NCBI RefSeq assembly: GCF_002975405.1
Contig: NZ_PCPS01000001.1
Span: forward strand, 248,001 to 312,000
Direction: 5' to 3'
Length of the DNA: 64,000 nucleotides
Source of the DNA: Arthrobacter sp. MYb229
Lineage (GTDB): Bacteria; Actinomycetota; Actinomycetes; Actinomycetales; Micrococcaceae
Shown: positions 1 to 64,000 of the stretch, piece by piece
Layout: the number at the start of each line of letters is the position of its first letter
Numbering within the stretch: position 1 is the first letter of the stretch
Notes under the pieces: model-generated
Seen by the model: only the letters and a program-made list of their open reading frames with translations
What the model was told of the DNA's origin: nothing
The model's database searches: none
Position numbers and translations under genes: made by a program

Positions 1-176
1 TCGTCATAGCGCGGGCGGTGGATCAGCAGCACGTGCAGTTCGCCGTCGCGCAGCTGCCAGGGGATCGCTCCGGCGGCGACCACATCGAATTCGCCCAGGC
101 GGATCTCTTCGGCATCGCTTGAGCGCTGTAGTTCGCACAGCTGCAGACGTGAATGCTGGGACTGGGAAGCGGTCAC
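1..176 (-). CDS. NUDIX hydrolase, MutT1-like (5' part only)
   Basis: The N-terminal 58 codons of a gene that runs off the left edge of the window. It starts at a GTG whose first base is the last base of the ppk stop codon (TAGTG overlap), so it is probably translationally coupled to ppk. The protein enters a NUDIX fold at about residue 34 with VVAAGAIPW, followed by LLIHRPRYDD, the usual first strands of actinobacterial MutT1-type hydrolases. In relatives a NUDIX domain fused to a histidine-phosphatase domain commonly follows ppk and acts on oxidised or diadenosine nucleotides; whether the second domain is present cannot be seen. The NUDIX box itself lies outside the window, so the family call rests on the N-terminus and gene order. 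Confidence 0.75.
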   Translation of the reverse strand, partial: MTASQSQHSRLQLCELQRSSDAEEIRLGEFDVVAAGAIPWQLRDGELHVLLIHRPRYD

Positions 177-2392
177 TAGTTGTGCAGTCCGCTCTGCCGG
201 CGCCGGGTGTGCTCTTCGGTGAGCCAGAACTGGATGTCGGTGAGCGCCTTGCCCTCGGCATCCTGGTGGTGGCGGGTCCACGCGCCATCGGAGCCCAGAT
301 GCCAGCTCATGGTTGAATCGTCCATATAGCGCCCCAGCAGGTCGGTGAGGGAGTCGATGTCCTCCTGGGCGTGCAGCGAAACGAGCGCCTCCACGCGGCG
401 GTCCAGGTTCCGGTGCATCATATCGGCGCTGCCGATGTAGACCAGCGGGTCGCCGGCATTGCCGAAGAAGAACACGCGGCTGTGCTCCAGGAAGCGGCCG
501 AGGATCGAGCGGACGCGGATGTTCTCGCTCAGGCCCGGCAGCTGCGGGCGCAGCGCGCAAATGCCGCGGACGATCACATCCACCTTCACCCCGGCCTGGC
601 TGGCCCGGTACAGGGCATCGATAATGGCCTCGTCGACCATCGAATTCACCTTGATGCAGACGTAGGCGGCGACCCCGTTTCGCGCGTTGGCGATTTCCTT
701 CTCGATCAGCTCCAGCAGCCCGGTGCGCACCGTGCGCGGGGCCACCAGCAGCCGGTGGTAGGTGGACCGCGGCGCGTAGCCCGAGAGCTGGTTGAACAGC
801 CGCGAAACATCTTCGCCTACGGCTTCGTCGCAGGTCAGCAAGCCAAAGTCTTCGTAGTAGCGGGCGGTGCGCGGGTGGTAGTTGCCGGTGCCGATATGGC
901 AGTAGCGGCGCAGCTTGTCGCCTTCCTTGCGCACCACCAGGGAGAGCTTCGAGTGGGTTTTCAGGCCCACGATGCCGTAGACCACGTGCACCCCGGCCTG
1001 CTCCAGCTTGCGCGCCCAGGTGATGTTCGCCTGCTCGTCGAAGCGCGCCTTGATCTCCACCAGCGCCAGCACCTGCTTGCCGGCCTCGGCCGCGTCGATC
1101 AGCGCGTCGACGATCGGGGAGTCCCCGGAGGTGCGGTACAGCGTCTGCTTGATCGCCATCACCTTCGGGTCCGCGGCGGCCTGCTCCAAAAACGCCTGCA
1201 CGGAGGTGGAGAAGGAATCGTAGGGGTGGTGCAGCAGGATGTCGCGCCGGCGCACCGCGCCGAAGACATTCGCGGCCTTCGCGGTCTCCGATTCGTTCAG
1301 GAACCTGGAGGTGTGGCCCACATGCTTGGTGTAGTGCAGCTCGGTGCGGTCCAGCGCGGCGATGACGCCCAGCCCGCGCAGATCCAGCGGGGCCGGCAGC
1401 CGGAAGACCTCGTCTTCCTCGATATTCAGCTCGCGCACCAGCAGTTCGAGCACCTGCGGGTCAATGTCGTCGGCGACCTCCAGGCGCACCGGCGGGCCGA
1501 AGCGGCGGCGCAGCAATTCCTTCTCCAGGGCCTGGAGCAGATTCTCGGCGTCGTCCTCTTCGACCTCCAGGTCCTCATTGCGGGTGACGCGGAAGAAGTG
1601 GTGCTCGACGATTTCCATGCCCGGGAACAGCAGGTCCAGGTGCACGGCGATCAGCGCTTCGAGCGGGATGAACCGGGCGGTGCGCTGCGAGGAGTGCGCC
1701 GCCTTGGCTCCGTCGATGCCGACCAGCCGGGCGATGGTATCGGGCACCTTGAGCCGGGCGAAGAGCTCCTTGCCGGTCAGCGGGTTGCGGACCACCACCG
1801 CGAGGTTCAGCGACAGCCCGGAGATGTAGGGGAAGGGGTGCGCGGGGTCGACCGCCAGCGGGGTGAGCACCGGGAACACCTGGGAAACGAACCAGGAGGA
1901 GAGGTGCTGGCGCTCGGATTCGCCGAGTTCATCCCAGCGGGTAATCCGGATGCCTTCCTCCGCGAGGGCCGGGCGGACCTGCTCGGAAAAGACCAGGGCA
2001 TGCCGGGTCTGCAGCTCGTGGGCCGAATTGAGCAGCAGTTCGAGCTGGTCGACCGGGTTCATCCCGTTGGCTGCGGGCACCGCCAGGCCGGTGGCGATGC
2101 GGCGCTTGAGCCCGGCCACGCGCACCATGAAGAACTCGTCGAGGTTCGAGCCGAAAATTGAGAGGAAGTTCACCCGCTCCAGCAGCGGGAGATCCTTGTC
2201 TTCGGCGAGTTCCAGAACGCGCGCATTGAAGTGCAGCCAGGACAATTCCCGATCCAGGAATCGTTCGTTGTTGAATCCACCCTCGGGATGCCGGGCCGGC
2301 GATTTGATGGCCGGCTCGATGCGGTCTTCGTTCATCTTCGACGCTGGCACATCACGTAACTGTGAGGCCGGCTGCTTCGGGGTGGTAGTCAT
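176..2392 (-). CDS. ppk: Polyphosphate kinase
   Basis: A 738-aa Ppk1 that reversibly transfers the terminal phosphate of ATP onto polyphosphate (EC 2.7.4.1). The N-terminal domain begins near residue 40 with [12 protein letters not shown] and [11 protein letters not shown]; the C-terminal PLD-like catalytic half carries KTHSKL (His480, equivalent to the autophosphorylated E. coli His435) and HIGTGN (His499, equivalent to His454, with the same spacing of 19). The first 40 or so residues are a low-complexity extension, and Met20 is an alternative start. The stop codon overlaps the start of the downstream NUDIX gene. It lies downstream of mshD on the same strand with an 82-nt gap. All key residues seen are intact. 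Confidence 0.96.
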
Positions 2393-2474
2393 CTACTGAA
2401 CTCGCTTCTTTCTGCAAGTGGAAACCTAGTTGCACCTCATTGCGCTGGCCAGAGGCTCTGCTCTGCCCGGTACC

Positions 2475-3437
2475 CTACGATTCTATCGGCTGCGGGCCGT
2501 ACATGATGTCGGTGTCCCAGAGTGTGAAGCCCAGCGAACGGTACAGGCTGACCGCCGCCTGGTTCTCGGCGTCAACGTAGAGCAAGACGGCGCCCACTCC
2601 CATTTCCAGCAGGTAGTTCACGCCGAGGGCGGTGAGCACGCGGCCCAGGCCCAGGCCCTGGGCTTCGGGGACCACGCCGACCACGTAGACCTCGCCCAGC
2701 GGGCGGACCGAATCCCCGGTGGCCGGGTGGATCTTGGTCCAGTGGAAGGCGATGACCTGCTCCGCGGCGTCGAAAGCCAAGAAGAAGCCCGCAGGATCAA
2801 ACCAGGATTCGGCCATGCGCGAGTCCAAATCCGCCAGCGTGAGCGAACCCTGCTCCGGATGGTCCGCGAATGCCGCCGCGTTGGCGGCCAACCAGGCAGG
2901 CTCGTCCTCGCCCACCCGGAAGGTGCGGACGCTGCTGCCGCGGTCCAGCTGCGGAACTTCCAGCGCCTCGGGGCTTTCGCGGCGCAGCTTATGGAGTTCG
3001 CGCACGGTGGCCAGACCGATTGCCTCGGCCAGCTTCTTGGCCGCGGGATGCCCGCCGTGGGCCCACGCCTGAATGCGGCTCAGTTCCAGCTCTTCGCCGA
3101 GGCGCTGCACGAGAGCCGAGGCGATGCCTTGCTGGCGATGCTGCGGGTGCACCACGAGTTCGACCACCCAGGAATCGGCCTCCGGATCACGCACCGCGGC
3201 CACCACGCCGACCAGCGTGGACTCTCCGGGGTCCGCCTGCTGCTCGGCGCGCAGCGAGAAGACCTTGTCCGAGAATTCCTCGGAGCCAAGGGCGACCAGG
3301 GTCTGGTCGCTCAGCGGCGGGTTGCCGTCGTGTTCCTGAGCTGCGGCGGCAAGCTTGCGTACCTCAGCAAGTTCGCGTTCTTCCAGCTCACCTTGTGTTT
3401 TCTCGATGGACAAAGTAGTTTGTGGCAGTTCGCTCAT
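2475..3437 (-). CDS. mshD: Mycothiol synthase
   Basis: A 320-aa protein with two GNAT acetyltransferase domains. The N-terminal copy carries VVHPQHRQQGIASALV; the C-terminal copy carries VVPEAQGLGLGRVLTALG followed by YVDAENQAAVSLYRSLGF, the usual acetyl-CoA loop and C-terminal strand. MshD acetylates Cys-GlcN-Ins with acetyl-CoA to finish mycothiol, the main thiol of actinobacteria; in the family only the C-terminal domain is catalytic. It sits directly downstream of a GlnR-type regulator, the same order as Rv0818-Rv0819 in Mycobacterium tuberculosis, which supports the symbol. The start has no clear Shine-Dalgarno but has a -10-like box 6 nt upstream, which suggests leaderless translation. 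Confidence 0.92.
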   Translation of the reverse strand: MSELPQTTLSIEKTQGELEERELAEVRKLAAAAQEHDGNPPLSDQTLVALGSEEFSDKVFSLRAEQQADPGESTLVGVVAAVRDPEADSWVVELVVHPQHRQQGIASALVQRLGEELELSRIQAWAHGGHPAAKKLAEAIGLATVRELHKLRRESPEALEVPQLDRGSSVRTFRVGEDEPAWLAANAAAFADHPEQGSLTLADLDSRMAESWFDPAGFFLAFDAAEQVIAFHWTKIHPATGDSVRPLGEVYVVGVVPEAQGLGLGRVLTALGVNYLLEMGVGAVLLYVDAENQAAVSLYRSLGFTLWDTDIMYGPQPIES

Positions 3438-3443
3438 ACCTTC

Positions 3444-3449
3444 ACCTTA
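3444..3449 (-). promoter_or_regulatory. Predicted -10 box of mshD (leaderless type)
   Basis: Reads TAAGGT on the minus strand, exactly 6 nt before the mshD ATG. No convincing -35 was seen. The spacing would place transcription initiation at or next to the start codon. Confidence 0.5.
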
Positions 3450-3487
3450 GCCGGTGATTCCGTGCAGCTACCAGTGGCGGGAGAAAC

Positions 3488-4144
3488 TTAAACTTCGGTG
3501 TAGAAGCGGTAGCCGACATTTCGCACGGTGCCGATCAGCTGCTCATGATCGGTGCCGAGTTTGGCGCGCAAGCGACGCACGTGAACGTCGACGGTGCGGG
3601 TACCGCCGTAGTAGTCGTAGCCCCACACTTCGTGGAGCAGCTGCTCGCGGGTGAAGACGCGTCCGGGGAACTGCGAGAGGTACTTGAGCAGCTCAAATTC
3701 CTTGTAGGTCAGATCCAGCATGCGGCGGTCGATCCGCGCGGTGTAGCTCAGCTCATCGATGGTCAGCCCGGAGGTATTCTCCTGGACCACCACCTCCGGT
3801 GCGGCCGAAAGGATCAGCCGGATCCGGGCCTCGAGCTCCCCGGGGACCGCGGTAGGCAAAATGAAGTCGGAAGCATGCCAAGCGGAATTCAGAACGCCCA
3901 GGCCACCCTCGCCAATGACCAGCAACAACGGTAAATTGACGGTAGAGTGGATGGTTTGCGCCAGGGCTCGCGCGGCAATCAGCTCGGTGCGCGCGTCGAG
4001 AATGACCGCTTCGGCGTCGCCGATTTGGCTCAGCGCCTCGGTGTTGGCCGGCAAGCAGCGGTTCTCGTGAAGCAGCAGTTCCAGCGCCGGAAGCACCTCG
4101 GCACCGGTGCTTGCATTATTACTCAGGAGCAGTAGGTGCGCCAT
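3488..4144 (-). CDS. glnR: GlnR-type winged-helix response regulator
   Basis: A 218-aa OmpR-family protein. The receiver domain (about 1-115) is degenerate: it keeps one aspartate, Asp50 in VILDAR, but lacks the usual acidic pocket, as in atypical orphan GlnR regulators. The C-terminal winged helix (about 125-215) has LTYKEFELLKYL, RVFTREQLLHEVWGYDY and TRTVDVHVRRLRAKLG. GlnR controls nitrogen assimilation genes in actinobacteria, and no histidine kinase lies nearby. The order glnR-mshD matches that in mycobacteria. A strong AGGAGGA ribosome-binding site precedes the ATG. Calling it GlnR rather than another orphan OmpR regulator relies on the degenerate receiver and synteny. Confidence 0.82.
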   Translation of the reverse strand: MAHLLLLSNNASTGAEVLPALELLLHENRCLPANTEALSQIGDAEAVILDARTELIAARALAQTIHSTVNLPLLLVIGEGGLGVLNSAWHASDFILPTAVPGELEARIRLILSAAPEVVVQENTSGLTIDELSYTARIDRRMLDLTYKEFELLKYLSQFPGRVFTREQLLHEVWGYDYYGGTRTVDVHVRRLRAKLGTDHEQLIGTVRNVGYRFYTEV

Positions 4145-4272
4145 GATGGAGTTCCTCCTGCCAGTGGTGTGCGAAAAAATCGTTTTTACGTGTCACAGTA
4201 TAAAGAAAGAATCACTCAAAGTGCGCATGTGAACGAGCAAGTGCCCGGACTATTACCGATGGGAAATTTAGT

Positions 4273-5007
4273 TTGCGAATCAAGGTACTGATTAGTGGGC
4301 TGCTCGCCGCGGCCCTGTTGGCTGGCGCCGCCAGCCTCAGTTCGCTGAACTTTGCGATGGCGGCGGTCGCCGTGGTGCTGCAGCTAGTTTTCGCCTATAC
4401 CTGGCCGCGGATGACGCGTTCGGAGACTCCCTGGACGATCAGCATCATCCTCGCGATCGCCGCCCTGGCCTCCACCGCGGCGACGCTCTTCATGCCGGGG
4501 GCCACGCAGACCTCGCATAGCGTCGAGGTCATTGCCGCCGGGGTGCTGATGATTTTCATTACGCAGGTCATGCGCGGCTCCACCGCCGATGGGCGGCTAG
4601 CCGGAGTGGTTTCGGGGATCACCGGTTTGGCCATCGTGGCGCAAGGCTCGGGATGGGCCGCCATGGGCCTCGGCGAGGGGGCGCTGGGGGTCACCGTCTT
4701 CACCCTCATCGCGCTCGTTGGCGCCGGGGCGATCGCCATTACCCGGTTGCCGGACCGGATTACCTTCGTGCTGGCCCCCTTGATCGGCGGGGCGCTCGGC
4801 GCGGCGGCCAGCGCGTTGACCTTCGGTCCCACCTGGTACCAGGCGCTGACCATCGGGGTGCTGGCGGGGCTGCTGGTGGGCAGCCTGCGTGCGTTGGCCT
4901 TGTCCACCCGCAGCATCCGCACGCTCTCCGGTGTGCTCGCCCTGGCTAGCGGGATCCTGATCCTGGCCGGAGCGATGAGCTGGTACGTGATGGCCCTGCT
5001 GAGCTAA
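4273..5007 (+). CDS. Hypothetical polytopic membrane protein
   Basis: A 244-aa protein with about seven or eight hydrophobic segments and almost no soluble part; no catalytic motif is visible and I do not recognise the family. It is divergent from glnR. The start used is a TTG; an ATG at 4259 is in another frame. High GC at third codon positions and continuous hydrophobic periodicity support real coding. It could be a transporter-like or integral-membrane protein of unknown function. Confidence 0.75.
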   Translation: MRIKVLISGLLAAALLAGAASLSSLNFAMAAVAVVLQLVFAYTWPRMTRSETPWTISIILAIAALASTAATLFMPGATQTSHSVEVIAAGVLMIFITQVMRGSTADGRLAGVVSGITGLAIVAQGSGWAAMGLGEGALGVTVFTLIALVGAGAIAITRLPDRITFVLAPLIGGALGAAASALTFGPTWYQALTIGVLAGLLVGSLRALALSTRSIRTLSGVLALASGILILAGAMSWYVMALLS

Positions 5008-5064
5008 TCACGAAATGTGATGCCTGCTTCGTCACGAGTGTCGGAAATACCGAAGTGCTCGGGC

Positions 5065-5070
5065 TAAGAT
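5065..5070 (+). promoter_or_regulatory. Predicted -10 box for the 39-aa membrane peptide
   Basis: TAAGAT lies exactly 6 nt before the ATG at 5077, with no Shine-Dalgarno between them, so the mRNA is probably leaderless. Confidence 0.5.
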
Positions 5071-5076
5071 GTAGGC

Positions 5077-5196
5077 ATGAATGAAAATTACCTTGCACTC
5101 GAAATTTTCTTCCTCGCCTTGCTGACCATTGCAGGTCTGGGCATGGCCGGATTCGCCGGACTTGTAGTAAAGCGTCTCTTCAAGGGGCAGAAGTAG
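5077..5196 (+). CDS. Small single-pass membrane peptide (39 aa)
   Basis: ATG at 5077 to TAG at 5196 encodes 39 residues: a short polar N-terminus (MNENYLALE), one hydrophobic helix (about 10-32) and a basic tail (VVKRLFKGQK), giving a predicted N-out/C-in topology. It has its own -10-like box and is followed at once by a perfect-stem terminator, so it looks like an independent one-gene unit. No family is recognised. Confidence 0.6.
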   Translation: MNENYLALEIFFLALLTIAGLGMAGFAGLVVKRLFKGQK

Positions 5197-5197
5197 A

Positions 5198-5229
5198 AGC
5201 AGCGCACACAAAAACGTGTGCGCTGTTTC
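5198..5229 (+). terminator. Intrinsic terminator after the 39-aa gene
   Basis: AGCGCACAC (5201-5209) pairs perfectly with GTGTGCGCT (5216-5224) around a 6-nt A-rich loop and is followed by GTTTCC. Confidence 0.7.
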
Positions 5230-5262
5230 CATTTAACCGGGCAACTTAGGAGCAGCTAGTCT

Positions 5263-5877
5263 ATGGCTTTTGACATTCCCACGGACCTCATGCCGGAACT
5301 CGTGCCCTTCTCGTGGCTCATCGGCAGCTGGGAAGGAAGCGGGCGCCTCGGCGACGGGGAGGATGCGGACCCGCACTTTTGGCAGCAGGTCACCTTCCGC
5401 GAGGTCGGCGCCCCGTATCTGGAATACCGCAGCGAAGCGTGGCTCACCGAAGCCGACGGCACCAAGCTGCGGATCCTGGCCGTTGAAAACGGCTTCTGGT
5501 CGCTGGACCGTGAGCAGCAGGATGCAGACGCGGGCCCAGGAATGACCCCGGGAGAGATCTTCCCGGCCTTGCGCTCGGCCGACGACGTGCAGCAGCTGCA
5601 CACCGCAGAGGGCTTCAAAATTCAGGCGCAGATCCTGCAGCCTGGCGGGATCAGCGAACTTTACTACGGGCTGATCGACGGTCCGCGGATGCATCTGGCC
5701 ACCGAAGCGTTGTTGCGCAGCAAGAACGCGAAGCAGTACGCCTCCTCGACCCGGATGTACGGGCTTGTCGGCGGAGATCTATTTTGGCGTTGGGATGTGT
5801 CCTTGGGCAATCAAGATCTCAAGGCTCATGCCTCAGCCGCGCTGAAACGTGTTACTACAGAGGCGATGGATTCCTGA
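5263..5877 (+). CDS. Nitrobindin-like heme-binding protein (DUF1794/FABP-like)
   Basis: A 204-aa small beta-barrel protein. It opens with PFSWLIGSWEGSG (about 15-27), the GxWxGxG signature of the bacterial nitrobindin/THAP4-like family, followed by FREVGAPYLEYRSEAWL, and ends with NQDLKAHASAALKR, where the histidine sits where the family heme ligand is found. Nitrobindins bind ferric heme and isomerise peroxynitrite to nitrate; the activity here is inferred from family. An AGGAG ribosome-binding site precedes the ATG. The stop is 1 nt before the ygfZ start, so the two are co-transcribed. Confidence 0.85.
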   Translation: MAFDIPTDLMPELVPFSWLIGSWEGSGRLGDGEDADPHFWQQVTFREVGAPYLEYRSEAWLTEADGTKLRILAVENGFWSLDREQQDADAGPGMTPGEIFPALRSADDVQQLHTAEGFKIQAQILQPGGISELYYGLIDGPRMHLATEALLRSKNAKQYASSTRMYGLVGGDLFWRWDVSLGNQDLKAHASAALKRVTTEAMDS

Positions 5878-5878
5878 C

Positions 5879-6964
5879 ATGAGCGAAAATCAATATCGTT
5901 CGGTGCTGCTGGATCGTGCGGCAGCAATCGAGGCATCCGGGGCAGATGCCGGCGTGGCAGCGCATTATGGCGCGCCCACCCGCGAGGCCCGCAAGCTATT
6001 CCAAGGCCAGGCGATTGCCGACCTGAGCCACCTTGACGTGCTGGAACTGCGTGGCGAGGACCGGCAGAGCTGGTTGAACACGCTCAGCAGCCAGTCGCTC
6101 ACCGGGCTGAAGCCGGGGGCCTCCAGCCAGGCGCTGCTGCTTTCGGTTCAGGGGCGTATCGAGCACGAGATGAAGGTGCTCATCGACACCGATCGGGTGC
6201 TGCTGATCGTCGAGCAGGGCCGCGCCGAGCCGCTGCAGAAATTCCTCGAATCGATGCGGTTCATGCTGCGGGTGGAACTGGCAAACCTTTCGAGCACCCA
6301 TGGCGTGCTCGGCGCGGTGCGCGAGATTCCCAGCTGCAACGAGCTGGTGTGGCGCAATCCGTGGCCGCAGGTCAGCGCCGGGGGATGGGCCTATTCACGC
6401 GAGGACCACCCGGGTCTGGAACGACCGTGGTTCTTGCATGTTGTTGAACTTGAGCGCTTGGAAGAAGCCGTCGGCGAGGAAGAGCTTGCCGGGAGCATGG
6501 CGGTCGAGTCCCTGCGCATCGCCGCCTGGGAGCCGCGCTTCGGTTTCGAGAATGATGACAAGACCATCCCGCATGAACTGGATTGGCTGCGCACCGCGGT
6601 GCACATGGACAAGGGCTGCTACAAGGGGCAGGAAACCGTTGCCCGCGTGCACAACATCGGCCACCCGCCGCGTCGCCTGGTGTTCCTCGACCTCGACGGG
6701 TCGATGCACACCTTGCCGGCCGCCGGTTCGGAGATCAAGCTCGGTGAGCGCACCGTCGGCAAGCTGACCTCGGCCTCCCTGCACTATGAAGCCGGACCGA
6801 TCGCGCTGGGCGTGATCAAACGCAATGTGGACCCCGAAGCGGTGCTGAGCGTCGTGGACGGCGAGAGTGTCTACCCGGCCGCGCAAGAGGTCATCGTGGC
6901 CACGGACGCCGGACAGACCGCGGGCCGGTTCACCGGTTTCCTGCGGACCCCGCCCCCGGCCTGA
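5879..6964 (+). CDS. ygfZ: YgfZ/GcvT-like folate-binding protein
   Basis: A 361-aa protein of the YgfZ family, which uses folate to help assemble or repair certain Fe-S enzymes. The family signature KGCYKGQE lies at residues 245-252, including the conserved cysteine, followed by TVARVHNIGHPPRRLV and the C-terminal beta domain (GERTVGKLTSA). The ATG at 5879 is preferred: an earlier in-frame start at 5849 would overlap the upstream gene by 29 nt and adds residues not expected in the family. The gene is directly after the nitrobindin-like gene and ends at a bidirectional terminator facing pfkA. Confidence 0.9.
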   Translation: MSENQYRSVLLDRAAAIEASGADAGVAAHYGAPTREARKLFQGQAIADLSHLDVLELRGEDRQSWLNTLSSQSLTGLKPGASSQALLLSVQGRIEHEMKVLIDTDRVLLIVEQGRAEPLQKFLESMRFMLRVELANLSSTHGVLGAVREIPSCNELVWRNPWPQVSAGGWAYSREDHPGLERPWFLHVVELERLEEAVGEEELAGSMAVESLRIAAWEPRFGFENDDKTIPHELDWLRTAVHMDKGCYKGQETVARVHNIGHPPRRLVFLDLDGSMHTLPAAGSEIKLGERTVGKLTSASLHYEAGPIALGVIKRNVDPEAVLSVVDGESVYPAAQEVIVATDAGQTAGRFTGFLRTPPPA

Positions 6965-6979
6965 GCAGCTTAACGCAAT

Positions 6980-7017
6980 AGCGGTCCGGCACCTCCCGCG
7001 GGAGGTGCCGGACCGCT
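6980..7017. terminator. Bidirectional terminator between ygfZ and pfkA
   Basis: A perfect 38-nt palindrome (AGCGGTCCGGCACCTCCC, then its complement around GC) lies between convergent genes and is followed by GTTGCTTTG on plus. Confidence 0.85.
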
Positions 7018-7038
7018 GTTGCTTTGCCGGTGCGGAAT

Positions 7039-8067
7039 TTAGCCGAAGAGGATCCGGGCCTCGTTGTAGCGGTCCATCGGAACCCGCTTGAGGTTGTTCA
7101 GCGCCGCGCGCAGCGGGACGCGGTTGACCTTGGTGCCGTGGATCGCGACCATGGTGCCCCAGGCCGAATCGGCGACCGAATTCACCGCGGCCATGCCAAG
7201 CCGCGTGGCCAGCACGCGGTCGAACGCGGTGGGCACGCCGCCGCGCTGGATATGGCCCAGCACGGTGGCGCGGGTTTCGAGGCCGGTTTGCTCCTCGATC
7301 AGCGGGGCGAGCATTTCGCTGATTCCACCGAGCCGCGCCCGGCCGAAGGTATCCACCCCACGCACCGAGAACGCCTCGTCCAGGCCCTCGGGGACGAACC
7401 CCTCGGAGACCACGACCAATGGTGCACGGCCACGCTCGTGGGCTTCGCGCACCCACTGGTAGATCTCTTCCATGGTGGTGGAAACCTCGGGGATGAGGAT
7501 CGCATGGGCGCCGGAGGCCATGCCGGCGTGCATGGCGATCCAGCCGACGTGCCGGCCCATGACCTCGGCGATCATGCAGCGATGGTGCGAGTCCCCGGTA
7601 GTGCGCAGCCGGTCGATGGCCTCCACGGCGATCTGGTTTGCGGTGTCGAAACCGAAGGTGTAGTCGGTGGCGTCCAGGTCGTTGTCGATGGTCTTCGGGA
7701 CGCCAACCACCGGCAGCCCGGCCTCGCACAGGCGCTGCGCGCCGGCGAGGGTCCCCTCGCCGCCGATCGCGATCAAGGCGTCGACATTGTTCTTCTCCAG
7801 CGTGGCGGCGATATGCTCGGCTCCGCCATTTTCTCCCTCGAACGCGTTGGTGCGCGAGGTGCCTAGAATGGTTCCGCCCTGTTTGGCGATACCGCGGACG
7901 GCGGTCCGGGGAAGCTCGAAGAAGTCGCCTTCCTTGACTCCCTTCCAGCCGTCGCGGAAGCCAACAAATTCGTAGTCATAGCTTTTGATGCCATTGAGCA
8001 CCGCACCGCGGATCACCGCGTTCAATCCCGGGCAGTCGCCTCCCGAAGTCATGATTCCAATGCGCAT
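7039..8067 (-). CDS. pfkA: 6-phosphofructokinase
   Basis: A 342-aa enzyme phosphorylating fructose 6-phosphate in glycolysis. It shows the nucleotide-binding TSGGDCPGLNA (7-17), GGEGT (102-106), catalytic KTIDND with Asp128, and GRHVGWIA. It belongs to the mixed-substrate group: position 105 (E. coli Gly104) is Gly, which favours ATP as donor, whereas Lys125 (E. coli Gly124) is the residue usual in pyrophosphate-dependent enzymes. Actinobacterial ATP-dependent PFKs have this same combination, so ATP is the likely donor. A GAGGG site precedes the ATG; the leader is about 130 nt. Confidence 0.93.
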   Translation of the reverse strand: MRIGIMTSGGDCPGLNAVIRGAVLNGIKSYDYEFVGFRDGWKGVKEGDFFELPRTAVRGIAKQGGTILGTSRTNAFEGENGGAEHIAATLEKNNVDALIAIGGEGTLAGAQRLCEAGLPVVGVPKTIDNDLDATDYTFGFDTANQIAVEAIDRLRTTGDSHHRCMIAEVMGRHVGWIAMHAGMASGAHAILIPEVSTTMEEIYQWVREAHERGRAPLVVVSEGFVPEGLDEAFSVRGVDTFGRARLGGISEMLAPLIEEQTGLETRATVLGHIQRGGVPTAFDRVLATRLGMAAVNSVADSAWGTMVAIHGTKVNRVPLRAALNNLKRVPMDRYNEARILFG

Positions 8068-8213
8068 TTACCCTCACTTAGTAAGTAGGGAAGACTTCGG
8101 ATACACGACGGGTTCCTTGCTGAATGCTGCTGCGGAGCGGGCCGGGTATCCGAGGAAAACCCTTCGGACTTCATTCGATTCCGCGCACCATTGAGCATCG
8201 AGTTCTCTAAGAT
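8068..8213 (-). promoter_or_regulatory. pfkA promoter and leader
   Basis: On the minus strand a TAGAAT -10 candidate occupies 8208-8213. Within the leader, CGGATAC at 8098-8104 is complementary to GTATCCG at 8146-8152, a 7-bp inverted repeat around 41 nt, so the 5' UTR may fold. No known riboswitch was recognised. Confidence 0.4.
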
Positions 8214-8220
8214 TCTACGT

Positions 8221-8276
8221 GGTTAAAACCACAAGAGCGAGTTGTTTGCCACCTGAGGTAGCGAACAACCCGCTCT
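8221..8276 (-). terminator. Terminator of the PspC small-gene unit
   Basis: A 20-bp hairpin (8234-8276). Its apparent mismatches become G-U pairs only when read on the minus strand, and the minus strand continues into TTGTGGTTTT, so the terminator works leftward for the genes from 8299 onward. Confidence 0.75.
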
Positions 8277-8298
8277 GTTTCGGAGATACTCCGGGGGA

Positions 8299-8541
8299 TT
8301 AGAACTTGCGCAGCAGTTTCTGCAGCACGATGCTGTCATCCTGGGCCGGAATCAGCAGCCAGGCCACGATGTACGCGCCGATGCCGATGACCGGCAGGAG
8401 GAAGGAGAGCAGCAGCCCGATGCGGACCAAGGTGACATCCCAGCCGAACTTATCCGCGATGCCGCCGGCGATCCCGGCAACCATGCGCGAGGGGCCGCGG
8501 CGCAGCGGGATCGAACGGATCTGGTTGAAGAAGGTATCCAT
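8299..8541 (-). CDS. PspC-domain small membrane protein
   Basis: An 80-aa protein consisting of a single PspC domain: PSRMVAGIAGGIADKFGWDVTLVRIG followed by a hydrophobic segment, VIGIGAYIVAWLLIP. PspC domains occur in phage-shock and LiaFSR/EsrISR-type membrane-stress proteins. It has an AGGAG ribosome-binding site and lies last in a minus-strand group of three envelope genes, ending at a terminator. Likely an accessory envelope-stress component; no enzymatic function is expected. Confidence 0.85.
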   Translation of the reverse strand: MDTFFNQIRSIPLRRGPSRMVAGIAGGIADKFGWDVTLVRIGLLLSFLLPVIGIGAYIVAWLLIPAQDDSIVLQKLLRKF

Positions 8542-8565
8542 GAGTGCTCCTAAAAAAGGTGGGTG

Positions 8566-8805
8566 CTAGTCGTTGTGGGAAGGTAGTTCGGTGTTCTTGC
8601 CGCTGGCCTTGCGTGCCGAGGAGATGCCCGCGAAGATCATCCCCACCCCGGCCAGGGCAACCAGCGCGATGAAGAACAACGGGGTGTCGAAGTGCCAGCT
8701 GAATAGGGTTCGGCTGAGCGTCGCAAGCGCGACCACGACGAGGATCAGGCCAAACACCAAGGTGCCGGCAGGAAATTTTGCTTCGGTTTGCTGATCAGAA
8801 TTCAT
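8566..8805 (-). CDS. Small two-helix membrane protein of the PspC cluster
   Basis: A 79-aa protein with two hydrophobic segments (about 13-33 and 42-62) and polar tails. It lies between the PspC-domain gene and the LiaF/EsrI-like gene with gaps of 24 and 12 nt, so it is probably co-transcribed with them. No named family was recognised; context suggests a membrane partner in the same stress system. Confidence 0.7.
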   Translation of the reverse strand: MNSDQQTEAKFPAGTLVFGLILVVVALATLSRTLFSWHFDTPLFFIALVALAGVGMIFAGISSARKASGKNTELPSHND

Positions 8806-8817
8806 GCTGTCCGCTCC

Positions 8818-10155
8818 TTAGAACGTTGGGTTGGAGGCGCCGGTTCCATCGCTTGAGTACTCGGGATCGTATCCAGAGAATACGCCATTGATCACGACCG
8901 TGAGCGTGGGGGCATCTGCGGCGAAGCCGCCCGCCGGCTGCGAATTGTTTTCGTTGAGCGAGGAGAGGAACAGCCCGTCGGCCTGGATCTGCACCGGAAT
9001 GTTCGTGGGCAGTTCGAGATCCACCTTGGAGAAGACCGAGGAGACCTCCACCGTCGTCGGCTCGGTGATCGTGGACAGGTGGCGCAGGTCCACCGTCGAC
9101 TTGCTGAACACCGAGCTGTACTGGTTCGAATCCGTGGCCACGCCGACCGTTTCGCCCTGCATGCCGCGGAAATCGTTGCCACCGAAGATCACCGTGAGTA
9201 CCAGCAATGGAATGGCCAGCCCGAGCAGCCCGCCGCTGGTGCGGTGCGCGAGGGAGACGAAGACCAGCGCCAAGCCGACCACGAACAAGCCGATGGCAAA
9301 TGCCGTGCCCCACCCGTTGCCCGGCAGCGCGATCGCCCCGAGGTAATCCGCGGCGAGCACCAACGCCACCGTCAGGATGGTGACGCCGACGATGATGGTG
9401 GCAACCCAGCCGGGAACCGGGGGAGCATTGCGCAGCTTTTTATTCGCCTTGGCGAAATGTGGATCCAGCTGCGGCCCGTGGTCCTGCGGGATATGGCCGA
9501 AGCCGCGAGGTTCGGGGTCCATGGAGTCCTCCTCGGAGTCTGCGTTGCTCTTGTCGGTGTGCGGGTGCGTGGTTTCTGGATTGCGCAGCGGCTTCGTAGC
9601 CGGTGGGAACTGTTCGGGATAAACGGGTGCCTGCGTGCTGAAGGACTGGGCACGCTGCGCGCGCCAAGGCTTTTCAACGACGGAGCCGGGTGCCGGGTCG
9701 CTGGGCTTCGGCGTGCGGCGGGGTTTGGAGGTGCCGGCAAACTTGGTGTCGCGTCGGCTGAAGATCACGAAGAGGATTCCGGCGATCACCAGCAGCGGCC
9801 ACAGAATCGGGGCCACGGTGCTGAGCAGCCAGGGGGCGAGGAAGAAGCCGATGAGCAAAAATACCAGGGCTCCGGTGAGCGCGCTGGTCCAGTCCTTGCC
9901 GTGCACCGCCCGCTCCAAGGGGATCGTGCCCTTGGGGCCGGGCAAGAGCCCCCAAGCCAGCCCGTAAACCAGGAAGCCGGTTCCGCCGAGCAAACTCAAC
10001 GCGACGAATACCCCGCGCACCAGCACGACATCGATGTTGAATCGCTGTGCGATGCCCGCCGCAACGCCGCCCAGCCACTGGGAATCTTGCCGTTCGATGC
10101 CAATTTTGCGTAATTGGTCGAAAACGTTGCTGCGCGGAGAGTTCTCGTTGTCCAT
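8818..10155 (-). CDS. PspC/LiaF-like membrane sensor, EsrI-like
   Basis: A 445-aa protein with an N-terminal PspC domain (QWLGGVAAGIAQRFNIDVVLVRG), one further hydrophobic pair near 90-130, a proline- and charge-rich linker (about 140-225), four hydrophobic segments (about 235-340) and a C-terminal beta-rich domain (about 345-445) resembling the extracytoplasmic part of LiaF. It is divergent from a PspC-domain histidine kinase and its response regulator. This arrangement matches the EsrISR three-component envelope-stress system of Corynebacterium glutamicum, in which EsrI restrains the kinase. The role is inferred from domain layout and neighbours. Confidence 0.8.
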   Translation of the reverse strand: MDNENSPRSNVFDQLRKIGIERQDSQWLGGVAAGIAQRFNIDVVLVRGVFVALSLLGGTGFLVYGLAWGLLPGPKGTIPLERAVHGKDWTSALTGALVFLLIGFFLAPWLLSTVAPILWPLLVIAGILFVIFSRRDTKFAGTSKPRRTPKPSDPAPGSVVEKPWRAQRAQSFSTQAPVYPEQFPPATKPLRNPETTHPHTDKSNADSEEDSMDPEPRGFGHIPQDHGPQLDPHFAKANKKLRNAPPVPGWVATIIVGVTILTVALVLAADYLGAIALPGNGWGTAFAIGLFVVGLALVFVSLAHRTSGGLLGLAIPLLVLTVIFGGNDFRGMQGETVGVATDSNQYSSVFSKSTVDLRHLSTITEPTTVEVSSVFSKVDLELPTNIPVQIQADGLFLSSLNENNSQPAGGFAADAPTLTVVINGVFSGYDPEYSSDGTGASNPTF

Positions 10156-10280
10156 GCTTAAATCTTCTCCCGGGGGCGGGCTTAGCGCTATGAGGGGCTA
10201 CCCTGATTCTTCCCTAGGGGCCGCCCTGACTTCCGGCAGCGACCCGGTTTTCTGCCCGGGAACGTGCTTGACTTGTCAGT

Positions 10281-11549
10281 ATGGAACGAACCGAGCAGCG
10301 AAATCAGATCGTACGCAGTGAATCCCGGCTGATCGCCGGGGTGTGCGGCGGCCTCGCTGTGCACCTTGGCATACCGGTGAACTACCTGCGTATCGGGTTC
10401 TTGGGGCTTACCGCCCTGGGCGGGGCCGGCGTATTGCTCTACGCCTGGCTGTGGGTGTTCACTCCCAGCGCCGAAGAATCCAAGGCCGGAGCGCTGCGCT
10501 CCCGGGGTACGGGGCCGCGCACGCTCGCGGAGGAAATGGGCCGCGTACAGCAGGGCATATTTTCCCCGCGCGAGATGAGCGAGAAGCTTTCCTCCTGGCG
10601 TGAAACCCTCATCGGCGCGGCCTTGCTGCTGGTGGCGCTGCTGGCGCTGGGGCAGTGGCTCGGGCTGAATATTCGCTGGGATCTGATTTGGCCCAGCTTG
10701 GGCATCATCGCCGGCGTGCTGCTCGCCTGGCTGCAGGTCGATGGGCAGCACCTCGACGGTGACCGCAAGGCCAAGGCGCTCGTCTTCGGGCGGTTGATTC
10801 TGGGCCTGCTGCTCGCGATCGGCGGGCTGCTGGCGATTCTCAGCGGGAGCGTGAGCACCTCCGATCTGCTCGGCGGGATGTGGGCGGCGCTGGCGATTAT
10901 CACCGGTGCGGTGGTGGTGCTGCTGCCCTGGGGCGCCAGGTTGTGGCGCGACTATCTTTCGGAGAGAAGCAATCGGCAGGCCGCGGCGCAGCGCGCGGAC
11001 TTTGCCGCGCATCTGCACGACTCGGTGCTGCAGACGCTGGCCGTGATCCAAAAACGCAGCGATGACCCGGCCGCGGTGCGAACCCTGGCGCGCGTGCAGG
11101 AACGCGAGCTGCGCGCTTGGCTCTATGAGACCGAAGAGCTCGACGAGAAAGACGTGGTCGTGGAAATCCAGGCCGAGGCCGACAACGTCGAGAAATTGCT
11201 GCTGCGCGATGTCGATGTGATTACCGTCGGCAATGCCAGGGGCTTCGACGGACAGCAGGCGCTCGTGGCGGCGAGCCGGGAAGCGATGATGAATGCCGCA
11301 AAACATGCCGAGGGGACGATCTCGGTGTATGTCGAATGCAGCGAGCAGCTGATCGAGGTGTTCATCAGGGATCGCGGAAAGGGCTTCGACGTAGGCGGGA
11401 TCGACAAGGACCGGTATGGGGTGCGCGAATCGATTATCGGGCGGATGCAGCGGGCCGGCGGGCAGGCTTCTATTCGCAGCGGCGAGACGGGCACCGAAGT
11501 AGAGTTGAAAATGCCAAGGAACAGCAGTCAGGAAGATACAGAATCATGA
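10281..11549 (+). CDS. PspC-domain sensor histidine kinase, EsrS/LiaS-like
   Basis: A 422-aa kinase. Residues 1-65 form a PspC domain (LIAGVCGGLAVHLGIPVNYLRIG); hydrophobic helices follow at about 110-225; the NarL-type dimerisation motif FAAHLHDSVLQTL supplies the phospho-accepting histidine; and the HATPase domain shows REAMMNAAKHA (N box) and RDRGKGFD (G box). Its TGA overlaps the ATG of the response regulator by 4 nt. No Shine-Dalgarno precedes the start, so initiation may be leaderless. The 125-nt divergent gap with the LiaF/EsrI-like gene holds the shared promoters. It probably senses cell-wall stress by homology with EsrS. Confidence 0.9.
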   Translation: MERTEQRNQIVRSESRLIAGVCGGLAVHLGIPVNYLRIGFLGLTALGGAGVLLYAWLWVFTPSAEESKAGALRSRGTGPRTLAEEMGRVQQGIFSPREMSEKLSSWRETLIGAALLLVALLALGQWLGLNIRWDLIWPSLGIIAGVLLAWLQVDGQHLDGDRKAKALVFGRLILGLLLAIGGLLAILSGSVSTSDLLGGMWAALAIITGAVVVLLPWGARLWRDYLSERSNRQAAAQRADFAAHLHDSVLQTLAVIQKRSDDPAAVRTLARVQERELRAWLYETEELDEKDVVVEIQAEADNVEKLLLRDVDVITVGNARGFDGQQALVAASREAMMNAAKHAEGTISVYVECSEQLIEVFIRDRGKGFDVGGIDKDRYGVRESIIGRMQRAGGQASIRSGETGTEVELKMPRNSSQEDTES

Positions 11550-12214
11550 GTAGCGAACAGCAGAACTTCACTGTGGTGTTGGTAGACGACCATGGAATCT
11601 TCCGCTCCGGGCTCCGCGCGGATCTCGGTGAGGACCTGCGCATTGTCGGTGAGGCGGGGTCCGTAGAACAGGCTATCGAAGTCATCGAAAGCCAGCGGCC
11701 GGACGTGGTCCTGCTCGACGTGCATCTGCCCGGCGGCCGCGGCGGCGGGGGCGCCGAGGTCTTGCGCGGTTGCGCGCACCTGTTGGGTTCCACCAAGTTC
11801 CTGGCGCTGAGCGTTTCGGATTCGGCGCAGGACGTGGTCACGGTGATTCGGGCCGGGGCCCGGGGCTACGTGACCAAGAGCATTTCCGGAACCGAAATCT
11901 CGGACGCGGTGCGCCGGGTGGCCGGGGGAGATGCGGTGTTCTCGCCACGGCTGGCGGGCTTTGTGCTTGACGCATTCGGCGGTGCAAAAGTGGCCGAAGC
12001 GACCGGCATCGACGAGGAACTGGATCTGCTCTCGGACCGGGAATTGCAGGTGATGCGCCTGATCGCCCGCGGCTACAGCTACAAGGAGGTGGCCAAGGAG
12101 CTGTTCATCTCGGTGAAAACCGTGGAATCGCATGTCTCGAACGTGCTGCGCAAATTGCAGCTCTCGAATCGCCATGAACTCACGCGCTGGGCGGTGGACC
12201 GGAAGATCCTCTAG
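11546..12214 (+). CDS. NarL/LuxR-family response regulator, EsrR-like
   Basis: A 222-aa protein: receiver domain with acidic pocket VDDH (Asp14-Asp15), phosphorylation site LLDVHLPGG (Asp58) and the switch lysine in GYVTKS; C-terminal LuxR helix-turn-helix LSDRELQVMRLIARGYSYKEVAKELFIS with KTVESHVSNVLRKL. The ATG at 11546 overlaps the kinase stop and gives a canonical N-terminus; longer readings of this frame lie inside the kinase gene. It forms a two-component pair with the upstream PspC kinase and ends at a strong terminator. Confidence 0.93.
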   Translation: MSSEQQNFTVVLVDDHGIFRSGLRADLGEDLRIVGEAGSVEQAIEVIESQRPDVVLLDVHLPGGRGGGGAEVLRGCAHLLGSTKFLALSVSDSAQDVVTVIRAGARGYVTKSISGTEISDAVRRVAGGDAVFSPRLAGFVLDAFGGAKVAEATGIDEELDLLSDRELQVMRLIARGYSYKEVAKELFISVKTVESHVSNVLRKLQLSNRHELTRWAVDRKIL

Positions 12215-12225
12215 GCGTTGACGAA

Positions 12226-12256
12226 TGCGGGCCCGATCCGGCGGATCGGGCCCGCA
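12226..12256. terminator. Bidirectional terminator, response regulator / aminotransferase
   Basis: TGCGGGCCCGATCC (12226-12239) pairs perfectly with 12243-12256 around a GGC loop, between convergent genes. The U-tract is poor. Confidence 0.7.
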
Positions 12257-12272
12257 CTGTCCGGATGCCGCT

Positions 12273-13472
12273 CTACTCGGCTTCGCCCAGCAACCGGGCC
12301 ATCCGGGACACGCCCTCTGCCAGGTCCGCATCGCCCAGCGCATAGGACATGCGGATATAGCCCGAGGGCCCAAAGGCTTCGCCCGGTACGACCGCGACCT
12401 CCGCCTGCTCCAGGATGAACGCGGCCAGCTCGGCGCTGGTGTTGCTCACCACGCCGCGGATCTTCTTGCCCAGCAGCCCGCGTACGTCCGAGTAGGCGTA
12501 GAAGGCGCCCTCAGGCATCGGGCAGTGCAATCCGTCGATGGCGTTCAAGCCCTCGACGATGGCAAGCCGGCGGCGGTTGAAGGCGACCTTCATCTCCTCG
12601 ACGGCATCCAGTGGGCCGGCCACCGCGGCCAAGGCGGCACGCTGGGACACATTGGCCACATTCGAGGTCGCATGGGACTGCAGGTTGGTGGCAGCCTTGA
12701 TGACGTCCAGTGGGCCTGCCATCCAGCCCACACGCCAACCGGTCATGGCGTAGGTCTTGGCCACGCCGTTGAGGATGACCACCCGGTCTTCGAGCTCCGG
12801 AACCAGCGTCGCAATGGAGCTGAAGGACGCGTCCCCGTAGGTCAGGTGCTCGTAGATCTCATCGGTGACAACCCACAAGCCCTTTTCGGCCGCCCAGCGG
12901 CCGATTTCCTTGATCTGCTCTGCCGTGTAGACCGCGCCGGTAGGGTTCGAGGGGGAAACGAAGAGCAAGACCTTGGTGCGCTCGGTCAGCACGGACTCGA
13001 GCTGCTCGACGGTGACCTTGTAGCCCTGCTCGGGGCCGGCGAAGACGGATACGGGCACCCCGCCCGCCAGCTGCACCGACTCCGGGTAGGTGGTCCAGTA
13101 AGGAGCCGGAATGATGACTTCGTCTCCCGGGTCGAGCAATGCGGCAAAGGTGTTGTAGACCGCCTGCTTGCCGCCGTTGGTCACCAGCACCTGCGCGCCA
13201 GCCAGCTCGTATCCGGAGTGGCGCAGAGTCTTTTCGGCAATCGCTTCGCGCAGTTCAGGCAGGCCCGCCGCGGGGGAGTACCGGTGGTTCTTCGGATCCT
13301 GGGCGGCCTTGACCGCCGCCTCGACGATGTAATCCGGAGTTGCGAAGTCCGGCTCGCCGGCGCCGAAGCCGATGACCGGACGACCGGCTGCCTTGAGCGC
13401 TTTCGCCTTGGCATCGACCGCTAGCGTTGCGGACTCGGAAATGGCGCCGATGCGGCGTGAAATTCTAGACAT
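12273..13472 (-). CDS. Class I pyridoxal-phosphate aminotransferase, aspartate type
   Basis: A 399-aa fold-type I aminotransferase, probably aspartate:2-oxoglutarate. It shows [19 protein letters not shown], the cofactor-phosphate region [19 protein letters not shown], and the PLP Schiff-base lysine Lys239 in [16 protein letters not shown]. The ATG at 13472 is chosen over an upstream in-frame start at 13568 because AGGATG lies correctly before it and the family starts at [17 protein letters not shown]. Upstream of tRNA-Trp and secE; a similar aminotransferase-tRNA-secE order is common in actinobacteria. Substrate preference is inferred. Confidence 0.88.
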
Positions 13473-13703
13473 AGAAAATGCATCCTGACGGTTACGTAAG
13501 CTGCTGTTAGTTCCAATCCTAGTTCCCAGTATTTGCCGATGCTCAGTGAAATCGAAAAATGACACCAACTGATCACTAACTAGTGGTCAGAATGCGGTGT
13601 GCGACACACAGGGTGCAGTCAGTTCGACATTTGCTGGTTCGTTGCGTAAAGTTATTTCTCGTTGCTGAGACATCGCAACCGACATGGAAAAGTCCTGATC
13701 GGC

Positions 13704-13709
13704 TAAGAT
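13704..13709 (+). promoter_or_regulatory. Predicted -10 box ahead of tRNA-Trp/secE
   Basis: TAAGAT lies 25 nt before the mature tRNA 5' end; the -35 (around CGACAT) is weak. This would drive tRNA-Trp and perhaps secE. Confidence 0.45.
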
Positions 13710-13734
13710 GTTCTCAGTAAGAGCGGTAGCTCAA

Positions 13735-13807
13735 AGGGTAGTGGCGCAATTGGTAGCGCAGCGGTCTCCAAAACCGCAGGTTGCAGGTTCGAGTCCTGTC
13801 TGCCCTG
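13735..13807 (+). tRNA. tRNA-Trp (anticodon CCA)
   Basis: A complete 73-nt cloverleaf: acceptor AGGGTAG/CTGCCCT (one G-U), D stem GCGC/GCGC with loop AATTGGTA, anticodon stem GCGGT/ACCGC around CTCCAAA, and T stem GCAGG/CCTGT with loop TTCGAGT. The discriminator is G, as in bacterial tRNA-Trp. CCA is not encoded. Placement just before secE is typical. Confidence 0.95.
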
Positions 13808-13844
13808 CGCAGTAGCGATGGTAATAATCGCACAGCGAATCTCA

Positions 13845-13916
13845 AATCACGGTGTGTTGTGGTCGGTCAGGCTGCGGCGCACCGTGATTGTTTCAACTGG
13901 CCAAAAAAATTGAAAC
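13845..13916 (+). other. Two hairpins between tRNA-Trp and secE
   Basis: AATCACGGTG (13845-13854) pairs perfectly with 13880-13889, and GTTTCAA (13890-13896) pairs with TTGAAAC (13910-13916) immediately before the secE ribosome-binding site. They could mark tRNA processing, partial termination or control of secE translation. Confidence 0.5.
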
Positions 13917-13926
13917 GAGGATCAGG

Positions 13927-14181
13927 TTGAGCGAATCAGCTGCCGTAAACCCCGGAAATGGTGAGAAGGCAAAGAAGGGCTTCTTCGGACGCATCTTCCT
14001 ATTCCTGCGCCAGGTAATTTCAGAACTGAAGAAGGTCGTTACCCCAACGCGTAGCGAGCTCGTCAATTACACGCTGGTTGTAATCGGTTTTGTTTGCGTC
14101 GTTATGTTGATCGTCACGATCCTTGACTTCGTACTGGGCCAAGGTTCGATCCTCCTGTTCACCAATCAGCCAGAACAGTAA
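13927..14181 (+). CDS. secE: Preprotein translocase subunit SecE
   Basis: An 84-aa short-form SecE with a lysine-rich N-terminus, the amphipathic [24 protein letters not shown] and one transmembrane helix (about 47-70), the pattern of single-span SecE. It stabilises SecY in the translocon. TTG at 13927, preceded by GAGGATCAGG, is preferred to the ATG at 13888, which would add 13 residues overlapping the upstream hairpin. Next to nusG, as in nearly all bacteria. Confidence 0.92.
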
Positions 14182-14198
14182 TTTATTTGCCGCGGCGG

Positions 14199-14204
14199 TA
14201 TAAT
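14199..14204 (+). promoter_or_regulatory. Candidate internal promoter -10 for nusG
   Basis: A perfect TATAAT in the 71-nt secE-nusG gap, about 49 nt before the nusG GTG. No clear -35 is seen, so it is only a candidate. Confidence 0.35.
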
Positions 14205-14252
14205 CGCCCGCAGGTAGTAGATGTCATTCAGTCAAAGAAAGCAGGAGCTGCA

Positions 14253-15143
14253 GTGTCCGACAAGGAACTCGAACCGCAGATTAATGACGAGGTCGAAAAC
14301 GAGTTCGTTGAAGCTGACGGCGCGCAGGTAGAAACCGCCGCCGAGGTTGCAACCGACGAGACCGAAGCTCCAGCCGTTGTTGCTGAAGAAGCCGTTCAGG
14401 GCGAAGCCGACGAAGACGAAGCTGCTGAAGCAGACGTTCAGGATGAAGCCGACGAGGACGAAGCTGCTGAAGCAGACGTTCAGGGCGAAGCCGAAGAAGA
14501 CGAAGCCGCTGAAGCAGACGACGTCGACGTAGTCGCCGCGCTCAAGGAAGAATTCCGCTCGAAGCTGCGTCGCCAGCCGGGTGACTGGTTCGTCATTCAC
14601 ACCTACGCAGGTTACGAAAACCGCGTGAAGCTGAACCTAGAGACTCGTATCCAGACTCAGGACATGGACGATTTCATCTATGAAATCCAGGTTCCGATGG
14701 AAGAGGTCGTTGAGGTTAAGAACACTCAGCGCAAGATCGTTCGCCGCGTGCGCATCCCGGGCTACGTCCTGGTTCGCATGGAGCTGACCGACGCTTCTTG
14801 GGGTGTCGTTCGACACACGCCAGGTGTTACCGGATTCGTAGGAAACGCCCATGATCCTAACCCGCTGAACCTCGACGAAGTGTTCTCCATGCTGGAGCAC
14901 ACGGTGGTCGATCCGGTTGAGCAGCCATCGGCTTCCAAGCCGGGACGTTCACCAATCACCGAAGTCACCGTCGATTTCGAGGTTGGCGAATCGGTTACCG
15001 TCAACGATGGTCCGTTCGAGACCATGCCGGCGACGATCTCGGAAATCAAGCTGGAATCGGCGCAGCTGGTTGTCCTCGTTTCGATCTTCGAGCGCGAGAC
15101 CCCAGTGACCTTGAACTTCAACCAGGTCACCAAGATCCAGTAG
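14253..15143 (+). CDS. nusG: Transcription termination/antitermination factor NusG
   Basis: A 296-aa NusG, much longer than E. coli NusG (181 aa) because of an acidic N-terminal extension. The NGN domain begins near residue 108 ([19 protein letters not shown]) and contains [30 protein letters not shown]; the KOW domain (about 240-296) has [27 protein letters not shown] at 14253, six bases after AGGAG, is preferred over 14187. Residues 50-89 are three near-identical acidic repeats of 14 aa. Actinobacterial NusG proteins usually carry acidic extensions, but the tandem duplication is clear at DNA level. It binds RNA polymerase and Rho or S10. Confidence 0.93.
14400..14519 (+). repeat. 42-bp tandem repeats in the nusG acidic linker
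   Basis: Nearly three copies of a 42-bp unit (14400-14441, 14442-14483, 14484-14519) encode variants of [14 protein letters not shown]. Copies 1 and 2 differ at only a few bases. In frame, so copy-number change would lengthen or shorten NusG without a frameshift. Confidence 0.85.
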
Positions 15144-15154
15144 TATTAAGTCTT

Positions 15155-15192
15155 CGTGCCCCATTCCGTTTGCTTTACGGGGTGAGGGCACG
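15155..15192 (+). promoter_or_regulatory. Leader hairpin ahead of rplK-rplA
   Basis: CGTGCCC (15155-15161) pairs with GGGCACG (15186-15192), with an inner CCGT/ACGG stem (15166-15180), in the 128-nt nusG-rplK gap. L1 autoregulates rplKA by binding a leader in E. coli; whether this hairpin mimics the 23S L1 site is unproven. Confidence 0.35.
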
Positions 15193-15271
15193 TCCGGCTG
15201 TCGCGCCACGACGGCCACAACCCGCAGCACGCTCCTGTGTTGTGGGAACTGCAAGAGTATAAGGACCCGAC

Positions 15272-15703
15272 ATGGCCCCAAAGAAAAAGGTCACCGGACT
15301 CATCAAGCTGCAGATCCAGGCAGGCGCCGCTAACCCGGCTCCGCCAATTGGTCCTGCACTTGGCCAGCACGGCGTCAACATCATGGAATTCTGCAAGGCT
15401 TACAACGCAGCGACCGAGTCGCAGCGCGGTAACGTTGTACCAGTTGAAATCACCGTGTATGAAGACCGTTCATTCACCTTCATCACCAAGACCCCTCCAG
15501 CAGCAGAGCTGATCAAGAAGGCTGCTGGCGTTGCCAAGGGTTCGGCTACCCCGCACACCGTCAAGGTTGCCAAGCTGTCCCAGGCTCAGGTTGAAGAAAT
15601 CGCCACCACCAAGATGGCTGACCTCAACGCCAACGACTTGGCTGCCGCCTCGTTGATCATCGCCGGTACCGCCCGTTCCATGGGCATCACCGTCGAAGGC
15701 TAA
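15272..15703 (+). CDS. rplK: Ribosomal protein L11 (uL11)
   Basis: A 143-aa L11 of full family length: N-terminal [33 protein letters not shown], the proline-rich thiostrepton/GTPase-centre region, then the C-terminal 23S-binding domain ([29 protein letters not shown]). L11 is needed for RelA-type stringent sensing and elongation-factor GTPase activation. It is followed by rplA after a 135-nt gap and preceded by nusG, the standard order. Confidence 0.98.
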
Positions 15704-15838
15704 TTTTTAGCTTTTCGTAGTTCACTTCGGTGACTGCAACAAAGAATTTAATCTAAGGCGAGCAGGGAACACCCTGTCCGCCCGTGGCAGGACCGGGCGC
15801 GGTCCATATGACCACGACTGCATAAGGAGATAACGCAG

Positions 15839-16540
15839 ATGGCAAAGCGCAGCAAAGCATACGTAGCCGCCGCGGCCAAGATCGTGGCTGACAAGTTCTA
15901 CGATCCAACCGAGGCAATTGTCCTGGCTAAGGAAATCGCAGGCGAAAAGACTAACTCCACCGTTGAGGTAGCTTTCCGTTTGAGCGTTGACCCACGCAAG
16001 GCTGACCAGATGGTTCGCGGTACCGTGAACCTTCCACACGGCACCGGTAAGACCGCCCGCGTGGTTGTCTTCGCCAATGGCGACAAGGCCGAAGCTGCAA
16101 TCGCAGCCGGCGCCGACTTTGTTGGCTCGGACGACCTGATCGAAAAGATCCAGGGCGGCTGGACCGACTTCGACTCGGCCGTGGCAACCCCAGACCTCAT
16201 GGGTAAGGTTGGCCGCTTGGGTAAGATCTTGGGTCCTCGTAACCTGATGCCAAACCCTAAGACCGGCACCGTGACCATGGATGTCGCCAAGGCTGTTAAT
16301 GACATCAAGGGTGGCAAGATCGACTTCCGCGTCGACAAGCACGCCAACCTTCACTTCATCATCGGCAAGGCTTCGTTCGAAGCCAAGCAGCTGACCGAGA
16401 ACTACGCAGCAGCTCTGGAAGAAGTACTTCGCTTGAAGCCTTCCTCCTCGAAGGGTCGCTACATCTCGAAGGCAACCGTTTCGACCACCTTCGGTCCAGG
16501 CATCCCTGTTGATTCGAACGTAACTCGCATCGAGGCCTAA
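15839..16540 (+). CDS. rplA: Ribosomal protein L1 (uL1)
   Basis: A 233-aa L1 forming the mobile L1 stalk that guides deacylated tRNA out of the E site. Recognisable segments are [56 protein letters not shown] and the C-terminal [15 protein letters not shown]. The gene has a strong AAGGAG site 10 nt before its ATG and is closed by an intrinsic terminator, so nusG/rplK/rplA form a unit separate from rplJL. Confidence 0.98.
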
Positions 16541-16555
16541 AGCCCAACGAGCGCT

Positions 16556-16606
16556 AAAACCGCGGGACTGACCAGAGAGATCTGGTCCGTCCCGCGGTTT
16601 TTGTTT
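16556..16606 (+). terminator. Intrinsic terminator after rplA
   Basis: AAAACCGCGGGAC-t-GACCAGA pairs with its downstream complement around a GAGA loop, followed by TTTTTGTTTT. Confidence 0.92.
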
Positions 16607-16747
16607 TCGCTCTCCATGGTTTCCTAGACAGGCTAACAAGTCGCCTGAAGGCCTAGTCAAAAGCTTGTTCAACGTCCGCGCTTGGCGAATTGCAAAGGTG
16701 GAGGCAGTCACGGAAACCGCTCACTATTTGTTCTGCTGTTTCGCAGC

Positions 16748-16753
16748 TAGACT
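16748..16753 (+). promoter_or_regulatory. Candidate promoter -10 in the rplA-rplJ gap
   Basis: TAGACT, the hexamer shared by the r-protein promoters here, lies upstream of the 6C-like RNA with no recognisable gene directly after it. Between 16607 and 16880 I see no gene. Confidence 0.25.
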
Positions 16754-16892
16754 GCCAGGGAAACCCGAGCTGACTAGATGGTATTCATCTGGTGATAGCT
16801 ATTGGGTGCCAAATATGTGAATTACCTGTACTGTCGCCGTTATCTGCCTGTGATCTGTTCCGTAGTCGCAATGAGTAGTGATAAGCTTAAAT

Positions 16893-17033
16893 GACCGACT
16901 TGATCGGCGGTTTCTACATGGGCCCCCCAAGACCATGTAGAAGCCGGATACGGAAGTTTCCCCAAAACTTTCGTGTCGACAAGTAGCCTGTTGTCAGCGT
17001 CCCCCAAGTGCTGACCTCAGGCCTTGTCATTTT
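16893..17033 (+). ncRNA. 6C-type small RNA
   Basis: Three consecutive hairpins display C-rich loops. Hairpin 1 (16909-16945): 13-bp stem with one G-U, loop GCCCCCCAAGA. Hairpin 2 (16951-16973): 9 bp with one G-U, loop CCCCA. Hairpin 3 (16986-17022): GCCTG-tt-GTCAGC stem with loop GTCCCCCAAGT, followed by a U-rich run (17024-17033), so it also serves as terminator. A TAAGCT -10 candidate is at 16882-16887. The actinobacterial 6C RNA family (B11 in Mycobacterium tuberculosis) is defined by C-rich hairpin loops and base-pairs with G-rich ribosome-binding sites. No protein is credible here. Confidence 0.75.
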
Positions 17034-17081
17034 AACGGCCATTGAGTGATTCGAATCATGCCCGCCTTGGCGCCATTGGAT

Positions 17082-17111
17082 TTGGAAGTTGCTGCCTTGG
17101 CCGTTTAGACT
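17082..17111 (+). promoter_or_regulatory. rplJ-rplL promoter
   Basis: TTGGAA (17082-17087), 18-bp spacer and TAGACT (17106-17111). Initiation about 6-8 nt downstream coincides with the start of the L10 leader motif. Confidence 0.6.
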
Positions 17112-17116
17112 AGATG

Positions 17117-17304
17117 TACCGAAGACCGTCGGCCGAGTGCATGCTTGCATAAACTCCTAAGAGCTCGAAAGAGCGGCCAACGCAGGTTTCATAGATTTGT
17201 TTTGACTTGAATTAGTTGAAATGCCCTGTGCTCCTGCGCGGGGCCTTTTTTATGGGCTCCGCCGGTTATGAAACGGTACCGAACAAATCCCCGGAAGGAG
17301 TGTT
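17117..17304 (+). promoter_or_regulatory. L10 leader RNA of rplJ-rplL
   Basis: The 5' UTR begins ACCGAAGACCGTCGG and carries GAGCTC...AGAGCGGCCAACGCAGGTTTCAT, features of the conserved L10-binding leader (a mimic of the 23S L10 site including a kink-turn region). Free L10-(L12)4 complex binds such leaders to repress its own operon. The leader ends in an intrinsic-terminator hairpin at 17223-17251, before a strong GGAAGGAG site and the rplJ ATG. Confidence 0.75.
17223..17251 (+). terminator. Attenuator hairpin inside the rplJ leader
   Basis: GCCCTGTGC (17223-17231) pairs with GCGCGGGGC (17236-17244) including two G-U pairs around loop TCCT, then CTTTTTT. It lies 54 nt before rplJ, so it must be bypassed for expression, which implies transcription attenuation. 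Confidence 0.75.
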
Positions 17305-17826
17305 ATGGCAACGCCTACCAAGACTGTAGCGATTGAAGAAATCACTGCAGACTTCAAGGAATCAACTGCGGCTGTCTTGACTGAATACCGTGGGCTTACC
17401 GTTGCACAGCTCAAGGAACTTCGCCGCTCACTTGGTCAGGAGACCAAGTACGCAGTTGTGAAGAACACCTTGACCGCTATCGCAGCGAAGGAAGTTGGCA
17501 TCGATGCATTCGATGGTCAGCTTTCCGGTCCGACTGCAATCGCCTTCATTAAGGGTGACGCAGTTGCTGCCGCAAAGAGCCTCACGGAATTTGCCAAGGC
17601 TAACGAGAAGCTTGTCGTCAAGTCCGGCTTCTTCGAGGGCAAGGCCCTTGATAAGGCTGGCATCGCTGCTTTGGCAGCTTTGGAATCCCGCGAAACTCAG
17701 CTCACTCGCGTTGCTGCAGTACTGCAGGCTCCGGCCGCCGCAGCTGTACGCGTGGTGGACGCTTTGCGTCTGAAGCTAGAAGAGGACGGCGGCGCTGCTG
17801 CCGAGGAAGCTCCGGCAGAAGCCTAA
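17305..17826 (+). CDS. rplJ: Ribosomal protein L10 (uL10)
   Basis: A 173-aa L10, base of the L7/L12 stalk. Typical segments are STAAVLTEYRGLTVAQLKELRRSL, YAVVKNTLTAIA, GPTAIAFIKGD and KSGFFEGKALD; the C-terminal alanine-rich helix (about 140-165) binds L12 dimers. The GGAAGGAG ribosome-binding site decides the ATG. It is preceded by its own promoter and L10 leader and followed by rplL after 71 nt. Confidence 0.97.
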   Translation: MATPTKTVAIEEITADFKESTAAVLTEYRGLTVAQLKELRRSLGQETKYAVVKNTLTAIAAKEVGIDAFDGQLSGPTAIAFIKGDAVAAAKSLTEFAKANEKLVVKSGFFEGKALDKAGIAALAALESRETQLTRVAAVLQAPAAAAVRVVDALRLKLEEDGGAAAEEAPAEA

Positions 17827-17897
17827 GCTTTCGCGACTCTCTCGCATCGTAAACCCAATTCATAGGCCCCAGGGCCAAAATCGAAAGGACGCCGACC

Positions 17898-18272
17898 ATG
17901 GCGAAGCTCAGCACTGAAGAGCTGCTTTCAGCATTCAAGGAAATGACCATCATCGAGCTCTCCGAGTTCGTGAAGGAATTCGAGGAGACCTTCGAGGTTT
18001 CCGCAGCTGCTGTTGCAGTTGCAGGCCCAGCAGCCGGTGGCGAAGCCGCAGCTGAAGAGCAGACCGAATTCGACGTTATCCTCGAGTCGGCTGGCGACAA
18101 GAAGATCGCAGTCATCAAGGAAGTTCGTGCATTGACTTCCCTCGGCCTGAAGGAAGCCAAGGAGCTCGTTGACGCTGCTCCAAAGGCTGTTCTTGAAGGT
18201 GCCGCAAAGGACGCTGCTGAGAAGGCAAAGGAAGCTCTCGAAGCTGCCGGCGCAACCGTCTCGGTTAAGTAG
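17898..18272 (+). CDS. rplL: Ribosomal protein L7/L12 (bL12)
   Basis: A 124-aa L12. The N-terminal dimerisation domain ([31 protein letters not shown]) is followed by an alanine-rich hinge (about 34-50) and the C-terminal domain that recruits translation factors ([36 protein letters not shown]). It is present in multiple copies on the stalk bound to L10. In this genome rpoB does not follow directly: a hairpin and three unrelated genes intervene. Confidence 0.98.
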
Positions 18273-18301
18273 TAAGTTCAGCGGTCACTCGCAACTTATT
18301 A

Positions 18302-18340
18302 CCAAAGGGTTCATGGACTTCGTGTCCATGGGCCCTTTGG
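18302..18340 (+). terminator. Hairpin terminator after rplL
   Basis: CCAAAGGG (18302-18309) and CATGGAC (18312-18318) pair with GTCCATG (18324-18330) and CCCTTTGG (18333-18340); the TT/GG between them can form wobble pairs. The U-tract is weak. Confidence 0.65.
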
Positions 18341-18422
18341 TCGTTAACGTGAAAAAATCTCGTATCACAACTTTATAAGTTTATAACGTTTCTATTAACA
18401 GGGTTTATTCAAGTTCATTGTT

Positions 18423-18428
18423 TACAGT
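18423..18428 (+). promoter_or_regulatory. Predicted -10 of the acyltransferase gene (leaderless)
   Basis: TACAGT ends 6 nt before the GTG start in a conspicuously A+T-rich stretch (18350-18430). No Shine-Dalgarno is present. Confidence 0.45.
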
Positions 18429-18434
18429 GAATAG

Positions 18435-19607
18435 GTGTCGAAAACCGAAACGCAAGAATCCAAGAAGACGGGTGCACGGCTAGGCTTACTAGACGCGCTG
18501 CGCATTAGCGCTGCCTTGATCGTTGTGCTCTACCACTACACAACCTGGGGGCATAGCCACTGGGGTGTCAAAGCGCCAGAAGCTTGGCCTGTCTTATCAG
18601 AGTTCACTCGGTATGGCTCGATCGGCGTACAGCTTTTCTTCCTGATCTCCGGATTCGTGATCCTGATGTCTGTCCAGGGGAAAAACATCATCCACTTCAT
18701 CGGATCGAGACTTGGCCGGCTATATCCGGCCTACTGGTTGGCCGTCATTGCGGCGGCGATTCTGACCTTCAAAATCTGGCCGGCTGAGAAGGACGGACGA
18801 AGCAGCGGGGATATCGTTCCAAACCTCACTATGGTCCAGCAGGGGATGGGCGTTCGGGATCTGGACGGCGTCTACTGGACGCTGTGGGTAGAATTCCGTT
18901 TCTACGTCCTGCTCGGATTGCTCCTGGTATTCGGACTGGTGAAGACCAAAAACATCATGTGGCTGGCGTTCATCTGGCCGGCTCTGGGAATCCTTTTGCA
19001 TGTGGCCGAGATGCCCAAGCTGCAAGAGTGGTTTGCCGGTCAGTACGCGGCACAGTTTGCCGCGGGCATGGTCTTGTTCCTGATCTATCAGAACGGGCAT
19101 ACCCTCGGACGCTGGGCCTTAGTAGCATTCAACGCGGTAGTGTCCGCCTATTTCACTGGCCTCAAGGGAAGCTTTGACAGCGACTATCTTTCCGGCCTGA
19201 CCGTGCCTGCATGGCATTTCTCGGTATTGGCAGTGCTGTGTATCGCGTTGCTGGCGCTCTGCGTGCTCACACCATTGAGGTATGTTCAGGCTCGTTGGCT
19301 AGTCGTGGCAGGCTCACTGACCTACCCGCTGTACCTGTTCCACCAGCTCTGGGGCTGGTGGATCATTCACTCGCTGAGCGCCAGCTTGAACAAATATGTG
19401 CTCCTGGCGTTGACCATAAGCATCATGCTGATCGTGGCCTACCTCGTGGCTCGCTTCGTGGAGAAGCCAGTCGGGCTTTGGCTGCGAAACGAATCAATTA
19501 AGTCGCTCACCGCGCTCAATGGGTGGGCCAAGAAGCTTCCGAAACCAGCGGCAATATCTCCTACTCGGGAACGGAAATATCAGCAATCGTGGCATCAAAT
19601 CCGGTAA
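18435..19607 (+). CDS. Acyltransferase family 3 membrane protein (OafA/YrhL-like)
   Basis: A 390-aa integral membrane O-acyltransferase with about ten hydrophobic helices. The family N-terminus is present (LGLLDALRISAALIVVLYHYT, with the conserved histidine), then GVQLFFLISGFVI and SRLGRLYPAYWLAV, and near the end FVEKPVGLWL. Such enzymes add acetyl or other acyl groups to cell-surface polysaccharide, peptidoglycan or lipids; the substrate cannot be told. The last 47 bp overlap tail-to-tail with the YbaK gene. Its location between rplL and rpoB is unusual and suggests insertion. Confidence 0.88.
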   Translation: MSKTETQESKKTGARLGLLDALRISAALIVVLYHYTTWGHSHWGVKAPEAWPVLSEFTRYGSIGVQLFFLISGFVILMSVQGKNIIHFIGSRLGRLYPAYWLAVIAAAILTFKIWPAEKDGRSSGDIVPNLTMVQQGMGVRDLDGVYWTLWVEFRFYVLLGLLLVFGLVKTKNIMWLAFIWPALGILLHVAEMPKLQEWFAGQYAAQFAAGMVLFLIYQNGHTLGRWALVAFNAVVSAYFTGLKGSFDSDYLSGLTVPAWHFSVLAVLCIALLALCVLTPLRYVQARWLVVAGSLTYPLYLFHQLWGWWIIHSLSASLNKYVLLALTISIMLIVAYLVARFVEKPVGLWLRNESIKSLTALNGWAKKLPKPAAISPTRERKYQQSWHQIR

Positions 19608-20067
19608 CCAAGTCGCGCGGATGTACCAGCAAGCCGTGCTCCGGTTCGCCGCAGCCCAGGGCGATGACTTCCGGGACAGGTTCTTGGAAGACACTGGAAT
19701 CAATGTAGAGCGGCAAGACCGTGTGCGAACCAAACGGAGTGATGGTGCCGTGCACATAACGGGTGACGTCATAAGCTATATCCGCCTCTGGCAGGGAAAG
19801 CTTGTTGACTCCAACCTCGGCTCGCAGCTTAGGCCAGCTCAATTTGCGACCACCTGGGATCAGCGCAAATAGATACGTGTCGTCGGAACGCTTGATGACT
19901 AGCGTTTTGAGTAGATGCGCGGGAATGACGCCCAGCAATTTAGCGGCTTCTTCGAGCGAGGAAGCGGCTTCACGCGGCACTATTTCGATCGAAATATCCC
20001 GGCGTGAAGCATCGAGGCTGACACGGGTGAGAGCTTCATTGACTTTTGACTGATGCATGTTCTTCAC
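19561..20067 (-). CDS. YbaK/EbsC-family aminoacyl-tRNA deacylase
   Basis: A 168-aa protein of the Cys-tRNA(Pro)/ProX-like trans-editing family. It shows SLEEAAKLLGVIPAHLLKTLVIKRSDD, LFALIPGGRKLSWPKLRAEVG and the glycine loop VHGTITPFGSHTVLP. Members hydrolyse mischarged tRNAs such as Cys-tRNA(Pro). GTG at 20067 or ATG at 20058 could be the start; GGAGTG-like sequence precedes both. It overlaps the end of the acyltransferase gene by 47 bp on the opposite strand. The exact tRNA target is not determinable. Confidence 0.88.
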   Translation of the reverse strand: MKNMHQSKVNEALTRVSLDASRRDISIEIVPREAASSLEEAAKLLGVIPAHLLKTLVIKRSDDTYLFALIPGGRKLSWPKLRAEVGVNKLSLPEADIAYDVTRYVHGTITPFGSHTVLPLYIDSSVFQEPVPEVIALGCGEPEHGLLVHPRDLVTGFDATIADISVPE

Positions 20068-20249
20068 TCCTGGTTGTTCATTGCTGTTCTCTGGCGGGTT
20101 AGAGTTCGAGCCGTAGCCGCGGCGTTCAGTGCCAGAATCTGGTCGTGTAACCCAACTGCTTTCTCCTCGAAGAGCTTTAGCCTTTCCCCGAGGCTAACTC
20201 ATATTCATCACGATTTGGAGACATGGGGCGCATAAACGATCGGTACTAG

Positions 20250-20292
20250 CCAAAACAGCGAGCGGCGGGTGTCCCGCTGCTCGCTGTTTTGG
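20250..20292. terminator. Terminator after the amino-acid permease
   Basis: CCAAAACAGCGAGC-G-GCGGG pairs with its complement around a TGT loop (one G-U), with A and T tracts at the stem base. It follows the permease stop on the minus strand. Between it and ybaK (20068-20249) I see no supported gene. Confidence 0.8.
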
Positions 20293-20309
20293 ACTCGTGA
20301 TTATGTCGA

Positions 20310-21755
20310 TTAGCTATGTACGTCCTGCGTCTCCAATGGATCGCTCTGCTGTTGGTCACCGTCATATTCATCGGTGCCGCCGGCCGGTACGGCTTTGCCT
20401 CGCACGAAGAACCAATAGCAAATTGCCAAGAGGGCTATCCAGGCGACGCCTGTGAGCAAGGCGCTGCGTGTCTGCGGAACGATGCCAATCATGATGATCA
20501 CGAAGACCATGAACGCTACGGCAATGTAGCTTCCCAATGGCCACAGCGGTACCGGGAAAGCCGACGGCGCAAGATTGTCCCGCATGATCTTGCGCTTCAT
20601 CGCGATATGCGAAATCAGGATCATTAGCCAAACCACGACCGTCGCAAAGGTTGCTAGGGCTGCAATCAAGAAGAAAATCTGGTCCTTGAACCAAATGTTG
20701 AGCAGCACGCCGATCAGCAATGCACCGATCATTGACATCGACGTCACCCAGGGGACCCCGTTGGCGGTGGTCTTGGTAAATACTTGCGGTGCCTGTCCAA
20801 GCCGTGCCATCCCGTGGATCATGCGACCGGCACCGAATATATCTGCGTTAATTGCCGACAAGGCCGCGGTAATCACAATGAAATTCAAAACGTGAGCCGC
20901 TGAGGAGAGCCCGATGCTTGAGAAAATCGAGACGAAGGGGCTTTCCTCGCCATTGATCGTGTTCCAAGGCTGGATGCTCATAATGACGCCCAGGGTCAGT
21001 ACGTAAAACAGCAGAATTCGTACGGGCACCGAATTGACCGCCTGCGGGATGACCTTTCGAGGATTCTGCGCTTCTCCGGCAGTAATGCCAATAACCTCGG
21101 TGCCACCGAATGCGAACATCACAATGGTGAAGGACATCAGTACGCCCCAGATGCCCTGGGGCATGAATCCGTCGTGTGCGAAGAGATTTGAGATCCCGGC
21201 GGCGCCTTCGCTTTGATTGCCAAGACCGAAGAGGATGACCAAGATTCCGCCGGCGATCATCGCGATGATCGCAACCACCTTGATCAGCGAAAACCAGAAT
21301 TCCAGCTCGCCAAAAACCTTGACCGACAGCAGATTCACCGCTGCAATGAAGAAGACGACTGCGAGGATCCAAATCCAGCGTTCAACGTTGGGGAACCAGA
21401 AGCCCATATACACGCCAAAGGCTGTCACATCCGCTAAGGCAACGACGAACATTTCGAAGGTGTAGGTCCATCCGGTGGCGAAGCCGGCAAAGCGTCCGAC
21501 ATACGTAGATGCGTAGCTGCCGAAGGACCCCGAGACCGGATTGCGAACCGCCATCTCGCCCAGCGCCCGCATGACCATGAAGACCACGGCGCCACCGACA
21601 AGATAAGCGAGCAGTACTGCAGGTCCAGCCATTTGTATGGCGCCTGCCGAGCCGTAAAACAGTCCCGTTCCAATTGCTGATCCTAGGGCAATGAATCGTA
21701 TATGCCGAGTGCTCAAGCCTCGTTTGAGGCTCTGGGCTGGTTGACTGGTTCTCAC
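20310..21755 (-). CDS. Amino-acid permease, AAT family of the APC superfamily
   Basis: A 481-aa transporter with about 12 transmembrane helices. The signature start [26 protein letters not shown] is followed by [40 protein letters not shown] and a hydrophilic C-terminus. AAT-family members import amino acids (proline, aromatic amino acids, GABA, lysine) with protons; this sequence most resembles proline-type permeases but substrate assignment is tentative. GTG start with AAGGAG 6 nt upstream. It lies on the strand opposite rpoB and diverges from it. Confidence 0.9.
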
Positions 21756-22505
21756 TGCTCTCCTTGGAAAACTAGGGGATTCGAGCGGGAGCTGGAATAT
21801 CGAATTCCTCGGCGTCCCCGTCGAGCTACCTGTCTATGTAATCGTGATCACAGGGCCGGTAGTAGGGACTTTTTTGATCAGCAGTCCGGAATTTCAGACG
21901 ACACCAGGTTAAGCGTTTGTCGTTGCTGAAAGAGTGCGCCAGACCGGAATCGTGACGCAAGCCGATATCGAGAACGCAGCCTCAATGAGTGCGGAAGGGC
22001 AGGGGAGCGGTCCCCGGATGCTTATAGAAGTGGCTCGAAGGTGAGCCGCATGGGCCGTAGGAGTGGCCAAACCAGAAGCCGGAACGCCTACTGTGAGTAA
22101 CAACACAGAAAAATGCAACGGTACCCATGGGGAAGCGAGCGTGTTCTGCGTGGTCGTGCTTCGAAGCCCCGGAACAGATGATTATTTGCCAGTTCACGTG
22201 GGAAAATGCTGAGGCGTTGGGCGAACTGGGTTTGGCCGCGGTCGCCGCCGGGAGAGGGGTGCGCTTGCGAATTCCGGGAAATTTCCGGCGACCGAAAAAG
22301 GCGGCAAGAAACTATAGCACGAATCTCTCCGGCGGATATCGACAAGCTTAAAATACTCCGGTAGAGTAGAAATTTGCGCCATACCTGTTTGCGCGCGGCC
22401 TTCATATAGCGGTGGGTTCGCGTCGTCACAAGAGGGCTTGTCCTATGACAGGCACCTTAGCACGGTTGGCGTTCGGAAACCTGACGGTCTTTGGAAGGAT
22501 CCATC
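21756..22505. other. 750-bp divergent gap between permease and rpoB
   Basis: No gene is supported here: readings in all frames lack coding character and ribosome-binding sites. It must hold the permease promoter and the rpoB promoter with a long leader. A TAAAAT -10 candidate on plus is at 22349-22354, and a perfect GGAAATTTCC palindrome at 22277-22286. CGTGATCAC is at 21842-21850, a short dyad that could bind a CRP/GlxR-type regulator, but it does not fit the full consensus. Confidence 0.4.
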
Positions 22506-25500
22506 TTGGTCGCCTCGAGCAACCCTAACAACCAAACCGCTAGTTCGGCTCGCGATGCTGCATACGCTGGCCGACTTTCTTTTGCAAAGATTCACGAACC
22601 CCTTGAAGTGCCTAACCTGCTGGCATTGCAGACTGAGAGCTTTGACCGCCTCATCGGCAATGAACTCTGGAAGGCTCGCCTAGCCAAGGCCGAAGCCGCT
22701 GGTGACACCAGCGTGCCGGACACCTCGGGCTTGGCTGAAATCTTCGAGGAGATTTCCCCGATCGAAGACTTCCAGGACACCATGTCCTTGAGCTTCTCCG
22801 ATCCGGAATTCGCTGATCCAAAGTACTCCATCGCTGAGTGCAAGGATCGCGACGCCACTTACGCGGCACCGCTGTATGTCAAGGCCGAGTTCATGAACAA
22901 TGAAACTGGCGAAATCAAGCAGCAGACCGTCTTCATGGGCGATTTCCCACTGATGTCCGACAAGGGCACCTTCGTCATCAACGGCACCGAGCGTGTTGTT
23001 GTGTCGCAGCTGGTCCGTTCCCCTGGCGCGTACTTCGAGTCCGCTCCGGACAAGACCAGTGACAAGACCATCTACTCCTCGCGAATCATTCCTTCGCGCG
23101 GCGCCTGGTTCGAACTAGAAATCGACAAGCGCGACCAGATCGGTGTGCGCCTGGACCGCAAGCGCAAGCAGTCGGTCACCGTGTTGCTCAAGGCCCTTGG
23201 CTGGAGCGAAGAGAAGATCCTGTCAGAGTTCGGTCAGTACGACTCGATGCGTGCCACCTTGGAAAAGGACAACATCAAGGACCAGAACGAAGCATTGCTG
23301 GATATCTACCGCAAGCTGCGTCCGGGCGAGCCGCCAACGGTTGATGCCGCACAGGGTCTGCTGCGCAACATGTACTTCGAGCCAAAGCGCTACGACCTGG
23401 CCAAGGTTGGTCGTTACAAGATCAACCGCAAGCTGGGTGTCGAGACTCCGGTTGACGCCGAGAGCCCTGCCGTACTGTCGGTGGACGACATCGTCGCCAT
23501 GATCCGTTACCTCGTTGCGTTGCACGCAGGCGAGAAGACCATCTCCGGCACCCGCAAGGGCGAGATCGTCGACGTATCGGTTAATGTGGACGACATCGAC
23601 CACTTCGGCAACCGTCGTATCCGCGCCGTGGGCGAGCTGATCGAGAACCAGATCCGCACCGGTCTTTCGCGTATGGAGCGTGTTGTGCGCGAGCGCATGA
23701 CCACCCAGGACGTCGAGGCGATCACCCCGCAGACGCTGATCAACATCCGCCCCGTGGTAGCTGCCATCAAGGAGTTCTTCGGTACTTCGCAGCTCTCGCA
23801 GTTCATGGACCAGAACAACCCGCTGGCCGGCCTGACCCACAAGCGCCGCCTGTCGGCTCTGGGCCCAGGCGGTCTGTCCCGTGACCGCGCAGGCATGGAA
23901 GTTCGAGACGTTCACCCGTCCCACTACGGACGTATGTGCCCAATTGAAACTCCCGAAGGCCCGAACATTGGCCTGATCGGTTCGTTGGCTACCTACGGCC
24001 GGATCAACTCCTTCGGCTTCATCGAAACCCCTTACCGCAAGGTGAAGGACGGCGTTGTTTCCAACGAGGTCGAGTACCTGACCGCAGATGACGAGCTGCA
24101 GCACTTCATCGCACAGGCCAACGCTCCATTGGGCGAAGATGGCCGCTTCGAAGAAGACGCCGTCTTGGTCCGTGAAAAGGGCGGTGGCGGCGAGCCCGTC
24201 ATCGTTGAGCCGAGCGAAGTGACCTTCATGGACGTTTCGCCACGCCAGATGGTGTCGGTTGCCACCGCGCTGATTCCGTTCCTCGAGCACGATGACGCGA
24301 ACCGCGCACTGATGGGCGCCAACATGCAGCGCCAGGCTGTGCCGCTGTTGGCCTCCGAGTCGCCACTGGTTGGTACCGGCATGGAGAAGTACGCCGCTAT
24401 CGACGCCGGCGATTCAGTGGTCGCCCTGAAGCCAGGTGTTGTCACCGAGGTTTCCGCGGACCTGGTTGTTGTCATGAACGATGACGGCACCGAGTCGATG
24501 TACCCGATCATGAAGTTCGCACGCTCGAACCAGGGCAACGCGTACAACCAGCGCGTGCTGGTCACCGAGGGCGATCGCCTGGAATTCCAGTCGATCATCG
24601 CCGACGGTCCTTCGACCGACAAGGGCGAGCTTTCCCTGGGTAAGAACCTGCTCGTGGCATTCATGTCATGGGAAGGGCACAACTTCGAGGATGCGATCAT
24701 CCTTTCGCAGCGCATGATCTTCGAGGACGTGCTCACCTCGATTCACATCGAAGAGCACGAAGTCGATGCCCGCGACACCAAGCTTGGTGCCGAGGAAATC
24801 ACCCGCGATATCCCGAACGTGTCCGAGGACATCCTCTCCCAGCTTGATGACCGCGGCATCGTGTACATCGGCGCCGAGGTTGAAGCAGGCGACGTCCTGG
24901 TAGGCCGTGTCACTCCTAAGGGCGAGACCGAGCTGACCCCGGAAGAGCGCCTGCTGCGCGCGATCTTCGGTGAGAAGTCCCGCGAAGTGCGCGATACCTC
25001 GCTGAAGGTGCCGCACGGCGAGTCCGGTACCGTCATCGGCGTGCGCATCTTCGATCGCGACAACGATGATGACCTGTCCCCAGGCGTGAACCAGCTGGTT
25101 CGCGTGTACGTGGCACAGAAGCGCAAGATCACCAACGGTGACAAGCTTGCCGGCCGTCACGGCAACAAGGGCGTTATCTCCAAGATTCTGCCACTTGAGG
25201 ATATGCCTTTCCTCGAGGACGGAACCGCGGTTGACGTCGTGTTGAACCCACTGGGTGTGCCAGGTCGTATGAACGTCGGCCAGGTTATGGAAATCCACCT
25301 GGGTTGGGCTGCCAAGCAGGGCTGGAATATCGAGAACGAGCCGGCTTGGGTGCGAAACCTGCCTAACCTGCCTCGCCAGTCCGGTCCGACCACCGTGTCC
25401 ACCCCGGTCTTCGACGGTGCCTCGGAAGAGGAAATCCGCGGAATCCTGGATTCGACGAACGTCACTCGTGACGGCGACCGTCTGATCGGCAACACCGGTA

Positions 25501-26012
25501 AGACCCGTCTGTTCGACGGTCGTTCCGGCGAGCCATTCCCGGATCCGGTATCCGTTGGCTACATGTACATCTTGAAGCTTCACCACCTGGTGGACGACAA
25601 GATCCACGCACGTTCCACCGGTCCATACTCCATGATTACCCAGCAGCCACTTGGTGGTAAGGCCCAGTTCGGTGGCCAGCGCTTCGGTGAGATGGAAGTT
25701 TGGGCCCTGGAAGCTTACGGCGCCGCTTACACCCTGCAGGAACTTCTGACCATCAAGTCGGATGATATCCACGGTCGTGTGAAGGTCTACGAAGCCATCG
25801 TCAAGGGCGAGAACGTTCCGGAGCCAGGTGTTCCAGAGTCGTTCAAGGTGCTCATCAAGGAAATGCAGTCGTTGTGCTTGAACGTTGAGGTACTTGGTAC
25901 CGACGGCAACACTATCGAAATGCGTGAATCGGACGAGGAATCGTTCCGTGCAGCGGAAGAGCTGGGCATCGACCTTTCCCGGTCGGAGCCAAACTCCGTA
26001 GAGGAGGTCTAG
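22506..26012 (+). CDS. rpoB: RNA polymerase beta subunit
   Basis: A 1168-aa beta subunit of normal actinobacterial length. TTG at 22506, six bases after GGAAGGA, gives the expected N-terminus (VASSNPNNQ... then [13 protein letters not shown]-type sequence [20 protein letters not shown]); the in-frame TTG at 22491 lies over the ribosome-binding site. The rifampicin pocket starts at Gly426 ([15 protein letters not shown]) with Asp435, His445 and Ser450 all of the sensitive type. Also visible are [34 protein letters not shown] and [25 protein letters not shown]. With RpoC it forms the catalytic cleft. rpoC follows after 108 nt. Confidence 0.98.
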
Positions 26013-26120
26013 GTTCCACCGCTGCCTTGAGCGGCCCGCGGGCCCAGCGAGCGTAGCGGCTCACCAAGACTTACTTATTCGTATCGACTTCAGACACCAA
26101 AGAAGAGAGAAAAGGACCCT

Positions 26121-29100
26121 ATGTCCAGCGATTCCTCATTCGGCCTCATGCGCATTGGCCTTGCTACCGCAGAAGAAATTCGCGGTTGGAGCTACGGCGA
26201 AGTCAAGAAGCCGGAAACCATTAACTACCGCACCCTGAAGCCAGAGAAGGACGGACTTTTCTGCGAAAAGATCTTCGGCCCTTCCCGGGACTGGGAATGC
26301 TACTGCGGTAAGTACAAGCGCGTACGTTTCAAGGGCATCATCTGTGAGCGTTGTGGCGTCGAGGTGACCCGCGCTAACGTTCGTCGTGAGCGCATGGGAC
26401 ACATCGAGCTTGCCGCTCCAGTGACCCACATCTGGTACTTCAAGGGCGTTCCATCGCGTTTGGGCTACCTGCTGGATCTGGCTCCGAAGGACCTCGAAAA
26501 GGTCATTTACTTCGCTGCCTACATGATCACCAGCGTCAACGAAGAGCGTCGCCACGCCGAATTGCCTAACCTGCAGGCCCAGCATGATCTGGAACTGCGC
26601 AACCTGGCAAACAACGCGGAAGCCGACAAGAAGGCCATTGCCGCCGAGCTCGAAACCGAGCTTGAGCGCATGGAGGCCGACGGTGCCAAGGGCGCCGAGC
26701 TGAACAAGGCTCGCACCCTGGCAGAGAAGACCGTGCTGCAGATCGACAAGCGCGCGAAGCTCGAAGCAGAGCGCCTGCGTGCGGTCTGGGAACGCTTCAA
26801 GGGCCTGAAGGTCGCTGACCTTGAGGGCGATGAAGGCCTGTACCGCACCATGCGTGAGAAGTACGGACTGTTCTTCGAAGGCTCTATGGGTGCAGAATCG
26901 ATCCAGAAGCGCCTGCAGAACTTCGACCTTGCCGGCGAAGCCGAACTGCTCAAGAAGATCATCGACGAGGGCAAGGGCCAGAAGAAGGCCCGTGCACTGA
27001 AGCGCCTGAAGGTGGTCAACGCCTTCCTGGTCAACCAGAACTCGCCAGAGGGCATGGTGCTGGATTCCGTTCCGGTGATCCCACCAGAGCTGCGTCCGAT
27101 GGTTCAGCTCGACGGTGGCCGTTTCGCCACCTCGGACCTGAACGACCTGTACCGCCGCGTGATCAACCGCAACAACCGCCTGAAGCGCCTGCTGGATCTC
27201 GGTGCCCCCGAGATCATCGTGAACAACGAAAAGCGCATGCTCCAGGAAGCTGTTGACTCGCTGTTCGACAACGGTCGTCGTGGCCGTCCGGTCACCGGAC
27301 CGGGTAACCGCCCGCTGAAGTCCCTGAGCGACATGCTCAAGGGCAAGCAGGGTCGTTTCCGTCAGAACCTGCTCGGCAAGCGTGTTGACTACTCGGGCCG
27401 TTCGGTCATCGTGGTTGGTCCGCAGCTGAAGCTGCACCAGTGTGGTCTGCCTAAGCAGATGGCCCTGGAGCTCTTCAAGCCGTTCGTGATGAAGCGCCTG
27501 GTTGACCTCAACCACGCACAGAACATCAAGAGCGCCAAGCGCATGGTTGAGCGTTACCGCCCACAGGTTTGGGATGTTCTCGAAGAGATCATCACCGAGC
27601 ACCCGGTACTGCTGAACCGTGCACCTACCCTGCACCGTTTGGGCATCCAGGCGTTCGAACCTCAGCTGGTCGAGGGCAAGGCATTGCAGCTGCACCCGCT
27701 GGTTTGTGCTGCCTTCAACGCCGACTTCGACGGTGACCAGATGGCAGTTCACCTGCCGCTGAGCCCAGAAGCCCAGGCCGAAGCGCGCATCCTGATGTTG
27801 TCCTCGCACAACATCTTGAAGCCTTCGGACGGCCGCCCGGTGGCACTTCCTTCGCAGGATATGATCATCGGTCTGCACCACCTGACCACCAAGCGCGCTA
27901 CCGAAGCCGGTGCCGGACGCACCTTCACCTCGGTTGCCGAAGCCATTATGGCAATGGACCTGCGTGAGCTGCACCTGAACGCACCGGTCAAGATTCGCGT
28001 ACCGAACTTCGTTCCTTCCGAGGAGCAGCCAGCTCCGGAAGGCTGGGAGCCAGGCACCGATGCGCTCTTGGAGACCTCGCTGGGCCAGGTGTTGTTCAAC
28101 GACACCCTGCCAGCGGACTACCCATGGGTTGCACACGTGACCGGCAAGGATGCGCTTTCGGAGATCGTCAACGATCTGGCCGAGCGCTACCCGAAGATCA
28201 CCGCCGCCGAAACCCTGGACAACCTGAAGGATGCCGGTTTCTACTGGGCAACCCGCTCGGGCGTCACCGTGGCAATCTCGGATATTACCTCGAATATGGA
28301 CAAGGCAGCCATCCTTGCTCCTTACGAGGTTCGTGCCGCGAAGGTTCAGGCTTCGTTCGATAAGGGCTTGATTGCCGATACCGAACGCCGCCAGGACCTG
28401 ATCGACATCTGGACCAAGGCTACCGATGAGGTTGCCGAGGCGATGAAGAACGGCATGGAAGAGCTGAACACCATTAACCGCATGGTGACTTCCAAGGCTC
28501 GTGGTAACTACCTGCAACTGCGGCAGATCGCCGGTATTCGTGGTCTGGTGTCCAACCCTAAGGGTGAAATTATTCCTCGCCCGATCAAGTCCTCGTACCG
28601 CGAAGGCCTGTCGGTTCTGGAGTACTTCATCGCGACCCACGGTGCCCGTAAGGGTCTGGCCGATACCGCGTTGAAGACCGCTAACTCGGGTTACCTGACC
28701 CGTCGTCTGGTGGACGTTTCACAGGACGTTATCGTGCGCGAAGAAGACTGTGGCACCCGCCGCGGCCTGACCGTGCCGATCGCCAACAACTCCGTTGGTG
28801 TGCGCATGATGCACGAAACCGTCGAGAACTCGGCTTACACCCGCACCCTGGCCACCGAGGCCAAGGACGCGGACGGCAACGTGCTGGCAGCAGCCGGCGC
28901 CGATGTGGGCGACGTGCTCATCGACCAGCTGTACGCAGCCGGCGTCGATGAGATCCGTGTCCGCTCCGTGCTGACCTGTGATTCGGCCGTGGGAACCTGT
29001 GCTCTGTGCTACGGTCGCTCGCTGGCCAGCGGCAAGACCGTGGACATCGGCGAGGCCGTAGGCATTATCGCCGCACAGTCCATCGGTGAGCCTGGTACCC

Positions 29101-30011
29101 AGCTGACCATGCGTACCTTCCACACCGGTGGTGTCGCATCGGCTGACGATATTACCCAGGGTCTGCCTCGTATCCAGGAACTGTTCGAAGCCCGTACCCC
29201 TAAGGGTGTGGCTCCGATGTCCGAGGTCACCGGTCGCGTGTCGATCGAGGACGACGAGAAGCAGCTGCGCGTTGTCGTCACTCCAGACAACGGCGACGAG
29301 AAGCAGGCCTACCCGGTTCTGCGTCGTGCTCGCCTGTTGGTTGAAGAGGGCGAAAGCATCGTCGCCGGTACTCAGCTCACCAGCGGTACCTTGGATCCGA
29401 AGCAGGTTCTTCGAGTCCTCGGCCCACGTGAAGCTCAGAAGTTCTTGGTCCGTGAGGTCCAGGACGTGTACCAGTCCCAGGGTGTAGGCATCCACGATAA
29501 GCACGTGGAAGTCATCGTCCGCCAGATGCTGCGTCGCGTCACCGTCATCGAATCCGGCGAAACCGACTTGCTTCCGGGCGAGCTGGCCGACCGTTCGCGC
29601 TTCACCGCTGCGAACAAGAAGGCAGTCACCGAGGGCAAGCGCCCGGCCGCCGGTCGTGACGAGATGATGGGTATTACCAAGGCATCGCTTGCCACCGATT
29701 CATGGCTGTCGGCTGCTTCCTTCCAGGAAACCACCCGCGTCCTGACTCAGGCTGCGATGGAAGGCAAGTCGGATCCATTGCTGGGTCTGAAGGAGAACGT
29801 GATCATCGGTAAGTTGATCCCGGCCGGTACCGGCTTGGATCGCTACACCCAGATCAATGTCGAGCCAACCGACGAAGCAAAGGCAACTTTGTTCACCGGT
29901 TCTTCGGCCTTCTCTTCGGGCCTGTACGACGATGCGCTGGAGGGCAATCTTTCGCCAGAGTTCCAGGCCATCTCGATGGACGACTACGACCACGGTTCGG
30001 ACTTCCGCTAA
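26121..30011 (+). CDS. rpoC: RNA polymerase beta' subunit
   Basis: A 1296-aa beta' subunit. The N-terminal zinc site CYCGKYKR...CERCG (about 60-80), a coiled insertion rich in Glu/Lys (about 150-235) typical of actinobacteria, the catalytic [12 protein letters not shown] with three Mg-binding aspartates, the bridge/trigger region ([23 protein letters not shown] second zinc site, [22 protein letters not shown]) and C-terminal [20 protein letters not shown] are all present. An AGAGAGAAAAGGA site precedes the ATG. It ends at a strong terminator and forms the rpoBC operon. Confidence 0.98.
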
Positions 30012-30036
30012 ACACGGATTCTTAACTAGTTAGTCA

Positions 30037-30074
30037 AAACGCCCGCCGGTACCTCGTGTGCCGGCGGGCGTTCC
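30037..30074 (+). terminator. Intrinsic terminator after rpoC
   Basis: AACGCCCGCCGG (30038-30049) pairs perfectly with CCGGCGGGCGTT (30061-30072) around an 11-nt loop. Confidence 0.85.
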
Positions 30075-30091
30075 ATTTAAGCGCAGACCAA

Positions 30092-30126
30092 TTAGTGGAT
30101 AGATCAGTGGGAGAATAGTCCACTAA
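30092..30126. repeat. Inverted repeat between rpoC and rpsL
   Basis: TTAGTGGA (30092-30099) and TCCACTAA (30119-30126) are perfectly complementary, 19 nt apart; a possible regulator site or RNA stem. The rest of 30075-30260 shows no gene. Confidence 0.3.
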
Positions 30127-30262
30127 AGATGATTTGCCGCAAACGACGCTGCTAGATTCACCCCGTGGTCACCTGCGGTATCGCCGCCGTTCAGCTTGGC
30201 TCGATAGGATCAGTGCATTGGTGAGATAGCTTACGGAAACTAGAGCGATGGCGGTTTAATGC

Positions 30263-30462
30263 TAGACTGAGATCAATTGTTTTAGGTGTGGCAAAATGGA
30301 CTCGGTCCGGGTTGCGGGCAGGTTGCGCAACAAATGCCACACTTTCGCACGCCTAGGGACTTTCCGTTCCTGCTGGCCGCAAAGCAAGCAGCTAGCTCCA
30401 CAACTTCGCAGATTCTGTTCGGTTGTGGTGCCGACAAACTTAGACAATGGAAGGACACGAAA
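30263..30462 (+). promoter_or_regulatory. rpsL promoter and structured leader
   Basis: A TAGACT -10 box at 30263-30268 is followed by a leader of about 190 nt. GTGTGGCA (30286-30293) pairs perfectly with TGCCACAC (30335-30342), closing an inner GTTGCG/CGCAAC hairpin. An in-frame extension of rpsL covers this region, but it does not resemble S12 and the ribosome-binding site is later. Confidence 0.5.
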
Positions 30463-30837
30463 GTGCCTACTATTCAGCAGCTGGTCCGTAAGGGCCGCTC
30501 GCCTAAGGTCGTCAAGACCAAGGCTCCTGCCCTCAAGGGCAACCCAATGCGTCGTGGCGTATGCACCCGTGTGTACACCACCACCCCGAAGAAGCCTAAC
30601 TCGGCTCTGCGTAAGGTCGCACGTGTGCGCCTTGCCGGTGGCATCGAAGTTACCGCTTACATTCCAGGTGTCGGACACAACCTGCAGGAACACTCCATCG
30701 TGCTCGTTCGCGGTGGTCGTGTAAAGGACCTCCCAGGTGTTCGTTACAAGATTGTACGTGGTGCTCTTGATACTCAGGGTGTTAAGGGTCGTAAGCAGGC
30801 TCGTTCCAGCTACGGCGCGAAGAAGGATGGTAAGTAA
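30463..30837 (+). CDS. rpsL: Ribosomal protein S12 (uS12)
   Basis: A 124-aa S12, which controls decoding fidelity in the 30S A site. GTG at 30463, with GGAAGGA upstream, gives the canonical [12 protein letters not shown]. Lys43 (TTPKKPNS) and Lys88 ([12 protein letters not shown]) are wild type, the streptomycin-sensitive state. [25 protein letters not shown] is the conserved D-loop region with the site of beta-methylthiolation. The stop overlaps the rpsG ATG by one base. Confidence 0.98.
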
Positions 30838-31307
30838 TGCCTCGTAAGGGTCCGGCGCCAAAGCGCCCACTAGTTTCTGATCCGGTCTTCGAATCCCCAT
30901 TGGTCACTCAGCTGATCAACAAGGTTCTCGTCGACGGCAAGAAGTCCACTGCAGAGCGCATTGTTTACGGTGCACTCGAAGGTGCGGCCGCAAAGTCCGG
31001 CACCGACGCTGTGACGACTCTCAAGAAGGCCATGGATAACATCCGCCCGGCCCTCGAGGTTCGTTCACGCCGTGTTGGTGGCGCTACTTACCAGGTTCCC
31101 GTCGAGGTCAAGCCAGGCCGCGCAACCGCACTTGCACTGCGCTGGTTGGTTGGCTACTCGAAGGCTCGCCGCGAGAAGACCATGATCGAGCGTTTGATGA
31201 ACGAGATCTTGGATGCATCGAACGGTCTGGGTGCCGCTGTGAAGCGTCGCGAAGACACTCACAAGATGGCCGAGTCCAACAAGGCCTTCGCCCATTACCG
31301 CTGGTAA
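30837..31307 (+). CDS. rpsG: Ribosomal protein S7 (uS7)
   Basis: A 156-aa S7, the assembly initiator of the 30S head. It opens [30 protein letters not shown] and shows [37 protein letters not shown] and the ending [18 protein letters not shown], the usual C-terminus. Its ATG overlaps the rpsL stop (TAATG). A perfect hairpin follows before fusA. Confidence 0.98.
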
Positions 31308-31322
31308 GAACCGCTTGGAATT

Positions 31323-31346
31323 GCTGGGTGTCAAAAGGCACCCAGC
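31323..31346 (+). other. Hairpin between rpsG and fusA
   Basis: GCTGGGTG (31323-31330) pairs perfectly with CACCCAGC (31339-31346) around TCAAAAGG, 32 nt before the fusA start. No U-run, so it is not a classical terminator; it may regulate processing or translation. Confidence 0.5.
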
Positions 31347-31377
31347 CAATCCTAGCCTCACCTTTTAGGGAGACAAC

Positions 31378-33492
31378 GTGGCACAGGACGTGCTTACTGA
31401 CCTGAATAAGGTCCGAAATATCGGCATCATGGCACACATCGATGCTGGTAAGACCACTACTACTGAGCGCATCCTGTTCTACACGGGTGTGAATCACAAG
31501 CTCGGTGAGACCCACGACGGTGCGTCGACCACCGACTGGATGGAGCAGGAAAAGGAACGCGGTATCACCATTACCTCCGCGGCCGTGACTTGCTTCTGGA
31601 ACAACAACCAGATCAACATCATCGACACCCCTGGCCACGTTGACTTCACCGTTGAGGTGGAGCGCTCGCTGCGCGTGCTCGATGGCGCCGTTGCCGTGTT
31701 CGATGGCAAGGAAGGCGTTGAGCCTCAGTCTGAGACCGTTTGGCGCCAGGCTGACAAGTACAACGTTCCGCGTATCTGCTTCGTCAACAAGATGGACAAG
31801 CTGGGTGCTGACTTCTACTTCACCGTAGATACCATCGTCAAGCGCTTGGGTGCCAAGCCATTGGTGATGCAGCTGCCTATCGGTTCCGAGCACGAATTCA
31901 CCGGTGTGGTCGACTTGATGACCATGAAGGCATTCGTCTGGGAAGGCGACTCCAAGGGTGACGTCACCATGGGTGCCGCCTACGAGACTCGCGAAATTCC
32001 TGCAGATATGCAGGAAAAGGCCAACGAGTACCGCGCCAAGCTGGTTGAGGATGTCGCCGAGGGCTCTGACGAGCTCATGGAGAAGTTCCTCGAAGGCGAA
32101 GAGATCAGCAATGACGAGCTCAAAGCCGGCATTCGCAAGATGGTCATCAACTCGGAGATCTACCCGGTCTTCTGTGGTTCGGCCTTCAAGAACCGCGGCG
32201 TGCAGCCAATGCTCGACGCAGTGATCGACTTCCTGCCAAACCCACTTGACGTGGGCGCCATGGTGGGCCACGATCCAAAGGACGAAGAAGTTGAGCTCAC
32301 TCGCGAGCCTACCGAGGATGCACCATTCTCGGCACTGGCTTTCAAGATTGCCGCGCACCCATTCTTCGGCCAGCTGAACTTCATCCGCGTCTACTCGGGC
32401 AAGGCAACTTCAGGTACTCAGTTGCTGAACTCGACGAAGCAGAAGAAGGAACGCGTTGGCAAGCTCTTCCAGATGCACTCCAACAAGGAGAATCCGGTTG
32501 AAGAGATCCACGCAGGTCACATCTACGCCGTGATCGGCCTGAAGGATACCACCACCGGTGATACCCTTTGCGATCCAGCGAACCCGATCGTGCTTGAGTC
32601 GATGTCGTTCCCAGCACCAGTGATCTTCGTGGCCATCGAGCCTAAGACCAAGGGTGACCAGGAAAAGCTGTCGACCGCTATCCAGAAGCTGTCTGCGGAA
32701 GATCCAACCTTCACCGTTTCGTTGAACGACGACACCGGCCAGACCGAAATCGGCGGCATGGGCGAGCTTCACCTGGATATCCTGGTGGACCGCATGAAGC
32801 GCGAATTCCGCGTGGAAGCCAACGTGGGTAAGCCACAGGTCGCATACCGCGAAACCATCAAGAAGGCTGTGGAGAAGGTTGACTTCACCCACAAGAAGCA
32901 GACCGGTGGTTCGGGCCAGTTCGCAAAGGTCCAGGTATCGTTCGAACCTCTAGAGGTTGTCGACGGAGTTACCTACGAGTTCAAGAACGCCGTCACCGGT
33001 GGTCGTATCCCTCGTGAGTACATCCCATCCATCGACGCCGGTATCCAGGACGCCATGCAGTACGGCATCCTTGCTGGTTACCAGATGGTCGGCGTGAAGG
33101 CTACCGTCATCGACGGTGCTTACCACGACGTTGACTCCTCGGAAATGGCGTTCAAGATCGCTGGCTCACAGGTATTCAAGGAAGGCGCACGCCGCGCTAA
33201 CCCAATCTTGCTTGAACCACTGATGAGCGTCGAAGTTCGTACCCCGGAAGAGTACATGGGCGACGTTATCGGCGACCTGAACTCCCGCCGTGGCTCGATC
33301 ACCGAGATGTCCGATGCAGCTGGCGTGAAGGTTATCAATGCCCACGTGCCACTGTCGGAGATGTTCGGTTACATTGGTGATCTGCGGTCCAAGACCCAGG
33401 GTCGTGCAGTGTACTCGATGACCTTCCACAGCTACTCTGAGGTCCCGAAGGCAGTTGCCGAAGAGATCATCCAGAAGGCCCGCGGCGAGTAA
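31378..33492 (+). CDS. fusA: Elongation factor G
   Basis: A 704-aa translocation GTPase. G motifs: AHIDAGKTT (P-loop), [17 protein letters not shown] and [10 protein letters not shown]; later domains show [28 protein letters not shown] and [18 protein letters not shown], followed by the C-terminal [12 protein letters not shown]-type segment ([24 protein letters not shown]). GTG start after AGGGAG. EF-G moves tRNA-mRNA through the ribosome and, with RRF, recycles it. Member of rpsL-rpsG-fusA-tuf. Confidence 0.98.
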
Positions 33493-33509
33493 TCGTCCAG
33501 GAAGCAAAC

Positions 33510-33594
33510 TTGGCCGTGACCCCGCCAGTGTGGGGGAGTGGCCGATCGCGAAGCCGGCTTTATTGCCAATGAAGCCGGCCTCGCAAACGGCCAA
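33510..33594 (+). other. Three-way-junction RNA candidate between fusA and tuf
   Basis: TTGGCCGT (33510-33517) is perfectly complementary to ACGGCCAA (33587-33594), closing a region with a CCCC/GGGG hairpin (33520-33536) and a long hairpin GCGA-a-GCCGGCTT (33548-33560) with AAGCCGGC-c-TCGC (33572-33584). It begins 18 nt after the fusA stop. Function unknown; it could be a 3' end stabiliser, processing site or attenuator. Confidence 0.5.
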
Positions 33595-33661
33595 CGAGGG
33601 ATTTGCATCACATGCAGGACCCGCGCAGGACCGAAATTTTCGTAAATATCCAAGCCCCCAG

Positions 33662-33667
33662 TAGACT
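33662..33667 (+). promoter_or_regulatory. Predicted tuf promoter -10
   Basis: TAGACT, the same hexamer as at the rpsL, rplJ and rplN promoters. Predicted initiation around 33674 is just before the perfect hairpin at 33676. The -35 is unclear. Confidence 0.5.
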
Positions 33668-33675
33668 GATTCCAG

Positions 33676-33700
33676 TTCGTTTGCGAATCGCGCAAACGAA
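33676..33700 (+). promoter_or_regulatory. Perfect hairpin at the predicted 5' end of tuf mRNA
   Basis: TTCGTTTGCG (33676-33685) and CGCAAACGAA (33691-33700) are perfect complements around AATCG. A stem at the very 5' end typically slows mRNA decay; an operator role is the alternative. Confidence 0.6.
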
Positions 33701-33736
33701 AGTAAGTCTTCTGTAAAACGTTTCTAGGAGGAACCT

Positions 33737-34927
33737 GTGGCAAAGGCAAAGTTCGAGCGGACCAAGCCGCACGTCAACATCGGCACCATTGGTCACGTTG
33801 ACCACGGTAAGACCACGTTGACCGCCGCCATCTCCAAGGTACTTGCTGACAAGTACCCTGATCTCAACGAGCAGCGCGACTTCGCGTCGGTTGACTCCGC
33901 TCCAGAAGAGCGCCAGCGCGGTATTACCATCAATATCTCGCACGTTGAGTACCAGACCGAGACCCGTCACTACGCACACGTTGACGCTCCAGGCCACGCT
34001 GACTATGTCAAGAACATGATCACCGGTGCGGCTCAGATGGACGGCGCAATCCTCGTGGTTGCTGCTACCGACGGCCCAATGGCTCAGACCCGCGAGCACG
34101 TTCTGCTTGCTCGTCAGGTTGGCGTGCCATCCCTGATGGTTGCACTGAACAAGTCCGACATGGTTGAGGACGAGGAGCTCCTTGAGCTCGTCGAGATGGA
34201 AGTTCGCGAACTTCTCTCCTCGCAGGGCTTCGATGGCGACGATGCACCAGTGATCCGCGTTTCGGGCCTGAAGGCTCTGGAAGGCGACGCTGAGTGGACC
34301 AAGTCCATCGAGGAACTGATGGAAGCAGTCGATACCTACATCCCGAACCCAGTTCGTGATCGCGATCGTCCATTCCTGATGCCAATCGAAGACGTCTTCA
34401 CCATCACCGGTCGCGGTACCGTTGTGACCGGTCGCGCCGAGCGTGGCACCCTGAAGATCAACTCGGAAGTCGAAGTTGTCGGCATCCGTCCGATCCAGAA
34501 GACCACCGTTACCGGTATCGAGATGTTCCACAAGCAGCTCGACGAGGCATGGGCCGGCGAGAACTGTGGCCTGCTGCTTCGCGGTCTGAAGCGCGACGAT
34601 GTCGAGCGCGGCCAGGTTATCGTAGCCCCAGGCTCGATCACCCCGCACACCGGCTTCGATGCCAACGTCTACATCCTGTCGAAGGACGAAGGCGGACGTC
34701 ACAACCCGTTCTACTCGAACTACCGTCCGCAGTTCTACTTCCGCACCACCGACGTGACCGGCGTCATCACCCTCCCAGAGGGCACCGAGATGGTCATGCC
34801 AGGCGACAACACCGAAATGTCGGTTGAGCTGATTCAGCCAATCGCCATGGAAGATGGCCTCGGCTTCGCTATCCGTGAAGGCGGCCGCACCGTTGGTTCG
34901 GGCAAGGTCACCAAGATCACCAAGTAG
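33737..34927 (+). CDS. tuf: Elongation factor Tu
   Basis: A 396-aa GTPase delivering aminoacyl-tRNA to the ribosome. G motifs: GHVDHGKTT (P-loop), [10 protein letters not shown] (effector region), [18 protein letters not shown]. Domains 2 and 3 show [17 protein letters not shown] and [22 protein letters not shown]...[17 protein letters not shown] start after AGGAGG with optimal spacing. It has its own predicted promoter with a hairpin leader, so it can be made independently of fusA, and it ends at a strong terminator. Confidence 0.98.
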
Positions 34928-34963
34928 TTCGCTGCTTAACTGATCTAGGCCAACTGGTCTGAC

Positions 34964-35008
34964 AAAAAAGATCTCCACCACTTCTTCGGAAGAGGTGGAG
35001 ATCTTTTT
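34964..35008 (+). terminator. Intrinsic terminator after tuf
   Basis: AAAAAAGATCTCCACC and CTTC pair with their complements around a UUCG tetraloop, followed by TTTTTG. Confidence 0.93.
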
Positions 35009-35095
35009 GCTTAACATCTGCGCGTTAAGTGCCAAGTATGTCAATGCAGTGGTCTAATTGGATTGCGTGGATATCCCTCTGCGAGTTCATCGATC

Positions 35096-35101
35096 TAAGG
35101 T
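35096..35101 (+). promoter_or_regulatory. Predicted -10 of the 1217-aa gene (leaderless)
   Basis: TAAGGT ends 6 nt before the ATG at 35108, with no Shine-Dalgarno between. Confidence 0.45.
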
Positions 35102-35107
35102 CGCGGC

Positions 35108-38100
35108 ATGTTCTGGTTCATCTTGGTTCTCCTGCTCGTGGCTGCCAGCTTCTTCATAGGCTTTCGCATTGGCCGCAGGAACCACACGGTGAACTCCGAG
35201 GCCAAGCAGCAAGCCTGGCAGGAAGGCTATAACGCCGCCACTAACTACGCGGCGCGTACCGCCCAGCAGCCTTCCACGCACGCTCTGCCGCCACCGAGCC
35301 AAGAGGCGAGTAATTGGCCCCTGGAAGCCCCGGTGGCGAACCCCGCTGCGCAGGTCTATGCCAGGCCGCCGGTCCAAGCACCCGCAGCGCCTGTCCGCCC
35401 GGTGAAGCAACTGACCCCGCGTGAACGGGAACTGCGCAATATCAACGTCACCCTCTACGTGGCCGCCCTGCTGATCGTGGCCGCCGGAGCCCTGTTCCTG
35501 AGCTTCGCATTACCGCCGTTGCCTAAACTCATCGCCTTGTTCGCATTGGCCGCGGCCTTTTACGGCGGAGGACTCTATGTGCACGGGGCAAAGCAGAATC
35601 TCAAGCCTGCCGCCAGCGCCTTCGCCGGAACCGGGTTGGCCTTATTGCCGTTATCGGGAATCGCGACCTACCTGACGCTCCCGGTGCCGGCGGCAGTGGT
35701 GTGGCTGGTCTTCTCGGTGCTGGGCACCCTTGCCGTGGGTTTCGCCACCCTCCGTTTACGCTCCCGGGTGCTAGCCTGGATCGCGGTCTTCGTAGTGGTG
35801 TCCACCACCATGGCCTGCGCGGCCACGGTGCAACGCGGCATCTTGTTCTACCTGCTCTTCTTACTGCTGCTCTCCCTGGTGCTGCTTGTCCTGGCCGTGC
35901 GCAGCGCAAAGGTACGCTCCTCGCTCTTCTACTCGGCCGTGTCCGCCACCGCGCAGTTGCTGCCGCTGTTGGTGCTTGGCCTGGCATTAGTCATGTTGAC
36001 CACCTTGCATGCCCGCGACTTGGTGTGGGTGTTCTTCTTGGTGACCGCCCACCTGCTGCTCTCCATCAGATTGCTGGTGAGGTTCCGGCTGCATCGGCTC
36101 TACGCGGCACGCGTGAGCTTCATGCTGCTGATTTTCGCCACCGCAAATGACCTGGCCTGGGAACCACGGAATACCTGGATGCTCATCGCGGTGCTTTGGG
36201 CGGCGCAGGCCCTGGCGATCACGCATTATGCGCGAGGTTATCGCCGGCTTTTCACGGTGCCAGCCAACTGGTGGCGGGCCGAACGGGTGCTCCTCTGGGT
36301 GCTGGTCTGCGCCTCAATGCTCGCGGTTATGCTCAATGCCAGCGGAGAACTCATTCCTTGGTGGTATGCGGTGCTGTTGATTCCCGTGCTTCAGCTCTTC
36401 GCGGTTCCAGCCTTGGGCAAGCGGGGAAAGATTGAAGCGGCCGCTATCGTGGCGCTGGTCCTGCTGGGGATCACCGCCAGTGACTGGTTTGCCTGGCGGG
36501 CATTGCCGGGGGTAGCCGTGGCTCTGGTGGGACTCACACTCGCGATGCGCAGCGAAACGGATCGCCGCTGGCATCTGGCGCTAGACCAGACCCGGTGGAT
36601 CGGGTTCCTTGTCTTCGGCGGATTTGGCGGTCGCACGGTGCAGCAGATGCTGAGCGGTTTTGATCACCAAACGGGTAGGTCAAGCTGGTACGCGATGAAC
36701 GTGTCGGAGAATGTCTCGCTGCAGCTAGCGTGGGTTGTGGGCCTGTGGGTACCTTTGTTTGCACTGTGGCTCATCTCGACGCTCCAAGGCGCTCGGCTAG
36801 CCGACCGGACTCGTGGGCAACTCATTCGATTCGGTGCTTCCGCGCTGCTGGCGTTGATCACCCTGGGGTACATCGGATCTATGGTGAACCAGGTGGCTGG
36901 CGTGGATGCTGCTACGGCAAGCTTCCTTGGACTACCTGCCGGCAACTGGTTCTTCATAGGAATCCTCCTAACGTTGGCCAGCGTGATTCTGGCCGGTTGG
37001 CGCAACGATGGCTTCGGCCAGGAACGCGCAGTGCAAATACTGCGCACCATGGTGCTGGCAGCTAGTGGTGGGCTCTTCCTGCTCAGCTTCCAGGAGCCGC
37101 AAAACGCCCTGCCTTTCGTGGGACTTGTGAATCTATTCTTCTATCTGCGTGGCGCTCATCTGGTTCACTCACCACGCTGGAAGATGAGCTACGCCGGCGC
37201 CGCACAAATCACCTTCACCCTGAGCATCTGGTGGTTTGTGGACATGATCAATTTTGATTCCCATGGTCGCTTCGCCCTGTTGCTGGTATCGGTTATGGTG
37301 CCGCAACTGCTTCGCTTGTTCCTCGTCATGCGAACCGGACGCCGTTTGAGCCGAGAGATGCTGTGGATTACCGTCGGACTGGTTTGCCTGCTGCCGCTAT
37401 TCCTACTCATCGGTGATGCGAGCTTTGGGCTGCATGACCGTGGCACCATGCTGTTGGGATTGAGCTTGTGGATCATTCATTCGGTGGCAGGGTTCTTGGG
37501 CATCAGAGGGCAGTCGAAGCATGCAGAGTTCCTGCTCTTCGCAGCCATCATGGGACTGTGCGGCCTGTGCTATGTCCAAGGCGTGCAAAGCTTCTCAGCC
37601 ACCGGCTGGATTCACGGACCGTGGTGGTCTGTGCAGATGATTCAGATTCTGCTCATGGCGCTGGCGCTGATCAGCCTGGGGATACAGTGGCGCTTGCGCG
37701 ATTCGGCCACACTGCGCTTCGCGCCGATCTTTGGCACGGTCTTCGCGTTGTTCTGCATTGGGCTCGTAGCTCCCGCCCCCGGGTGGTTCGCGCTGATCTT
37801 CCTGATTGCCGCGCTGCAGCTCGGGCTTTTGGTTCACACCCGGAAAATCCCGTGGTTGGCGGCCGGCGCCGGTCTTGCATTGCTGGGAGCTATTGGCCAA
37901 GGCATCGAGTTCTGGCGGGGGACTAGGCCACCTGGCCTGCAGCCCTGGATGGACCCCACCTGGCAGCTGCTATTCACTGCAATGGTGCTGTTGATCATTT
38001 CGCTCTTGCATGGCCGGTTCGCCGAGCCGGTTCCACATTTTCCCCGCGAACTGGTGACCTCGCGCGGGGCCAGCGGAGCCGCTGCGCGTATCTATTTCGC

Positions 38101-38761
38101 GGCGATGATTCTAAGCACCCTGATCGCCGGGGCGTTGGTGCATTTCAACGATCTGCGGGCGGTGTGGATTAGTGCCGGTGCGGTGCTGATCTTTGGTGCC
38201 GCCGTTCTAGTTCGGATGTACGAATTGCCGACGCGCTGGCTTCGGTGGGGGAGCGATGTGCTGATAGTGCTCGGCGCATTGTTGGGCTTCAGCAGCTACA
38301 GCCAGATTCTTCGCCTGCCAGATATCAGTTTCTTCTTCCTGTACTTCACGCTCGTTGCCGGCATCCTGGCCGTTCGTCACTTCATGGGCAAACGCTCGCC
38401 GGTGGCTCATGGGTATCTGGTCGCGGCCGCCGTTCTTGCCTCGCTGACCCAGTTGAGCACCCTGGCAGATGGCAATGGGACGGCGCAGGTCTTTAGCCTC
38501 TTCTTCTTTGCCGCATTAATCGTTCTCGGCCTGAAGCTGGGGCAGAAGCGCTACATCTGGTGGGGCGCGATCGCCATTACCGCGGCGGTGCTGTGGTTCT
38601 TGCGGTACCTGGCATTCCTTTGGCTGGTGCTTGCCGGCATCGCGCTGATTGTCGCGGCGGTGCTCAAGCTGGTGCGCGTTGAACGCAAGCCCAAGAGCGA
38701 GGAGGCTGACCCGGGCGGCGCGGAGCGAGAGCGCCAAGATCGCGGCGATGCCGGTTCGTGA
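35108..38761 (+). CDS. Giant polytopic membrane protein of unknown function
   Basis: A 1217-aa protein. A single N-terminal transmembrane helix (1-21) is followed by a soluble, proline- and alanine-rich stretch (about 25-105), then from ELRNINVTLYVAALLIVAAGALFLSFALP onward some 30 hydrophobic segments to about residue 1190, ending in a charged tail (RVERKPKSEEADPGGAER). No catalytic motif is apparent. Comparable SCO7077-type/DUF2157-like multi-spanning proteins occur in actinobacteria with no known function. It separates tuf from rpsJ and has its own predicted leaderless promoter. The frame is coding throughout. Confidence 0.85.
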   Translation: MFWFILVLLLVAASFFIGFRIGRRNHTVNSEAKQQAWQEGYNAATNYAARTAQQPSTHALPPPSQEASNWPLEAPVANPAAQVYARPPVQAPAAPVRPVKQLTPRERELRNINVTLYVAALLIVAAGALFLSFALPPLPKLIALFALAAAFYGGGLYVHGAKQNLKPAASAFAGTGLALLPLSGIATYLTLPVPAAVVWLVFSVLGTLAVGFATLRLRSRVLAWIAVFVVVSTTMACAATVQRGILFYLLFLLLLSLVLLVLAVRSAKVRSSLFYSAVSATAQLLPLLVLGLALVMLTTLHARDLVWVFFLVTAHLLLSIRLLVRFRLHRLYAARVSFMLLIFATANDLAWEPRNTWMLIAVLWAAQALAITHYARGYRRLFTVPANWWRAERVLLWVLVCASMLAVMLNASGELIPWWYAVLLIPVLQLFAVPALGKRGKIEAAAIVALVLLGITASDWFAWRALPGVAVALVGLTLAMRSETDRRWHLALDQTRWIGFLVFGGFGGRTVQQMLSGFDHQTGRSSWYAMNVSENVSLQLAWVVGLWVPLFALWLISTLQGARLADRTRGQLIRFGASALLALITLGYIGSMVNQVAGVDAATASFLGLPAGNWFFIGILLTLASVILAGWRNDGFGQERAVQILRTMVLAASGGLFLLSFQEPQNALPFVGLVNLFFYLRGAHLVHSPRWKMSYAGAAQITFTLSIWWFVDMINFDSHGRFALLLVSVMVPQLLRLFLVMRTGRRLSREMLWITVGLVCLLPLFLLIGDASFGLHDRGTMLLGLSLWIIHSVAGFLGIRGQSKHAEFLLFAAIMGLCGLCYVQGVQSFSATGWIHGPWWSVQMIQILLMALALISLGIQWRLRDSATLRFAPIFGTVFALFCIGLVAPAPGWFALIFLIAALQLGLLVHTRKIPWLAAGAGLALLGAIGQGIEFWRGTRPPGLQPWMDPTWQLLFTAMVLLIISLLHGRFAEPVPHFPRELVTSRGASGAAARIYFAAMILSTLIAGALVHFNDLRAVWISAGAVLIFGAAVLVRMYELPTRWLRWGSDVLIVLGALLGFSSYSQILRLPDISFFFLYFTLVAGILAVRHFMGKRSPVAHGYLVAAAVLASLTQLSTLADGNGTAQVFSLFFFAALIVLGLKLGQKRYIWWGAIAITAAVLWFLRYLAFLWLVLAGIALIVAAVLKLVRVERKPKSEEADPGGAERERQDRGDAGS

Positions 38762-38824
38762 GGTCAAGATCACTGGGCTGAATCCGGGCAAAAGATTTGC
38801 GCCACGGCGGTCGACCTGTCAGAC

Positions 38825-39159
38825 TAGATAAGTTGCTTGATTGCAACCCGATCCCCGCGAGGGGTAATCGGTAGTGGTTTGCGCGACCGGGATCGGCTCT
38901 CACCCAGGATAATGCCTGGGGTTCGGGATCGATACAACCGCTGCAAACCAAAAGACCTTCGCACAAAGTGAAAACCCTGTCGGTTTTGTCGTGACTAAAA
39001 TTTACACGACACGCCCGACCGCGGGGGTCGGAGCCACCTGCGGGTGAGGAACCCGGATCTGATCCGGATTCAGTCGCAGCGTAAGGCGTGCCGGTCCGCA
39101 AGGGCCCGTATACAGGCACAGTAATTCTAGATAGTGCTAACAGAAAGAGGCATGACGCC
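38825..39159 (+). promoter_or_regulatory. S10-operon promoter and long structured leader
   Basis: A TAGATA -10 candidate (38825-38830) starts a 330-nt leader. Visible elements: hairpin GTTGC/GCAAC; CCGAT-CCCC/GGGG-ATCGG (38848-38871, GCGA loop); long-range TGGTTTGC/GCAAACCA (38875-38882 with 38943-38950) enclosing CCCAGG/CCTGGG (38903-38920); AAAACC/GGTTTT; GTCGTG/CACGAC; CCGACC/GGTCGG; CACC/GGTG. In E. coli L4 regulates S10 through its leader; the structure here is unlike that one to my eye. Confidence 0.55.
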
Positions 39160-39468
39160 ATGGCGGGACAGAAAATCCGCATCCGGCTGAAGTCGTATGA
39201 CCACGAGGTCATTGACGTTTCGGCCCGGAAGATCGTTGAGACGGTCACGCGCGCAGGCGCAACCGTAGTCGGCCCAGTGCCGCTGCCAACGGAAAAGAAC
39301 GTGTACTGCGTTATCCGTTCGCCACACAAGTACAAGGACAGCCGTGAGCACTTCGAAATGCGCACGCACAAGCGTCTGATCGACATCGTCGATCCGACCC
39401 CGAAGGCTGTTGATTCGCTGATGCGTCTCGACCTGCCAGCGGATGTCAACATCGAAATCAAGCTTTAA
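39160..39468 (+). CDS. rpsJ: Ribosomal protein S10 (uS10)
   Basis: A 102-aa S10 beginning [19 protein letters not shown] and containing [46 protein letters not shown]. The ATG at 39160 (after AAAGAGG) is chosen; an upstream in-frame start at 39088 is not conserved. S10 is in the 30S head and, with NusB, in antitermination complexes. First gene of the S10 operon. Confidence 0.97.
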
Positions 39469-39488
39469 GGGGAGGTGGCGAGAAAACT

Positions 39489-40139
39489 ATGACCGCAACC
39501 CGTAATTTCAAGGGACTGTTGGGCACGAAGCTCGGCATGACCCAGGTTTGGGATGAAAACAACATTCTGATCCCAGTCACCGTCGTGCAGGCTGACAGCA
39601 ACGTTGTCACCCAGCTAGTTAACGCTGAGCGTGATGGCTACACCGCAGTTCAGATCGGCTACGGCCAGATCGACCCACGCAAGGTCACCAAGCCACTGGC
39701 TGGTCACTTTGAAGCTGCCGGCGTGACCCCACGTCGTCACCTGGTGGAGCTGCGCACTGAAGATGCAGCCGAGTACACCGCTGGACAGGAACTGTCCGTC
39801 GAGCTGTTCAACGCAGGCCAGAAGGTCGACGTTGTAGGCACCTCGAAGGGTAAGGGCTTTGCCGGCGTTATGAAGCGTCACAACTTTAAGGGTGCTCCGG
39901 CTTCCCACGGTGCGCACAAGAACCACCGCAAGCCAGGTTCCATCGGCGGCGCATCGACCCCAGGTCGCGTTTTCCGTGGACAGAAGATGGCCGGTCGCAT
40001 GGGTGCTGAGCGGGTAACCACTCAGAACCTGACCATTCACGCCATCGACGCTGAGAAGAACCTTCTGCTGATCAAGGGCGCCGTTCCAGGCGCTCGCGGT
40101 CGCGTCGTTCTCGTACGCACCGCCGTGAAGGGAGCATAA
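39489..40139 (+). CDS. rplC: Ribosomal protein L3 (uL3)
   Basis: A 216-aa L3, an early 50S assembly protein reaching the peptidyl-transferase centre. Motifs: [56 protein letters not shown] and [25 protein letters not shown] precedes the start. It is 20 nt after rpsJ and 4 nt before rplD. Confidence 0.98.
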
Positions 40140-40143
40140 GTAA

Positions 40144-40746
40144 ATGACTAAGGCACTTAACGTCGACCTGCCAGCAGGTATCTTCGACGTACAGACCAAC
40201 GTCCCGCTGTTGCACCAGGTTGTCGTTGCACAGCTTGCTGCTGCCCGCCAGGGTACCCACAAGACCAAGGACCGCTCGGAAGTTTCCGGCGCCGGTCGCA
40301 AGCCGTTCAAGCAGAAGGGTACCGGCCGCGCCCGTCAGGGTTCGATCCGTGCTCCACACATGACCGGCGGTGGCATTGTCCACGGTCCAACCCCACGTGA
40401 TTACTCGCAGCGTACCCCGAAGAAGATGAAGGCTGCTGCACTGCGCGGCGCCCTGTCTGATCGCGCACGCTTCGATCGTGTCCACGTGATCGAGAACCTG
40501 GTTGCCGGTGAAACCCCGTCGACCAAGGAAGCTCTGGCAACCTTGCGTTCGCTGACCGAGCGCAAGAACCTGCTCGTCGTCATTGACCGCGCGAACGATG
40601 TTGCAGCACTTTCGGTGCGCAACCTTGATTCCGTGCACGTCCTATACGTCGACCAGTTGAACACCTACGATGTTCTGGTTTCGGATGACGTAGTCTTCAC
40701 CAAGGCTGCCTTCGAAGCACTGGTCCAGAAGGAGGAAGCCAAGTGA
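40144..40746 (+). CDS. rplD: Ribosomal protein L4 (uL4)
   Basis: A 200-aa L4 lining the exit tunnel. The tunnel loop [39 protein letters not shown] (about 45-83) is characteristic and is the macrolide-contact region; the C-terminus has [19 protein letters not shown]. In E. coli L4 represses the S10 operon; here a long leader precedes rpsJ. The stop overlaps the rplW start (GTGA). Confidence 0.97.
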
Positions 40747-41045
40747 GCGTCTTCTCAAAGGCTCCGCACGATGTGGTCATCGCACCAGTCGTTTCGGAAA
40801 AGAGCTACGGCCTGATCGATGAAGGTCAGTACACCTTCTTGGTCGACCCACGTTCGAACAAGTCGGAAATCAAGAATGCCGTTGAAGCTATCTTCAACGT
40901 CAAGGTTGAGTCCGTAAACACCATGAATCGATCCGGTAAGCGCAAGCGCACCAAGTTCGGGTGGGGTGCACGCAAGGATACCAAGCGCGCAATCATCACC
41001 TTGAAAGAAGGATCGATTGACATCTTCGGCGGTCCGCTTTCCTAA
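40743..41045 (+). CDS. rplW: Ribosomal protein L23 (uL23)
   Basis: A 100-aa L23 at the exit of the 50S tunnel, docking site for trigger factor and SRP. Segments [47 protein letters not shown] and [23 protein letters not shown] are typical. GTG start overlapping the rplD stop by 4 nt. Confidence 0.97.
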
Positions 41046-41076
41046 GCGGAGACCACTTTAACGAGGAATAAGAAAA

Positions 41077-41916
41077 ATGGGAATTCGTAAGTACAAGCCA
41101 ACTACCCCGGGCCTTCGCGGCTCGTCGGTAGCTGACTTCGCAGAAATCACCCGATCGACTCCGGAAAAGTCGCTGGTTCGCCCGCTCACCAAGAGCGGCG
41201 GCCGTAACAACTCCGGTAAGATCACCACCCGACACAAGGGTGGCGGACACAAGCGTGCCTACCGCGTGATCGACTTCCGTCGTCACGACAAGGACGGCGT
41301 TCCGGCAACCGTTGCTCACATCGAGTACGACCCGAACCGCACCGCACGTATCGCTTTGCTCCACTACATTGATGGAACCAAGCGCTACATCGTTGCTCCG
41401 AACAAGCTCCAGCAGGGCGACCAGGTTGAGGCCGGTCCAAACGCGGATATCAAGCCAGGTAACAACCTGCCGCTTCGCAATATCCCGGTTGGTTCCGTAA
41501 TCCACGCGGTCGAGTTGCGTCCCGGCGGCGGTGCCAAGATGGCACGTTCCGCAGGCGCTTCGATCCAGCTGGTGGCTCGTGAGGGCCGCTTCGCTCAGCT
41601 GCGTTTGCCTTCGGGTGAAATCCGCAACGTTGATGTGCGCTGCCGCGCAACCATCGGCGAAGTTGGCAATGCCGAGCAGATCAACATCAACTGGGGCAAG
41701 GCCGGCCGCATGCGCTGGAAGGGCGTTCGCCCAACCGTGCGTGGTGTCGCCATGAACCCGATCGATCACCCACACGGTGGTGGTGAAGGTAAGACCTCCG
41801 GTGGTCGTCACCCGGTCAACCCTAATGGTAAGCGTGAAGGACGCACTCGTCGTCCGAACAAGGACAGCGACAAGCTTATCGTGCGTCGCCGTCGTACCGG
41901 CAAGAACAAGCGATAG
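41077..41916 (+). CDS. rplB: Ribosomal protein L2 (uL2)
   Basis: A 279-aa L2, required for subunit association and peptidyl transfer. [20 protein letters not shown] at the N-terminus; [56 protein letters not shown] with the essential histidine loop; basic C-terminus [17 protein letters not shown] ribosome-binding site. Confidence 0.98.
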
Positions 41917-41928
41917 GAGCCTGGAAAC

Positions 41929-42210
41929 ATGCCACGCAGCCTGAAGAAAGGCCCCTTCGTCGATCAGCACCTCTTCCTTAAGGTCGAAGCTGAAAACGAA
42001 AAGGGCACCAAGAACGTCATCAAGACGTGGTCCCGCCGTTCGATGATTATCCCGGACATGCTGGGACACACCATCGCCGTGCACGACGGTCGTAAGCACA
42101 TTCCAGTGTTTGTCACCGAATCAATGGTTGGCCACAAGCTCGGAGAGTTTGCAGCCACCCGCACGTTCCGTGGCCACGTAAAGGACGACAAGAAGGGCAA
42201 GCGTCGCTAG
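41929..42210 (+). CDS. rpsS: Ribosomal protein S19 (uS19)
   Basis: A 93-aa S19 of the 30S head, near the A-site tRNA and bridge to L5. [70 protein letters not shown] and KKGKRR are the family sequence throughout. Twelve nt after rplB. Confidence 0.98.
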
Positions 42211-42268
42211 GTCCCGTTAGGGATCTAGAGATGCTTACCCCTCTTCGAGAGACGAGAGAAGGAAAGCA

Positions 42269-42634
42269 ATGGAAGCCAAGGCAATTGCGCGCCATATTCG
42301 CGTGACGCCTATGAAGGCCCGGCGCGTCGTCAACCTTGTTCGTGGTCTACAGACCAACGAAGCGTTGGCTATCCTGAAGTTTGCCCCACAGGCAGCTTCG
42401 GAGCCAGTGTACAAGGTTGTTGCATCGGCAGTGGCTAACGCCCGTGCCGCTGCAGACCGTGCAGGTGAAGCATTCAATGAGGACGAGCTGATCATCAGCG
42501 AAGCGTTTGTTGACGAAGGTCCGACCATGAAGCGGTTCCAGCCGCGAGCTCAGGGTCGCGCATTCCAGATCAAGAAGCGCACCAGCCACGTCACCGTGGT
42601 TGTTTCAACCCCGGAGAAGGGTGGGGAGAACTAA
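42269..42634 (+). CDS. rplV: Ribosomal protein L22 (uL22)
   Basis: A 121-aa L22 whose beta-hairpin lines the exit tunnel. [72 protein letters not shown] site precedes it. Its stop abuts the rpsC ATG directly. Confidence 0.98.
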
Positions 42635-43420
42635 ATGGGACAGAAGGTAAACCCGAACGGTTTCCGTCTCGGCATCACCACTGACCACGTTTCGCACTGG
42701 TTCGCCGATAGCAGCAAGCCAGGACAGCGCTACGCAGATTACGTAAAAGAAGACGTAAAGATCCGCGCATTGCTGTCCACCGGAATGGATCGTGCAGGCA
42801 TCGCCCGCGTCGAGATCGAGCGCACTCGTGACCGTGTTCGTGTGGATATCCACACCGCACGTCCGGGCATCGTGATCGGCCGCCGCGGCGCCGAAGCAGA
42901 TCGCATCCGTGGCGCACTGGAGAAGATGACGGCTAAGCAGGTTCAGCTGAACATCCTCGAGGTCAAGAACCCTGACATGGAGGCCCAGTTGGTCGCCCAG
43001 GGCATCGCCGAGCAGCTTGCTTCGCGTGTGGCTTTCCGCCGCGCGATGAAGAAGGCCATGCAGTCGGCAATGCGCGCTGGTGCCAAGGGCATCCGCGTTC
43101 AGTGCTCCGGTCGTCTTGGCGGTGCAGAAATGTCCCGCAAGGAGTTCTACCGCGAAGGTCGTGTGCCGCTGCACACCCTGCGTGCGAACATCGACTTCGG
43201 CAAGTTCGAAGCCAAGACCACCTTCGGCCGTATCGGCGTGAAGGTCTGGATCTACAAGGGCGACGTAACCGCCAAGGAACTTGCTGCACAGCAGGCCGCA
43301 GCAGCTCCGGCTCGCGGTGGTCGCGGCGGTGGCAACGATCGTCCACGTGGTGGAGAGCGTCGTCGTCGTCCAGAGCGTAAGGGCGCTGCAGCTCCGGCTG
43401 CGGAAGGAGGACAGGCTTAA
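42635..43420 (+). CDS. rpsC: Ribosomal protein S3 (uS3)
   Basis: A 261-aa S3 with the KH domain [21 protein letters not shown] and the C-terminal [44 protein letters not shown]3 forms the mRNA entry and helicase site with S4 and S5. The last 45 residues form an Arg/Gly-rich extension ([23 protein letters not shown]), a feature of actinobacterial S3. Confidence 0.98.
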
Positions 43421-43837
43421 ATGCTTATCCCACGTCGAGTGAAGTTCCGTAAGCAGCACCACCCGAAGCGCTCCGGCGCTGCCAAGGGCGGAACCACTGT
43501 TGCTTTCGGTGAATACGGCATTCAGGCTCTTACTCCTGCTTACGTGACGAACCGTCAGATCGAGGCAGCTCGTATCGCGATGACCCGTCACATCAAGCGT
43601 GGCGGTAAGGTCTGGATCAACATTTACCCAGACCGTCCACTGACCAAGAAGCCAGCCGAAACCCGCATGGGTTCCGGTAAGGGTTCCCCGGAGTGGTGGG
43701 TTGCAAACGTAAAGCCAGGACGCATCTTGTTCGAACTTGATGGCGTTTCAGAAGAGGTAGCTAAGGAAGCATTGCGTCTCGCAATCCACAAGCTGCCATT
43801 GAAGGCACGCATCGTGCGTCGTGAGGGTGGTGAATAG
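43421..43837 (+). CDS. rplP: Ribosomal protein L16 (uL16)
   Basis: A 138-aa L16, which helps position A-site t[103 protein letters not shown] match the family end to end. Its ATG follows the rpsC stop immediately. Confidence 0.98.
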
Positions 43838-43839
43838 GG

Positions 43840-44109
43840 ATGACTATTGGTTCTAAGGATCTAAGCGTCGACTCCCTGGACGGCTTCGATAATACTCGTT
43901 TGAACGAGGAATTGAAGAAGGCCAAGGCAGAACTGTTCAACCTGCGTTTCCAGTCGGCTACCGGCCAGCTTGAGACTCACGGCAACCTGAAGGCTATCAA
44001 GCGCGACATCGCACGCATCTACACCGTAATGCGTGAGCGCGAGCTGGGTCTTCGTAAGGAAGTTGTTGTCCCGGTTGAAGAGACCAAGAAGGGCAAGGAA
44101 ACCAAGTAA
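43840..44109 (+). CDS. rpmC: Ribosomal protein L29 (uL29)
   Basis: An 89-aa L29, longer than the usual 60-70 aa because of about 17 extra N-terminal residues and a lysine-rich tail. The conserved core is [50 protein letters not shown]. It sits beside the tunnel exit with L23. Stop and rpsQ start overlap by one base. Confidence 0.95.
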
Positions 44110-44396
44110 TGAGCGAGAAGGATAACGTCGTGGACGCAGCTGTAGAGCGCAACGACCGCAAGACCCTCCGTGGTTACGTGGTTTCCGACAAGATGCAGAA
44201 GACCATCGTCGTTGACGTTGAGGACCGTGTTAAGCACGCCCTTTACGGCAAGGTCATGCGTCGCAACAAGAACGTGAAGGCTCACGACGAGAACAACGAA
44301 GCCGGCATTGGCGACTTGGTTGTAATCGCAGAGACTCGCCCATTGTCAGCAGACAAGAACTGGCGTCTCGTTGAGATCGTTGAGAAGGCTAAGTAA
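44109..44396 (+). CDS. rpsQ: Ribosomal protein S17 (uS17)
   Basis: A 95-aa S17, a primary 16S-binding protein. Core: [77 protein letters not shown] short acidic N-terminal extension precedes it. It is the last gene before a strong terminator, so the S10 operon ends here rather than continuing into rplN. Confidence 0.97.
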
Positions 44397-44433
44397 GCTT
44401 TCTTGGTGATTTCACGGATTACGTGAATAACTG

Positions 44434-44478
44434 AAAACGCCCCGGAGCGCTGCGCAAGCAGAGCCCCGGGGCGTTTTT
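44434..44478 (+). terminator. Strong intrinsic terminator after rpsQ
   Basis: AAAACGCCCCGG (44434-44445) pairs with CCGGGGCGTTTT around a GC-rich loop, then TTTTTG. It separates the S10 genes from the accessory cassette. Confidence 0.93.
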
Positions 44479-44549
44479 GCGCCCCCGAGGGAGAGAAAAC
44501 GGTAAATCCGAGCTCTTGAAGTGGCGGCGCAGCGCTGTCAGCATGGGGT

Positions 44550-44951
44550 ATGGCTTCCATCGAATTCATCCGGCCCGCGGGCCTTGTCCACTCGCCTGCG
44601 TTCAGCCATGTGGCGGTGGTGCCGCCCGGGGCGAGAATGGTTTACGTGGGCGGGCAAAACTCGGTCGACGAGCGCGGGACGCTCATCGGTGCCGATGATG
44701 TGGCGGTGCAGGCCGCTCGGGCGTTGCACAACGCACGCATCGCCCTGAACGCCGCCGGCGCGGATCTGGCCGATGTGATCTCCTGGAACGTCCAACTTGC
44801 CGAGGGCGTCGAGGTATCCCGCGCCTATGGGGCTATCGCCGGCGAACTGAGCTCCCCGAGCCCGCCGCTGGTGACCGCGAGCCTCGTCGCAGGCTTGGGC
44901 GTGATGGGTGCGCTCGTCGAAATCAGTGCGGTGGCCGCGCTGTTTGATTAG
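44550..44951 (+). CDS. RidA-family protein lacking the catalytic arginine
   Basis: A 133-aa Rid/YjgF fold: RPAGLVHSPAFSHVAVVPPGARMVYVGGQNSVDERGTLIGADDVAVQAARALHNARIALNAAGADLADVISWNV, then VEISAVA at the end. True RidA imine deaminases have an arginine in the P-A-R-[ST] segment; here the region reads SPPLVTASL, so the carboxylate-binding Arg is absent and 2-aminoacrylate hydrolysis is unlikely. It therefore belongs to one of the Rid1-7 subgroups of unknown substrate. Its end overlaps the AraC gene tail-to-tail by 29 bp. Confidence 0.85.
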   Translation: MASIEFIRPAGLVHSPAFSHVAVVPPGARMVYVGGQNSVDERGTLIGADDVAVQAARALHNARIALNAAGADLADVISWNVQLAEGVEVSRAYGAIAGELSSPSPPLVTASLVAGLGVMGALVEISAVAALFD

Positions 44952-45762
44952 GTTCGCGAAAGACCGCGTCTGCAGGTTTCGAATTTGCGCGGTAGGCGCT
45001 GGGGGTGAAACCGAGTACCTGGCGAAAATCGGTGGTGAGATGCGCATGGTCTGCGTACGCTAGCTCGGCGGCAATCTGGGCGATGGTTGTTTCGGGGCTT
45101 TCACGCAGCCGCTGCGCGGCTTCTTGCAGGCGGTATCGGCGGATGATGGTCAACGGTGCGAGCCCCACATAATCTTTTGCCAGGCGCTGCACGCTGCGCA
45201 CCGAGATCCCCATGGCCTGTGCCAGCTGGGGGACATTGATGATTTCCCTTTGCCCGGCGGCCAGCTCAAGCATGCGATTCGCCAGAAGCCCTTGGACCGA
45301 AGGGTGCGGGATCTTCGCTTCGAGCCACGCAGCGAACAGCTGGATCGCCGATTCGATGGTTTCCCGCTTCACCGGTCCAGCCAGCAATGCGCTGATCGCT
45401 TCGTGCGGTGTCGCGCCCGGGATACTCATCTCGGCTCCGAGCAAGCTGCGCGGATCGATGCCGAAGGCCGGGGTGGACGCTGGCAGGAGCATGGCCGCGA
45501 GAACCCAGCCGGTTCCGCTCAAATCTCGGTGCGAGGCACCGGTAGCAACGCCGGAGAGCGTCACGCCCTGGCGTTGTATAACCACGTTCATGCAGGGGAA
45601 CGGAAGCAATTCTTGGCGCGAGGTTCGCCCTGCGGCAATATCCCAGCGAGCCAGCCAGAACCAGCCCACGCGGTCACGCAATTCTTCGGGAGCCGGCACT
45701 CGGATGAATTCTGGCAGCATTGCGGGATAGAGCACGCCGCGACGGTCGGCCGAGCTGTCCAT
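44923..45762 (-). CDS. AraC-family transcriptional regulator
   Basis: A 279-aa regulator. The N-terminal about 160 residues form an effector-binding domain related to DUF6597-type AraC sensors (LRDRVGWFWLARWDI, CMNVVIQRQGVTLSGVATGASHRDL); the C-terminal two-helix-turn-helix domain shows LAQAMGISVRSVQRLAKDYVGLAPLTIIRRYRLQEAAQRL and IAQIAAELAYADHAHLTTDFRQVLGFTPSAYR. GGAGGGG before the ATG at 45762 decides the start over longer readings. It is divergent from the VOC gene 69 nt away and probably regulates it. Confidence 0.9.
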   Translation of the reverse strand: MDSSADRRGVLYPAMLPEFIRVPAPEELRDRVGWFWLARWDIAAGRTSRQELLPFPCMNVVIQRQGVTLSGVATGASHRDLSGTGWVLAAMLLPASTPAFGIDPRSLLGAEMSIPGATPHEAISALLAGPVKRETIESAIQLFAAWLEAKIPHPSVQGLLANRMLELAAGQREIINVPQLAQAMGISVRSVQRLAKDYVGLAPLTIIRRYRLQEAAQRLRESPETTIAQIAAELAYADHAHLTTDFRQVLGFTPSAYRANSKPADAVFREPNQTARPPH

Positions 45763-45819
45763 GACTGTTCCCCTCCAAACTTGGCGCGAATCTACAAGTC
45801 CCAGCGTGCCACAAGCTTC

Positions 45820-45825
45820 TAGGGT
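45820..45825 (+). promoter_or_regulatory. Predicted -10 of the VOC gene (leaderless)
   Basis: TAGGGT, exactly 6 nt before ATG 45832, in the short divergent gap with the AraC gene. Confidence 0.45.
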
Positions 45826-45831
45826 GAAGAC

Positions 45832-46341
45832 ATGGAATATCGAGAAGAAAACACAATGGGTGTGACCGGGCAGCACACCGTCGCAGGGATCCCTCACGGA
45901 TCCACATCGTTGACCCCGTTTTTGGCGATCCGGAATGCGGCTGGGGCCGTGGAGTTCTACCGTGAGGTCTTTAAGGCCAGAGTCGTGGACTCCACGGAGA
46001 TCGGGGGAGTGATGGTCCACGCAGACCTGGACTTTGGCAACGGCAAACTGCAGCTGGGAGAGCCGAGCCCGGATTACGGACTCGTTGCACCACCAGCGCA
46101 ACCCGAAGCCTGCTACTCCATGGGCCTGTACTGCCCGAACGTCGATGAGCTAGTGGCAAAGGCCGAGGCGGCGGGCGCCACAATCCGCGAGCCGGTGGCA
46201 ACCTTCGTGTCCGGTGATCGTTTTGCCTCGATCATTGATCCTTTTGGAGTGCGCTGGTCGCTGATGTCCAGGGTGGAGGATCTCTCCGAAGCTCAGAGCA
46301 AGGAACGCGTAGCCCGGTGGGCGGCCGAGCAGCAGGCCTGA
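45832..46341 (+). CDS. VOC/glyoxalase-family protein (PhnB-like)
   Basis: A 169-aa vicinal-oxygen-chelate protein: SLTPFLAIRNAAGAVEFYREVFKARVVDST, MVHADLDFGNGKLQLGEPSPDYGL, then a second beta-alpha unit with GLYCPNVDELVAKAEAAGATI and FASIIDPFGVRWSLMSRVED. Members include glyoxalases, antibiotic-binding proteins and PhnB homologues of unknown activity; metal ligands cannot be assigned with certainty. Divergent from the AraC regulator, which implies co-regulation with its inducer. A second ATG at 45856 is possible. Confidence 0.88.
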   Translation: MEYREENTMGVTGQHTVAGIPHGSTSLTPFLAIRNAAGAVEFYREVFKARVVDSTEIGGVMVHADLDFGNGKLQLGEPSPDYGLVAPPAQPEACYSMGLYCPNVDELVAKAEAAGATIREPVATFVSGDRFASIIDPFGVRWSLMSRVEDLSEAQSKERVARWAAEQQA

Positions 46342-46374
46342 GCTGCGCGTGGTCTGCGTGCTTCCGCATCGACT

Positions 46375-47199
46375 TCACCCTTGTGCGGATAGTTCAGAGA
46401 ATCCTCGTTCAAATGCGGAGTGCAGCATCCAGCGGGGCCAAGGCAGTTCGGCCGCGGCTAGTGCTTCTTCGATGCTGCGCCCGGCGTTCCATGCGCTTCG
46501 AACCGCATGAGCCACAGCGTGGAGTTCTGCGGCCTGCGTGTTGGCAAATTGGAGATCCACGGTCCGCCCGTGCCCCGGAACGATCACATCCGCTGGCCCG
46601 ATTCCAGTCAGCAGCGTGCGCAAGGATTCGGGCCAATCAAGCGGCCAGCTTCCCGAACCAAACATGGGAGGCCCGGATTCTTCGATCACGTCCCCAAGCA
46701 TCCATACTCGGGCGTCGGGAACGAAGACCGCAAGATCTGTGTCCGTGTGTCCACGCGATACGGGCAAACAGGCAATCTCGCGTCCACCAGCGGTCAGCGT
46801 CGTCGCTTGTTCTACAAGCACGGACGGGTGCACCAAGGCGACCTGGTCCCATGCTTTGTCTGGTTCTCGGCTGGGATCCTTGCGCCATGCATTCAAACGT
46901 GGTGCTTCAAAGGAATCGAAGTGGGCAGGGATCCGCTGGTGGCCGATAATCGGAACGCCGAATTGGGCAAATACGGAATTACCAAAGCAATGATCGTAGT
47001 GAGCATGGGTATTGATCGCGCCCACGATTGGTTTGCCGAAGCGTTGCCTCAGCTCATCGACTATTGCCCTGGCTTCACTGGGTGAACCGCCGGTGTCAAC
47101 GACGGTCGTACCGCTAGGCCCGGGGATCGCGGCAATGTTGACGCTATCTGCGCCATAAGATTTCACGAATACGTCATTTGCGACCTCAACCCAAGACAT
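46375..47199 (-). CDS. Metallo-beta-lactamase-fold hydrolase
   Basis: A 274-aa MBL-fold protein with the metal motif INTHAHYDHCFGN (HxHxDH), a second histidine in PVSRGHTDTDL, the bridging aspartate in VWMLGDVIEESG and the last histidine in VIVPGHGRTV. The fold is shared by glyoxalase II, arylsulfatases, lactonases and class B beta-lactamases; sequence between motifs does not let me assign a substrate. ATG 47199 and an in-frame GTG at 47205 are both possible starts. A small ORF upstream ends 14 nt inside its 5' end. Confidence 0.88.
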   Translation of the reverse strand: MSWVEVANDVFVKSYGADSVNIAAIPGPSGTTVVDTGGSPSEARAIVDELRQRFGKPIVGAINTHAHYDHCFGNSVFAQFGVPIIGHQRIPAHFDSFEAPRLNAWRKDPSREPDKAWDQVALVHPSVLVEQATTLTAGGREIACLPVSRGHTDTDLAVFVPDARVWMLGDVIEESGPPMFGSGSWPLDWPESLRTLLTGIGPADVIVPGHGRTVDLQFANTQAAELHAVAHAVRSAWNAGRSIEEALAAAELPWPRWMLHSAFERGFSELSAQG

Positions 47200-47410
47200 G
47201 ACCACAACGGTACAGCCGTCGGTGGTCGAAATGTTGGATCAGCCGACAGCAATGGGCCTGGGCCATCGGCATCAGCACAATTTCCAGGATCATCTCGGCT
47301 GTGTCCGGGAGCGCAGAGTGCTCCACGAGCAGCGGGCCTAGGCAACCGTCGCAGGGGAGCGCTGCATCCGTGCAGTGCGGGTTATGGCAGTCAACTAATC
47401 GGTGCAACAC
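47186..47410 (-). CDS. Small Cys/His-rich protein (74 aa), hypothetical
   Basis: GTG 47410 to TGA 47186. It contains VDCHNPHCTDAALPCDGC followed by LVEHSALPDTAEMILEIVLMPMAQAHCCRL and ends FDHRRLYRCGHVLG: six cysteines and about nine histidines, so metal binding is plausible. The central codons have strong GC3, arguing for coding. It overlaps the MBL gene start by 14 nt, so coupling is possible. The start is uncertain and no clear ribosome-binding site was seen. No family recognised. The rest of 47411-47565 shows nothing. Confidence 0.4.
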   Translation of the reverse strand: MLHRLVDCHNPHCTDAALPCDGCLGPLLVEHSALPDTAEMILEIVLMPMAQAHCCRLIQHFDHRRLYRCGHVLG

Positions 47411-47569
47411 TCACCGTTCGTCCTACCCGGAGAAGTTTGGCCCCCACCGGCGGCTCCAACGGCCAGATCCGCCACGAGAATCCCTGCGAGTTGTGCAACG
47501 CTACCGGCTGGGCAATGGAATAAATACTGTGAGCCGTGGGGCTGATTCCTGCTAAACATCCCGACAGGA

Positions 47570-47575
47570 TAAGCT
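47570..47575 (+). promoter_or_regulatory. Predicted -10 of the EEP gene (leaderless)
   Basis: TAAGCT, exactly 6 nt before ATG 47582, no Shine-Dalgarno. Confidence 0.45.
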
Positions 47576-47581
47576 CCCGGT

Positions 47582-48544
47582 ATGCCCACAATTGATCTGC
47601 AAAAACGGAAGAAGACCTTGTGGATCCCAGTGGTGCTGCTGTCACTGCTGATTTCGGGGCTTGCGCATATACCGTGGCTTGCCGGGGGAGTGCTTCCCAA
47701 GGTGCAGGCGGCCTCGCTGTGGCTTCTGCTGATCCCACTTGCCGCGCTGGTCTACGCCTGCTGGCGGCGCAAATTATTTCCCGGAGCGGTCCTGCTTTTG
47801 GCAATAATTATTGGATTGCAGCCTTACCTGCAGTTCAATCCGCCGGCCGGCACGGATCCCGGACCGGCGCTGAAGGTATTTTCGTTTAATACCTATAAAG
47901 CCCAGGCAGATCCCGCCGAGCTGGCGCGAGAGATCAGCAGCGAAGATCCAGATGTGCTTGTTTTGGTGGAGACCAGTGAGCCGCTGCATGAGTCGCTCGC
48001 GGCGCGCGGTGCGATGACCGAATATCTCTACCGGACAGCTCCGGCGCCGGCGGATGGAAACCGGGACACAGTCATTTTTTCAAAACTCCCGTTGACCCAG
48101 GCCGAGACTGAGCTGAGTACCGAAGAAACTGGGTGGTTCAGCATGCCCACGGTGCTGATCGAGGTTCAGGGGCAGCAGGTGCAGTTAGCCGGAGTGCATG
48201 TGTATCCGCCGTTGGACAAGGCGGAAACCTGGGAGCAGGGGCTTCGCAGCGTGGAGAAGTGGATTGAAACGCATGGTGAAAACCCGGTGATTTTGGCGGG
48301 CGACTTCAATGCCACGCGTGGCCATCCGCAGTACCGCCGCGCGGTGCAGGGGCTAGATGAAGCTTCGGGGTTTGTTCCTGCGGCGACTTGGCCGGCCACG
48401 CGACTGCCGAGTCCAGTCATAGAGATTGATCACATCATTTCTCGTGGGTTTACGGTCTCGGAGACGAAAGCGACCCGAATGCCCGGCTCAGATCATTTGG
48501 CGCTCAGCGCAACTTTGCATCTGAAGCCGCCAGCAAGCCCGTAA
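47582..48544 (+). CDS. Membrane-anchored endonuclease/exonuclease/phosphatase-family protein
   Basis: A 320-aa protein with three N-terminal transmembrane helices (about 12-90) and a C-terminal EEP domain that would face outward: KVFSFNTYKAQ, DPDVLVLVETSE (catalytic Glu), VQLAGVHVYPP, PVILAGDFNATRGHPQYR (Asp/Asn), EIDHIISRGF and GSDHLALSATL (Asp-His). All the Mg-binding and catalytic EEP residues seem present. The family includes nucleases, sphingomyelinases and lipid phosphatases; with this membrane topology a phospholipid or nucleotide phosphoesterase is a reasonable guess. Confidence 0.88.
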   Translation: MPTIDLQKRKKTLWIPVVLLSLLISGLAHIPWLAGGVLPKVQAASLWLLLIPLAALVYACWRRKLFPGAVLLLAIIIGLQPYLQFNPPAGTDPGPALKVFSFNTYKAQADPAELAREISSEDPDVLVLVETSEPLHESLAARGAMTEYLYRTAPAPADGNRDTVIFSKLPLTQAETELSTEETGWFSMPTVLIEVQGQQVQLAGVHVYPPLDKAETWEQGLRSVEKWIETHGENPVILAGDFNATRGHPQYRRAVQGLDEASGFVPAATWPATRLPSPVIEIDHIISRGFTVSETKATRMPGSDHLALSATLHLKPPASP

Positions 48545-48630
48545 AGCCGGGAGCAATCCGGGCCGCGGGTGTGACCAAGAACGCTAGCTTTCCTATTACC
48601 ACACCATTTCTAAATGGCGTGAATCTAGGC

Positions 48631-48869
48631 TAGACTTAAGGTTCTGTGCGCATTTCATTCGAGGACTATCCACCTTCGGTGCGATGCAGTGCGGCCTGAC
48701 ACCGTCGGGTCGCGCAGTACAGCCTCGATATTTTACGCCTCGGCCCTGCCAGCAATTGGGACCAGCATTCGGTGCGCCCGCGCCGGTGGGGGTAAGCGAT
48801 CGTATCGTGGAGACCATATCCGTTCCGCAAGGCTCCCAGAGAGAACCAGCGAGACGACAGGAGTAAGAA
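48631..48869 (+). promoter_or_regulatory. rplN (spc operon) promoter and leader
   Basis: TAGACT at 48631-48636 serves as -10, followed by about 230 nt of leader. CGAGG/CCTCG can close a region with a GTGCG/CGCGC hairpin. AGGAGTAAGAA precedes the GTG. It makes spc transcription independent of S10, consistent with the terminator after rpsQ. No gene is seen in 48545-48869. Confidence 0.5.
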
Positions 48870-49238
48870 GTGATTCAGAAAGAGTCGCGACTAAAAGTTG
48901 CCGATAACACTGGTGCTAAGGAAATCCTTACCATCAACGTGCTCGGTGGCTCGAAGCGTCGCTACGCAAGCATTGGCGACACTATTGTCGCTACCGTCAA
49001 GGATGCAATTCCAGGCGGCAACGTGAAGAAGGGCGACGTCGTCAAGGCTGTCGTTGTTCGCACCAAGAAGGAAATCCGTCGTGCAGACGGTTCCTACATC
49101 AAGTTCGACGAGAACGCTGCTGTGATCTTGAAGAACGAAGGTGAGCCCCGCGGAACCCGTATTTTCGGTCCAGTGGGTCGCGAACTTCGTGACAAGAAGT
49201 TCATGAAGATCGTTTCGTTGGCTCCGGAGGTGCTGTAA
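48870..49238 (+). CDS. rplN: Ribosomal protein L14 (uL14)
   Basis: A 122-aa L14 of family length: [71 protein letters not shown]-type sequence through [24 protein letters not shown]. It is a 50S intersubunit-bridge protein and binding site of ribosome silencing factor. GTG start with AGGAG. First gene of the spc unit. Confidence 0.98.
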
Positions 49239-49240
49239 GC

Positions 49241-49585
49241 ATGGGTGCAAAGATCAAAAAGGGTGATCTGGTTCAGATCATCTCAGGCAAAGAGCGTGGC
49301 AAGCAGGGCAAGGTCCTGACTGTCATCACCGCCACTTCGCGCGTTCTGGTTGAGGGCGTTAACCGCGTCACCAAGCACACCAAGGCTGGACAGTCCGAAA
49401 ACGGAACCACGTCCGGTGGCATCGAGGTTGTTGAGGCTCCAGTGCACGTTTCCAACGTTGCAGTGGTTGACCCAGAGACCAAGAAGCCAACCCGCGTTGG
49501 TTTCCGCGAGGAAACCGTCGAGAAGAACGGTGTGTCCAAGACTGTGCGCGTCCGTTACGCCAAGGCTTCCGGAAAGGATCTGTAA
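49241..49585 (+). CDS. rplX: Ribosomal protein L24 (uL24)
   Basis: A 114-aa L24, an early 50S assembly initiator. The KOW motif [25 protein letters not shown] is at the N-terminus, then [37 protein letters not shown] and [12 protein letters not shown]. Its stop overlaps the rplE ATG by one base. Confidence 0.97.
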
Positions 49586-50154
49586 TGACTGAGACAGCCA
49601 CCAAGATCCAGCCACGTCTGAAGGCAAAGTACGCCGCAGACATCCGCCCTGCATTGCAGGAGCAGTTCAGCTACGTCAACCCAATGCAGGTACCAACCCT
49701 GACTAAGGTCGTCGTGAACATGGGTGTCGGCGAGGCCGCTAAGGACTCGAAGCTCATCGAAGGCGCCGTGCGCGATCTGACCGCAATTACCGGTCAGAAG
49801 CCAGTGGTCACCAAGGCTCGCAAGTCGATCGCACAGTTCAAGCTGCGCGAAGGCATGCCGATTGGTACCCACACCACCTTGCGTAACGATCGCATGTGGG
49901 AATTCGTCGATCGCTTGATCACCTTGGCACTGCCTCGTATCCGCGACTTCCGCGGTCTGAGCGACCGCCAGTTTGATGGCAATGGCAACTACACTTTCGG
50001 TCTGACCGAACAGTCGATGTTCCACGAAATCAACCAGGACAAGATCGATCGCGTGCGCGGTATGGACATCACTGTGGTGACCACCGCCAAGACTGACGAT
50101 GAAGGCCGTGCCTTGCTCAAGGCTCTGGGCTTCCCGTTCAAGACCAACAACTAA
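49585..50154 (+). CDS. rplE: Ribosomal protein L5 (uL5)
   Basis: A 189-aa L5, binding 5S rRNA and the P-site t[106 protein letters not shown]. Immediately downstream is rpsH: the rpsN/rpsZ (S14) gene found here in most bacteria is missing. Confidence 0.98.
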
Positions 50155-50211
50155 ACTCGCTACGTTACAGGTCCCTAGCGGAAACCGTAACGAGGAAGGG
50201 CTGAAGCCCAC

Positions 50212-50610
50212 ATGTCTATGACAGATCCAGTCGCAGATATGCTGACTCGACTGCGCAACGCCAACTCGGCACACCACGACTCCGTGTCGATGCCGTCGAG
50301 CAAGCTCAAAGTGCGCATTGCCAACATCTTGAAGGATCAGGGCTACATTGCCTCCTTCGAGGAAGAAGCAGCAGAAGTCGGCAAGACGCTGACCATCACC
50401 CTGAAGTACGGCCCATCGCGTGAGCGTTCAATCGCTGGCGTACGCCGTATCTCCAAGCCAGGCTTGCGTGTATACGCAAAGTCCACCAACCTGCCTCACG
50501 TGCTCGGTGGTCTTGGTATCGCAATCCTGTCCACCTCCTCCGGTCTGCTTACTGACCGTCAGGCTGCAAAGAAGGGCGTAGGTGGGGAAGTCCTCGCCTA
50601 CGTCTGGTAA
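50212..50610 (+). CDS. rpsH: Ribosomal protein S8 (uS8)
   Basis: A 132-aa S8, central to 30S platform assembly and, in E. coli, repressor of spc. [94 protein letters not shown]. The start ATG is preceded by GAGGAAGGG. Twenty nt before rplF. Confidence 0.98.
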
Positions 50611-50630
50611 CGGGAAGGGAGAAACATACA

Positions 50631-51167
50631 ATGTCACGTATTGGACGTCTTCCGATCACCGTCCCGGCAAACGTTGAGCTGAATGTGGATGGCCAGCAGG
50701 TCACCGCAAAGGGCCCGAAGGGTGAGCTTTCGGTCACCATCTCGGCTCCTATCACCGTTGCCAAGGATGAGAACACCGTTACCGTATCCCGCCCGAACGA
50801 TTCGCGCGATGCGCGTTCGTTGCACGGCTTGAGCCGCACCCTGATCAATAACCTGATCATCGGTGTGACCGACGGATACGAAAAGAAGCTGGAAATCCAC
50901 GGTACCGGTTACCGTGTTGTCGCTAAGGGCGCCGGCCTGGAGTTCGCTCTCGGCTACTCGCACCCAGTTAGCGTCACGGCTCCTGACGGCATCACCTTTA
51001 CCGTCGAGGGCAACAACAAAATCACCATCGCTGGTATTGACAAGCAGCACGTCGGTGAAGTTGCCGCTAACATCCGCAAGCTGCGCAAGACCGAGCCTTA
51101 CAAGGGCAAGGGCATTCGCTACGCTGGCGAGATCATCCGCCGCAAGGTCGGAAAGGCTGGTAAATAA
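50631..51167 (+). CDS. rplF: Ribosomal protein L6 (uL6)
   Basis: A 178-aa L6 made of two homologous RNA-binding domains, near the sarcin-ricin loop. [100 protein letters not shown] precedes the start. Confidence 0.98.
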
Positions 51168-51169
51168 TT

Positions 51170-51541
51170 ATGGCTATCGGAATCAAGGGCAAGAGCAGGT
51201 CCGCTTCACGCGGTCGTCGCCACCTGCGTGTGCGCAAGCGCATCGTTGGTACCTCGGTACGCCCACGCTTGGTCATCAACCGTTCGGCTCGTCACATGTT
51301 CGTACAGATCGTGGACGACTCACAGGGTCTGACCCTGGCCAGCGCTTCGACCATGGAAGCAGATCTTCGCGCAAGCGATGCCGACAAGACCGCAAAGTCC
51401 AAGCGCGTTGGTGAGCTCGTTGCAGAGCGCGCCAAGGCTGCAGGCATCGAAGCAGTTGTCTTCGACCGCGGCGGTAACCGCTACCACGGTCGCGTGGCAG
51501 CCATTGCCGACGGCGCACGTGAAGGTGGGCTGGCACTGTGA
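51170..51541 (+). CDS. rplR: Ribosomal protein L18 (uL18)
   Basis: A 123-aa L18 carrying 5S r[77 protein letters not shown] at the C-terminus. The stop overlaps the rpsE GTG by 4 nt. Confidence 0.98.
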
Positions 51542-52251
51542 GCGAAGCTACTAACAAGAAGGAAACTCAGGTGTCTGAAGCTACTGAAGCAGCCTCGACT
51601 ACTGCAGCTCCTGCCACGGAGAAGACCGGCGCCGCTCGCGGCGAGGGTCGTGGCCGTGGTGGAGAAGGCCGTGGCCGTGGCGAGGGTCGTGGCCGAGGCC
51701 GCGATTCGAAGGACAGCCGCAATGACGACAAGGACAAGTTCCTTGAGCGCGTTGTAGCTATCAACCGCGTATCCAAGGTCGTCAAGGGTGGTCGTCGCTT
51801 TAGCTTCACCGCACTTGTCGTCGTGGGCGACGGCAACGGAATGGTTGGCGTTGGCTACGGTAAGGCCAAGGAAGTTCCAGCAGCTATCGCCAAGGGCGTT
51901 GAAGAAGCCAAGAAGTCCTTCTTCCGCGTTCCACGCGTTGGCGGCACCATCCCGCACCTGGTCAAGGGCGAGGCCGCCGCTGGCGTCGTCTTGCTCCGTC
52001 CAGCTGCTCCGGGTACCGGCGTTATCGCCGGCGGTCCGGTGCGTGCGGTATTGGAATGCGCTGGTATCCAGGACATCCTTTCGAAGTCGATGGGTTCAAG
52101 CAACCAGATCAACATCGTGAAGGGCACCATTGCAGCGCTGAAGGGTCTCGAAGAGCCTGCAGCAGTTGCAGCTCGCCGCGGTCTTCCGCTGGACGAGGTT
52201 GCACCAGCAGCAATGTTGCGTCACATCCAGACCCAGAAGGCAGGTGCTTAA
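51538..52251 (+). CDS. rpsE: Ribosomal protein S5 (uS5) with RG-rich extension
   Basis: A 237-aa S5. The core begins at about residue 64 ([52 protein letters not shown]) and ends with the usual IQTQKAGA-type tail. The first 63 residues are an extension with acidic/Ala/Thr sequence followed by [23 protein letters not shown], an Arg-Gly repeat encoded by repeated GGTCGTGGC-like units (51636-51705). S5 lies at the mRNA entry tunnel and affects fidelity. GTG start overlapping rplR. Confidence 0.97.
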
Positions 52252-52254
52252 TCA

Positions 52255-52461
52255 ATGGCTAAGAACATTGTTCCAGGCGATGCCACGCTGGAAATCACCC
52301 AGATTAAGTCCATCATTGGTGGTAGCCAGGTTCAGCGCGACATCGTTCGCTCGCTGGGTCTGAAGCGCATCGGACACACCGTTGTCCGCTCCGCTGACCC
52401 TGTGACCGTAGGTATGGTCAACAAGGTTCCACACCTGTTGAAGGTTGAGGAGGCGAAGTAA
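52255..52461 (+). CDS. rpmD: Ribosomal protein L30 (uL30)
   Basis: A 68-aa L30: [55 protein letters not shown] is the entire family sequence. It binds 23S domain II near 5S. Located between rpsE and rplO with 3- and 2-nt gaps. Confidence 0.97.
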
Positions 52462-52463
52462 AG

Positions 52464-52916
52464 ATGGCTGAAGAAAAAGCACTTAAGGTTCACCACCTGC
52501 GTCCAGCTCAGGGTGCCAAGACCGCCAAGACCCGCGTGGGTCGTGGCGAGGCATCCAAGGGTAAGACTGCAGGCCGTGGTACCAAGGGTACGAAGGCTCG
52601 TTACCAGATCAAGGCAGGTTTCGCAGGTGGACAGCTTCCACTGCACATGCGTCTGCCAAAGCTGCGTGGCTTCAAGAACCCATTCCGCGTCGAGTACCAG
52701 GTTGTAAACCTGGACAAGATCTCGGAATTGTTCCCAGAAGGTGGCGAAGTTACCGTCGAGGCACTCGTTGCCAAGGGCGCTGTTCGTAAGAACCAGCCTG
52801 TCAAGGTGCTGGGCACCGGCGACCTGACGGTCAAGGTTGACGTGAAGGTTAACGCTTTCTCGGCTTCCGCAACCGAAAAGATTGCTGCTGCTGGCGGCCA
52901 GGCAGAAACCCTCTAA
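52464..52916 (+). CDS. rplO: Ribosomal protein L15 (uL15)
   Basis: A 150-aa L15 with the long extended N-terminal arm rich in Gly/Lys ([66 protein letters not shown]) and a globular C-terminus ([25 protein letters not shown]). A late 50S assembly protein. Last gene of spc before a terminator; secY has its own promoter. Confidence 0.98.
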
Positions 52917-52937
52917 TTCAGGGTTTGCGCTATAGCT

Positions 52938-52982
52938 AAATCCCCGGTGAGCTTGTTTAGACAAGCTCACCGGGGATTTTCT
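52938..52982 (+). terminator. Intrinsic terminator after rplO
   Basis: AATCCCCGGTGAGCTTGT pairs perfectly with its complement around TTAG, followed by TTTTCTT. Confidence 0.92.
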
Positions 52983-53107
52983 TATCTCGCGTTACTCGTA
53001 GTATTACGCTCCGAAATCCCAAGTAAACCACCGTATTTCCGCAACCACTGCGAAAAAATGGGGTTATAGCTGTGTGGCGTATTTGGCGAGATAGTACATA
53101 AGACGGC

Positions 53108-53113
53108 TAGAAT
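53108..53113 (+). promoter_or_regulatory. Predicted secY promoter -10
   Basis: TAGAAT about 58 nt before the secY start, in the 188 nt after the rplO terminator. The -35 is unclear. Confidence 0.4.
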
Positions 53114-53170
53114 CATTAGGTCATAGCAAGAGTCTTTACCTAGACTCAAGCACATACTTCAGGAGGACGC

Positions 53171-54475
53171 TTGTTCAGCGCCATAGCCCGAGTTTTTCGG
53201 ACGCCTGACCTGCGCAACAAACTGCTTTTCACCCTCGGGATCATTGCGATCTATCGAGTCGGCGTTTTTATTCCGGCCCCGGGCGTGGATTACAGCAACG
53301 TTCAGCAGTGTCTGGCATTGGGTTCAACCACCGGTGGTCTTTATCAGTTCGTAAACCTCTTCAGCGGCGGCGCCCTGTTGCAAGTTTCGATCTTTGCCAT
53401 GGGTATCATGCCGTACATTACGGCGGCCATTATTGTGCAGCTACTGCGTGTGGTGATCCCGCACTTCGAAGCACTGCACAAGGAAGGCCAAGCCGGCCAA
53501 GGCAAGCTGACCCAGTACACCCGCTACCTGACCATCGCATTGGCGCTCTTGCAGGGCACCACGCTGATCACTCTGGCGCGTACCGGCGGACTGTTCCCGA
53601 GCTGCACCCTGCCGCTGATTCCCGATGACTCGATTATCGTGATTCTGCTGATGATCTTCGCACTGACCGCAGGCACCGGCCTGATCATGTGGATGGGCGA
53701 ATTGATCACCGAACGCGGTATCGGCAACGGCATGTCCATCCTGATCTTCATCTCGATCGCTTCGGGCTTCCCGGCCGCCATGGGCGCCATCGCGCAGTCC
53801 CAGGGTTGGGGCACCTTCATCGGGGTCATCGCCATCGGCTTCCTGGTGATCGCGCTGGTCGTGTTCGTGGAGCAGTCCCAGCGACGTGTTCCGGTGCAGT
53901 ACGCCAAGCGCACCATCGGACGGCGCACCGTGGGTGGCACCTCCACCTACATTCCGCTGAAGGTCAACATGGCGAACGTGATCCCGGTGATCTTCGCCAG
54001 CTCGATCCTCGCCCTGCCGCAGATGATCGTCTCGTTCAACCAGAACGATGACGGCACCCTGCCAGGTTGGGCCATGTGGCTGCAGGAGCACTCGGCGTCC
54101 TCTTCACCGTGGTACATGCTCGTCTACACTCTGCTGATCATTGGCTTCACCTACTTCTATGTCGCGATTACCTTCAACCCGATTGAAGTCTCGGACAATA
54201 TGAAGAAGTACGGTGGCTTCATTCCGGGCATTCGCGCCGGCAAGCCAACGGCCGAGTATCTGCAGTTCGTGATTTCCCGAATCACCTTCGCGGGCGCCCT
54301 GTATCTGGCGTTCGTCGCGTTGATCCCGCTGATCGCCTTCGTGCTGTTCAACGCAGACCAAAACTTCCCATTTGGCGGCACCTCGATCCTCATCATGGTT
54401 GGTGTGGGTCTGGAAACCGTCAAGCAAATCAATGCTCAAATGCAGCAACGAAACTATGAAGGGCTACTGCGATGA
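53171..54475 (+). CDS. secY: Preprotein translocase subunit SecY
   Basis: A 434-aa ten-helix channel of the Sec translocon. It opens FSAIARVFRTPDLRNKLLFTLGIIAIYRVGVFIPAPGVD; the plug and TM2 region FVNLFSGGALLQVSIFAMGIMPYITAAIIVQLLRVV; cytosolic loops PVQYAKRTIGRR and FIPGIRAGKPTAEYL. TTG start four bases after AGGAGG. The stop overlaps the adk ATG (ATGA), coupling the two. Confidence 0.97.
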   Translation: MFSAIARVFRTPDLRNKLLFTLGIIAIYRVGVFIPAPGVDYSNVQQCLALGSTTGGLYQFVNLFSGGALLQVSIFAMGIMPYITAAIIVQLLRVVIPHFEALHKEGQAGQGKLTQYTRYLTIALALLQGTTLITLARTGGLFPSCTLPLIPDDSIIVILLMIFALTAGTGLIMWMGELITERGIGNGMSILIFISIASGFPAAMGAIAQSQGWGTFIGVIAIGFLVIALVVFVEQSQRRVPVQYAKRTIGRRTVGGTSTYIPLKVNMANVIPVIFASSILALPQMIVSFNQNDDGTLPGWAMWLQEHSASSSPWYMLVYTLLIIGFTYFYVAITFNPIEVSDNMKKYGGFIPGIRAGKPTAEYLQFVISRITFAGALYLAFVALIPLIAFVLFNADQNFPFGGTSILIMVGVGLETVKQINAQMQQRNYEGLLR

Positions 54476-55044
54476 GTCGACTGTTAATTATTGGTCCACC
54501 GGGTGCCGGCAAAGGCACCCAAGCAGTGAAGATTTCCGAGCGTTTGGAGATCGTCGCGATCTCCACCGGTGATATCTTCCGCGCCAACGTCAAGGGCGGC
54601 ACCCCACTGGGTGTCGAGGCGAAGAAGTACATCGACGCCGGCAACTTCGTGCCGGACTCGGTCACCAACAACATGGTTGAAGATCGACTGGGCCAGGAAG
54701 ATGTCGCCAACGGCTTCCTGCTCGACGGCTACCCACGCACCAGCGCACAGGTTGATGCCCTGGATGCCATGCTTGCCGCTCAGGGCGTCGAGTTGGATGC
54801 AGTGCTGCAGCTGACCGCCGATGACGAAGAGCTGGTAGCGCGCCTGCTCAAGCGTGCTCAGATCGAAGGCCGTGCCGATGACACCGAAGAGGTCATCCGC
54901 CACCGCCTGGGGCTGTACAACGAAGAGACCCGCATCGTGGTAGATCGCTACGAAGAGCGCGGCATCGTGCGCAAGGTCGATGGCATTGGCGCCATCGACG
55001 AGGTCACCGAGCGTGTGCTCTCGGCGTTGAACGTTACCGCCTAA
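54472..55044 (+). CDS. adk: Adenylate kinase, short form
   Basis: A 190-aa enzyme interconverting ATP + AMP and 2 ADP. P-loop GPPGAGKGT (8-16), AMP-binding STGDIFR and GFLLDGYPRT, and LID arginines in HRLGLYNEETR. The LID is short, without the zinc-finger insertion, which is normal in actinobacteria. It follows secY with a 4-nt overlap. Confidence 0.97.
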   Translation: MSRLLIIGPPGAGKGTQAVKISERLEIVAISTGDIFRANVKGGTPLGVEAKKYIDAGNFVPDSVTNNMVEDRLGQEDVANGFLLDGYPRTSAQVDALDAMLAAQGVELDAVLQLTADDEELVARLLKRAQIEGRADDTEEVIRHRLGLYNEETRIVVDRYEERGIVRKVDGIGAIDEVTERVLSALNVTA

Positions 55045-55059
55045 GCATTTCCACTTACA

Positions 55060-55115
55060 CGTAGGGACCGTGCCGCGAACAGCCTCTGAGGGCCGTGGCA
55101 CGGTCCCTGCGTGGT
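55060..55115 (+). terminator. Probable terminator between adk and map
   Basis: AGGGACCGTGCC (55063-55074) is perfectly complementary to GGCACGGTCCCT (55097-55108), loop 22 nt; U-tract poor. Confidence 0.55.
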
Positions 55116-55173
55116 TTAGCTACACATATCCAAACGCTTACTTGGGTTCTGAGACCCGAAAGAATTAAGGGGC

Positions 55174-56010
55174 ATGACATTGGCTCTAGGTCAGCCACGA
55201 ATTGAGTACAAAACCAATTCGCAGATTTTGAAGATGCGCGAGGCCGGACTGGTGCTCGCCGAAGCACTCGACGAGGCCAGCGCCGCCGCCCGTCCGGGGG
55301 TCACCACCAAGCAGGTCGATGCGGCCTTCGCGAAGGTGCTCGAACGCCACGGCGCCACCAGCAACTTCCTCGGCTACCACGGTTTCCCGGCGAACATCTG
55401 CGCCTCGGTCAACCACGAGGTCGTCCACGGCTTCCCCAGCGAGTACGAGCTGAAGGACGGGGATGTGCTGAAGGTCGATGGCGGCGCGATCATCGATGGC
55501 TGGCATTCGGACTCCGCACGCACCCTGCTCATCGGCAAGGTGGATCCGGCGGACCAGCGGTTGAGCGAGATCACCGAGCAGGCCATGTGGGCCGGCATCG
55601 CCGCCTTCTCCAAGGCGCGGTACATCGGGCAGATCGGCGAAGCCATCGACGACTTCGTCAGCTCCCAGCCGGGGGCCCCGCTGGGCATCTTGGAGGAGTA
55701 CTGCGGCCACGGCATCGGCTCGGCCATGCACATGGCCCCGGATGTGCTGAACTACAACACCGGCCACCGCGGATCGCGGATCAAGCCCGGCATGGCGCTG
55801 GCCATCGAACCAATGCTGGTGCGCGGCAAGATCGCGACCTCGGTGCTGGAAGATGACTGGACGGTAGTCACCGACGACAAGGCGAACGCCTCGCAGTGGG
55901 AGCACACCGTAGCCATCCACATGGGCGGCATCTGGGTACTCACCGCACATGATGGCGGCGAAGCGGGATTGGCGCCATTCGGCGTGACTCCCTCGCCGAT
56001 CAAGCCTTAA
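55174..56010 (+). CDS. map: Methionine aminopeptidase, type I
   Basis: A 278-aa dinuclear metallopeptidase removing N-terminal Met. All five metal ligands are present: Asp102 (VDGGAI), Asp113 (HSDSA), His179 (YCGHGIG), Glu212 (AIEPM), Glu243 (WEHTV); the substrate His85 is in VVHGF. Length and absence of an N-terminal zinc domain fit the MAP1a group. Downstream of secY-adk as in many bacteria, but separated by a hairpin. Confidence 0.96.
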   Translation: MTLALGQPRIEYKTNSQILKMREAGLVLAEALDEASAAARPGVTTKQVDAAFAKVLERHGATSNFLGYHGFPANICASVNHEVVHGFPSEYELKDGDVLKVDGGAIIDGWHSDSARTLLIGKVDPADQRLSEITEQAMWAGIAAFSKARYIGQIGEAIDDFVSSQPGAPLGILEEYCGHGIGSAMHMAPDVLNYNTGHRGSRIKPGMALAIEPMLVRGKIATSVLEDDWTVVTDDKANASQWEHTVAIHMGGIWVLTAHDGGEAGLAPFGVTPSPIKP

Positions 56011-56016
56011 GTTCTG

Positions 56017-56043
56017 GCTCCGGCACGCCAAGCGTGCCGGAGC
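56017..56043 (+). terminator. Hairpin terminator after map
   Basis: GCTCCGGCACGC pairs perfectly with GCGTGCCGGAGC around CAA; U-tract weak. Confidence 0.65.
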
Positions 56044-56217
56044 TAACAGTTTAAGTGCGTCCTTGGATTTGTCCTAGAGTCTGCCAATGGCGTATTCTTA
56101 ATTTTTGGTTGTCTATTTGACTGAGCCTAAAACTCTTAGGGTTCGGTGAGGTCGTAAACAGCCAGAACCAATTACTTGTTGATGGAAAATCGTCAACAAC
56201 AAAAGTTAGCGGGGAAA

Positions 56218-56439
56218 ATGGGCAAGAAGGAAGGCGTCATCCAGGTAGAGGGCTCCGTATCCGAAGCGCTGCCGAACGCGATGTTTCGCGTAGAGCTGCC
56301 AAACGGTCACGTGGTGCTCGCCACTATCTCGGGTAAGATGCGTCAGCACTACATTCGTATCCTCCCAGAGGATCGAGTGCAGGTTGAAATGAGCCCATAC
56401 GACCTCAACCGAGGCCGTATCGTTTACCGCTACAAGTAA
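56218..56439 (+). CDS. infA: Translation initiation factor IF-1
   Basis: A 73-aa OB-fold protein: [73 protein letters not shown]-type sequence, end to end. The ATG at 56218 is preferred over 56176, which would add 14 non-conserved residues. Binds the 30S A site during initiation. First gene of the alpha-operon region. Confidence 0.97.
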
Positions 56440-56574
56440 ATCTGCAGTCCATAGACATTAGCCTGACGGACGTTGAACGAGTGATCGTTCGAACGCCCGT
56501 CTGAGGAATGTCCCTGGGACGAACTGCTTATTCACTGCTCCACTCAATAACTGCAACCGCAAAAGGACAAAGCC

Positions 56575-56688
56575 TTGAAGGTTAACCCTAGCGTGAAGCC
56601 GATCTGCGATAAATGCAAGGTGATCCGTCGTAATGGCGTGGTCATGGTGATCTGCGAGAATCCACGCCACAAGCAGCGTCAGGGCTAA
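56575..56688 (+). CDS. rpmJ: Ribosomal protein L36 (bL36), zinc-binding form
   Basis: A 37-aa protein too short for most ORF calls: TTG at 56575 after AAAAGGA, ending in TAA at 56688. It reads [20 protein letters not shown] and ends [13 protein letters not shown], with the CxxC...C...H zinc ligands of the C+ form. Stabilises 23S rRNA beside L6/L16. Between infA and rpsM. Confidence 0.95.
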
Positions 56689-56725
56689 TTCCGTTCTTCG
56701 GAATTTCCCACGCGTAGTCATATAG

Positions 56726-56802
56726 GCAGTACCGCATCGAAGTATCGATGCACACCCCCGGGTTCGGAGGCCGGGGCCAGGAGATATCCTGGGTGGTACT
56801 GC
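56726..56802 (+). promoter_or_regulatory. Four-way-junction RNA element ahead of rpsM
   Basis: A compact 77-nt cloverleaf. P1 GCAGTACC (56726-56733) with GGTACTGC (56795-56802); P2 GCATCGA/TCGATGC (56734-56751, loop AGTA) stacked directly on P1; P3 CCCCGG/CCGGGG (56756-56776); P4 CCAGGA/TCCTGG (56777-56792, loop GATA). All helices are perfect. It ends 31 nt before the rpsM start. It is not a tRNA (arm lengths and missing T-loop). A ribosomal-protein leader is the likeliest function. Confidence 0.65.
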
Positions 56803-56833
56803 TCCAGACCTCCGTTGGTTGAAAGGTAGCCAC

Positions 56834-57208
56834 TTGGCTCGTTTAGCAGGCGTGGACATTCCACGCGAAAAGCGCGTAATTATCGCGCTGACTTACATCT
56901 ACGGCGTGGGCAAGACCCGTGCAGAAGAGATCATCGCAGCGACCGGGACCAACCCGGACACGCGCGTTAAGGATCTCAGCGACGCTGACCTCGTTCAGCT
57001 GCGTGACTTCGTCGAAGGCACTTACAAGGTAGAAGGTGACCTGCGCCGCGAGGTTCAGGCTGACATCCGCCGCAAGGTCGAGATCGGATCCTACGAAGGT
57101 ATTCGTCACCGTAAGGGCCTGCCGGTCCACGGTCAGCGCACCAAGACCAACGCTCGTACCCGCAAGGGCCCGAAGCGTACCGTCGCAGGTAAGAAGAAGA
57201 CTCGCTAA
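56834..57208 (+). CDS. rpsM: Ribosomal protein S13 (uS13)
   Basis: A 124-aa S13 of the 30S head, contacting P-site tRNA and L5. [77 protein letters not shown] at 56834, with AAAGG upstream, gives the standard [10 protein letters not shown]; an earlier reading adds five residues. A structured RNA lies just upstream. Confidence 0.97.
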
Positions 57209-57251
57209 ATCTTAGCGGTCTAGTTCAAATACTTTTTTCGTAGGAGAAGAA

Positions 57252-57653
57252 ATGCCCCCAAAGACTCGTGGAGCGGTACGTAAGCCGCGTCGCAAGGACA
57301 AAAAGAATATCGCGCAGGGACAGGCGCATATCAAGAGCACCTTCAACAACACCATCGTATCGATTACCGATCCGTCCGGTGCTGTTATCTCGTGGGCTTC
57401 GGCCGGCGAGGTAGGCATGAAGGGCTCGCGTAAGTCGACCCCATACGCTGCTCAGATGGCCGCTGAATCTGCCGCTAAGCGCGCGCAGGAGCACGGCATG
57501 CGCAAGGTTGACGTTTTCGTCAAGGGCCCGGGCTCGGGACGCGAAACCGCGATCCGTTCGCTGCAGGCTGCTGGCCTTGAGGTTGGATCCATCCAGGATG
57601 TTTCCCCAAGTGCCCACAACGGTTGCCGCCCATCAAAGCGTCGCCGCGTCTAA
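57252..57653 (+). CDS. rpsK: Ribosomal protein S11 (uS11)
   Basis: A 133-aa S11 of the platform, next to the mRNA exit. [102 protein letters not shown]. Directly downstream rpsD is absent; a hairpin and rpoA follow. Confidence 0.98.
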
Positions 57654-57680
57654 TTGATTCGCTAGGCTGAGCCTAAAGAA

Positions 57681-57715
57681 GTCACCGAGCCATTCTTGCC
57701 GAATGGGTCGGTGAC
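57681..57715 (+). other. Hairpin between rpsK and rpoA
   Basis: GTCACCGA-g-CCATTC pairs with GAATGG-g-TCGGTGAC around TTGCC, in the 167-nt gap where rpsD usually lies. It could attenuate or process the message. Confidence 0.5.
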
Positions 57716-57820
57716 GTTCTTGGACTCTCATGCCTGCAACAGACGAACGGCCAACAGGCTACCGTCGTTTCCACCCCCGTGAGGCGTCATATAGCGGACG
57801 CTCGCTGAAAGGAAATGTAA

Positions 57821-58825
57821 GTGCTCATTACGCAGCGCCCAACCCTGACCGAAGAAGTAGTTTCCGAGAATCGCTCCCGGTTCATCATTGAACCGTTGGA
57901 GCCAGGCTTTGGTTACACCCTAGGCAACTCACTCCGCCGTACCCTGTTGTCCTCGATCCCTGGTGCAGCTGTCACCAGTGTTCGACTCGACGGTGTATTG
58001 CACGAGTTCTCTACCGTAGCCGGTGTCAAGGAAGACGTCACCGAACTGGTTCTTAACATCAAGAACCTGTCGGTCTCTTCCGAGCACGACGAGCCGGTCG
58101 TCGCCTACCTGCGCAAGCAGGGCCCAGGCGTCGTCACCGCAGCGGATATCACCCCACCAGCGGGTGTAGAGTTCCACAACCCTGAGCTGCACATCGCTAC
58201 CTTGAACGCCAATGGCAAGTTCGATTTGGAACTGACCATTGAGCGTGGCCGTGGCTATGTGTCAGCTGCTCAGAACAAGAGTGCCGACACCGAGATCGGT
58301 CGAATCCCAGTTGATTCGATCTACTCGCCGGTGCTGAAGGTGACCTTCCGCGTGGAAGCTACCCGTGTTGAGCAGCGCACCGACTTCGATCGCTTGATCG
58401 TTGACGTTGAAGCAAAGCCGTCGATCACCCCGCGCGATGCTGTTGCATCCGCAGGTACCACGCTGGTTGAGCTGTTCGGTTTGTTCCGCGAACTGAACAC
58501 CGCAGCCGAAGGTATCGAAATCGGCCCATCGCCAACGGATGCAGCTTTGGCTGCAGACATGGCGCTGCCGATCGAGGATCTGGAACTGACCGTTCGCTCG
58601 TACAACTGCTTGAAGCGTGAGGGCATCCACTCCGTGGGTGAACTCGTAACTCGCTCCGAGGCCGACCTGATGGACATCCGTAACTTCGGTGCGAAGTCCA
58701 TTGACGAAGTCAAGGCCAAGCTTGTTGAACTGGGTCTAGCACTGAAGGATTCCCCTCCAGGGTTCGACCTTGCCGCTCGTAGTGCCATCGAAGATGGCGA
58801 CGACGTCTACGACGAAGGCCTGTAA
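57821..58825 (+). CDS. rpoA: RNA polymerase alpha subunit
   Basis: A 334-aa alpha. [61 protein letters not shown] (assembly platform for beta/beta'), and [18 protein letters not shown] (about 255-315): [27 protein letters not shown] and [19 protein letters not shown], the UP-element and activator contact region. GTG start. Acidic C-terminal tail [10 protein letters not shown]. Confidence 0.98.
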
Positions 58826-58909
58826 AGACCTTAGTCTCGCGACACACTACTTCACCCGACCTGCCGGTCACATACCGGCGGACTCGGTCATTCATCTAGG
58901 AGAACTACC

Positions 58910-59362
58910 ATGCCTACCCCTACTAAGGGTCCGCGTCTCGGCGGCAGTGCAGCACATGAGCGATTGATCTTCGCTAACATGTCCGCACAGCTCTTCGAGA
59001 ACAAGAAGATCACCACCACCCTGACCCGCGCCAAGCGTCTGCGTCCACACGCAGAGCGCCTGATCACCTTCGCAAAGCGTGGAGATCTGGCCTCGCGTCG
59101 TCGCGTCCAGTCGGTTATCGCTTCGCGCTCGCGCACCAACAAGTCGATCGTTCACGAGCTGTTCGCGAACATCGCACCTGCTATGGCCGATCGCCAGGGT
59201 GGCTACACCCGCATCACCAAGATTGGTAACCGCAAGGGCGACAACGCCCCTATGGCTGTTATCGAACTGGTAATGGAACCGGTTTCGCCAAAGCAGGCAG
59301 TCGTCAAGGAAGCCACCCAGGCTACCGAGAAGGCAACCGAAGCTACCACCGAAGAAGCCTAA
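58910..59362 (+). CDS. rplQ: Ribosomal protein L17 (bL17)
   Basis: A 150-aa L17: [86 protein letters not shown]. The last 30 residues are an Ala/Thr/Glu-rich actinobacterial tail. Last gene of the alpha operon; the strong terminator is 37 nt after it. Confidence 0.98.
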
Positions 59363-59398
59363 GCTTTAGCTTGTGAATCTTCACCGGTAAAACGGTCA

Positions 59399-59440
59399 AG
59401 TTATCCCCGGACAATCCGCAAGGAATGTCCGGGGATAACT
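59399..59440 (+). terminator. Intrinsic terminator after rplQ
   Basis: AGTTATCCCCGGACA pairs perfectly with TGTCCGGGGATAACT around a 12-nt loop; then ATTTAA. Confidence 0.88.
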
Positions 59441-59504
59441 ATTTAACGCAACGAAGCCCGGCAAATCATTCGGTCCGGACGTGGTGCCTGTCCGCGGCGT
59501 TCAT

Positions 59505-60137
59505 TCAGACGATAGGCCACCCCAGTTGTACCGAGGCTTTGCGCGCCATGGTCAACACATCAATGTGGGTCAGGTTCCGGGAAAAAGCGGGTGCCATCGG
59601 GAAAGCGGTACGCGCGCGCGAAAAGAGAACCACCATGGGCGTACCAACCATCGTTGAATTCACGTAGATGCCGTCAATGCCAGCGCCAAGCTGCAGGTTG
59701 ATCTCCTTAGCCCACGCTCGGCAAACATTCTTGGGCTGTCCATTCAAGGAAGCCGAGGCCCGATGTCTCAGCAGCCACGTAGATGTAGTCAAATCAAGGA
59801 GCTGAAGTGGGCGTATCGGCGACCACGCGGAGAGTGTTCGGCTCTTGTCGAAGGAAATCGCGCGAACTGTCTGAAAGACCTCGGCAAAGGCGGTGACGTA
59901 ACTAGGAGTTGTGTAGGAGACTCCAAACCCGGGATGAACATTTACCGGGAGAGGATGAGGCTCCCATCTGAAAGCCTTGATTGGACCGTACTCGCGCAGG
60001 TTGTTCCATGGTGCGCTGAAGGCTCCGGAACTTGTGTGTATTCTCCACAGAGGTCCTTGCCAAATCCTCAAATCATGGGGGATCAGGGTGAGCGGCACAG
60101 GTGGCTTGCGAGGATTCTTCGGTGCCTTGGCAGTCAC
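59505..60137 (-). CDS. RES-domain toxin
   Basis: A 210-aa protein with a RES fold: LWRIHTSSGAF (Arg32), NNLREYGPIKAFRWEPHP, GVSYTTPSYVTAFAEVFQT (conserved Tyr/Glu86), and later SPIRPLQLLDLT. RES toxins such as MbcT of Mycobacterium tuberculosis degrade NAD+ and stop growth until neutralised by an Xre/MbcA-type antitoxin. Its GTG overlaps the stop of the upstream antitoxin-like gene by 4 nt. Catalytic activity is inferred from the family; length (210) is within the range of the larger RES proteins. Confidence 0.85.
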   Translation of the reverse strand: MTAKAPKNPRKPPVPLTLIPHDLRIWQGPLWRIHTSSGAFSAPWNNLREYGPIKAFRWEPHPLPVNVHPGFGVSYTTPSYVTAFAEVFQTVRAISFDKSRTLSAWSPIRPLQLLDLTTSTWLLRHRASASLNGQPKNVCRAWAKEINLQLGAGIDGIYVNSTMVGTPMVVLFSRARTAFPMAPAFSRNLTHIDVLTMARKASVQLGWPIV

Positions 60138-60748
60138 TCGAATTCCAAATGAGAAACCAATTCCAGTACGGCTTCAAGTGCACCACCGGTAATAAGCCAA
60201 TCCGCAGGGGAGCGCCCTCCGAGATAGTCCTCATTGGATTGGGTCATTACGGTTTCGATCGCCAGCGGGTGATAGAAACGCGGGAAAGCGGGAATCAGTT
60301 CCCGCAGTCCGGGGACCACGCCCTCGCTGGTGAACTGCCATTTCGGGAACAGGGATTGTTTCCCCTCACTTCGAGCTAGCGCGAAATAGTCACCCTTAGC
60401 TTTCGCGCGGCGCACATTCGCCTCGTCCCGACCAACGATCTGCGCAACTTCAGCGGTGGTGTAGGCGGATTTCTCCACCAGATCCAGTGATTTTGCTTGG
60501 GCGTCTAGGACGATCAAATCGGATTTCAGCCGTCCTTCAGGGCTTAAATCGGCCTCCGACAGGTCTGTGTTCTCCAGCAGGAAATTACGTTCGCCCTCGG
60601 TCAATGGTTCGCTGATGCTATCTGACACATCCGAAACTACACGCAAGAAATCTCGGGGTGCCATGCTGCCACCGTGTTTGTCCAAGAAGATCTGTACCGT
60701 CGACTCCAGATCCTTCCGGATGTAGTTCATCGCGCCGCTCATAACCAT
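60134..60748 (-). CDS. Antitoxin of the Xre/MbcA/ParS toxin-binding type with HTH
   Basis: A 204-aa protein with a helix-turn-helix near residues 96-125 (AYTTAEVAQIVGRDEANVRRAKAKGDYFALARSEG) and a C-terminal segment PADWLITGGALEAVLELV resembling the DUF2384-type toxin-binding domain. The first 90 residues are a helical region of no recognised family. The start is uncertain: ATG 60748, 60742 or 60730. It precedes and overlaps the RES gene, so antitoxin and toxin are coupled. A perfect palindrome sits immediately upstream, likely an autoregulatory operator. Confidence 0.8.
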   Translation of the reverse strand: MVMSGAMNYIRKDLESTVQIFLDKHGGSMAPRDFLRVVSDVSDSISEPLTEGERNFLLENTDLSEADLSPEGRLKSDLIVLDAQAKSLDLVEKSAYTTAEVAQIVGRDEANVRRAKAKGDYFALARSEGKQSLFPKWQFTSEGVVPGLRELIPAFPRFYHPLAIETVMTQSNEDYLGGRSPADWLITGGALEAVLELVSHLEFE

Positions 60749-60751
60749 GAT

Positions 60752-60764
60752 GATACGCCGTATC
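60752..60764 (-). promoter_or_regulatory. Palindromic operator candidate upstream of the antitoxin
   Basis: GATAC-GCC-GTATC, 4 nt upstream of the putative ATG 60748 and overlapping the predicted promoter (TATTTA -10 candidate at 60776-60781 on minus). TA antitoxins typically autorepress through such sites. No gene is seen in 60765-61096. Confidence 0.45.
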
Positions 60765-61096
60765 CAACCGTGGATAAATAGGTAAACCCTGCCATGTGGA
60801 CGACGTAACGCGAGCATCATGGACTGATGACGGCTGCCGCGATTAAGCCGAGAAATACGACCACAAGCGTGCGGCAGCAATGTTCCGCAGTGAACGGAAT
60901 CGATATGCGGGGGCGTCTTGGCATGCCCTGCCTGCCGAACAGGTTCATTCGCTCCCTGCGGCACTTGGCCGGAGGACTGCAGAGCGCGCGAATCGCAGTG
61001 CTGCCGGCAGGTCAAGATGCGGCAGAAAGCGCATGTCCAGCCGCGGTTGGGGCTTCGGTTCGCGATTCACTCTTGTTCCAAGGGATAATTGAAAGC

Positions 61097-62032
61097 ATGA
61101 ATTCGCAGTCAGAGATCATTGATCCATTCGGTACCACCGCTCTGGGTACTAGTTCGTCCCCGGCGCTGATCCGCATGCGCATGGTGCTTGGATACGACGG
61201 CGCAGCCTACAACGGCTGGGCGCGGCAGCCCAATGTCGTCGGTGTGCAGCAGCTGGTCGAAGAGGCACTGGAAACCCTGATCCGCCGCCTGGTCCGGGTG
61301 GTCGTCGCCGGACGCACCGACGCCGGGGTGCACGCGCGCCGGCAGGTAGTCCACTTCGATCTGACCGAGGAAGAATACCTGGCGCTGCCGCGCAATTCGG
61401 ATCTGTTACCGGGCCCGGCGCTTCTGCGCCGCATCAATGGCCTCTTGGGCCGCCAAGATAAGGCCGTGTGGGTCCATGAAGTGGCCAAGGCCGCCGAGGG
61501 TTTCGACGCACGCTTCTCCGCCTTGGCCCGTCGCTACTCCTACCGCATTGCCGACGGCATCCACCGCTGGGATCCGCTGAGCCGGCAGCTGACCATGTGG
61601 TACCGCGAAGACATTAACATCGACCTGTTGAACGCTGAGGCCCGGTCGGTCCTCGGACGCCACGACTTCCTGTCCTACTGCAAGCCGCGCCCGCGGGCCA
61701 CCACCATCCGCACGCTGCAGGAGTTCGAATTCAGCCGTGCCGAGGATGGGAACATCCTGGTGCATTTGAAGGCCGACGCGTTTTGCCACAATATGGTGCG
61801 TTCGCTGATCGGGGCGGCGCTGCGTGTGGCCAGCGGCAGGGAAGAGCCCGGTTTCCTGGCCGAACGCCTGGCGCTGATGGTGCGCGATTCGAAGTCGATT
61901 CTGGCTCATCCGCACGCGTTGGTGCTCGAAGAGGTCTACTATCCTGATGACCACGAGCTCGCCGAGCGAGCGGCACTCACCAGGGCAAGACGCGACGTTT
62001 CGCAGAAGGATTCATTAAAAGACCTCGATTAA
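61097..62032 (+). CDS. truA: tRNA pseudouridine(38-40) synthase TruA
   Basis: A 311-aa pseudouridine synthase modifying tRNA positions 38-40. The catalytic aspartate is Asp75 in AGRTDAGVHA; also LGYDGAAYNGWARQPNVVGVQ (31-51), ALARRYSYRI and KADAFCHNMVRSLIGAALRVASGRE. The ATG at 61097 is preferred; the frame stays open to 60827 but that part is not conserved. The order rplQ-truA-rplM-rpsI is the common actinobacterial one, here with the toxin-antitoxin pair inserted. Confidence 0.93.
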   Translation: MNSQSEIIDPFGTTALGTSSSPALIRMRMVLGYDGAAYNGWARQPNVVGVQQLVEEALETLIRRLVRVVVAGRTDAGVHARRQVVHFDLTEEEYLALPRNSDLLPGPALLRRINGLLGRQDKAVWVHEVAKAAEGFDARFSALARRYSYRIADGIHRWDPLSRQLTMWYREDINIDLLNAEARSVLGRHDFLSYCKPRPRATTIRTLQEFEFSRAEDGNILVHLKADAFCHNMVRSLIGAALRVASGREEPGFLAERLALMVRDSKSILAHPHALVLEEVYYPDDHELAERAALTRARRDVSQKDSLKDLD

Positions 62033-62098
62033 TGACCCTTCGGGTGTCATTGCTCACCTAGAGGCACCTTTGTTTTGGTCGTCTGAGTGTTAATCGGC

Positions 62099-62341
62099 TA
62101 AACTTTTATGAGTTGTGTATGTCCACGTTCGACACTACACGCCCAAGCGTGACGGCTTAGTTGCATAGTCGCTGGTCTGCTGGGTGTGCGAACAATATAT
62201 GGACGGCCGGTCATCATCAGTCCTCACCTGACGTACTGGTCTAAGCACAAGAACAACACGACAGTGCTCGTCACTGGAGGATCTCACGCCTCGACACCTG
62301 CGACTGTTTGACCAGAAACGAATCAACGTAAGGCAATTACT
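62099..62341 (+). promoter_or_regulatory. rplM-rpsI promoter and leader
   Basis: TAAACT (62099-62104) as -10, then about 230 nt of leader before the GTG of rplM. No recognised leader family. No gene is supported in 62033-62341. Confidence 0.45.
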
Positions 62342-62785
62342 GTGCGTACGTACACCCCTAAGCCGGCTGACCAGACTCGTCAGTGGTTTGTCATTGACGC
62401 CACCGACGTAGTACTCGGCCGTCTCGCCGTCCAGGCCGCAACCCTGCTGCGCGGCAAGCATAAGCCAACCTTCGCAGCTCACATGGACATGGGCGACCAT
62501 GTCATCATCATCAACGCCGAGAAGGTCGCCCTGACCGGTAAGAAGCTGAAGGACAAGCGCGCCTACCGTCACTCGGGCTTCCCGGGCGGTCTGAAGAGCG
62601 TTAACTACGCCGAGCTCCTTGAGAAGAACCCAGTTCTGGCCGTCGAGAAGGCCATCAAGGGCATGCTGCCAAAGAACAAGCTTTCCGACGCTCAGCTGTC
62701 CAAGCTGAAGGTATACCGCGACGCCGAGCACCCACACGCTGCTCAGGCTCCAAAGGTACTGGAAATCAGCCAGGTCGCTCAGTAG
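62342..62785 (+). CDS. rplM: Ribosomal protein L13 (uL13)
   Basis: A 147-aa L13, an early 50S assembly protein. [117 protein letters not shown] start. Operon with rpsI, 38 nt apart. Confidence 0.98.
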
Positions 62786-62823
62786 TACTGGCCCCGAGAA
62801 CAAAGACTTAATAGGAGATTATC

Positions 62824-63324
62824 GTGGCTGAGAACGCTGAAGAGACCACCGAATTCGAAGGCGAAACCCCTTCGACTTACACCACCGAGACCGCTGCATC
62901 GACCGTCGTAGCCGACACCGAGCGCGCTCCACTAACCGTTCCAGGTGGCGCAGTAGGCCGCCGCAAGCAGGCTATTGCCCGCGTTCGCCTGATCCCAGGC
63001 TCGGGCAACTGGGTCGTCAACGGCCGCACCCTGGAAAACTTCTTCCCTAACAAGCTGCACCAGCAGGATGTTAACGAGCCATTCAAGGTTCTGGGTCTAG
63101 AAGGCGCATACGATGTTATCGCCCGTATCCACGGTGGCGGCATCTCCGGCCAGGCCGGCGCATTGCGTCTTGGCATTGCCCGCTCGCTGAACGAGATCGA
63201 TCGCGATGCAAACCGCGCGGCGCTGAAGAAGGCCGGCTACTTGACTCGTGACGCACGCGTCATCGAGCGCAAGAAGGCTGGTCTCAAGAAGGCCCGCAAG
63301 GCTTCGCAGTTCTCGAAGCGCTAA
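62824..63324 (+). CDS. rpsI: Ribosomal protein S9 (uS9)
   Basis: A 166-aa S9 whose C-terminal tail reaches the P-site tRNA. The core begins near residue 45 ([33 protein letters not shown]) and ends [18 protein letters not shown] with the invariant C-terminal Lys-Arg. The first 44 residues are an acidic/Thr-rich extension found in actinobacterial S9. GTG start after AGGAG. Confidence 0.97.
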
Positions 63325-63342
63325 ACCTTACCCACAGGTTTC

Positions 63343-63376
63343 CCAAAGGCCCGCATCTTCGGATGCGGGCCTTTGG
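63343..63376 (+). terminator. Intrinsic terminator after rpsI
   Basis: CCAAAGGCCCGCATC pairs perfectly with its complement around a UUCG tetraloop; few U follow. Confidence 0.88.
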
Positions 63377-63472
63377 CCGTTTAAAGCCCCTTTGTGACCT
63401 CTTGGCCATTAAAGTTTTCTCACATAGCGTTCCAAAGCTCACATGTGCACGGGTAAATCGATGCGCAGGGCT

Positions 63473-63478
63473 TATGAT
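63473..63478 (+). promoter_or_regulatory. Predicted glmM -10 (leaderless or near-leaderless)
   Basis: TATGAT, 5 nt before ATG 63484 and 8 nt before ATG 63487; no Shine-Dalgarno. Confidence 0.45.
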
Positions 63479-63486
63479 TGACGATG

Positions 63487-64000
63487 ATGGCAAGGTTATT
63501 TGGGACCGATGGGGTCCGAGGAAAAGCAAACGAGTTGTTAACCCCCGAGCTGGCGCTGGATCTAGCGCAAGCAGCTTCGGTGGTTCTTGGTTTAAGTCAG
63601 TCGGAAGACGGACGCAAGCCGGTCGCCGTGGTGGCGAAGGATCCGCGTATCAGCGGCGACTTCCTCTCCGCCGCGATCGAGGCTGGTCTGGCCGCTTCCG
63701 GAGTTGACGTTAAGGATGCGGGCACGTTGCCGACTCCGGCCGCCGCATTCCTGGTCGGTGATCTCAACGCCGACTTCGGCGTGATGATCTCCGCCTCGCA
63801 TAATGCCGCGCCGGATAACGGCATCAAGTTCCTGGCCCGGGGAGGCAAGAAGCTGGACGACGCGTTGGAAGACGCGATCGAAGCCTGCCTGGACATGCCG
63901 AACCCGCGCCCCACCGGTGGCGCCGTAGGACGGATCTCGCGTTTCTCCGACGCCGAGGACCGCTACATCATGCACCTGCTGGCGGCTATGCCAAACCGCC
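63487..64000 (+). CDS. glmM: Phosphoglucosamine mutase (5' part)
   Basis: The first 171 codons of GlmM, which converts glucosamine 6-phosphate to the 1-phosphate for peptidoglycan and UDP-GlcNAc. The N-terminus [21 protein letters not shown] is diagnostic, and the phosphoserine loop [15 protein letters not shown] contains Ser104, the catalytic phosphoserine. The gene continues past the right edge. An in-frame ATG at 63484 gives one extra Met. It follows rplM-rpsI, the common gene order in actinobacteria. Confidence 0.95.

Follow-up and report, generated by a model that had tools for sequence, protein, structure and literature searches.

What occupies the 145-nt gap between rpmJ, whose stop codon ends at 56688, and rpsM in the window (the whole analysed stretch of 64,000 nucleotides from Arthrobacter sp. 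MYb229), and how may an alpha operon be controlled if rpsD, the gene of its usual regulator, is not part of it? The gap holds an RNA element, for which an earlier note gave a distance of 31 nt from its end to the rpsM start, correctly for the TTG at 56834. The absence of rpsD from the cluster, also claimed there, is real: the frame at 57252..57653, the translation of which we take to be that of rpsK (S11), is followed by rpoA, and the unlinked rpsD of this genome lies approximately 0.67 Mb away (G000:C1:970454). Our preferred reading, held with a probability of about 0.72, is that the segment 56725-56814 is a ribosomal-protein leader in the rpsM-rpsK-rpoA mRNA that would control translation, and by this element the cell can probably limit its output of ribosomal proteins. 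Almost nothing is known about feedback control of ribosomal proteins in Actinobacteria (PMC8470358; here and below statements on the cited papers refer to the available parts of their texts).

Table 1. Features of the rpmJ-rpsM gap and of the genes behind it (positions in the window)
Feature	Position	Strand	Basis and remarks
P1, 5' strand, GCAGTACC	56726-56733; with G56725 in G.U pair 56725..56733	+	sequence, fold, covariation
P2 hairpin	56734..56751 (56734-56740/56745-56751)	+	7 bp, loop AGTA, without linker to P1
Junction strand J2/3, ACAC	56752..56755	+	sequence
P3 hairpin, CCCCGG/CCGGGG	56756..56776 (56756-56761/56771-56776)	+	6 bp; loop holds pseudoknot strand
Pseudoknot, 5' strand, CGGAGG	56765..56770	+	in P3 loop, directly abuts P3; covarying words
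P4 hairpin	56777..56792 (56777-56782/56787-56792)	+	6 bp, loop GATA; expanded in some genera
P1, 3' strand, GGTACTGC	56795-56802; with U56803 56795..56803	+	sequence, fold, covariation
Pseudoknot, 3' strand, CCTCCG	56809..56814	+	complementary to P3 loop; downstream of P1
Likely Shine-Dalgarno sequence of rpsM, AAAGG	56822..56826	+	inferred from reading of the sequence
rpsM (S13)	56834..57208	+	TTG start, protein MARLAGVD..., gene directly 3' of element
rpsK (S11)	57252..57653	+	conserved gene order; named from translation
rpoA	57821..58825	+	directly after rpsK, rpsD not in between

The four helices P1-P4 (8, 7, 6 and 6 bp) described earlier are all of Watson-Crick pairs, apart from one wobble, G56725.U56803, by which P1 may now be extended. 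Energy-based folding returns the same cloverleaf at -45.0 kcal/mol, against -26.3 +/- 3.3 for dinucleotide shuffles (z = -5.7). None of 200 such shuffles folds as well, and the covariation described below refutes an origin of these inverted repeats by chance, so that the probability left to chance is negligible. Thus, the four-way junction is confirmed as real. Among relatives P2 and P4 show wide variation in sequence and length, and in some genera a much larger domain stands in place of P4 (L017, L035, L045, L085, L089, L094 and L105-L108), P3 and the pseudoknot being kept there.

This pseudoknot was overlooked in the earlier note, the four-way shape of which otherwise stands. Almost every relative can pair the final six bases of its P3 loop with a six-base stretch immediately 3' of P1. 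P3 and the pseudoknot helix abut without a linker, three bases (GTT) being left in front, and in the window the pseudoknot ends some 20 nt short of the rpsM start codon. From these complementarities, the predicted architecture is an H-type pseudoknot hung on a four-way junction. Its occurrence was estimated with an automatic descriptor (a 6-bp hairpin with the end of its loop complementary to 6 nt close to the start codon), which picked out 105 of the 110 family loci and 20 of 550 dinucleotide-shuffled sequences. The former is a fair count, since these loci had been fetched via S13, independently of the element. P3 and the pseudoknot stand at the usual distance from the start codon in 103 of the 110. 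The descriptor fails in five, in one of them (L008) by a single P3 mismatch, as judged by eye.

A wider set comprised 179 distinct gaps of at least 85 nt from 207 loci, about a third of them model-chosen; loci found by exact pattern were excluded from it, since the pattern fixes the pseudoknot word. Here the descriptor was found in 172 of 179 gaps, and in 169 of these 172 the first base of the pseudoknot 3' strand lies 24-34 nt before the rpsM start codon. The pseudoknot words are CGGAGG/CCTCCG (123 gaps), CAGAGG/CCTCTG (14), CAAAGG/CCTTTG (6), CGAAGG/CCTTCG (5), AGGAGG/CCTCCT and CAGGGG/CCCCTG (4 each), CGCAGG/CCTGCG and CAAGGG/CCTTTG (2 each), and twelve further pairs that occur once each. 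Three of these 20 word pairs should be disregarded as probable wrong picks, the descriptor having chosen sites 43-47 nt from the start codon in L045, L050 and L128. Of the word pairs at the usual distance, eleven consist of Watson-Crick pairs throughout, including CGTAGG/CCTACG, CGGGGG/CCCCCG, CGAGGG/CCCTCG and CGGGAG/CTCCCG, and P3 itself appears in relatives as CCACGG/CCGTGG, CTTCGG/CCGAAG or CCGCAG/CTGCGG. The descriptor demands complementarity within a locus, and the evidence for covariation comes from the many words, each with its own partner at the same spot; when partners were swapped between loci with different words, 4,212 of 12,570 combinations were still complementary with G.U pairs allowed. 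The pairing of the P3 loop with the downstream strand is the best-kept part of the element.

For the whole fold, covariation was estimated in an alignment of 88 model-aligned family sequences (83 distinct), into which the pseudoknot was written. Pairing is preserved in 95.5% of pair cells of the distinct sequences, and 20 of 31 pairs changed on both sides. The covariation score was 0.400 against 0.136 +/- 0.006 for shuffled data (none of 500 shuffles as high), and it fell to 0.028-0.072 when partners were slid. Double changes were registered in 5 of 9 pairs of P1 (4 of 7 in its helix 1 and 1 of 2 in helix 2), in all 6 modelled pairs of P2, in 3 of 6 of P3, in all 4 modelled pairs of P4 and in 2 of 6 pairs of the pseudoknot, 99.8% of whose cells are paired. 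One P1 pair is non-standard in 28 of 83 rows (mostly C opposite A, by eye), and so is the terminal pair of P1 in 23 of 83. Since the alignment follows P1-P4 of the model, it leans towards these helices; the pseudoknot was outside the model. Thus, all five helices covary, and the complementarity of the four stems is kept in relatives with compensatory changes.

How far does the element extend? S13 matches were found in 118 of 120 family genomes. A covariance model (R1), built from 25 family sequences, matched 88 of 100 family loci (8 of the 118 loci were unfetched, 10 of the remaining 110 stayed outside the R1 search and 12 of the 100 were missed at E 0.01). It also matched 195 of 297 genomes of the order, 128 of 296 genomes of the class and 19 of 296 genomes drawn from the phylum. 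All of these 19 belong to the class, and no R1 match was obtained in the phylum draw outside it, although some 270 of the 296 genomes lie there, to judge by their handle numbers. Thirty genomes chosen among those listed without a match were then inspected, and 29 of them had S13. Of the 21 among them that belong to the class, 19 carry the descriptor (L324 only with two G.U pairs), L317 has by eye a 5-bp version, and L323 (G402) lacks the element in a gap of 81 nt. Misses of R1 inside the class, therefore, largely reflect the weakness of the model. In eight actinobacterial loci outside the class the gaps of 1-45 nt carry no element and leave no room for it. As far as this sample goes, the element is characteristic of the class; this reach beyond Micrococcaceae was overlooked by the earlier note. 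Streptomyces, Nocardia, Rhodococcus, Micromonospora, Frankia, Actinomyces, Cellulomonas, Brevibacterium, Nocardiopsis and Arthrobacter are among the carriers in the listed matches of a pattern scan. As to the 81-nt gap of L323, it contains a direct repeat of CCGCGCCCGAAAA.

All 30 loci fetched from the order search and all 29 from the class search have rpsM directly behind the element, these being the best-scoring matches and not a random choice, with some from the same family. In an exact-pattern scan of public genomes, which gave at least 120 matches, rpsM starts 19-28 nt after the pattern in 119 of the 120 listed; the other one (L197) lies 77 nt from the locus edge, where rpsM would be cut off. 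On the upstream side, in 98 class-wide loci (98 of 100 sources matched; L206 is a partial match), P1 begins 7-131 nt after the rpmJ stop, and in 20 of them after 7-25 nt. An rpsM promoter downstream of the element, which would have spoken against the earlier note, would find little space, since the stretch from the pseudoknot to the rpsM start can hold hardly more than a Shine-Dalgarno sequence. A compact junction with a pseudoknot is a common build of riboswitches, and one may ask whether a small molecule or ion is sensed here instead of a protein. Riboswitches, however, usually occur before several genes. The element stands before rpsM in the 59 fetched loci and in 119 of the 120 listed pattern loci, which argues against a riboswitch and makes it very improbable.

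Weak second matches of R1 were also registered. One of 17 bits on another contig of this genome had no match to S13, L36, S11, S4 or RpoA within its 3-kb locus and, with none of these five proteins nearby, was judged to be chance and not a second copy. None of the five was found near other weak second matches (G306, G500, G586, G593), and no S13 near those in seven genomes of one genus (f37 g132). Second matches in G448, G593 and G571 share one coding stretch and were judged to be chance; in G448 it falls within a long reading frame that in our reading resembles an amidohydrolase. For Streptomyces ambofaciens, a second S13 gene (rpsM2) and antisense RNAs against rpsM, rpmJ and infA have been described (PMC8388888, in the available part).

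Several other features surround the element. The rpsM gene starts with TTG in five of six loci of the host genus (L002, L004-L007) and with ATG or GTG in the remaining family loci fetched. Directly 3' of the rpmJ stop there is a short hairpin TTCCG-TTCTT-CGGAA (56689-56703), at which no terminator-like site was called; by eye, similar hairpins occupy the same spot in many relatives. A box CCCACGCGTAGT at 56707-56718, 5' of P1, is perhaps a promoter or binding site; the CACGC box was dropped as a part of the element, since it is present in 50 of 88 family alignment rows but in 13 of 98 loci of the class-wide set. In a few genera, by eye, this box might pair with the P2 loop. The gap between rpsK and rpoA contains a long inverted repeat at 57681-57715, GTCACCGA...TCGGTGAC, with inner CCATTC/GAATGG. 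A search by sigma-70 consensus only found no promoter-like sites around the element in the window, and no terminator-like sites were found there either.

What this analysis shows is the fold, for which covariation is the evidence, together with its location upstream of rpsM and the narrow range of its distance to the start codon. As the earlier note had proposed, such an element may be a sensor of a ribosomal protein (S13/S11 or other). It would be transcribed together with rpsM and fold into the four-way junction, the third arm of which would form the H-type pseudoknot with the strand about 20 nt 5' of the start codon. A protein encoded in the operon, when in excess over rRNA, would bind this fold and stabilise it. 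With this rigid pseudoknot bordering the ribosome-binding site, 30S initiation at rpsM would then be hindered, either sterically or by trapping of the ribosome on the protein-stabilised fold, and so, through coupling, would initiation at rpsK. Translational control is the simplest assumption because the pseudoknot borders the ribosome-binding site on its 5' side within a narrow range of distances, and no terminator-like site was found. A switch that sequesters the Shine-Dalgarno sequence was rejected: the longest run complementary to this sequence averaged 3.94 in the own locus (194 loci) and 4.15 with loci having different words, so that the pseudoknot 3' strand and its own Shine-Dalgarno region form no longer run than mismatched ones do. 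Simple sequestering being unsupported, the repression step is the weakest link of the proposed chain. One might assume that the fold senses nothing and only protects the mRNA, assists its processing or fixes the translation rate; covariation indeed shows a conserved fold and not a ligand, and the wide variation of P2 and P4 fits such a role. Yet a class-wide P3-pseudoknot core together with a four-way junction exceeds the needs of a plain stem, and the link with a ribosomal protein operon would fit feedback, which leaves a merely structural element distinctly unlikely.

If the element is a ribosomal-protein leader, which protein does it perceive? The 98 class-wide loci were all chosen because they carry the element; rpsK is followed by rpoA in 60 of them and by rpsD in 29, and the next gene is not assigned in 9. 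One can suppose that S4 represses in trans even where rpsD has moved, the element playing in actinomycetes the part that the S4 site plays in the alpha operon of E. coli. That operon is known to be regulated by S4 (PMC10931766), which is also the assigned ligand of leaders that precede rpsM-rpsK-rpsD in Clostridia and Fusobacteriales (PMC7247131), and rpsD does follow rpsK in the 29 element-bearing loci. However, with S4 as the sole ligand the separation of rpsD should break the feedback loop, and the element is nevertheless kept in the 60 loci with rpoA directly after rpsK. Moreover, the eight loci outside the class, with no element in their short gaps, all have an S4 match nearby. In eight loci with linked rpsD the S4 protein is only 42-47% identical to that of this genome. 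We regard an S4 leader as unlikely.

The unlinked rpsD of this genome has no R1 match of its own, but a different conserved block stands upstream of it. This block (L342:1371-1503, G000:C1, outside the window) is highly conserved in 15 loci of the same genus and is perhaps an S4 leader in its own right, with a different structure. It contains GCGACG/CGTCGC together with a CTCC/GGAG hairpin; by eye there is also a hairpin GGGxCGCGACGCCC, the loop of which could pair with GTCGC before the Shine-Dalgarno sequence. These pairs hardly vary, so that covariation says little here. Both the presence of the element in loci with and without linked rpsD, and the absence of an R1 match at rpsD, which has its own upstream block, favour S13 or S11 over S4. 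S13 and S11 join the rRNA at a late stage of assembly, whereas the ligands of known leaders are mostly early binders, which would favour S4. On balance, provided that the element is a ribosomal-protein leader, S13 or S11 appears slightly better than an even bet as its ligand, S4 acting in trans is less likely, and another protein is distinctly unlikely.

Taken together, the element can be tentatively pictured, at somewhat less than even odds, as a class-wide actinomycete leader in which a pseudoknot-locked junction senses S13 or S11 and not S4, the feedback in the alpha operon being kept where rpsD has left. To our knowledge, this would be the first leader for S13 or S11. Should such sensing be true, the alpha operon would have retained its feedback control in spite of the departure of rpsD. 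In any case the element is a concrete candidate regulator of an essential operon, which also encodes the alpha subunit of RNA polymerase, in a class that includes Streptomyces, Nocardia, Micromonospora and Arthrobacter, and it offers a natural experiment, in which one leader is kept with and without the gene of the usual regulator in the operon.

Known systems give several points of comparison. Text searches of the literature found no description of an rpsM element of this kind. In the parts of the surveys that were available, namely Table 1 of Eckert and Weinberg 2020 (PMC7247131), the 2010 survey (PMC2864571) and the survey of 26 genomes (PMC8632094), no actinobacterial rpsM leader is given. 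A survey of 50 genomes (PMC11109978) includes Streptomyces avermitilis and reports 30 ribosomal leader candidates, one of which (rpsJ) is described in its text; the element may be among those left to its supplement. The putative actinomycete rpsM leader thus appears new, with the caveat that most of these 30 candidates are in the supplement only. With families of Rfam 15 at the gathering score, the only match in the window is a tRNA far from the element, and there were no matches in 17 loci of the order and class.

Of the described leaders, that of mycobacterial rpsO likewise belongs to an actinobacterial ribosomal protein mRNA and requires a pseudoknot in the 5' UTR for regulation; it differs in its gene and ligand (S15), and no four-way junction is described for it in the available text (PMC8470358). 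The Bacillus rpsD leader also serves S4 control where rpsD is unlinked, but it sits before rpsD itself and forms no pseudoknot, and, according to the available part of a 2024 review, it is not known how the alpha operon of Bacilli, which lacks rpsD, is controlled (PMC10931766). Leaders of S4 in Clostridia and Fusobacteriales precede the same operon, in the form rpsM-rpsK-rpsD; they belong to other lineages, carry a conserved GAAA (Clostridia) or GUAA (Fusobacteria) and have rpsD among the regulated genes (PMC7247131). Alpha_RBS (RF00140) of E. coli also precedes rpsM and includes a pseudoknot. The unlikeness to this S4 site stated in the earlier note holds: Alpha_RBS gave 14.4 bits in the window against a gathering score of 38, and the match vanished without the coding part of rpsM, so that homology was rejected and the match is taken as similarity of coding sequence and ribosome-binding site; weak matches of 18.4-21.5 bits, coding part included, occur in 5 of 18 relatives. 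Translational control is known for Alpha_RBS and only proposed for the actinomycete element. The E. coli pseudoknot takes in the ribosome-binding site itself (PMC10931766, in the part available). That of the actinomycete element does not: its 3' strand starts 24-34 nt before the rpsM start codon, and in the window it ends about 20 nt upstream of this codon and is built on a four-way junction.
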